DNA of 36,109 nt, from assembly GCF_000002865.3 (NCBI RefSeq), contig NW_001865051.1:185624-221732 (forward strand), given 5' to 3'. A model generated the notes under the pieces. That model made no database searches. It saw only the letters and a list, made by a program, of their open reading frames with translations, and was not told the DNA's origin. The translations under genes were made by a program, and so were the position numbers. The stretch comes from Monosiga brevicollis MX1. Taxonomy: Eukaryota; Opisthokonta; Choanoflagellata; Craspedida; Salpingoecidae. This document shows positions 1-36,109 of the stretch, one piece after another. Positions within the stretch are counted from its first letter, which is position 1, and each line of letters begins with the position of its first letter.

Positions 1-6
1 AATTGG

Positions 7-9
<3 letters not shown>

Positions 10-63
<54 letters not shown>
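10..63. repeat. (GA)n microsatellite
   Basis: Nearly perfect GA dinucleotide tract at the left edge of the window. The 330 bases that follow, up to 397, are the region downstream of the BPI-like gene on the minus strand. I see no convincing exon there, only short open frames without coding character. Confidence 0.95.
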
Positions 64-66
<3 letters not shown>

Positions 67-397
67 ATTGGTTTGAAGCAATAAGAGCAACGTAGGTTTT
101 CGTTGAGAGATTTTTTTTGTGATTTTGTGATTTCGCTTTGGATCTTGTCTCTGATTATGACTCGGTTGTGCTCTGCGTCATCTCTTGCATCTCGGTTGAT
201 AGATGGGGGCCTGACAGCCGTTGAATCACAGATCAATTTGTGGACGAGGCGGTCAAACGTCTCGCCCCAATTTGGGATGCTCGCTCTTGAGCACCACAAT
301 GGGGAGGGGTTGCTCGGACACGCATGAGTGTCCTGTGCGGATCGATTTGTGTGGAGATAAACGTCGTGGAAGGGACGTGGCAAGCCCCGAACGGGCC

Positions 398-2966
398 TTA
401 GATGCACGAGTCGGTGTGGGCATTGGGGATGGCGGGGCACTGAATCGCGCCAAGGACGGCCGGTCGGATAGCGGCAGCCAGGGTGTGGCCGAGAGCAGCC
501 GAGTTGATCATGACGCTGAGGTCAAGGTAGTTGGGGACGACGTCAATGCTGACCGAAGACATGTCACTGGGGGGTGCGGGGAACACCACGGGCTTCTATT
601 CAAGACCCGAATCAGCAAAAGGAGCAATCAGGACCAGGACAGTGAGGGCGGCAGCCAATGGCAACGTCGTGCCTGGCACACAAGATCAAACGAGACATGG
701 TCGTACATCCTGCAGATAATTGTTGATGCCGTTGATGATGGGCGCCTGGTACTTGCGGATGGTTTGCACCACAATCTCGCAAGCGCCCTGGCAGTTGGGA
801 CCCATGCCGACGTTGGTGGCGTTGGTCAATGCGAGCTGGAGAACAATCGTTTGGTTGGCTCCGGCGGAGAATTTGGTCTGCAAACATACGCAAGACACCA
901 GAGTGCATCATGAGCCGTTCGCGCTCGTTTGGCCAATACGTTAGAGGGGTATGCGATGTCTGGCGACACTTACATCAATGCCAGCTTGCAGGATAATGTC
1001 GCCAGACGAATCTGAGTTGCGGGGAAAAGAGGAACAATCGGGCAATGTGAGTGGATGCAAACCGAACACAGGGGCTATTGAGGACCCAAGCCGGATGGTA
1101 ACGCACGGGTGCCGTTGTCGCTGAGGTCATAGTGCAGACCCAACATGACGGTGAATTCATTGCTGGAGATGTTCACTTGGGGCGGCACGCTGCGCACTGT
1201 TTGATCGAGCCCATCGGTAGACCAAGAGAAAAAAAAACAAAGCACACAGCGTCACGCAAAGTGAGGGCAAGGCGAATCAAAACGCAACAGAAGAAACCCA
1301 CGGCGAGAGGGTCGCACCAAAAGTGAGGCCAAGAACAAGACCGTCCTCCTTGATGGTCACGTTAAAGAGACCCTCGGCCACGATGGTATCAAAGGCCGAT
1401 GTCAACAGGCTGTCACCCATGGTCTATGGCCAGAGCGTAAATCAGGGGACGCTTTAGAGGCCAACGAGAAGACATTCCTTGCGAGTGGCCAGCATTATCG
1501 GCAGTGACTGCAGTTTTCAAGGCACGTACAATGTGGTAGTAGCCATCGTCAATGTTGGGCATGGTACCCGCTTGGGCACGGGGGGCAGCGGCGGCAAAGC
1601 CGGCAACCGCAGCGGTGTCCAGGTTGGTGAGGCCGCCAGAGGCAGGCACAAGGTAATTGAGAGACATTTGACCCAGTTTGCCGGCGTTGACGGTCTGGGG
1701 AATGGCGGCTTGCAGTTTGGCTGCGACGTTAACGGCTGCACTTTGCAGACTCTGGGCAAGGTTGGCCTTCATGCCGTCCAGCCCCTTGGAGATGGCATCG
1801 CTAAACCTAGTACCGAGTCGCGGACAAAAAGGCATGGGCCACGCTAGTCGTCAGGAAGACCGCCCCACTCGACTCAAGAGGAAAGATGGGAGAGAGGAGG
1901 ATTTGCGGCTGAATGAGCGAAGATGGACGTACAGGCTGCAAAAGTTGTTGTTGAGGGTGTAGGTGGGGATGGTCACAGTGCCGGGGGTGATCTTAGGAGC
2001 ACCACTGGTGGCAGCCTCCATGTTGATGGGCATGCTGAAGCTAAAGTCCGGCTGCAGCTGCCAATCACCCTGAGCAAGTCGGAGGTAGCGATGAGCGTGA
2101 GAGACCACATGTGTCTGGTGACGTCATTTTCAGTTCCTGGTCAGCTCAGGCACGCCACGCATGGTTGCAAAAGCAGACCTTGCAGCCCTTGATGGTGGAG
2201 CAACCGTGGCCAAAGGGGTCATCATGAATGCACAGGCCTACCCAGGTGCGCCCAGACACTGAGGTGAGCAAGGTGCGTGATACATGGAGGCCTGACGTGT
2301 GGGGACCAAGCCAGGCCTCAACTCCAGGCACATACGGTAAGAGCCAGAGACGGTCATGGAGACGGCGCCGTTCAAGGCGTAAGTGGTGCTGCTCGACTTG
2401 ACAATGGAGAAGGTGACGGTCGAGCCGGAAATTTTCATGTCCTGCATGTCAAGATGCACGTGCTTGGCGCCAACATCGTCATAGCTGTGACCGGCGCGGA
2501 CCGAGGCAGGTCATCGTACGTCAGGCAGGCGCCCGCAGCCAGCGTGAGCAAGGAAGAAGAGGAAGAGGAAGGGGAAGAGGAAGAAGAAGAAGAAGAAGAA
2601 AGGAAGGCAAAGGCCCGTCAACACGAGTCATTGGGTATATGGTTGACACACCAGCAAGTGGGCAGAGCAACATTGTTCAGGTCATTGGCCACGGTTTGGG
2701 CAGCAGTCGTCAATGCGCCATTGAACGCCTTGAGCTAAGGGAAAAAAAAAAAAAAAAGTCCGGGCAAGCATGGTGATGGGGGCACGGCGCCAAGGTGAGT
2801 GACCGCCGCCCGTCATCACGTCAAGGGCCCAGCATGCCAGCCATGTTGTTCTTCGAGCACGCAGCCATACCGGCATGGAAAGGCCAAGGTTGGCCTGGGC
2901 CTGGACTGAAGCCGCAAGGCAAGCCACCGCCACAAGGGCGGCGATACAGTAGTGTGTCACAGCCAT
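398..2966 (-). CDS. Secreted BPI/LBP/PLTP-family lipid-binding protein
   Basis: Predicted secreted lipid- or LPS-binding protein of the BPI/LBP/CETP/PLTP superfamily. Eleven exons on the minus strand: 2966-2871, 2734-2652, 2484-2336, 2237-about 2179, 2069-1933, 1800-1530, 1423-1318, 1196-1107, 1011-974, 877-707, 595-398. They join in frame to about 465 residues, close to human BPI (487). The start ATG at 2966 opens a clear signal peptide (MAVTHYCIAALVAVACLAAS). The order of segments follows BPI: an N-terminal helix (LKAFNGALTTAAQTVANDL), a strand region ending NGAVSMTVSGSY, a Cys-rich loop (GCSTIKGCK), an amphipathic helix (KANLAQSLQSAAVNVAAKLQ), then LNYLVP...LDTAAV, matching the BPI interdomain stretch INYGLV.P...TLDV, and the C-terminal barrel with GLFNVTIKEDG. 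The end of exon 4 is the least certain junction, because the best frame needs a GTCTGC donor. Family membership is my inference from recalled BPI sequence; the ligand is unknown. Confidence 0.72.
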
Positions 2967-3015
2967 GGATACGGTCTGCCGTCGAGTGGAAAAATGAAAA
3001 CATGAGCAAAAAATT

Positions 3016-3057
3016 GATGAGAGACAGAGAGAGAGATGAAGAGAGAGAGAGAGAGAC

Positions 3058-3129
<72 letters not shown>

Positions 3130-3145
3130 AGAAAGACAGAGAGAC
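3016..3145. repeat. (GA)n-rich microsatellite ending in (CA)n
   Basis: Imperfect GA/CAGA tract that ends in a short CA run. It lies about 50 bp upstream of the BPI-like start codon, so on that gene's coding strand it reads as a polypyrimidine (CT) tract. It is probably 5' UTR or promoter sequence. Confidence 0.9.
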
Positions 3146-3483
3146 ACACACACATACACGCGCGGTTGGATTGTGCAACATTGGGGTCAGCTCAACTCTT
3201 TCTTGCGTTCTTCTTTGGTTGTTTTTGGAGGTGATGAGGTGACGTACGTCGAGGAGACGACACACCGCACCCGTTCTATGTTGGATGCAAGGGACCTGCT
3301 GCTGCCACCGCTAGCTGCTTTCGTCGTACGTGCCTGTGTCTGATGAACCAACAACGACCACCGACTGCCATTCCCAGCCCAAGACGAGCCACCACCACCA
3401 CCACCAACAACAACGCACCACAACAACGTACACTGCCTGACCCACAACAGTACACCACCATTAAGGGTATGATCATCACCAGA

Positions 3484-3595
<112 letters not shown>

Positions 3596-3642
3596 GTTTT
3601 TACTTTTTGTTTTTGGTTTTTTCAAAAATGCAATGACATAAT

Positions 3643-3702
3643 TGTCAGACTATTACATTGTCAGACTATTATATCATGTTGTCAGATTATCGTTTTGTCA
3701 GA
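3643..3702 (+). promoter_or_regulatory. Four-copy TGTCAGA motif cluster upstream of UTP6
   Basis: Four exact copies of TGTCAGA lie at 3643-3649, 3659-3665, 3680-3686 and 3696-3702, at intervals of 16, 21 and 16 bp, inside an AT-rich stretch. The cluster is 225-285 bp upstream of the UTP6 ATG. The same heptamer recurs before other gene starts in this window. Its role as a protein-binding promoter element is inferred. Confidence 0.5.
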
Positions 3703-3927
3703 TTTTGGTCGCAGCGTACACGTGTTTTCACGCTCGCACTCTCTTCTCTCTCTCTCTCTTTGGGCGACGGTCAACTCGACCTGTGAGGGGGCGCAGCGTC
3801 TCACACGACCATTGGCTGGCTCGAAGAGTCGGGCGGGGTTGCTGGACGGTGGTGTTTTTGGAATTGGTTGTTGCAACCTCGTGTGAGGGGGAGGTGTTTG
3901 CGTGCGTGCCCGTTCTGAACCGGTAGC

Positions 3928-6900
3928 ATGGCTGAAGCGGTTCAACAAAAGTTGGAAGACCAGGTCGAGGAGCTGCACGACCTGCGGCAGCGCGGCCTGT
4001 TCAGCAAGTCGGAAATTGCGTATGTATTCCTTGACTTTGTGGTGCCTGCCCTTCTTGTAACCCTTGTCACGCCCACAGTCCTGCCCCCCACTCCCTTGTT
4101 CCCCCTTCTCTCACCTCGCACTCGCTGTGCTTCTCCCTCTCTTCCTTATTAGTGAGATCGTGAAGCGTCGACGTGCCTTTGAGTATGCGCTGCGCCGCCG
4201 TACCTCCCGCAAGGTCGACTACCTCAAGTACATCGAGGTATGTCTCGATGCGATGTAAATCTGGCCCCTACTCGCCTCCATAGGGCCGAGCCGCTGCCTG
4301 CCGCACCCCATCCAACAGCTTTCATCGGCTCTGCGCTTCGCACACACATCTATCCCACCTCTTGAATAGTATGAGCGTAATGTTGACGCCTTGCGCGTGC
4401 GCCGCAAGTCAACTCGCCAACGCCGAGACCTCAACGGCGTCGCCGATCACACCATCATCCGCCGTGTCATGAACCTGTACCGCAAAGCCCTCGAAAAGTT
4501 CAAGGTGAATTGCTGCTCTTGTATTGTAGGCCCACTCTCAGCATTTGACTCGCCCTCTGTGGGTCTCCGCTCAAATCTTGTATCCCGTGACAGGGTGACC
4601 TCGAGCTCTGGCTCAGCTACTTTGACTACTGCGAGGAACAGCGCTCGTACAAACAGCTGAATCGCGTCATGGCCAACTGCCTCCAATTTCACAGCAACGT
4701 TCCTGCCATTTGGATCCGGGCCGCCAAGCTCGAATTTGAAGTCAACAAGAACATCGGTGCCGCACGCGTCTTCCTCCAGCGCGGTCTGCGGTCAGTCTTG
4801 CTCCTTCCGTGAGCTCGCATTTCAAGCTTTATGTGCCACTCTGAGTCTGGTGTGCAAGAGCACTCCCCCCACATCTCACTACAACTCTGTCTTTGCAATA
4901 CCTTTCCGGTCTTTTGACAGCATTAATCGTGAGAGCCCCGAGCTCTGGGTCGAGTATCTACGTCTCGAGCTCTTGCATTGGGAAATGATGAGCCGTCGTG
5001 CAGCCATCCTCGGTGTTGCAAAGGATGAAGATAATCTAAACGGACAGGTGGTTGAGGGCCAGCATCTCGCGCGTGACGCCGAATTGCTCGATGTGCCTGA
5101 TCTCAACCAAGAAGAGGAGGTTGAAGAAGTGCAATTGGTTCACGATGATGAGCGTGCCGAAGCCCTTGACATGCTCAGAGCCGTCACAACCGATGCTGAT
5201 TCGCATTCATCCATGACCGTGACAGGTGCGCTCACCATCCCCTGGCTTGCTTGCTTGCGCTTCAGAGGGCTATTACTCTTGTTCCACCAGCTCGCGTGCT
5301 CTGACCTAAGGACTGGATAGATGCGGCTACTCCTGGCTCGATGCAACACGAAATCACCGAGAGAGCCAAGGCCTATGGTGGTGACAGCTTTCTTTCAGGC
5401 CTCGTGCCCCGTCTGGTGTGCCTCAGCGCCCTTCGTACGTTGCGCTCTATTGACTCTGCGTCGTTACCACAAGTACGCCGTCAGCCTCATTTCCAGAGGA
5501 CCCATGTACCGGTTTGCCAGGCGCGCAAAACTATGGACCTGACTTGGCGCAAGACCTGCTCAACGTCTTTGTCCTCTTCCGTGACACTGCACAATCTCGC
5601 AACATGGTGAGTTCAAAGCAGAACTCAAATCTGTTTCTCCTTTCCTCACGGTCACCTTCATGCTTGGCTCAAAGGTTTAACACCCACACACCCACACACA
5701 CTCTGCTTCTCACCTGCGCTTTGTGGTGTCTTTAGGTGTACAACCTTCTCAGCGAGCGACTGAAGGCAGGCCACACCACCGATGTTGTTGGTACTCTCTC
5801 CGTCCTGGCCAATCGTAGCCTGACCGAGAGCCGAGCCCCCGGTGAGTTGGCATTATCGGCGAAGAGGCAGCGCTTCTCTGAGCCCATATCCTGGTCTTTC
5901 TCATTCGACCATGCCAATCCAGATATCGCCGCTCCTACGCACCAGGAGCAGGCTGCATTGCACGGCAAGGCATTGACCTATCTGACACAGCACCGTGATC
6001 AAGTTCCCGAGCACAGCCCGCAAGCCTTGCTGGCTGCTATCCGCTTCCTGCGTCACCAGCTCGAAACTCAAGCCAAGGAACATGTGCGTTGCAGTGAGCC
6101 ATCTCATCGTCTTCTGATCCGAGCTCACCTCCGATCCTTGGTGGGAACTGGCCCGTTTATCTCGGCCTTCCTCATGCTCTGTGCTTGTGGATCTACTCTG
6201 CTTAGCGGGAAACGCTGATGGCGCACGTGACAACAACCACGGCCGCGCTGCGTGCGACCTTGGCGGCTACTGACGCAGAAGGCACGCCAAGCAAGAAGAA
6301 GCGGCGTGCCACCACCGCCCCAGCCTGGCCCTTGGAGCAAGCGTGCAATTTGGTGCAAGGCGCTTGCGCACTAGCAGAGACCTTGGTGTTTTTGGAGCAA
6401 GCCAGTCAAGCATACACTTTAGCTCAGGATGCCCTTTCTTTTGCCCATTCTCTGCCTACTACCAAGCGTGCTAAGACCGAACTCAGCACGGATTGGTCCG
6501 ACAGTCTCGATAAGTTGGTCCTCCTAAGCCTGCAACTCCAGGTCCTGGTGGCACCTACCGTGCCGGATGTCAGCGCCTTTGACCGAGCGCGGGCGCTCGC
6601 AAGCCGTGAGGTACGCTTTGAAATCCGACTGTTTCTTCCAGAGCTATGGTGTGCTGCTGGTCTCGTGCCTCGTTAACCTTTTTGGCTCTGATCCGTGTCA
6701 TGATCAGGTGCAAGCACAAATCTGGGACCTCGAGCTATCCCAGCGCTTGGCTGACCAGGATGATGCTGCCGTCGCCTCTGTTTATCGGTATGTGTGTGTT
6801 GCCCTCAACTTGATTCTTCTGCTATGTGGCTGTGGTACACTGACACCATTTTGGCTCGACTCGACGGTGTCGTAAACAGGCGCGCACTTTTGCAACTGGA

Positions 6901-7499
6901 CATCCTGAAACCCGCTGAGCGGGCTGTTTTGGCCAGCCGGGCGTTGAACGTGGTGGCGTGGCAATCCATTGCAGAAGCCCGCCAACTCTTTGACTGGTCC
7001 GTCTCACGTGTCCGTCTCCTCCTGATGGAACAAACTCGGCCTGCTTGCTCACTGAATGCACACGATAGGATCTTCAAAGAAACCGGCTTGGCCGAGTGGT
7101 CCTTTATTCGCACCATGGTGGGTCTGGAGAGCAGCTTGCCTCACGTTGATACCGAACGCATGGTCAAGCTGTTTGAGCTGGCTGTCCGTCATTTCGGCAA
7201 CAGCAACACGGATGTGTGGGTGGCATATATCCAGTGGAAGCTTGCTGGTGGTGATGGCGCTGACGCCAGGTGCGTGCGTGTTTTGTGTGGGTCAATAAAG
7301 CCAGACCCAAACCCCAAAATGCTCGCCTCGCCTCTTGTTGTTTGTGCCGCCGAGCTTGTCTTGTCCTCATCTGGCCCTCCGCTCTGGTGTTTTGGCTTGC
7401 ACAACGTGTAGTCAGCTGCATTTTCGTGCAGTCAAGGCACTTGACGATCCGGCCGAGTTTATTGCCCGTGCCCGCGGCGCACTGAATGGTCATGCTTGA
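3928..7499 (+). CDS. UTP6: U3 snoRNA-associated protein 6 (UTP6), SSU processome
   Basis: Component of the UTP-B subcomplex of the small-subunit processome, needed in the nucleolus for 18S rRNA maturation. Fourteen exons join in frame to about 723 residues: 3928-4019, 4153-4237, 4370-4504, 4594-4790, 4921-5225, 5321-5434, 5521-5606, 5736-5841, 5923-6083, 6206-6610, 6708-6787, 6880-6996, 7069-7269, 7412-7499. The N-terminus (MAEAVQQKLEDQVEELHDL, then RGLFSKSEIAEIVKRR) matches the conserved UTP6 start. HAT-type repeats follow, for example LELWLSYFDYCEEQRSYKQL, PAIWIRAAKLEFE and ESPELWVEYLRLEL. The C-terminal repeat (MVKLFELAVRHFGN...DVWVAYIQWKL) also matches the family. The product is longer than human UTP6 (about 597); the extra length lies mainly in an acidic segment encoded by 5080-5225 and a KKKRR-bearing segment near 6290-6310. 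Introns are 75-150 bp with ordinary GT-AG ends. Confidence 0.93.
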
Positions 7500-7746
7500 G
7501 ACCGACCAGGTGGAGTCTGGACATTTATACTGCTCTGATTTTCTTGTTCTGATGCACTCAATAGGCGCGTGTCTTTCCCTGTTCGGTCTTGACTTTTGTA
7601 ACATGTGGTCGGGTGGGCGTTCCATCTGGAATTCCTGATGACTGGGGAAAAGGTTGGGGAAGGGGTCAAGCCCCGGCTCAATTATGGCATCAAGGAGACA
7701 CATGTGATCCGTTTTCAGAGCGCAATTGTAGATCAATCATTATTCG

Positions 7747-7748
<2 letters not shown>

Positions 7749-7811
<63 letters not shown>
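7749..7811. repeat. (CA)n microsatellite
   Basis: Perfect CA dinucleotide tract between the convergent 3' ends of UTP6 and the sirtuin gene. No gene is seen in the rest of 7500-7976. Confidence 0.97.
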
Positions 7812-7813
<2 letters not shown>

Positions 7814-7976
7814 CAAAATCGTCCTCTATCAATCACGACAATCGTGATGGACACGCTTGGTGATTGATGATGGCCCCGTGCTTCCCCGAAGCAACCCCCA
7901 GGTTCCATGCTTCACTTAAAAATCAAACTCATGGGTCTTGTCTGCGGCATACCCGTTCTCTGATCCACTTGCGTGG

Positions 7977-8972
7977 TTACAAGAGCTCGTCCAGGGTTCG
8001 CAACACGTCATCGCAGGTGGCGCGCACGAGCAAGTCGGCCTGGTCATCATAAGGAGTGGGCTGAAGATTCACGATACAAACGCGTGCTCGAGTAGGAGAG
8101 GCAGTGAGGGCGGTATTCGTGTCTCTGCCCTTGGCACGGCGTCGGGCACCTCGCAGGCGAGGGCGAGGGCGATTTTGGACCAGGAGGCCGGCGGCTGGCT
8201 CGACGGCTAGCGAGGTGCCGAGTGCAATGCGCAAGTCCGAGGCTCCAAAATGGGCCTCTGCTCGCTCAAAGTCCTGAGCAGGCAAATCTTCGCCAAAGTG
8301 GATAATGTTATCGCGCAAGCGCCCTGAACAGTCGGCTACCTCGCAGTGGCGGCCCGTCTCGTGGTCCACGGCAGTGGCGAGCTCAACCTCATAATCTCGA
8401 AAATAGGTGGCGCCACAGCGCTCGCACACCTCCTTGAAAAGGTTGCCATGGAGCTCCGAAACTTTGGACATGGGAAAGCCGCTGCGGGCCGTGAGGTTAT
8501 CATAGTTTTGTGTCGCCAGCCAGTCGACGTGGCCTTTGCGCTCGAGGGCCACCAGTGCCTCGTGCGCCGCGGTTGGGGCCAGGGGTTCGGTCGAGGCAGC
8601 CTGACGTTTGGCCCGCTTGGTCCAGAGGCCTCCGGCGCCACGAAACGTGGGAAGAACGGGGGCAGAGATGCCAGCGCCAAGCAGAATACATGGTCGCTGT
8701 GCCTCTTGGAGCCAGCGGGCCAGCTGCTCAACCTTGGGCCGCCACTCCGCTTCCGGTTCCCGAATCTCTGGCACCTCGTCCTCTGCATCACGCCACTCAT
8801 CCAGAGCAACCGTACCCTTGAGGTATCGAGCAGCCACCCACTGTGGCTCAGCCCCATCCATCCATGAGCACAAGTACTCCTTCTTCCTTCCCCGCCCCCG
8901 CTCCTCCAAGATCCGATCAATATCCGCCTGCTCCTCCGCCGCCGCCTCCTCCACCGCCGCCTCCTCCGCCAT
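7977..8972 (-). CDS. Chromodomain-sirtuin fusion, SIRT6/7 class
   Basis: Predicted NAD-dependent protein deacylase of sirtuin class IV, encoded in one exon of 331 residues although its neighbours have 9-14 exons. I chose the ATG at 8972 (MAEEAAVEE); a start at 9014 would add 14 residues. Sirtuin signatures: GAGISAPVLPTFRG and GLW (NAD-binding Rossmann), TQNYDNL, the catalytic His in SELHGN, zinc ligands CERC and a CEVADC pair, NIIHFGEDLP, ALGTSL, and a C-terminal IVNLQPTPYDDQADLLV. The IHFGE and VNLQ.TP.DD motifs and the TGRHC spacing favour SIRT7/SIRT6. Before the catalytic domain, residues about 16-58 (DRILEERGRGRKKEYL, SWMDG, PQWV) look like a chromodomain, closest in my recollection to the chromodomains of chloroplast SRP43. 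Its first cage aromatic is not obvious, so methyl-lysine binding is uncertain. A basic Arg-rich insert (RPRPRLRGARRRAKGR) near residue 270 could be a nuclear localisation signal. Confidence 0.88.
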   Translation of the reverse strand: MAEEAAVEEAAAEEQADIDRILEERGRGRKKEYLCSWMDGAEPQWVAARYLKGTVALDEWRDAEDEVPEIREPEAEWRPKVEQLARWLQEAQRPCILLGAGISAPVLPTFRGAGGLWTKRAKRQAASTEPLAPTAAHEALVALERKGHVDWLATQNYDNLTARSGFPMSKVSELHGNLFKEVCERCGATYFRDYEVELATAVDHETGRHCEVADCSGRLRDNIIHFGEDLPAQDFERAEAHFGASDLRIALGTSLAVEPAAGLLVQNRPRPRLRGARRRAKGRDTNTALTASPTRARVCIVNLQPTPYDDQADLLVRATCDDVLRTLDELL

Positions 8973-9052
8973 CCCGCCCCGCTGCTCTCTCAAGGTTATA
9001 TGATGATGAAACAAATGTCAGCAATTTGATGTCATTTTGTTTGTGTGTGTGT

Positions 9053-9076
9053 GTCTCTCTCTCTCTCTCTCTCTCT
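9053..9076. repeat. (CT)n microsatellite
   Basis: Short TG-then-CT tract in the divergent region between the sirtuin and ACSF3 genes. Single TGTCAG and TGTCAT elements lie just to its left, at 9016 and about 9030. Confidence 0.85.
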
Positions 9077-9121
9077 TGATGAGACGCTCGGGCTTTTGGG
9101 AGATACGCGTTCGATTCGATC

Positions 9122-9302
9122 AGTGGCAAGTGGCAAGTGGCAGTGGCAGGTGGCAGTGGCAAGTGGCAAGTGGCAAGTGGCAAGTGGCAAGTGGCAAGTG
9201 GCAAGTGGCAAGTGGCAGTGGCAGGTGGTAGGTGGCAGTGGCAGGTGGTAGGTGGCAGTGGCAAGTGGCAGTGGCAGTGGCAGTGGCAAGTGACAAGTGG
9301 TG
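9122..9302. repeat. AAGTGGC / AGTGGC minisatellite
   Basis: Tandem array of 6-7 bp units (AGTGGC and AAGTGGC, with AGGTGGT variants) over about 180 bp. It sits between the divergent starts of the sirtuin (8972) and ACSF3 (9539). Open frames across it (repeated GKWQVA or CHLPLA) are artefacts of the repeat. Confidence 0.93.
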
Positions 9303-9538
9303 GGAGGTACGTGCTCTTGAGCTGGCGTGGTGCTGGAAAGTGGTGTGGTCTTCTACTCATGGGCCTTTGATTGGATTGAGAAAGGGGTGAGAGAGTGAGT
9401 GCGTGGAGGCTGGAGCGCCACCCGTCGGTCGCCAGCTGCTCTTTTTTCCCCTTGCGCCGACTGCTGCCACCTTCATCTCGTCCCTCTCTACCGCTATTTC
9501 GTGGCGTAGGACCTACGAGCACAACCAGAAGAGTGACA

Positions 9539-12256
9539 ATGTTCTTGCTCTGGCGTGCAGCTCGGCCCCTGCCGACAGCAGCAGCGCAAGGCTTGTGGGC
9601 TGGCATCCGCACCCGCGCCAGCCATGTCATACCCGAGCATCCTAATCTATGTGAGGCTCTGCAGCCATATTTCTCCCACCCCATCGACGTCCTACAGCGT
9701 CCATCGGTGATTGATGTGGGCTCAGAGGGTCGCCATGAGGCAAGCCATCTTCAGATTCAATACCGCGCGCTGCAAATTGCCCGACAACTCACCAGCGAGG
9801 CCACCTCGGTTCAGAACAGCAGCGTGGGCTTTTTGTTGGCGCCCAACTCCAATTGGCTGGCAACCCTCATTGGCATCTGGCTCGCCGGCAAAGTGGCTGT
9901 GCCCATGTGCAGCAAGCACTCGGCCAATGAATTGGCCTATGTCCTTGAGGATGCCCACGTCGACACTGTCATTCACGATGCCACCAGCCAAGAGCACCTC
10001 CAAGCCGCCCTACAGTCACACCCCGTTGAACACGTCCTGGATGCACAACATCTCATGTCGTTTATTCAAAACGAGCCCCAGTCTGACGCGCTGCATGCCG
10101 CCGTCCAACGTGAGCTAGACAGCGTGCCAGAAGTCTCACAGGGCGATGGCGCCCTGGTCATTTACACCTCGGGCACCACATCCCTGCCCAAAGGTACCCT
10201 CTCTCGCTTGGCCAATTTTTGAAGCAAAGTGCACTGATACACAAAAGCCTTCTCACCAAAGCCTTCGACTCCTCTTTCCCTCATTATCTCCCTTCCTGCA
10301 ACCTTGCACTCTACTCTGACCTGTGGTCAACAATGCCCGCAGGCGTACTGCACACGCACTTCAGTCTTGCCAACTTGGTTGGCAACTTGGTTTCCGCCTG
10401 GGAATGGACCAGCCACGATCGCATCATGAATTTCCTACCCCTTCATCACGTGCATGGCATCATCAACGTTGTCGCCTGTGCTGCCCTCTCGGGAGCCACC
10501 CTCGAGATGTATCCAGGATTCTCTGCCCCAAACGTTTTTGACCGGTATGCTCGCCCAGTCGCCAAATGCCCTGCTGATTTTGGCAGTGTGCTTCTGGGGA
10601 CAGCGGCCAGACTGATCGTGTGAATCACCACCACCTGCTAGACTCCGCACCAATGTGTCCAAGACCCCCGATCGGACGACAGACATGACGCTGCTGATGG
10701 CCGTGCCCACAATCTACAGCAAGCTGCTGCAGGAATACGAACGCCGCCCCGAGTGAGTCGTGACGCTCCCAGCCTCGATACCGTTGTCAAGAACCAAACG
10801 TGACTCAAAGCATCCGTGTGCAGCTTGCTTGGTGCTACACATTGTATCAGGCGTTTTCTAGGGCGGCTCATCCAAGGCTACTGTTTTGCGTAGGTCAGAA
10901 CAGGCTGAGTTTCGAGCTGGGTGCCGCGATCTGCGCCTGACCGTCAGTGGCTCAGCAGCTCTGCCCACTCCTGTCCTGGAACGCTTTCGCAAAGTGTCGG
11001 GTCATACCCTGCTTGAACGCTACGGCATGACTGAGATTGGCATGGCGCTCGGAAATCCCCTTCACGGCGAGCGCATTCCCGGCGCCGTCGGTCAGCCCTT
11101 TCAAAACGTCGTGGTCAAGGTGCGGCTGCCGCATACGCACGAGCGTTCTTTAGCCTTGTTTTCAAAAGCATCTGTTCCGCCCACGCAACATCCTCACAGT
11201 CTGAGCCGACCTCTTAATCTGCTCTTGAACGCGGCTGGGCCGGTCCGTTGCTGTCATTTAGCTGGCTGGGGACAGCGGAGACGCATTTTATGACCGCTCA
11301 GCTTGCGAAGAGGAGCCCGAACCGGCACCATCGGTATGCGGCGGTTCTTGCTCATTGCGTCGCCGCGTAGCGCCTGTGCACAGGCGTGCAGTTCCACTCA
11401 TGCACCACTGCTCTCAGATTGCGGCCGAGGGCGAAATTTGCATCAAATCACACACCATGTTTAAGGAGTACCTGAACAAGCCGGATGCCACCGATGAATC
11501 TTTCGACACTGAAGGTTGGCTCTACGCTGCACTCACCTCGATGACCGTACCGCACGAAAAGAGCCCTGGCCTTACCTCCATGCTACCGTGCGACGTGCCG
11601 TGGCACAGGCTTTTTCCGTACGGGGGACATTGGCCGTTATGACCCACAAAAGCAGACCTACAGCATTTTGGGCCGGGCTTCACAGGACATTATCAAGACT
11701 GGTGGATTCAAGCTGTCCGCGCTAGAAATTGAGCGCATTCTTCTGGCGCACCAAGCCATCAGCGACGGTGCCATTGTCGGCGTTGACGATGAAACCTGGG
11801 GTCAACGCGTCGTAGCCGGTCGGTTGGCGCTGGCGCCACTACCCCTCATCGCGCTGATAGAACCCATGCATCAGGCTTGACCTCCACTCATCCTCGTGGG
11901 TTCCTTCTCACCGACCTTTTGACGGTTGCTGGCTGGCACTGCTGGTTGGAGTAGTGGTTGTATTCAAGGAGGGCGCGGATCCCCTGACCCTAGAAGCATT
12001 GCGTGACTTCATGGGCACTGAGCTCGCTTCTTACAAACTACCTACTGCTCTCGAGGTCAGTGTCTGAAGCGGTTGCACCTCTGCCCAATCCTTGACTACG
12101 ATTTGATGCCTTGTGTCATATTCAAGCTCATTTTCAATGACATGACTTTCAATCGTGTGTCATCAGGTTCTGCCTGAGCTCCCTCGCAATGCGATGGGCA
12201 AAGTCAACAAGAAGCAGCTTGCCCAGACGCTGCAGCAGGGCGCCACAGCAGCTTGA
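9539..12256 (+). CDS. ACSF3: Malonyl-CoA/acyl-CoA synthetase ACSF3, mitochondrial
   Basis: ATP-dependent acyl-CoA synthetase; ACSF3 orthologues activate malonate (and methylmalonate) in mitochondria to feed mitochondrial fatty acid synthesis and lysine malonylation. Nine exons: 9539-10193, 10343-10544, 10642-10752, 10894-11119, 11262-11333, 11418-11514, 11609-11818, 11955-12055, 12167-12256, joining in frame to 587 residues (human 576). I chose the ATG at 9539 because [11 protein letters not shown]... followed by Arg and Ala reads as a mitochondrial presequence; an upstream in-frame ATG exists at 9395. Motifs: [11 protein letters not shown] (split by intron 1), [39 protein letters not shown] (almost identical to ACSF3), [27 protein letters not shown] and, at the C-terminus, the catalytic Lys in [13 protein letters not shown]. 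Exon 5 (24 residues) is acidic and low in complexity. Confidence 0.95.
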
Positions 12257-12457
12257 GGAATGGACGCGCTTCGACAACCTGTGTGTATCTGTGTGTGGTG
12301 TTTGAATGTGTTCAAGTCTCTAGTCGTGTGTTTAAAGCCAGATTTGCAAAGTGATGGGTGTTTGTTGAAACAATCCTGTAATTTGCTACTTTGTATTTTG
12401 CTATCAGCAAAGTGATCGCAACGCTTAAAAAAAAAAACTCGATCGATTTTTTTCAAA

Positions 12458-12463
12458 ATAAAC
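12458..12463 (+). terminator. Candidate AATAAA polyadenylation signal for ACSF3
   Basis: A plus-strand AATAAA lies about 200 nt after the ACSF3 stop, in the convergent gap between ACSF3 and the next minus-strand gene. It is a short motif, so the call rests on position. Confidence 0.4.
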
Positions 12464-12609
12464 ACTGCCTTGTACTCGCCATCAGCAACCACCTGGTTGG
12501 AACGCACGGCGTCTCGCTTCAAGTTTTCTTGCCTGAGCAAATTGGACTGGCGGATTTATGCCCCTGCCGCCTCGTATCGGGATGCACCTGCTGAGCTTAA
12601 GAAGGTACC

Positions 12610-15256
12610 TCAGACCATGGTGACTTGGTCGTGTGCGTGCAGAACAGCATGACGGTAGGCTTCATCGACGGCCATGCGCTGCAATATGGCATGCTGGATG
12701 CTAAAATCCGCATCAGTTGCTACCAGAGCTTGGGCAGCCATGGCGGGTGCATCAGGTGGAGCAACGACCATGGGAGCCAGGCCCGACCCGGCGTCTGTTG
12801 GCCGTACGTGTAGGGAGTATGAGGCGTGATTGCCACAAGGCCAGAGATGGCCAAGCACGGGAGTGGGGAAGCGCTTGCCTCCACGATGCAAGTTGCCACA
12901 TACCACCAAAGGAACGCATCCAAGTCATGTCAATATGATCCTTCAAATGCCATACCCAACGCCCCACGAAAGCGAGGCCCCACTTGGTCCCCAGGGCAGT
13001 ACCATCGCCAAGCGTCAGAAGGGACAAAAATGCCGATTGGGGTACAAACGTCTCCAGCCGTCTACAACAGGACATGATGTATCAGCCCCGCTAGAGCAGA
13101 GGTGCGGTGCTATGCGTGATGTTAACAAGCGCTGAGCTAACGCGTGTGCAGATGTGCCGTGCAGCTCCTCGTCGATTAGAGTCTTGAGGTTGTGAATCAC
13201 GACCGGAGCCGCCCTGCCACGCAACCAGGATGAGGCGCAAAATTTTGGCAAGAAAGGGCGTTTGCTATGAAAAAAATGAACGAGCTTGAACTAGCAAGGC
13301 TTCGCACCGCACAGCATACACCCCTGCCTTTGGCGGCTTTTGACCCGCGTAACTATCCATCGAGGCACAGTCGCCCGAGGCAAAGACGCGATCGCTGCAG
13401 ACGGTCTTCACTCGCAGGGCCTCGATGAGAGCCAATACAAGAAGGATTGCATCCCACGCAAGTCAGCGAGGCAGTGCCAAGCCGTCAAGTGTGAGTCGGC
13501 ATGAAAGGTACCTGTAGTGTATCCTTCACGCGAATGAAGCCACGTGAGTCGCAGGTCAAGCTGCTGCTGGCAGGCCATTCATGGGCATCAGCTCCTACCA
13601 TCACAAAAGCGCTCCTGTGAGCACAAAGTCAGACCCGTTGCAACGGCATTTCAAGTCGCATACCTGTGGCTAGGATGACCAGATCGGCCCGTCGGGCCGG
13701 TAGCTGTTCGTCCATGAAGGCAAGCTCTAGTTGCGCCCCGTGCTCCTGGATGGCCCGCACCCGAGCATTGCACACCAACTGCACGCACGGAAAAGGTCAA
13801 GGAAAAGCAACCCGTTGACATTCAGACAAATGAGAGAGTCCAGGGCTAAGGCCAGAAGAGCGCCAAGCAGACAATGACTCAAACTCAACCTCGATATGTC
13901 GCCGCTGGCATTGGTGATGGACAGCATGCTCTACCATACTACCAGCCGCCAGGCCAAGGGCTGTGGGTGCAGCCGAGATGAGAGAGGTAGAACAGTTGAC
14001 GCCGAGGCCATGCCTACACCGCAAGGCCAGGTGAGGTGGTTCCCGACCCAGCCAGATAAGGTTAAAAAAAAAAAAACTGCACGCACTGAAGACGATGTTC
14101 AATGCAAAAGGCTAGCTCCAGGCCAGCTGCGCCAGCTCCCACGACCGCCACCTGCCCACATTGCAAGTGAGTTTATAGTGGCCAACGGAACAAGATACTT
14201 GAAGCTACCATGAGCCCTGCACCAAGGCAGGCACGTACGGTCATGTGTTGGCCCGCATGCTCCGCAGTCCACGCCTCGATGAATGTGGACAACTGCGCCA
14301 GCAGAATACATTGTTGAGCGAAGCACACCATCTCAAATTTGCGACAAGACTGTGTGACATGCATTGGGGCAGGGAGGGGGGCACCCACCTTTGTGTTCAG
14401 ATCTGCAATCGGACGCGTGGCAAGAAGAGCTTGGTGCTGGGCCAATGGTATCCTGGGCCTGGCAAAGTAACATTTGACCATGAGATTGGGCTGTGCCCTC
14501 CTACGCACGCAGTGGGACAAAGTAGAGCCAACTTGATGGTAGAGCCAATATTAAGGGCAGCCCAGTCGTATAAGAGCTGGGCTGAGAGGCCTTGACCATC
14601 TTGGTATGTGATGGTTTGTGCGCTCACGTCCATACCCGTGACGGTGCCTGACCCAGCAGGTCCAAGCTGGGAGTGAGGCGAGGCGAGGGGTGGAAAAGAG
14701 CAGGCAGAGTAGCGGGATGCTCGCACTCCTTCCAAGCAATGGAATCAGCTTACCGACAATGAGCGTCCATTTGTACCGGTGGCACAAGAGTGCCAAATCA
14801 ACCCGACAGGCTGCCTCGGCGTAGTGTCCCTAAAGGGGGTCCATCGCACTTTTATCGACCATCGAGGCTTGCTCTCCTCATCGTTCGCAACGACCACGCA
14901 ATGATAGAGACAAAGAGGAGACACTTCACCTCATTCCCACGTACCGCGATCAAGCCCGGAATCATGCCCGAATAATAGGCTGTTGTCGTCTCAGATAGCA
15001 GGACGTAGCGAACCCCGTCCCGTTGAGGCAGCTCACGCACCACCTGCCCCAACCGGAGACTCAATACCCATTGAGCTTTGCTCCACCAGATCCATCAAGC
15101 CATCAACCCCCACACTACCACGCAGATGCCCATACCATACGCGCCGCACACACGCAACGCCAATCCCACCTGGATGTGGCAGTGACCGCCGCCCACCAAC
15201 ACCACCGTCCGCCAGCGGCGCCCCCCATCGCCCATCAGCAACGTTCGGTCCGCCAT
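12610..15256 (-). CDS. SelD-N-type FAD/NAD(P) disulfide oxidoreductase, stand-alone
   Basis: Pyridine nucleotide-disulfide oxidoreductase family flavoprotein of the kind found as the N-terminal half of bifunctional selenide-water dikinases (the TIGR03169-type family). Thirteen exons: 15256-15170, 15043-14945, 14829-14754, 14647-14505, 14292-14239, 14151-14087, 14013-13890, 13778-13664, 13594-13512, 13420-13308, 13213-13127, 13061-12904, 12794-12610, joining in frame to about 462 residues. Motifs in order: VVLVGGGHCHIQ (FAD dinucleotide fold), SETTTAYYSGMIPGLIAGHY, NIGST, FIEAWTAEH, VAVVGAGAAGLELAF (second dinucleotide fold), DLVILATG, SRGFIRVKDTLQ, VFASGDCA...KPPKAGVYAVR and FVPQSAFLSLLTLGDG. 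The stop at 12610 comes soon after this domain and there is no SelD (ATP-binding dikinase) part. The substrate is unknown. The donor of exon 4 (TGC|GTAGGA) is the weakest junction. Confidence 0.85.
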
Positions 15257-15265
15257 TCCGGCTCT

Positions 15266-15297
15266 TGTCAGAAAAAAAGGGTGATTAAAATGTCAGA
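15266..15297 (-). promoter_or_regulatory. Paired TGTCAGA motifs at the oxidoreductase start
   Basis: Two plus-strand TGTCAGA copies lie at 15266-15272 and 15291-15297, 10-41 bp upstream of the ATG at 15256. The spacing is 25 bp. They resemble the cluster before UTP6 and the pair before the serine racemase gene. Function is inferred. Confidence 0.45.
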
Positions 15298-15624
15298 TTT
15301 AAATGTCATCCTTCTCTCTCGTTCTATCTTTCTGTGGGCTGGTTGAAGTATACTTTGAGGGGCATGTGTTTAGAATGTGGTGCCATTTGGTGTTTCGAGA
15401 ATGTGTGTCCGCAGTTGCGTTGAACGGGAACGAGTCGTGGTTGCGGCTCAACATCTGCATGTGTTGGAATGCTGCCAATGCCAGCGCTCTCACGGCAGCG
15501 CTTGGTTTCGGCTTGTGCCCGCCCGTCTGTGGCTGGTTCTTGTTTATTCAAGCATCCTCCATCGCCCTCGGCCTTGGCCTTTCTCTTGTGAGGAGTATTG
15601 TCCAGCGTTTTTCGATGGTTGGAG

Positions 15625-15630
15625 TATAAA
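15625..15630 (+). promoter_or_regulatory. Possible TATA box
   Basis: TATAAA within GGAGTATAAAGGC on the plus strand, 69 bp upstream of the ATG of the small ORF at 15699. A single hexamer is weak evidence; it is listed because of its position and GC-rich flanks. Confidence 0.3.
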
Positions 15631-15698
15631 GGCGTGCGGTGGCAGGCGACTGACATCTTTCTTGGGACATGATATTTTTTTTTTCTCAACTGGTGAGC

Positions 15699-15830
15699 AT
15701 GGCCAAAGCCTGCGTTGCGCCACATGGAATGTCCTTGCGCTGGCTCAAGGACCAATTGAACAAAGACGAGCTGCTCTGCGCTCATCTCAATGATCTCTAC
15801 CCCTGCGGGTGCCCCCTTGGCTTGATATGA
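15699..15830 (+). CDS. Candidate 43-residue protein of unknown function
   Basis: Short ORF beginning MAKACVAPHGMSLRWLKDQL and ending in a Cys-rich tail (YPCGCPLGLI). Its composition looks like protein: an amphipathic stretch (LRWLKDQLNKDELLCAHLN) followed by three Cys. A TATA-like box lies 69 bp upstream. I recognise no family. It may be an exon of a larger gene, or chance; the minus strand has an overlapping long open frame (15324-15878) that I find less convincing. Apart from this ORF and the TATA-like box, I see nothing coding in 15300-16036. Confidence 0.3.
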   Translation: MAKACVAPHGMSLRWLKDQLNKDELLCAHLNDLYPCGCPLGLI

Positions 15831-16036
15831 CCACCATTTTCTTTGCTCATGATTGCTTCCGCCACCTCGGTCACCCATCTTCCACAGCTGATATCACCCT
15901 TTGTCTGCCAGCCACGGCGCAAGGCGACACCCGAAAAAATTGGTTGTAGCAGCCCTAGGACACCTTATCCCGGCCTCGGTGGTGCCATCTCTACACCCGC
16001 GTCTAACAACGGGCACCGGCCGCCGCGGCCCGAGCC

Positions 16037-19000
16037 ATGGCGGGCCCCAAGATGCCACCTACCCGTGTAGCTGCCTGGGTCTTGGTTGGCACGCTGTTTT
16101 ATCTAACCACCGTTGTCCCGGCAAGAGCGACGAGTTCCAGTGCACGGGAGCAACCTTTGGCCATTGTCAACCCCAGCTTTGAGTTTCCCGTCACCACCGC
16201 CGCCTCAACCACCATCCTCGGGTGGGCCTCGGACACTAAAACTGGCGTTTATCGCGTGCCGACCACCATGTATCCAGGTGGCTTCCAGGTCAGGCGCGAA
16301 CCCCCCCCCTTTTTTTCCCGGGCAGATGAAACCAGGCTCGAGACTCGACATCCATCTCACTCTTGACCTTGGTGCCATATACGTGCACAAGTTGCCCCAA
16401 TGGACCCTTATCATGCCACCGCCAACCTCACTGTAACCAAATTTTCTCCTCGGCTCACCACAGGCTCCGGCTGCTGGGCTCAACATGGCATACATCAGCA
16501 CGGGAGGCGCCATGACCCAGCAAGTGATGCTGGAAGAGCTATTGCCCGGCTGCATCTATACACTGCGTTTGGTTGTAGGCTGGCGAGCCAATCAAGCCAC
16601 CTTCCCCACGATGCGCATCCAGCTCTTGGCCAGCCCCTCTGCCCTTGTACGCTCTTGAACCTGCCTGCCATTCCCCGCTCGCGATTCTCCCGCCTTGCCT
16701 TGTCACGAGTCGACCACCTACCGTGTGATTGTCCCTCATGACTTGCTGCGACTAGATCCTAGCCAATTGCCTTGTCTTGGAGGATCACTTTGAGCAGGCT
16801 GGCACCATGATGGATGTGGCTTGCAGCTTCGATGTCCTCCCCAACTCAACCGTCCTGAGCCAGAACCTGATGATCCGCATGTCCGTTGATGGCGGCTATG
16901 CCAATGCGCCACAAGCCAATGTGGATGCGGTGCGCCTCTTGCGCGCGTGCCAGCACCTAACGACAGCCAGCCCCACCACCTTGCTGCCAGGTGGCCTGGG
17001 TGGGGACTCGCCTCAAACCGCCACTCCCATCTTGATTGAGGACGACGACGAGCTTGCTAATGACGAAACGACGCCAATGACAGCAACCACAACCGATGAA
17101 CCCCACACGACTGCTGAGGACGATAGCTGGTTCCTGTCCACCACGGCAGACCCTAGCACGACGGACCTGCTGGAGACCACGGTGGAGGAACTTATCAGTA
17201 CTACGGCGCCAGATGATGTCGACGGGGCTCCAGCTCCCCTACCTACTCACCCCATTGTCATCGGTTCTGAGATGCCGGGGCTTCTCAACCCCAGCTTTGA
17301 GCTACCCGTCCTTCCGCCGGGTGTCGTGGCTCTTTCGCTTGTGCAAGATTGGGCCAGCAGTGGTGATGTCTTCACCTATCGGCCCGATGCAGGCATCCAG
17401 CTTGCTGCCACACTTGGCGAGGGATCACAGGTCGCTCTCATGACCGGAAACAGCCGCCTCAAGCAGATTCTCGATACCACACTTCAAGGAAATTTTCGCT
17501 ATCAACTGACCCTCAACGTCTCTGGATGGCTCGGGCGCACCGCCATGCCGGACGTCTTGGTGCAGCTGGCTACCTCCAGTCCAGCTTATTTGCTGGCCAG
17601 CCAACTTTTGACGATGGACGATGCCCAACCCTTGGGCACTCCCGTGCGGGTTAACTTTGACGTACAGGTGCCGCGCCACCACGTGGCCATAGGCAGCCCA
17701 CTTGCCCTCACCATTACTGCCGGGGATTCCCTCAGCTTTGCGTTTGTGGATGCGATCGAGCTGCGTGGGCTTGCTTGTGATTCGTTTGCTGCTTGCCCAT
17801 CAGTCGTCACTACCACCACCACATCCACTACATCCTCCACATCGTCCACAACTACCTCAACCTCAACCACCAGCAGCTCCACGTCGACGACAACAACATC
17901 CACCAGCACAACAACATCTGTCACGTTGACAACCACATCGACCACCAGCACCACCACAACCTCCACGCTCACAACCACAACCATCACTTCAACCACAACC
18001 TCCACCTCAACAACAAGCACTACTTCCACCACTTCAACTACTTCGACCACTTCGACCACTTTGACTACTTCAACCACTTCGACTACTTCAACTAGCTCGA
18101 CCACTTCGACCACTTCGACTACTTCCACCACCTCAACGACTTCAACGACTTCGACCACAACCACGCTGGCTCCGTAAGTCATCTGCCTTTGGCTACCTGT
18201 CTCCCATGTGTCCTGTGTATGACTTCTGGCCTGATGTTGACCATGCCACTCTTGCGTCCGTCTCTCTAGAACCATTGGCCCTTGGTTTGCGGCTCTCAAC
18301 AACCCCAGCTTCGAGCGCCCCGTCACGCCGCATCTTGAAGGCGCATTCGCCGCACAGGCTACAGGTTGGAGCATTGCGGGTGTGGGTGGCGTCTTCCGCA
18401 CCCCTGCCGCGGCCTTTCCATCTCAGCCGCCGGTCATGAACGGGGCCCAAACTTTATACCTGGGCCAGGGCGCCTGCATTGAGCAAACACTTGATGAGGT
18501 GTACCTGCAGCCGGATACAGCCTATACCATGATGGTGGGCGTTGGCCATCGCAGTGACCGAGCCTCGTTTGCTGGTGTCGAATTACAAATGCTGGCTGCT
18601 GATGATAAATCAGTCTTGAGAACGCGTATATTGCTCACGATGGAACCAGGTCACTTTCGCGATGCGCAGCTCAAGTTTGAGCTTCTAGCAAGTGACCTGG
18701 ACGAAAACTCTCAAGCCGCCACCGAACTGGATACCTTGGCACTACTGGGTCAGGGCCTCACCGTGCGAGCGTGTGCATTGCTCAGTTTTGACCAAGAAGC
18801 CCATGTGCTTTTGGACAATGTTCGAGTTTTGATCACACATGTGGGGGCCAGTGCACCCACGCCCCTTCCACCCACGGGCTCGGCCACGACCACAGCGACA
18901 ACAACGACAACTACGACGACAACTACGACAACGACGACAACAACTACGATAACGACGACTACAACTACAACTACAACTACGACGACGACGACGACGACTC

Positions 19001-22000
19001 ATGAGCCAACCACTTCAGTTGAGCTGTCTGATCTCACCACAACTGACGAATTACTACAGACAACAACTGAAGCCCCCATGGTGACTCCCAGCGAGACCAC
19101 CACCATCACTACCACGACAAAGGCTCGGACCAGCCCTTCCTCCACGACCGGTGCGGATGGAGCTGGTGGAGCTACTCCCGCGCCATCCTGTCGTCTGGAA
19201 TGTACGGCAGCCCAAGCTTCTTTTAATTCGCCTGCACCATTGGACCTTGGAGCTACACCCGCTCGGGCCCGCGACGCCGTGGTTGCTGACCTCAATGGGG
19301 ATGGTGCATTGGACATTGTCACCATTCACAAAGAACAAGACTCGGTGATTGCTTTTGTCAATCAAGGAGGCTTTATGTTTCGACGGCTGGTCGTGGAGAC
19401 AGCAAACCTGAAGCCTTGGGCGGTTCTTGCACGCAATCAAACGATTCTGGTTGCTTCAAAGTCTGAAGGCGGGCTTGTTCAATACAACCTCGATGCCACT
19501 GCCCACAGGGTTGTAGAGCGCCAGCGCACGCCGATGCCTGGCAAGCCGTTAAGCTTGGCCTGGCTGCAGTTTGATGCAGATGGCATAATGGACACTGTGG
19601 TTGGTGATCGGGCTGAAGAAGCGCTTTATGTGATTCCTAGCATGCTGGGCGTACCCGTTCAGCTTCCCGTGTCGGTTGATCGTGTCATCAACCTCGCTGT
19701 TGGTGACATTAACGGTACGTACTTTTACACGCGGTCACAGTCCTGTCGATCCCATCATGATTAGGAAAATTCTCACGTGTTGTTTGTACGCTTGATCTCT
19801 GCCTTGCTCCCTCATCACGATTCGGGCCTTCGATCGCGTGCTGGTGTGTAGAGGACGGCATGGATGACATTCTGGTGGTGGAGCGAAACGGCATCCGTCG
19901 CCTGGTCGGCAATCTCGCTTTGCGCAGCTACACCGCAACCACGCTGGTGCAAAACACAGCCGACCAGCTGGTCAACGCGTTTTTGGTTGACATTGATGGT
20001 CAGTACCATGGTCGACTTTGGCGCACAGCACAGCGTAGCCTTGTTTATCCCACTGACAAAATGTCCTGCTCCCGTGTACGCTTAAATGCACGGCCTTACT
20101 TCTGTTTCTGTCTTGGCTACTGGGCGCCCTATCAGGCGATACCAATCTCGATGCGGTTTGGGTTTCGCAGACAGGCGCGCTATCAATGCTGCGCAATGCC
20201 ATGACGTCCTCAGGCATTGACGAGATTCTCCTGTACCCTGGCAACAGCCGGTGGAACATCAAGAGCGCGACTGTGGCAGATCTCAGTGCAGACGGCACAC
20301 CCAACTTCTTTCTTGGACAAGCTGATGGCGATATCATCCATCTAACCCAGATTGGCACGATTATCTTCGACCGTGTGGGCAAGACCAGCGGAGCTGGTGA
20401 GCGGCTGGAATCTTTCCACCTCGCCGATCTTGATGGGGATGGTGACTTGGACTTGCTCACGACATCACGTGACGCCGGAGTGTTGGTGCACGTGAGTAGC
20501 TGCTGCGATGCCGGCAACGTCTTTCCGACGCTGGCGAGCTCCACCACTACCAAAGCGCCGACTGCGGCCCCCGTGAGCACGACTGTCGCCACCTCTTTCA
20601 CCACCAAGACCCCGACGACCGGCGATTTGCCAGCGACCACAACGTCAGAGGTCATGACCACCACTCCGACTGCAAGTGACGGGTGCGAGGAAACTTGGCA
20701 ATTCTTCTTGGATGCCGGTGTCGCGGGACAGTCTAAACTAGTCGGCAATTGGACTGAGGTTGAGGCCGTCGAGGCTGTGGGAGACACGTATTACCAGGCA
20801 CCTGGCCGCTTTGCACCCAATTTGTATGCAGACTTCATCCTCACCTACATGCCTGTGGGCTACTATCACTTGGCAGCTTCTCATCAGGCAGCGGTCGCTC
20901 ACAGCTCGGGGGCCAGCTGGCAGCTGTGGCGAAACGATGCCCGCGTGACCACTCAGACTATCAACCAGCAGATGAACCCTTCTCCCGATGGCTTTGTTCC
21001 TCTGGATGAGATGGGTGTTGTTTACGTCGATGGCGTGTCAACATTGGCCCTCCGCCTGTCAACGCTCTATTCAGCCCCAGGCTTGGTGGTGGCCGATGCA
21101 GTACGCATGACGCATTGTGACAGCTTTGTCCCTGTCACGACGAGCACCATCACCACGGTGCCTGTGGTTACCACAACGCCAACGTCAGCAGCGACGACTG
21201 CAACAACCACGACAACCACGACGACCACGACCACGACCACGACAACAACAACTACTACGACAACAACTACAACAACTACAACTACAACTACAACTACAAC
21301 CACAACCACAACGACCACATCCGAAAGCGTAGATGCGTAAGTTGGCTGTATCATGCTCGAGTCCCTGCTTTAACAATGGAGTTGTACACTTCAAATTTGC
21401 AACCAGCCTTTGATCGCTCATTCGTGTGCGCGGGCCTGTCTGCTGACTCACACATGCGCTCGCTTCTGGGATTTAGTGCGGGCTTTGCCTACGACACCAT
21501 GGCTGTGATACCCGGGTCCTTGCCTCGGCCCAGCCTGAGTGCCTACGGTGCTGTCATTGTGCGCCTCAATTGCGGTGGCAGTCGATACATCGATCCAGCC
21601 GGGAACACGTGGCAGGTAAAGACTTGACTCGGGTGGACTGACGCACCATCGGCTTTTGGGAAAGGATTCGAATCGCTCACAACTTTTGCTGGGACGCTAG
21701 TCGGATGGTCTGTTTAATGGAGGCTTGGAAGCTGTCTCGCCGAGCCAAGCGATTGCACGCACGGTCAACGATGAATTGTATTGGACGGAGCGGTGGCGGA
21801 GTGGCCAGGATGGGCCCCTCGTGTATGAGATCCCGGTTCCAACGGCCGGCCTGTACCACGTGCGTTTACATTTTGCCGAAACCTATGCCCCACATACAAA
21901 CATGGGCGACCGGGTATTCGATGTGCTTCTAGAAAATGCCATTGCTCTCGACGATTTTGACATGCTTGTCGAGACCACGACGACATCGGCTATTCTACGC

Positions 22001-22739
22001 TCCTTTTCGGTGGTGGTGCTGGATGGCGCTTTGACGTTGACCCTCTCACCCATCGTGGACAACACGAAAATCAACGGCATTGAGGTGTACGCAGATATCA
22101 ACATCAACACTGGGGGCGGCGTGAGGTGAGTGCTGCGATGTCATGTACATCTCTTGCTCGCAAACACCAGTGTGCATCGAGCGGTGGCGTAGCTCATGTT
22201 GCGCTGTGGTGGGTGTGACAATCTTGCTTTTGTGGGGGGGGACCCGTAGCTCGACGGCAGGACCTGGCGCATCGGCCGGCCCCGTTATCCACCGGATCAA
22301 TTGCGGTGGCTCGGCCTTTGTACACACGGACGGCAACCTGTGGGGTGCGGACAATTACTTTTCAAATAGCGGTGGCTTTTATCAGATTTCCACCGCTGTG
22401 GCGGGCCATACCAACACCATGTACCAATCAGAACGCTATGGCGCCGTCGGAGGCGCAACCCTCAAGTATGACCTGCCCTTGCCGGCCGGCGAGTACATTG
22501 TTCGACTGCATTTCGCCGAAATCTTTGCAACGGCTGTGGGTGAGCGAGTCTTTGGTGTCAAGGTCCAGGGTACGGTCCTCATGGAAGCCCTAGACCTCGT
22601 GGCCGTGGCGGGACCATTGGTACCCTTTGTGCTGGAACATCGCCTCAACGTAACAAGCACCTCGCTGCGCGTCCGTTTGATGGCGGGTGAGGCAGAGAAC
22701 CCCAAGATCAATGGTATCGAGGTCTTTGCCGTGGCGTGA
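16037..22739 (+). CDS. Giant secreted mosaic protein: NPSFE, VCBS, golvesin-like and malectin modules
   Basis: Predicted secreted carbohydrate-binding or matrix protein of about 1899 residues. Nine exons: 16037-16288, 16464-16646, 16756-18173, 18270-19714, 19852-19998, 20136-21336, 21477-21615, 21701-22125, 22250-22739. A signal peptide (residues about 11-32) is followed by three beta-sandwich-type modules that each begin with an NPSFE motif (VNPSFEFP, LNPSFELP, NNPSFERP). Then come VCBS/FG-GAP calcium-type repeats (DLNGDGALDIV, DLDGDGDLDLL), a golvesin/xanthan-lyase-type CBM (FLDAG...GNWTEVE, GLVVADAVRM) and two malectin domains (VRLNCGG...VRLHFAE...KINGIEVY; HRINCGG...VRLHFAE...KINGIEVF). 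Long Thr-rich linkers, probably O-glycosylated, separate the modules (17808-18170, 18880-19190, 20540-20680, 21125-21325). Introns after 18173, 21336 and 22125 are all phase 2. The stop TGA at 22737 overlaps a perfect donor (GC|GTGAGT), so a further short 3' exon is possible. I see no membrane anchor. Confidence 0.85.
17808..18170 (+). repeat. Thr/Ser-rich low-complexity coding repeat (ACN)n
   Basis: Coding tract of ACN and TCN codons between NPSFE modules 2 and 3 of the mosaic protein. It encodes a mucin-like (T/S)n linker. Antisense open frames rich in Val and Glu are shadows of it. Confidence 0.9.
18880..19000 (+). repeat. Poly-Thr (ACN)n coding repeat
   Basis: Near-pure threonine tract linking NPSFE module 3 to the VCBS repeats. 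Codon usage varies among ACA, ACG, ACT and ACC, which argues for selection on the peptide or old repeat decay. Confidence 0.88.
21190..21325 (+). repeat. Poly-Thr (ACN)n coding repeat
   Basis: Second near-pure threonine tract, ending four codons before the phase-2 intron that precedes malectin module 1. Confidence 0.9.
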
Positions 22740-22950
22740 GTAGTGGGGCTGGGCCCTCTTTGGCGGCACCTCACTGCCATCCGCATTTCCTCCCGAGGGA
22801 AGACTGAGGTCACGTCCACCTATGTATAATCAAGTTATGCTACCGCTGTCTGCAGCTGCAAATTGAACTGTTTATCAGCAGAGTGAAGGCGGAGGGAATA
22901 TGGCAGGCTGAAACAAGAAGCCTTCCGCTGAAATCCGCACGTCGGCGATC

Positions 22951-22956
22951 AATAAA
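22951..22956 (+). terminator. Candidate AATAAA polyadenylation signal for the mosaic gene
   Basis: AATAAA 212 nt after the stop at 22739, before the convergent small gene. The rest of 22740-23196 shows no gene. Confidence 0.4.
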
Positions 22957-23196
22957 TCTTACCAAAGACCCAGTCTGCCTGTCTACTTTGAGTAGCTAGC
23001 AGCTTGTTCAGGGAGCACGCGGGCAGAAGGCGAGGCGACTCTGACGAGGGATCAAACCCGTTCCGTCAAAAACACAATCAAAGGGTCAATTGTTGCTGGA
23101 AACGATTTCACCAAGGCTCAGCCTCTGAATATCCACCCAACGGTGGACTACCACGTCTCAACATTGATCTCAAAATGGTGGTTTGTCTTGTTCCAG

Positions 23197-23714
23197 CTAT
23201 GAATGCGTTGAACTGCCCTGCTTGAGGGTGGCATGGAATTGTTCTGCAGGGCGTGTGGGAGCGGGCCAATCAATAAGCGGAATTGGCACAACCGGGGTCC
23301 TTGGTGCGGATAAAACCCCAGAGCGAGGCTGTAGGCAGTACCCACCTTCGGTAGCCTTGCGAGCGGCGGCACGCGTGCTACGAAAATAGATGTTCTCGTG
23401 CGGCTTGCGCAAAAAGACTTGCTACCATACGGGCACAAAGCAGCGGTGTCAGCCTCTCCGGCAAGCCGAAGCAGAGCATTGCAACCGCAGCACAGGCACA
23501 CCGATCACTCGCTCATTTCCAAACTCTCACAAACACACACACGCACACAAACACAAACACACACACACAACACACACATGAGCAAACAGGCTGGTCCTCG
23601 AATGCAGCCCCTTACCCGCTGGTCAGTCAGGTTATCAAGCTCGTAGAGCGCCGTTTCCAAGAGCTCGCGCCGGGTGCTCACCACCGAGGTGGTGGCGCCA
23701 GTTGACTCGCTCAT
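23197..23714 (-). CDS. 73-residue prefoldin-like protein resembling ASDURF
   Basis: Three exons on the minus strand (23714-23616, 23421-23346, 23243-23197) join in frame to 73 residues with canonical donors GTAAGG and GTGGGT. The protein starts MSESTGATTSVVSTRRELLE. Its core, ELDNLTDQRQVFLRKPHENI then YF.S.R, parallels human ASDURF (ELSNLKKNRKVY...NIFFLADR), a prefoldin-like subunit of the PAQosome (R2TP/URI prefoldin) co-chaperone complex. The similarity is from memory and short, so a generic prefoldin-like coiled coil is the safer description. The gene is divergent from the amnionless-like gene, and a TCTGACA motif lies 125 bp upstream. I see no asparagine-synthetase-like ORF downstream, so it is not in a human-like bicistronic context. 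Confidence 0.5.
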
Positions 23715-23838
23715 GCTGACTTGAGATTGGAGGATGGGCGTAGTTGAAAATACAGGGTGTGGGATTTGTCATCCTTTATCGTTTTGAAATGGATGTGGAC
23801 TGAAAAGTGCAGTGTGGAATGATTCAGAATTTGAATCG

Positions 23839-23845
23839 TCTGACA
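23839..23845 (-). promoter_or_regulatory. TCTGACA motif in a divergent promoter
   Basis: Single copy of the recurrent heptamer between the divergent starts at 23714 (-) and 24154 (+). It is weaker than the multi-copy clusters, and chance is possible. Confidence 0.25.
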
Positions 23846-23990
23846 ATCGCAACAAGCCACACATTTTGAGCTCTTGAACCGTTGGTCTTGAGGATCCACA
23901 CACATCTGTGTAAACCTCTGCCATTGGCTTGCGGCCACCTCTATGGACTTTTCAGACTGGGGCTCACTCTCTGCCCTTGCATTTGCTTGC

Positions 23991-23995
<5 letters not shown>

Positions 23996-24034
<39 letters not shown>
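23996..24034. repeat. (CT)n microsatellite
   Basis: CT tract on the coding strand about 120 bp upstream of the amnionless-like start codon. A separate interrupted CA tract lies at about 23527-23578, inside intron 1 of the small prefoldin-like gene. Confidence 0.93.
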
Positions 24035-24041
<7 letters not shown>

Positions 24042-24153
24042 GAGAGCAGCGCGCCAACGGCAGCGCCAACGGCAGCGCCATCGATCCCGCACCAACTTGG
24101 AACACTCACTTGTTGACGGTGAACGGTAGCCGCGTCCCTCCTCACGTGGCGCC

Positions 24154-27100
24154 ATGTGGGCCGTCCTCGCGATGGTGTTGGTAGCCACCAGCACCTCGGT
24201 TCAGGCCAAGACCTTGACTTGGGTTGGCAACACCCTCTCCCTGAGCGCCGACTACAAGTACGTCTCGTGCGCTCGCCGGTGCGCATTGAGCCAGGCATAA
24301 GGGTACGCTGATCAGCCTCATGTTGCGTGATGACGTCTATAGTTGGGATATGCCTCCCTCCAGCGGCGTACAGGCATTGAATCTCAGCACAGCCGAAGAC
24401 TACGTGCTCACGGTGGACGGCGCGATCGAGACCAAAACCGTCATGTTTCCGTCCTCGGGCCGCCTCGTCTTTGGTACGCATGCCACCCCTCACGCGCACA
24501 GAAAAAAGTTTTTTTACGCCTGCCCCACCACCTTGCTGAACCGTTGATTCGCCCATCTCTGACAGGAAACACGGGTGGTTTCAATTTTGCTACCACACCC
24601 AATGGTCAAACCACCAGCACGTTTCAAACCCCCAACGCCACTGATCCTGGCTGGTCCTTTACCTGCTCTAACAACGTTCGTCCTTTCGCCTCGGTTTGCC
24701 GGCCCAAAAAAACACCTCCGCCTTGCATCCCAATGCTCCACCTGCCTTAACCATCCTGCCGCGCCGTACCCGATTGCAGTGGGCCTCGTCGGGTTCTGCG
24801 TCAGTCCCCTGCGACACGGACATTGTGTCCCTTTCCGCAGGCGCATCCTATTACTTTGTGGCCGACCCGCGCTTTTCAGCCCTTCCCGTGCAGCGCATCG
24901 AAGTTGATGACATGCGTCTCGACTCGCTGGTGAGCCAGCCCGGGATTGCCGGTAACATTGCCAACCGCATGGAGATCAACACAAACAATTGGTACGTCAG
25001 GCGACCGCCACCATCTCCTTCTGTCCTTCTCTTTCTCTTGGTTTTTTTTTTTTCCGGGTTTATTTGTGTGCTTCGAGCTGTTTGGGCTGGTTGGATTCAG
25101 TGCATGTTACAAGCTTGCTCGCTTTCTATGCTTTGCTCTTTGAGCCCTTCAACCTCACTCACGCGTCTGCACACCCCCGCCCCTCCTGACCAGCCTCCTC
25201 AAGGGTGGCGATGAGCAGTGCATTTGTCTGGACACGTGCAGTGATGACACGACCCAGGTGTCTCGCTTCCTCACGGCTCTTGGTCGTGCTGCCGACGACG
25301 TTCTTTCCAACCTGGCCACTGAAGCTAGCAACAACTATGCCATGACTTTTGACATTAACGCCATTACCCATGGCTACAGCCCAGCCCAGTTGGCTTTGTC
25401 GAGCCTGACTTCGGACGACCGCCTCATCTCGCATTTTGAGCATGCTCTGACTGCCTTTCTCAACGCCTCGGACGTCTCGCAGAGCTCCATGTCGATTGAC
25501 AGCAGCACCTTGCTATGGTCCTCTCGCGTCAAGGCCATGAGTGCACGCCTACAGAACATCAACGGCGACCGGGTCCCCACCGCCCTCACCGTTACGTCTT
25601 CCCAGCTCGGCCTAGCTTCTGCTTTTCCCTTGGTGGCGGGTTTTGAATTGGCCGCCTACCAAGCCACCGCGGCTGCCCTCTCCGCTCGCGCCCTGAGCGT
25701 GGCCGTTGATGCTGCCACTACCGACTGTGCCACCGGTATCCGGGACAAGTGCAGCACCATTGTGGACCACCTCATTACCCTACTCGTGTTCTTGGACGAT
25801 GCCGAGTTCGCCCTCAAGGAAGCATGCCCGAGCGGCGTGTGCGGTGACATGGCCGATATCCTCAACTCTCTCAAAGGCAGCGATGTCAGCAAGTTTGGCT
25901 GGCTCCTCCCCGGCCACGTTTTCCATGACATGGCCTTTGGTATCGCTTCTGATCTGGCTGATGCGGTCTTGCCCATCACCTTTTACAACATCTTGCTGGC
26001 CGGTGCTACCAACGCCGGCACTCAGGTGGCGGCCTACTCTGACCTCCTGCCGATTGTCAAGTTTGCCGAGGCGCCCACCTTTGACGTGGGTGCTGGCATT
26101 CCGATTCACATGATGCGCCACATGATCAACCAGTACAACGCTGAACCACTGCTGCACTTTGTGGATCTCTACGTGCGTGGCACGCAACCCGTGGTTCGGC
26201 CCGTGCATCTCAGCCTGGAGATTGCCCGCCGCAATCGACGCGATCTTCTTGACATTTACTCTGCCCAGTTGACGATGGACTACATTGCCACTTGTGCGTC
26301 CGAGGCCGATTGCTCCTTCAGTGCCTCCGACACCCTCCTCTTTACCCAATTTGAGCAGCGCATCAACTCGGCCGTTCTCAAGTATGCAGCTGGTGGCAAC
26401 ATTCAATACCACCCCTGCTTTACCCCGGCTTCATTCTTGGCGCCAGAAGATGGCAGCTGGGATTACGATTGTGTCGAATCCACTGCCGTTGAATGGGCAG
26501 TGAGCCACTGTCGCTGGGCACCCTGCTATCCAGCCCCTGAAGCCGACATTGCTGACTTTATCTTTGAGATTATCAAGTGTGACAACGATGGGCCCAAACC
26601 CGACGGCACTTGCTACGTGAACAACACGGCAGCCAGTGGTGCGGCCGGCGTGCATGCCGCTGCCGCGTATCAGACCGCACTGGCCCGCGCCGCGAATTAC
26701 ATCTCCACAATGAGTACCTCCTCCACCAGCTCCACCTCGTCGACCTCCTCGACCTCCTCCACCAGCTCCACCTCGTCGACCTCTTCCACCTCCTCCACCT
26801 CCTCCACCTCTTCCACCTCTTCCACCAGCTCCACCTCTTCCACCTCTTCCACCAGCTCCACCTCTTGGCTGCTGACCACCGAGGCCTCTGGTGCTAGCAC
26901 GGCGGCGTCGAGCGGGTCGGCATCTTCTAGCCAAGATCATGTGCCGCTCATTGTGGGTTGCACGTGTGCCGTAGTAGTGGTATGTGCTGCCATGGGTTTG
27001 GCCGCTTACATGCGACGCACCCGCCCCACCAATGAGAGTGATACCGAGCGTCAAGCTGATGCAGGCAGCAGGACCCGAGACATGGTGGCCTTTCAGAACC

Positions 27101-27288
27101 CGCTTTACGACACCCAGAAGAACGGTGCCCCTGCCGACGATCCACTCTACAGCGACAATGCTTATGACTTTGCTGCTGACGCGGGGGATGGCTTTGACCA
27201 CTACATGGAGCCAAATGATTTTTCTGGCGACTATTTGAACGTCAATGTTGACAATGACGATGTTGACGATAATGACACGTTTGCCTAG
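24154..27288 (+). CDS. Amnionless-like type I membrane receptor with FxNPxY tail
   Basis: Predicted cell-surface endocytic-type receptor of 883 residues. Five exons: 24154-24257, 24343-24473, 24566-24675, 24780-24991, 25194-27288. The signal peptide is MWAVLAMVLVATSTSVQA. Residues about 20-190 follow amnionless: W.GNT....NW, a MFPSSGRLVF...GGF strand pair, then DPGWSF.C.NNW, VPCDTD and SYYFVADPRF, and a CICLDTC motif. Residues about 200-690 form a large, mostly helical domain I do not recognise, with Cys pairs toward its end. A Ser/Thr stalk (STSSTSST repeats, 26711-26870) leads to a membrane span (VPLIVGCTCAVVVVCAAMGL, residues about 768-787) with stop-transfer Arg. The cytoplasmic tail carries FQNPLY (27091-27108), an FxNPxY signal of the LDLR/amnionless type read by PTB adaptors, plus DPLY, YMEP and YLNV; YLNV fits a Grb2-type pYxN SH2 site. 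Amnionless itself binds cubilin and drives its endocytosis. Homology is inferred from recalled sequence. Confidence 0.7.
26711..26870 (+). repeat. Ser/Thr stalk coding repeat
   Basis: In-frame ACC/TCC/AGC codon repeats giving (STSST)n just outside the membrane span of the amnionless-like receptor; probably an O-glycosylated stalk. Confidence 0.9.
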
Positions 27289-27450
27289 GCTCAGCGTCGC
27301 CACAGTTCATCAAGCCACAGTTGCTTGCTCGGTCATCAATCGATTGCCCATCAGTTTTTCTTGCGTCAAACTTATTGTAGTGTCAGGCCCATGACCTAAG
27401 TCAGGAATTGGGTGGGGTTTGCTGCATTCACACTCAAGTCGCGCTCACTC

Positions 27451-27485
27451 AAACACACACACACACACACACTCCCTCTCCCTCT

Positions 27486-27539
<54 letters not shown>
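27451..27539. repeat. (CA)n then (CT)n microsatellites
   Basis: CA tract at about 27451-27471, followed by CT at about 27482-27539, downstream of the amnionless-like stop. I see no gene in 27289-27810. Confidence 0.93.
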
Positions 27540-27540
<1 letters not shown>

Positions 27541-27810
27541 CTTTCTCTCCCTGTCACATGACGATAGGGTTGCTCGGTGCAGCAGGAGATGTGATCCTGT
27601 CAATGCTCACGTTGCATCGAGTTGATGTTGTGAAAGCAGATCATACTCTTGGAGAAAATGTTCAATTAGACAAAGACCTTGGCCGCGGGTTTTTTGATAA
27701 TCGCGAGTCAAACACCGGCACGCGGTGCCCGATGCAAGACGATAACACAGCTGAACATGCGCCTCACATGTGATAACGGATAGCTAAGGCACAGCAGTGG
27801 TGCGCGGGTC

Positions 27811-28123
27811 CTAGAGAATGGTGCAACAGCAGAAGGCATATTGGTTGCCTTCCTTATCCTCGCAAACTACAATGTGCAATCCGGACGAGGCGGATCGGCA
27901 GTCAGCAAGGTGAGTCGTTGTGGAATAGCAGTTGCGAGATGCCAGCGTCGGGCGGCGCCTTGCTGTTTTAACAAGCCAGTGAGAACAAACAACACATACC
28001 GCACTCAGGACTCAAGGCTTGCAAGGTGTTTTGAAGGGTCGCGATGGGCCGGCCATTGACAAATCCGGTGGCACTGGAACGCGCCGCGACACTTTTGGTA
28101 GTTGACTTGTTGGCTGGTGGCAT
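27811..28123 (-). CDS. Candidate 59-residue protein with CaaX-like C-terminus
   Basis: Two minus-strand exons (28123-28000 and 27866-27811) with donor GTATGT and acceptor TTGTAG join in frame to 59 residues. The protein starts MPPANKSTTKSVAARSS, continues VNGRPIATLQNTLQAL, and ends in a Cys-rich tail, CVCEDKEGNQYAFCCCTIL. The last four residues, CTIL, fit a CaaX prenylation box (a terminal Leu favours geranylgeranyl). I recognise no family. The coding-like composition, the ordinary intron of 133 bp and the clean ends support a real gene, but the product is short and the strand is not proven. Confidence 0.4.
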
Positions 28124-28558
28124 TATGCTGGGCGTCCGGTGGTATTTTCCAAAAAAAAGCTGTTTCAGTCAGCGACAAAGCACACTTGAGCGAAGCTGGG
28201 AATGGAAACAGAGGCTCGATGGCTTGTGAGCGGCTGCGGGGAGTAAAGAAAAATGAATTGAGCATCGCAGCCATCAAACATGTCGAGTGGGTGCATGGTC
28301 AATCTTCTTTTTCTGGGGTGACACATGTAAGCTGCACGTTGCTGTCGAAGGTGGCGGTCCCACTATGAAGAAACTCTTTTATCGAGATTCCCGACCTACG
28401 TTTGAGGAGCGTGCTCACCTGGCAAGGACAAGCCATCTGATCCCAAGCAGAGAAGAGGCCCAGGCTCGACACTGCCATTCGCGACGGCTCCAGCAAATGC
28501 TCGAAAGAAATTTGAATATGTCAGACAGACCCATTTTCTTTGTTTGCTTGTGTGTGTG

Positions 28559-28603
28559 TCTCTCTCTCTCTCTCGCTCTCTCTCTCTCGCTCTCTCTCTC
28601 AAA
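28559..28603. repeat. (CT)n microsatellite
   Basis: Interrupted CT tract in a gene-poor stretch (28124-29150). One TGTCAGA lies at 28519-28525. Two AATAAA hexamers at about 29025-29038 on the plus strand hint at a transcript end, but I cannot define a gene there. Confidence 0.88.
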
Positions 28604-29150
28604 CTCTCGCTTTTTCTCTCGCTGCATGTCTTGATTTTTGCTTGGCGAATGGGCAGCCTGCAATATCAAAGTGAACAACTGTCAATTAGGATGTAAACCA
28701 AGCAGTTGTATGAACAAGGGTGGCTTGAAACAACGCGAGGAGAGGGAAGATGGCGCACGGCGCCCAGGGAGCTCAATATCGACACGGCCTGGTCTACTCC
28801 TCCGGCAAGAGCAGCAATTGGTCTGCTCAAGGAGACCTTTGTGATTCCAAGGGCTCGGGTGCTGCCGGACTGTAGGATCAGATCGGCTACTGAATGGTGC
28901 AGCAAAAGCAGCCGCCGCGATCGCCCCACACTACGACGAACAAATGAACACGTCAAAAGGAGAGAAATATCAAAGACAGGGCAGAGCGACACCAACTCAA
29001 CGGTGAGGGCAGATCACACGTGTGCAATAAAGCAATAAAAAACAAGGTACAACGCCATAAAATGTCACAGGTGACGCCCAGGTGGGTGTTGGCTGGGGGC
29101 AACACCATAAAAAACGGGCGCATGCACGCTTGGGGCCGAACGAGCTTCGA

Positions 29151-29333
29151 CTAGCAGTCGAGGAGCCAGTTTTGCAACAACACCATGGTAGCCGCCTCTG
29201 ATGCTGCCACGGCCGACTCACCGCAGTCGCTCTGAAGAGGCGCGGTGGCAATGAGGGGGCGGCCGCCGACGAGAATGGTACTGCTGCCGCCTTGAGGGGT
29301 GCTTTGGGCTTGGCCTTGCTTGGTTTCAGGCAT
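29151..29333 (-). CDS. Candidate 60-residue protein of unknown function
   Basis: Minus-strand ORF MPETKQGQAQSTPQGGSSTI..., continuing LVGGRPLIATAPLQ and ending NWLLDC. An in-frame GTGAGT after SDC could instead be a splice donor, and a possible acceptor lies just upstream of the ATG, so this may be part of a longer gene; the open minus-strand frame at 29398-29775 could supply upstream exons. It resembles the neighbouring small protein only in length and in a GRP(L)IAT stretch. No family recognised. Otherwise 29334-29940 holds nothing I can call. Confidence 0.22.
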   Translation of the reverse strand: MPETKQGQAQSTPQGGSSTILVGGRPLIATAPLQSDCGESAVAASEAATMVLLQNWLLDC

Positions 29334-29945
29334 GCTGTTGGTCTGTCGACAATATAGTAGCAATAATCAGGCTCGGCTTTGGTATACAGGAAATGATTCA
29401 GTCTGGGTCGAGACGTAAAATGCCACTCCCACACTGACCAAAGGTGTCAGTAGGCTTGATGCACAACCTCACAGTGGACACTTGAGCAAAATGGCTTCGC
29501 AACGGGTGCAAGCGACACTCGCTGTCTGATGGCGACACGTTCAGCATCCGACCACAACCCCGGCGAGGGTGGGGTGGAGATGCTGCAGCGTTGATCATCA
29601 TCTGCACCGAGTTGGTCTCCCTTGCGCACGAAACTGGGGACGACTGAGCCCTCGCCATGGCCACCATCACCATCGCAGCCACTGCGTTTTGATCCCCAGC
29701 CAAGGATTGCTTGCCAGCACCACAACAGCTCGCGCCCTGCACATGAAAGGAGATGAGAGGACACGAAACACCCATCTACACACACACTCACACATACACA
29801 CGCCGGGTTTACGCATTACGATCCCTGGATGTGCCCAGTGCCCTCCACCTCGTCCTGATGAGCATTGAGCATGTCTCGCGTTTACGTGTGTCGTGATCGC
29901 ATCCGCGACTGGATGCAGTGTAAACAACATGTGTTGGTACTGTTG

Positions 29946-29968
29946 TCTGACAAGTTGAAGTTGTCAGA
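29946..29968 (+). promoter_or_regulatory. Inverted TCTGACA / TGTCAGA pair before serine racemase
   Basis: TCTGACA at 29946-29952 and TGTCAGA at 29962-29968 form an inverted pair 37-59 bp upstream of the start codon at 30005. The position suits a core promoter element; function is inferred. Confidence 0.45.
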
Positions 29969-30004
29969 TAATTTGAAGAAACACCACGACTTCAATTCAG
30001 CAAG

Positions 30005-31713
30005 ATGGCGGCGATGTGCGCGCCGACGTTTGAGGATGTCCAGGCGGCTCAGACACGGATTGCCGGGAAAGCACACGTGACGCCCGTATTGACCTCGCAA
30101 CAGATGGACCGCAGAGCTGGTTTACAGTTGCACTTCAAGTGCGAGACCTTTCAAAAAGGTATGCCTTCCAATTCCTGCGCTGTGCTGCTGGTGTCCTGAA
30201 TCATCTCAGACTCAAGCGTTGGTGTGGTTAGGGGGCTCCTTCAAGATCCGCGGCGCCCTCAACGCCATCTCAAAGTAGGATCCACACAGACACACATCCT
30301 GTCACATAACACATTTTCTGGCAACTGCCTCCTTGCCGACGCATCACCGCACCGCACCGTGTCGGAATGCTTTTAGCACTACCTAACCTTGGTGCCCGAT
30401 GACAATGGATGTGGGTCACAGGCTGCCAGATGATGTGCGCGACGTGGTAACGCACAGCAGTGGCAACCATGCACAGGCCGTGGCTTTGGCCTGCCAACTC
30501 ACCGGTGCGCCCGTTGTTCTCGCGCCGCCCGCTCCCACAAGCATCCACCTCTGCGCTACTTCACCCGACTCACGCTCTTTGTGAACGTGCGCAGGACGAA
30601 ATGCGCACATCGTCATGCCGGACAATGCCCCCGCGGTCAAGCGCGCGGCCGTCGTGGACTATGGCGCTCGCGTTATTACGTGCGAGTCCACACAGCCCGC
30701 TCGAGAAGCTGCTGCTGAAGCCACCCGGGCGGTTGGTTCCGCCTCCTTCTGCCACCCGCACCTGCTTTGAAGCGGGCAAGCACTCAACTCGCCTCTCGCG
30801 CGATCCATGTTGACCCGTGGCATAGGCGCTGCCCAAGAGTGCGCTGATCCCCCCCTACGACCATTGCGACGTCATTGCTGGCCAAGGTACCATGGCCCTG
30901 GAGCTGCTGGAGCAAGTTCCAGGCCTTGATGCCCTGATCGTTCCCATCGGTGGCGGTGGCATGCTAGCGGGCATCTGCTTGGCAGCCAAGGTTGGAAGCT
31001 CGCTCGTTCGCATGGGACCAGTGTTGGATCAATGTACCCCCTTCTGAGCGTCCTCAACCGTGTATAGGGGATCCGACCCGACATCAAAGTCATCGCGGCA
31101 GAGCCAGCCAGAGCCGATGACTGCTATCAGTCCATTCGCGATCAACAGCATGTTCTGCTCAAAACCTACCCAGGTGTGTGTACCGCCTCCCTGACCCTGC
31201 CCTGGGCCCTGCATAAGCGTCCACGGCAGAGTAAGCCCCTTTGCATGTGTACTATGGCACTAGATACGGTTGCGGATGGCCTGCGCACCAGCATGGGCAA
31301 CTTGAACTGGCCCATCATTCGGGATCACGTAGACAAGGTCTTCACGGTGTCGGAACATGACATTATCCAAGGTACAGCGGGCTAAGTCGGCCAAAGTATC
31401 ATGACACTTTCGGCAGCGTATCTCACTGCTTCTCTCCTAACAGGTCAACGCTTGGTGATGGAACGCATGAAGGTGGTCATCGAACCCAGCGCTGGTGTGC
31501 CGGTACGTGCATGGCTGGCCCGGTTTGCATTGCGATTGCTGCAACTCATGGTACATCTCCCCGCGCCTCGCTCTGTCACAGGTGGCCGTGGCAATGTCTG
31601 ATGAGTTTCGGGCCTTTGCGGAATCCCACAAGCTGCGCTCGGTGGGCGTCATTCTCTGCGGCGGTAACCAGGATCTTGATCGTCTCCCCTGGGTTGTGAA
31701 TCCCAACTGGTGA
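30005..31713 (+). CDS. SRR: Serine racemase (PLP-dependent, fold type II)
   Basis: Converts L-serine to D-serine and can also eliminate water to give pyruvate; cytosolic PLP enzyme. Nine exons: 30005-30158, 30232-30274, 30422-30504, 30595-30731, 30826-30990, 31068-31173, 31264-31371, 31444-31502, 31582-31713, joining in frame to 328 residues (human 340). Motifs: [20 protein letters not shown] (Schiff-base Lys), [21 protein letters not shown], the PLP-phosphate loop [21 protein letters not shown] (Glu and Asp of the SRR divalent-cation site), [15 protein letters not shown] and the closing LCGGNQDL. The DDCYQS and WPIIRD.VD signatures favour serine racemase over biosynthetic threonine deaminase, and the ACT regulatory domain of the latter is absent. 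The last four of its introns are 73-92 bp. A poly-A run at about 31757-31774 follows in the 3' flank. Confidence 0.95.
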
Positions 31714-31839
31714 CCACGCGGGCTTGTCCACTCAAATTGAGAACAGCTGAGATGCCAAAAAAAAAAAAAAAAAAGCAAACATTCCCTAACCTCGAGCTGC
31801 AGCCCCTATCGACTCATCAAGTGAAAGCGCAAAAACAAG

Positions 31840-31848
31840 AAAAAAAAA
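31840..31848 (-). terminator. Pol III T-run terminator of tRNA-Ser (CGA)
   Basis: Nine A on the plus strand, so nine U in the minus-strand transcript, just past the tRNA 3' end. Confidence 0.6.
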
Positions 31849-31863
31849 TAACATTGGTGTATC

Positions 31864-31944
31864 GACAGCTGCAGGATTCGAACCTACGCGGGGAGACCCC
31901 ATTTGATTTCGAGTCAAACGCCTTAACCACTCGGCCAAGCTGTC
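31864..31944 (-). tRNA. tRNA-Ser (CGA)
   Basis: Read on the minus strand, the 81-nt sequence begins GACAGCTTGGCCGAGTGG (acceptor strand and A box), has an anticodon stem TTTGA/TCAAA around the loop CTCGAAA (anticodon CGA), a long variable arm typical of serine, and GGTTCGAATCC (B box), and ends pairing as GCTGTC. No intron. A run of T on the transcript strand (plus 31840-31848) lies 16 nt downstream and suits Pol III termination. Confidence 0.95.
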
Positions 31945-32073
31945 CAGTCAATATGAAGTGAGATAGATAAAATAGACATATGTATGTAGTCGTGAGCTTT
32001 GCTTTTTGGTTTGCTTTTTTTTGATGTTGTTGTTGTTGTTCTCTCTTATTTTGCTTTGTTCAACACCGGCCAG

Positions 32074-33267
32074 ATGATGCGTCTGCTGAGCGGCGTACTC
32101 CTGGTTGTCGCCGCTGTGGCTGCCACCGATGGGAACAAGCCCAGGATCTGGAACGATGGCGATGGTAACATCCACATCAACAGTTCTCAGACTGGCTCTA
32201 CTAACTCGCGCGTGTTCATCAATGGGGTCGATGTCGTGCAAGAACTGATCGAACTGCAACAGATGTACGAACAGTATGCCTCCACATTGCTTCCCCGCGT
32301 CGATTATACCGGTAATCTCGGTTGTACCGATGCCATGGTGGCTACCAATGTCACCCACTTGGTGGGCAACATCGAGCTCGCCAACTGTGGTGGGCTACAG
32401 GACCTGCAGGGCCTTCAATCCCTCGTGAGCGTGTCCGGCAATGTCCGCATTCATGTACGTTGCGCCGGTGACTAGATGTCTGCACGTCTCGATACTTGAC
32501 AGTATCCCCATCTGCCCATCTACCTGAGCCCTCTCACGCGTTATGACATGTGGACTTGATGCTTTTGGTACGACTCGCAGAATACTGGCGCGCTCACAAG
32601 CTTGAGTGGCCTGGATCGCCTGACCTATATCGGTGGCCAGCTTTCTCTCGAAGTGCGTTGACCGGTTGTGCCGGCTTGCGAACGTGGGCGCTGTGCGACT
32701 GATTAACTGTTGTTTATATAGAACAATGGAGCGCTAGCCTCGCTCGAAGGGCTTGGCAGCCTGCGAACGATTGGTAGCAATCTGTACATTGCTGTGCGTT
32801 CCTGGATGCTGAGATCTGAGTGGTCTTGACCGTTGCACACCTGCAGCTAAAGTTTGTTTGAAAGAAGACATCGATTTCGAGGAGCACAGCTTATCGACGC
32901 CACTTGCATGCTTGGTGGTTGCTTGCAGAGCCTCGGTGCCTTGGAAAATGTGGATGCACTGGGCAGTCTGACCGTCGTGGGTGGCTACGTCTCGATCAAG
33001 GTATGTCAGCGGGCACGGCCTGGTGTCCAGCCACCTCCATTCACCTGGCGCTTGGGTGTGCTCATTGTCCTCTTCTTCGTGCCTTAGTCAAATGGCAAGC
33101 TGGTGAGCGTCGAGGGCCTCTACAATCTTGCCTCTGTGGGTTCTTACTTTGGGCTCTGCGCCAACCCTGTCCTGGCTTTGACGGCAACGGTACTTGGCGA
33201 GCTTGGGGGGCTTGGTCAGCCGGACGATGCTTGTCAGGCATTGACATCGTCAAACTGTCCGTGTTAA
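32074..33267 (+). CDS. Secreted leucine-rich/receptor-L-domain-type repeat protein
   Basis: Predicted secreted protein of 258 residues. Signal peptide MMRLLSGVLLVVAAVAA; a second ATG follows immediately at 32077. Exons: 32074-32454, 32581-32652, 32722-32793, 32929-33000, 33088-33267, all with phase-0 introns. The three middle exons are each exactly 72 nt and encode one 24-residue unit: NTGALTSLSGLDRLTYIGGQ, NNGALASLEGLGSLRTIGSN and SLGALENVDALGSLTVVGGY, each with a short tail. The end of exon 1 (GLQDLQGLQSLVSVSGNV) and the start of exon 5 (SNGKLVSVEGLYNLASVGSY) carry the same pattern, giving five repeats. The pattern N.(G)AL.SL.GL..L..IGG.L.I is like receptor L domains and related LRR-type solenoids. 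A Cys-capped C-terminus (CQALTSSNCPC) closes it. The N-terminal 60 residues are hydrophilic and unrecognised. Ligand unknown. Confidence 0.8.
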
Positions 33268-33495
33268 CCCAGCGATGCCGCAACTTACCTTCTACCCTTC
33301 GTGCCGTCGTGATCGCACTCCGAAAACACACCTCTTGTGCTGGCGACGTGGCCTATTGTGGCGTAATTTAGTTCTCTGCATCACCCTTGAACCGCTCGCT
33401 CCTGTGCATTGTGTGCGCGCCGTGGACAAGAACAAAAAAAAAACATCATTTTGCTACTATTACTCTGTGCAAGCACAGACATCGCCAGCAAAAAC

Positions 33496-33576
33496 GACAG
33501 CTGCAGGATTCGAACCTACGCGGGGAGACCCCATTTGATTTCTAGTCAAACGCCTTAACCACTCGGCCAAGCTGTC
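33496..33576 (-). tRNA. tRNA-Ser (AGA)
   Basis: On the minus strand this 81-nt sequence is identical to the tRNA at 31864 except in the anticodon loop, which reads CTAGAAA (anticodon AGA, presumably A34 to I). A and B boxes and the long variable arm are intact. An A-run at 33434-33443 on the plus strand lies downstream for termination. A TGTCAGA lies at 33648-33654, about 70 bp upstream. Confidence 0.95.
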
Positions 33577-34469
33577 ATGTTTTGTTAACTGCAAAGTGGG
33601 GAGCATAACATCTTATAAAACGTATGCATGTTATGTTACGCTGTATTTGTCAGATAACCGTTTCAATTTTCAAGGGAGGGAACCATCAATTTTCGCACAA
33701 TTTCGTGTTATTTTCTGTTTTCGTTTTTGATATTATCTTGATTGAAATCTCGTGCTCCGTGCTTGCTTTGAACCAGTTGGCGGTGGTGATTTCCCGTCAC
33801 CCTTGGTCCTTGGTTTGCAACCCCGTCCTGTGCGATTATGTGTTTTTTTACTGTCGACGTCGTTGATGCATTCTGCTAAACTGTGATGCAAGTCGTGAAG
33901 CATCTGCTGACGGGCTCAAAAGGTCAGAGATCTTCGAACATGTCATAACATTTTACACCCAGATCCCTGCCGCATGCGATACTCTGGCGCGACGCTCTAG
34001 AGGCCCCTCCTCCACCTAGCGTTCGCAAACTACATCGTGGACATGGCGATGGGCTACGAGGGCTTGCTGGCGCGATTCTGTGCCCGACGACGATGCGATA
34101 CTCAGGGTTTTTTTTTTGTGCCGTCATATGTACATACAAACGGGAATCATCTCAAGACAGCTTGGCGACCACGTTATTTCACGAGTAGACACACGGTTGC
34201 GTGTTCAAGGGGGAGCAAGGAGGACCAACCCCAATTGGCAAGCCCTCAAGTAGTCAACCAACGAGCATGCCTTGTCTTGCCTTCACTTACTCATTGCCCC
34301 ATAGGCGAACCTATGGGCAAAGTGAAGAATCTGACATGCCGACAAACGAGACATTCGGCAATCTTTCGATATCGAAAGTCGATGCCAACCTGATCGATGA
34401 GCACGATCGCGGCTGTGGCCTTCTGGCAAGGATTGGATGTGTCTTTGGACCAACTCCCAAGTCAAGAGG

Positions 34470-34486
34470 AAAAAAAAAAAAAAAAA
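34470..34486 (-). terminator. Pol III T-run terminator of the second tRNA-Ser (AGA)
   Basis: A long A-run on the plus strand, 24 bp downstream of the minus-strand tRNA at 34510-34590. Confidence 0.55.
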
Positions 34487-34509
34487 CCAACGCTTTTGGA
34501 AGCAAAAAC

Positions 34510-34590
34510 GACAGCTGCAGGATTCGAACCTACGCGGGGAGACCCCATTTGATTTCTAGTCAAACGCCTTAACCACTCGGCCAAGCTGTC
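34510..34590 (-). tRNA. tRNA-Ser (AGA), second copy
   Basis: As far as I can read by eye, the same 81 nt as the copy at 33496-33576, with anticodon AGA. Both copies also share the flank AGCAAAAACG at the 3' side, which suggests a recent duplication. The flank on the other side (CAGTCAA) is instead shared with the CGA copy. The stretch 33577-34509 between the tRNAs shows no gene. Confidence 0.95.
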
Positions 34591-34854
34591 CAGTCAACCA
34601 TATTTGGATACAAATGCGTCACAAAATATAGTATATATATAACATTTTATTCCCATCACCCAACAAAGGTCCTCCGATCACACGCATGGAGTCTTTCAAA
34701 GTGTAGCGCCGGTCACATAATGGGTGCCTTGCGTATGCCATCCACGATCACGTGTACCTTGCAGCTTGTCACCTCCACACGCGTCGTCCCCCCACATCAC
34801 CACCCTTACTTCTCCTTTACGTGTGTGTTTGACGTTTTGACCTCTGAATCCAGT

Positions 34855-34888
34855 GAGAGAGAGAAAAGAGAGAGAGGAGAGAGAGAGT
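34855..34888. repeat. (GA)n microsatellite
   Basis: GA tract ending in TGTGTGTG, about 80 bp upstream of the CAD start codon. The stretch 34591-34967 otherwise holds only an AT-rich run (TATATATATA near 34631) and no gene. Confidence 0.88.
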
Positions 34889-34967
34889 GTGTGTGTGGCA
34901 GTTCACATGGCGAGCTCGACCCCGTTTTCACCTTGTGAACAAAAGAACTAGGATACGACCGCTCAAC

Positions 34968-35215
34968 ATGGCAGCCGACGGTCAACAGGATTATGTGGTG
35001 GCCGCGCCTCGCGCCAAACTGCAGAAAAAGGCTACCCTTGTGCTCGAAGATGGCACTCGCTTCAACGGCTACAGGTTGGTCTCGCCCGCCCAGTCGCCGC
35101 CACTTTTGCGGCTGCCATCGACCCCCAATGTCCCTCAAACCCGCACGTGTCACACACACACACACACATGTCAACAAGCTCTTGCTCAATACCTCTCTCT
35201 CTCTCTCTCACAAAA

Positions 35216-35255
<40 letters not shown>

Positions 35256-36109
35256 GCGAGCTCAAGGCTCTGTGCTTGTGGCCATGAGGTCATGAAAAGC
35301 TACACATCGCCCAGAGATGCACGTGTGCCTCTGGGCGGGTCTGACTGGGCTGGGTTGTGCTTGGGGTGGAGGAGGGTGGGGCTGCCGTTTGAATTTGGAA
35401 AAGGGTTCCAACAGAGCTCCAACCTGCCCCAAACCATGACCCACAACAATCACACGGCACAAAAGGCTCGGTGCTTGTGCCTGCCCTGATGACGCCTCCC
35501 TGCCCTTGTGCATAGCTTCGGTGCCCCCGTCAGCGTCGTGGGCGAGACCGTCTTCCAAACCGGCATGGTGGGCTACCCTGAATCACTCACCGGTACGGCC
35601 CCTTGCGGTTCAAGTTGCCTGACACTACAGAGAGCCAGCCAAAACGGCTGGACATGATGTGCCCACACGTTGTTGTCACAACCACTCATCCTTGATATCG
35701 TCCTTGCTTTCCTGGCATGCTTCAGATCCCTCGTACACCCGCCAGCTCCTCTGCCTGACCTTCCCTATGATTGGCAACTACGGTGTTCCCGATCGCCAAG
35801 TCAAGGTTAGACCGCCACGTTCGTCATTGTCATCACACAAACGCTGCACACGCGCGCGGTGGCTCTGGCTAACCCCTCTATTACGGGGTGCACTGTAGGA
35901 TGCTTTTGGGTTGCCAGCTTTCTTCGAGTCGGACCGCATCCACGCTGCTGCTCTCATCGTTGATGACCTCACCGAGGACTACAGGTACCCACATCCCCGA
36001 GCCGATCCCCGTACATTGAACCCAACAGAGGCAAACCATCACTTACGTTGCATGCTGCACGATGACACGGTCCTCTTAGCCACTGGAATGCGGCCAGTCT
36101 CTCTCCGCG
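34968..36109 (+). CDS. CAD: CAD / carbamoyl-phosphate synthase II, glutaminase small-chain N-terminus (partial)
   Basis: 5' part of a gene for glutamine-dependent carbamoyl-phosphate synthase, the first step of pyrimidine synthesis; it runs off the right edge. Exons: 34968-35074, 35516-35592, 35726-35805, 35899-35984 and 36080 onward, in frame, giving about 126 residues here. After a 21-residue extension comes [20 protein letters not shown], then [60 protein letters not shown] and SHWNAASLS. This is the CPSase small-chain domain as in animal CAD ([17 protein letters not shown]...IGNYG). Whether the gene continues into CPSase, DHOase and ATCase domains (true CAD) cannot be seen here. Intron 1 (35075-35515) is long for this window and carries CA, CT and GA tracts. 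Confidence 0.92.
35152..35250. repeat. (CA)n, (CT)n and (GA)n tracts in CAD intron 1
   Basis: A CA run (about 35152-35168), a CT run (about 35190-35210) and a GA run (about 35218-35250) follow one another. The CT and GA runs are complementary and could fold into a hairpin in the pre-mRNA. Confidence 0.85.

Follow-up and report, generated by a model that had tools for sequence, protein, structure and literature searches.

A predicted two-domain enzyme of Monosiga brevicollis joining a cpSRP43-type chromodomain to a SIRT6-type sirtuin

The chloroplast protein cpSRP43 has three chromodomains (CD1, CD2 and CD3), and its range is the green lineage. To our knowledge, chromodomains of this type have not been described in any other protein. 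In that chloroplast protein, which carries ankyrin repeats beside its several chromodomains, CD2 and CD3 are described as gripping a ligand arginine in a 'modified cage' made up of Glu, Trp and Asp, with tyrosines of the classical cage replaced at two of these positions (PMC4660199). The arginine is unmethylated and belongs to the ARRK motif of cpSRP54, within PPGTARRKR. According to the same source, the adjacent domain takes part when CD2 and CD3 bind their ligand, and CD2 has a twin cage (F267, Y269 and H304), a second cage that is not conserved in CD3 (PMC4660199).

The human class IV sirtuins reach the nucleosome by other means. In SIRT6, K170, R172, R175 and R178 bind the acidic patch, and these four were mutated together with R220, R231 and R248; three arginines are shown in contact with DNA (PMC10942634). 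According to the same study, vertebrates keep the acidic-patch residues, and the other human sirtuins lack them (PMC10942634). SIRT7 docks by an N-terminal extension that lies as three helices on the nucleosome (PMC11790868). Common to sirtuins in general is an NAD-loop motif, the G-I-P-D-F/Y-R linker, described as about 90% conserved in eukaryotes, and the G60A substitution there shifts human SIRT6 towards long-chain acyl substrates (PMC12051053).

The window analysed here, a stretch of 36,109 nucleotides from the choanoflagellate Monosiga brevicollis, contains on its minus strand an uninterrupted frame (Table 1) that probably encodes a genuine two-domain enzyme, with a predicted chromodomain of the cpSRP43 type, an acidic linker and a predicted SIRT6-type sirtuin. 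One chromodomain is fused to a sirtuin here, unlike the ankyrin and multiple-chromodomain arrangement of cpSRP43, and no Pfam ankyrin match was found in the whole protein. An earlier note, made from the sequence alone, had proposed such a fusion and had suggested that it targets the enzyme to a chromatin mark. We found no description of a chromodomain-sirtuin fusion in the literature searched, which comprised open-licence articles.

Table 1. Features of the chromodomain-sirtuin open reading frame, in window coordinates
Feature	Residues	Position	Strand	Basis or remark
Whole open reading frame	1-331	7977..8972	(-)	331 aa and stop; chromodomain, then SIRT6-type sirtuin, in a single open frame
Ala/Glu-rich start	1-15	8928..8972	(-)	15-18 bp GC-rich tandem repeats, arrays 8924-8971 and 8931-8970
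Predicted chromodomain, cpSRP43 type	14-59	8796..8933	(-)	cpSRP43 3ui2 8.7e-11, 1x3q 1e-7
Candidate cage Glu	E14	8931..8933	(-)	aligned with E318 in CD3 and E268 in CD2 (own count)
Candidate cage Trp	W37	8862..8864	(-)	aligned with W343 in CD3
Candidate cage Asp	D39	8856..8858	(-)	aligned with D345 in CD3, replacing a classical cage tyrosine
Acidic linker	60-92	8697..8795	(-)	runs into SIRT6-like N-terminal segment (VPEIREP..)
Predicted class IV (SIRT6-type) sirtuin	66-331	7980..8777	(-)	
Altered NAD loop	104-115	8628..8663	(-)	APVLPTFRGAGG; SIRT6 alignment
Catalytic His in ELHGN	H175	8448..8450	(-)	translation and SIRT6 alignment
Arg-rich insert	266-291	8100..8177	(-)	mostly absent from human SIRT6; contains GARRR

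The sirtuin core and its departures from human SIRT6

The full protein matches Pfam SIR2 at 3.1e-27, and sirtuin families were its only convincing matches in Pfam and NCBIfam. Weak matches to TPP_enzyme_M (0.038), LexA_DNA_bind (0.075) and Cys_rich_47 (0.15) were disregarded. Among the best 60 of 106 PDB matches, SIRT6 (3zg6, 6.5e-40) stands ahead of SIRT7 (9gmk, 1.1e-33), with bit scores of 140.9 for SIRT6, 120.5 for SIRT7, 78.8 for the best bacterial sirtuin, 66 for SIRT5 and 60.5 for SIRT3, so that the best score over the other classes points to class IV (SIRT6/7) and bears out the assignment of the core in the earlier note. Membership of the sirtuins as such is indicated by the residues kept in the translation and the SIRT6 alignment, which include H175, QN.D (as QNYD), GTSL and the four zinc cysteines C183, C186, C210 and C215. 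We take H175 to be the equivalent of H133 in SIRT6. Human SIRT6, the best solved match, aligns over residues 66-268 and 292-327 and shares VNLQPT, the catalytic histidine and the four zinc cysteines; it has no chromodomain, and its alignment begins only at residue 66 of the choanoflagellate protein.

The NAD loop departs from the general motif. It reads V-L-P-T-F-R, is one residue shorter than that of SIRT6, and has V106 at the position of G60 and T109 at that of D63. The segment PTFRGAGG is most like SIRT5, a class III enzyme (25.3 bits against 13.8 for SIRT6), but this likeness is confined to the loop, and the protein as a whole is much closer to SIRT6 than to SIRT5 (140.9 against 66 bits). 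The motif is a general one and does not define a class. As the core in its entirety is closest to SIRT6, we regard the loop as a variant and not as grounds for exclusion from the sirtuins. Given the effect of G60A on the acyl substrates of human SIRT6, the acyl preference may differ here, and the altered loop suggests that deacylase activity may be changed or weak.

The residues by which human SIRT6 contacts the nucleosome are largely missing. In the SIRT6 alignment, K170 of the acidic-patch loop corresponds to D214, R172 and R175 fall in a gap and R178 corresponds to S216, while R220 and R248 are replaced by acidic residues (E258 and D310, respectively) and R231 is ambiguous, at the edge of the Arg-rich insert. 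Thus six of the seven contact residues are absent and one is ambiguous. The C-terminal domain of human SIRT6 is also absent, since the protein stops at about SIRT6 residue 267 of 355. Conversely, the Arg-rich insert has no more than a short basic stretch as its counterpart in human SIRT6, whose alignment breaks off there. Vertebrates are the group in which the acidic-patch residues are described as conserved, so the choanoflagellate protein may retain an ancestral state instead of having lost or replaced them. SIRT7, the second-best kind of match, provides a precedent in the class for an N-terminal docking add-on, although its extension is helical and not a chromodomain.

The N-terminal chromodomain and its gene

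Residues 1-83 matched seven PDB sequences at E<=10. Five are cpSRP43 (8.7e-11, 5.2e-9, 1e-7, 0.00067 and 0.025) and the other two are unrelated (0.55 and 0.64), so that below E 0.5 only cpSRP43 was recovered; classical chromodomains were absent at E<=10. The reversed segment gave one unrelated match, at 0.73. In comparisons against 5,000 shuffles, residues 16-58, which omit residues 1-15, scored z 16.6 to CD2, 13.4 to CD1 and 5.4 to CD3. The genome has 11 other Chromo matches, and for six of them the z scores of these residues were 1.8, 3.7, 5.3, 0.7, -0.3 and 4.9; the five left out were four of one repeated type (L018, L019, L021 and L023, of the L017 type) and one below the Pfam cut-off (L026). 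Identity to CD2 is 42% (19 of 45 residues). A W-x-D motif is common to this domain and the CD1, CD2 and CD3 pieces, and does not occur in any of the genome's 11 other Chromo matches.

Profile searches place the domain among chromodomains more broadly. A profile built from it and three cpSRP43 pieces retrieved 42 PDB sequences at E<=0.01, of which eight are cpSRP43 (largely by construction) and one is a lectin (presumably a chance match), the rest being CDYL, CDY, CBX, HP1 and one 'Chromo domain protein 1' chain. With hhalign, the domain aligned to a profile of six chromodomains of its own genome at E 7.6e-5, with a probability of only 62. No Pfam Chromo match is listed for either the full protein or residues 1-83, and the trimmed 47-residue domain reached 13.2 bits (E 0.086) against the PF00385 cut-off of 25.1. 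Since CD2 (18.7) and CD1 (20.1) of cpSRP43 also fall below this cut-off, which CD3 passes at 37.6, we do not consider it decisive for chromodomains of this type. The identification of residues of about 16-58 as a chromodomain is confirmed at the level of sequence, far above chance, and so is their likeness to cpSRP43, both of which the earlier note had recognized. By its scores the domain appears to be of the cpSRP43 type, in the sense that it is closer to cpSRP43 than to the other chromodomains tested, namely those of the PDB, a thin sample of eukaryotic chromodomains, and six from its own genome.

The frame lies in the genome, searched as 39.5 Mb in 57 contigs, at C44:193603-194595 with 100% identity (stop codon not counted), and its GC3 is alike throughout (chromodomain 0.67, linker 0.70, core 0.68). 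Twelve SIR2 matches were found in that assembly, in five loci. One of the others (C29:159k) is SIRT7-like, with 59.6 bits to SIRT7 and 53.2 to SIRT6 over one exon stretch; this gene (L028 1900-3700, with VVNLQWTP) reads in separate exons, whereas the chromodomain-sirtuin gene runs in one uninterrupted frame. The remaining three (C29:392k, C56 and C52) look like other sirtuin classes, as judged by eye from translated pieces. VNLQPT was found only in the chromodomain-sirtuin gene among the five loci inspected, and a joined CD2-CD3 query of cpSRP43 found this gene only, at 4.7e-6.

We also considered the other chromodomains of the genome as a source of the domain and set them aside, as none of the 11 was found by phmmer with the N-terminal segment against six-frame translations of 28 of 32 loci, a set that excluded three copies of the gene itself and L032 and included 6 kb around the SIRT7-like gene. 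Five of these chromodomains (L017, L018, L019, L021 and L023) are of one near-identical type and are perhaps a chromodomain retroelement family; three of them score 49.1 bits and lie within open frames 500 to 1833 aa long. A green-algal origin of the genome itself was rejected: no match to the light-harvesting family was found in it, and cadherin gave 150 scored matches from 288 candidates, which fits a choanoflagellate.

Around the gene, a perfect (CA)32 dinucleotide run lies just downstream (7748-7811), and an open frame at 6824-7411, tail to tail with the sirtuin frame, has a weak, below-cut-off match to UTP6_C, a U3 snoRNA-associated protein. A minisatellite of AGTGGCA units (9122-9300, about 27 copies) lies in the 566-bp gap to a divergent frame for an AMP-binding enzyme, which starts at 9539. 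A bacterial promoter scan upstream of the sirtuin frame found nothing, which means little in a eukaryotic host. Farther away, frames at 16807-22739 with Thr-rich tracts, weak FG-GAP repeats, an HpiC1-like domain and a malectin domain are perhaps secreted or surface proteins.

The candidate cage and the proposed role of the chromodomain

In the PDB alignment the Glu-Trp-Asp cage positions of cpSRP43 fall on E14, W37 and D39. Because E14 lies inside a run encoded by 15-18 bp repeats it carries little weight alone, and the putative cage rests mainly on W37-x-D39. The CD2 twin cage is not kept (E13, Q15 and Y50 stand in its place), and by the cpSRP43 alignment the classical methyl-lysine cage is not present either. 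We predict from these residues that the chromodomain binds an unmethylated Arg-rich or basic peptide and not methyl-lysine. A point against cpSRP43-like binding is that there is a single chromodomain here, whereas cpSRP43 binds with an adjacent domain. Of the earlier interpretation, the chromodomain, its likeness to cpSRP43 and the class of the sirtuin stand, and the guess that the ligand might be non-methylated is strengthened, with the reservation about E14; targeting to a chromatin mark is not supported as it was stated, as the alignment lacks the classical cage. Chromatin targeting via unmodified basic tails is possible.

Most probably the chromodomain clasps a peptide that is Arg-rich or basic and unmethylated, as cpSRP43 does with the ARRK motif of cpSRP54, and in this way would bring the deacylase to a partner protein or a basic tail. 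Docking in cis could then do the job performed in human SIRT6 by the acidic-patch loop and the C-terminal tail. A two-domain enzyme in which the chromodomain docks the deacylase in this manner has, in our judgement, slightly better than an even chance of being the right description, its expression, fold, binding, ligand, activity and replacement role all being deduced.

Several other explanations must be weighed against this. It is unlikely that the chromodomain is a decayed or neutral appendage, which folds but binds nothing important, or that the enzyme is a weak form; the repeat-encoded start, the missing twin cage and the NAD loop, one residue short and with other residues in place of G60 and D63, in a region whose role is described in PMC12051053, would fit such decay, whereas the 42% identity to CD2 argues for constraint, the catalytic histidine, QN.D and four zinc cysteines are kept, and no other SIRT6-type gene was found in the genome, where three of the four other sirtuin loci were judged by eye only. 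The Arg-rich insert suggests a further idea, that the chromodomain latches onto GARRR of the same molecule or of a second copy, thereby gating the enzyme or forming a dimer. The insert's G-A-R-R-R is close to the cpSRP54 ligand, with Ala at -2 (PMC4660199), and it is here that the SIRT6 alignment is interrupted; but the Arg at +2 of the ligand is Ala in the insert, and ARR[KR] arose by shuffling in 9.7% of 20,000 trials for the insert and 5.9% for the whole protein. Furthermore, a 63-nt in-frame GT..AG stretch (GTGCCC..CTCGAG) overlaps the insert, which could therefore hold an intron, or else act as a nuclear localisation signal. Given the shuffle frequencies and the overlapping stretch, we keep this latch as a rival idea only and lend it little credence.

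A reader of the HP1 kind, which binds methyl-lysine on histone H3 and targets deacylation to heterochromatin, would suit a member of the chromodomain superfamily that retains the cage residue W37, and human SIRT6 is an H3 deacetylase (PMC10942634). However, this domain has Asp as its third cage residue (W-M-D-G), a feature shared with cpSRP43 but not with any of the genome's 11 other Chromo matches, and classical chromodomains are missing from the PDB matches reported above, so we consider this reader improbable. Most improbable is an artefact of the gene model, with the chromodomain and the sirtuin as separate products or the N-terminal part untranslated. The exons of the SIRT7-like gene indicate that splicing is common enough in this genome to matter, but here the homology runs within one open frame, and ahead of the core this frame offers just two ATG codons, M1 and M38, the latter inside the chromodomain, which a start there would split (considering ATG starts only); the next, M168, is already in the core.

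Origin and implications

No relative carrying the domain was found in two scans of viral contigs or, with the chromodomain profile, in prokaryote genomes. The full protein retrieved two prokaryotic loci. One, from Rhizobium (L036), matched residues 61-274 at 23%. The other, from a Sideroxyarcus MAG (L037), matched residues 20-79 at 37% and was rejected, as the matching stretch is out of frame with a 669-aa ORF, which we take to encode a membrane NADH-dehydrogenase or hydrogenase subunit, and shares mainly DEWRDAED. Distant sirtuin matches occurred in 45 of 50,697 phage records, and none covered 80%.

In Monosiga brevicollis, 240 of 405 transferred genes are described as likely algal (PMC4046809); the main text of that article mentions neither 'sirtuin' nor 'chromo', and that of PMC5906684 neither SRP43 nor sirtuin. 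As the domain closely resembles cpSRP43 and algal genes have been described in this organism, an algal source of the chromodomain is possible, as are an older eukaryotic chromodomain lineage and convergence. On a more speculative and unlikely reading, the choanoflagellate joined a cpSRP43-type chromodomain, perhaps from algal prey, to its SIRT6, so that the sirtuin itself came to read basic motifs free of methylation; were the target unmodified H3 ARK9 or ARK27, the reader would see the product of its own enzyme, and deacylation could spread along chromatin without an acidic-patch anchor.

Human SIRT6, with its Arg loop and C-terminal tail, and SIRT7, with its N-terminal helical domain, carry different nucleosome add-ons, and a relative with a peptide-reading domain in place of the human SIRT6 contacts would suggest that docking modules are exchangeable in class IV sirtuins. 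The chromodomain-sirtuin would be a small, testable reader-eraser protein near the root of the animals, and it bears on whether the arginine-holding chromodomain arose in a plastid protein or is older.
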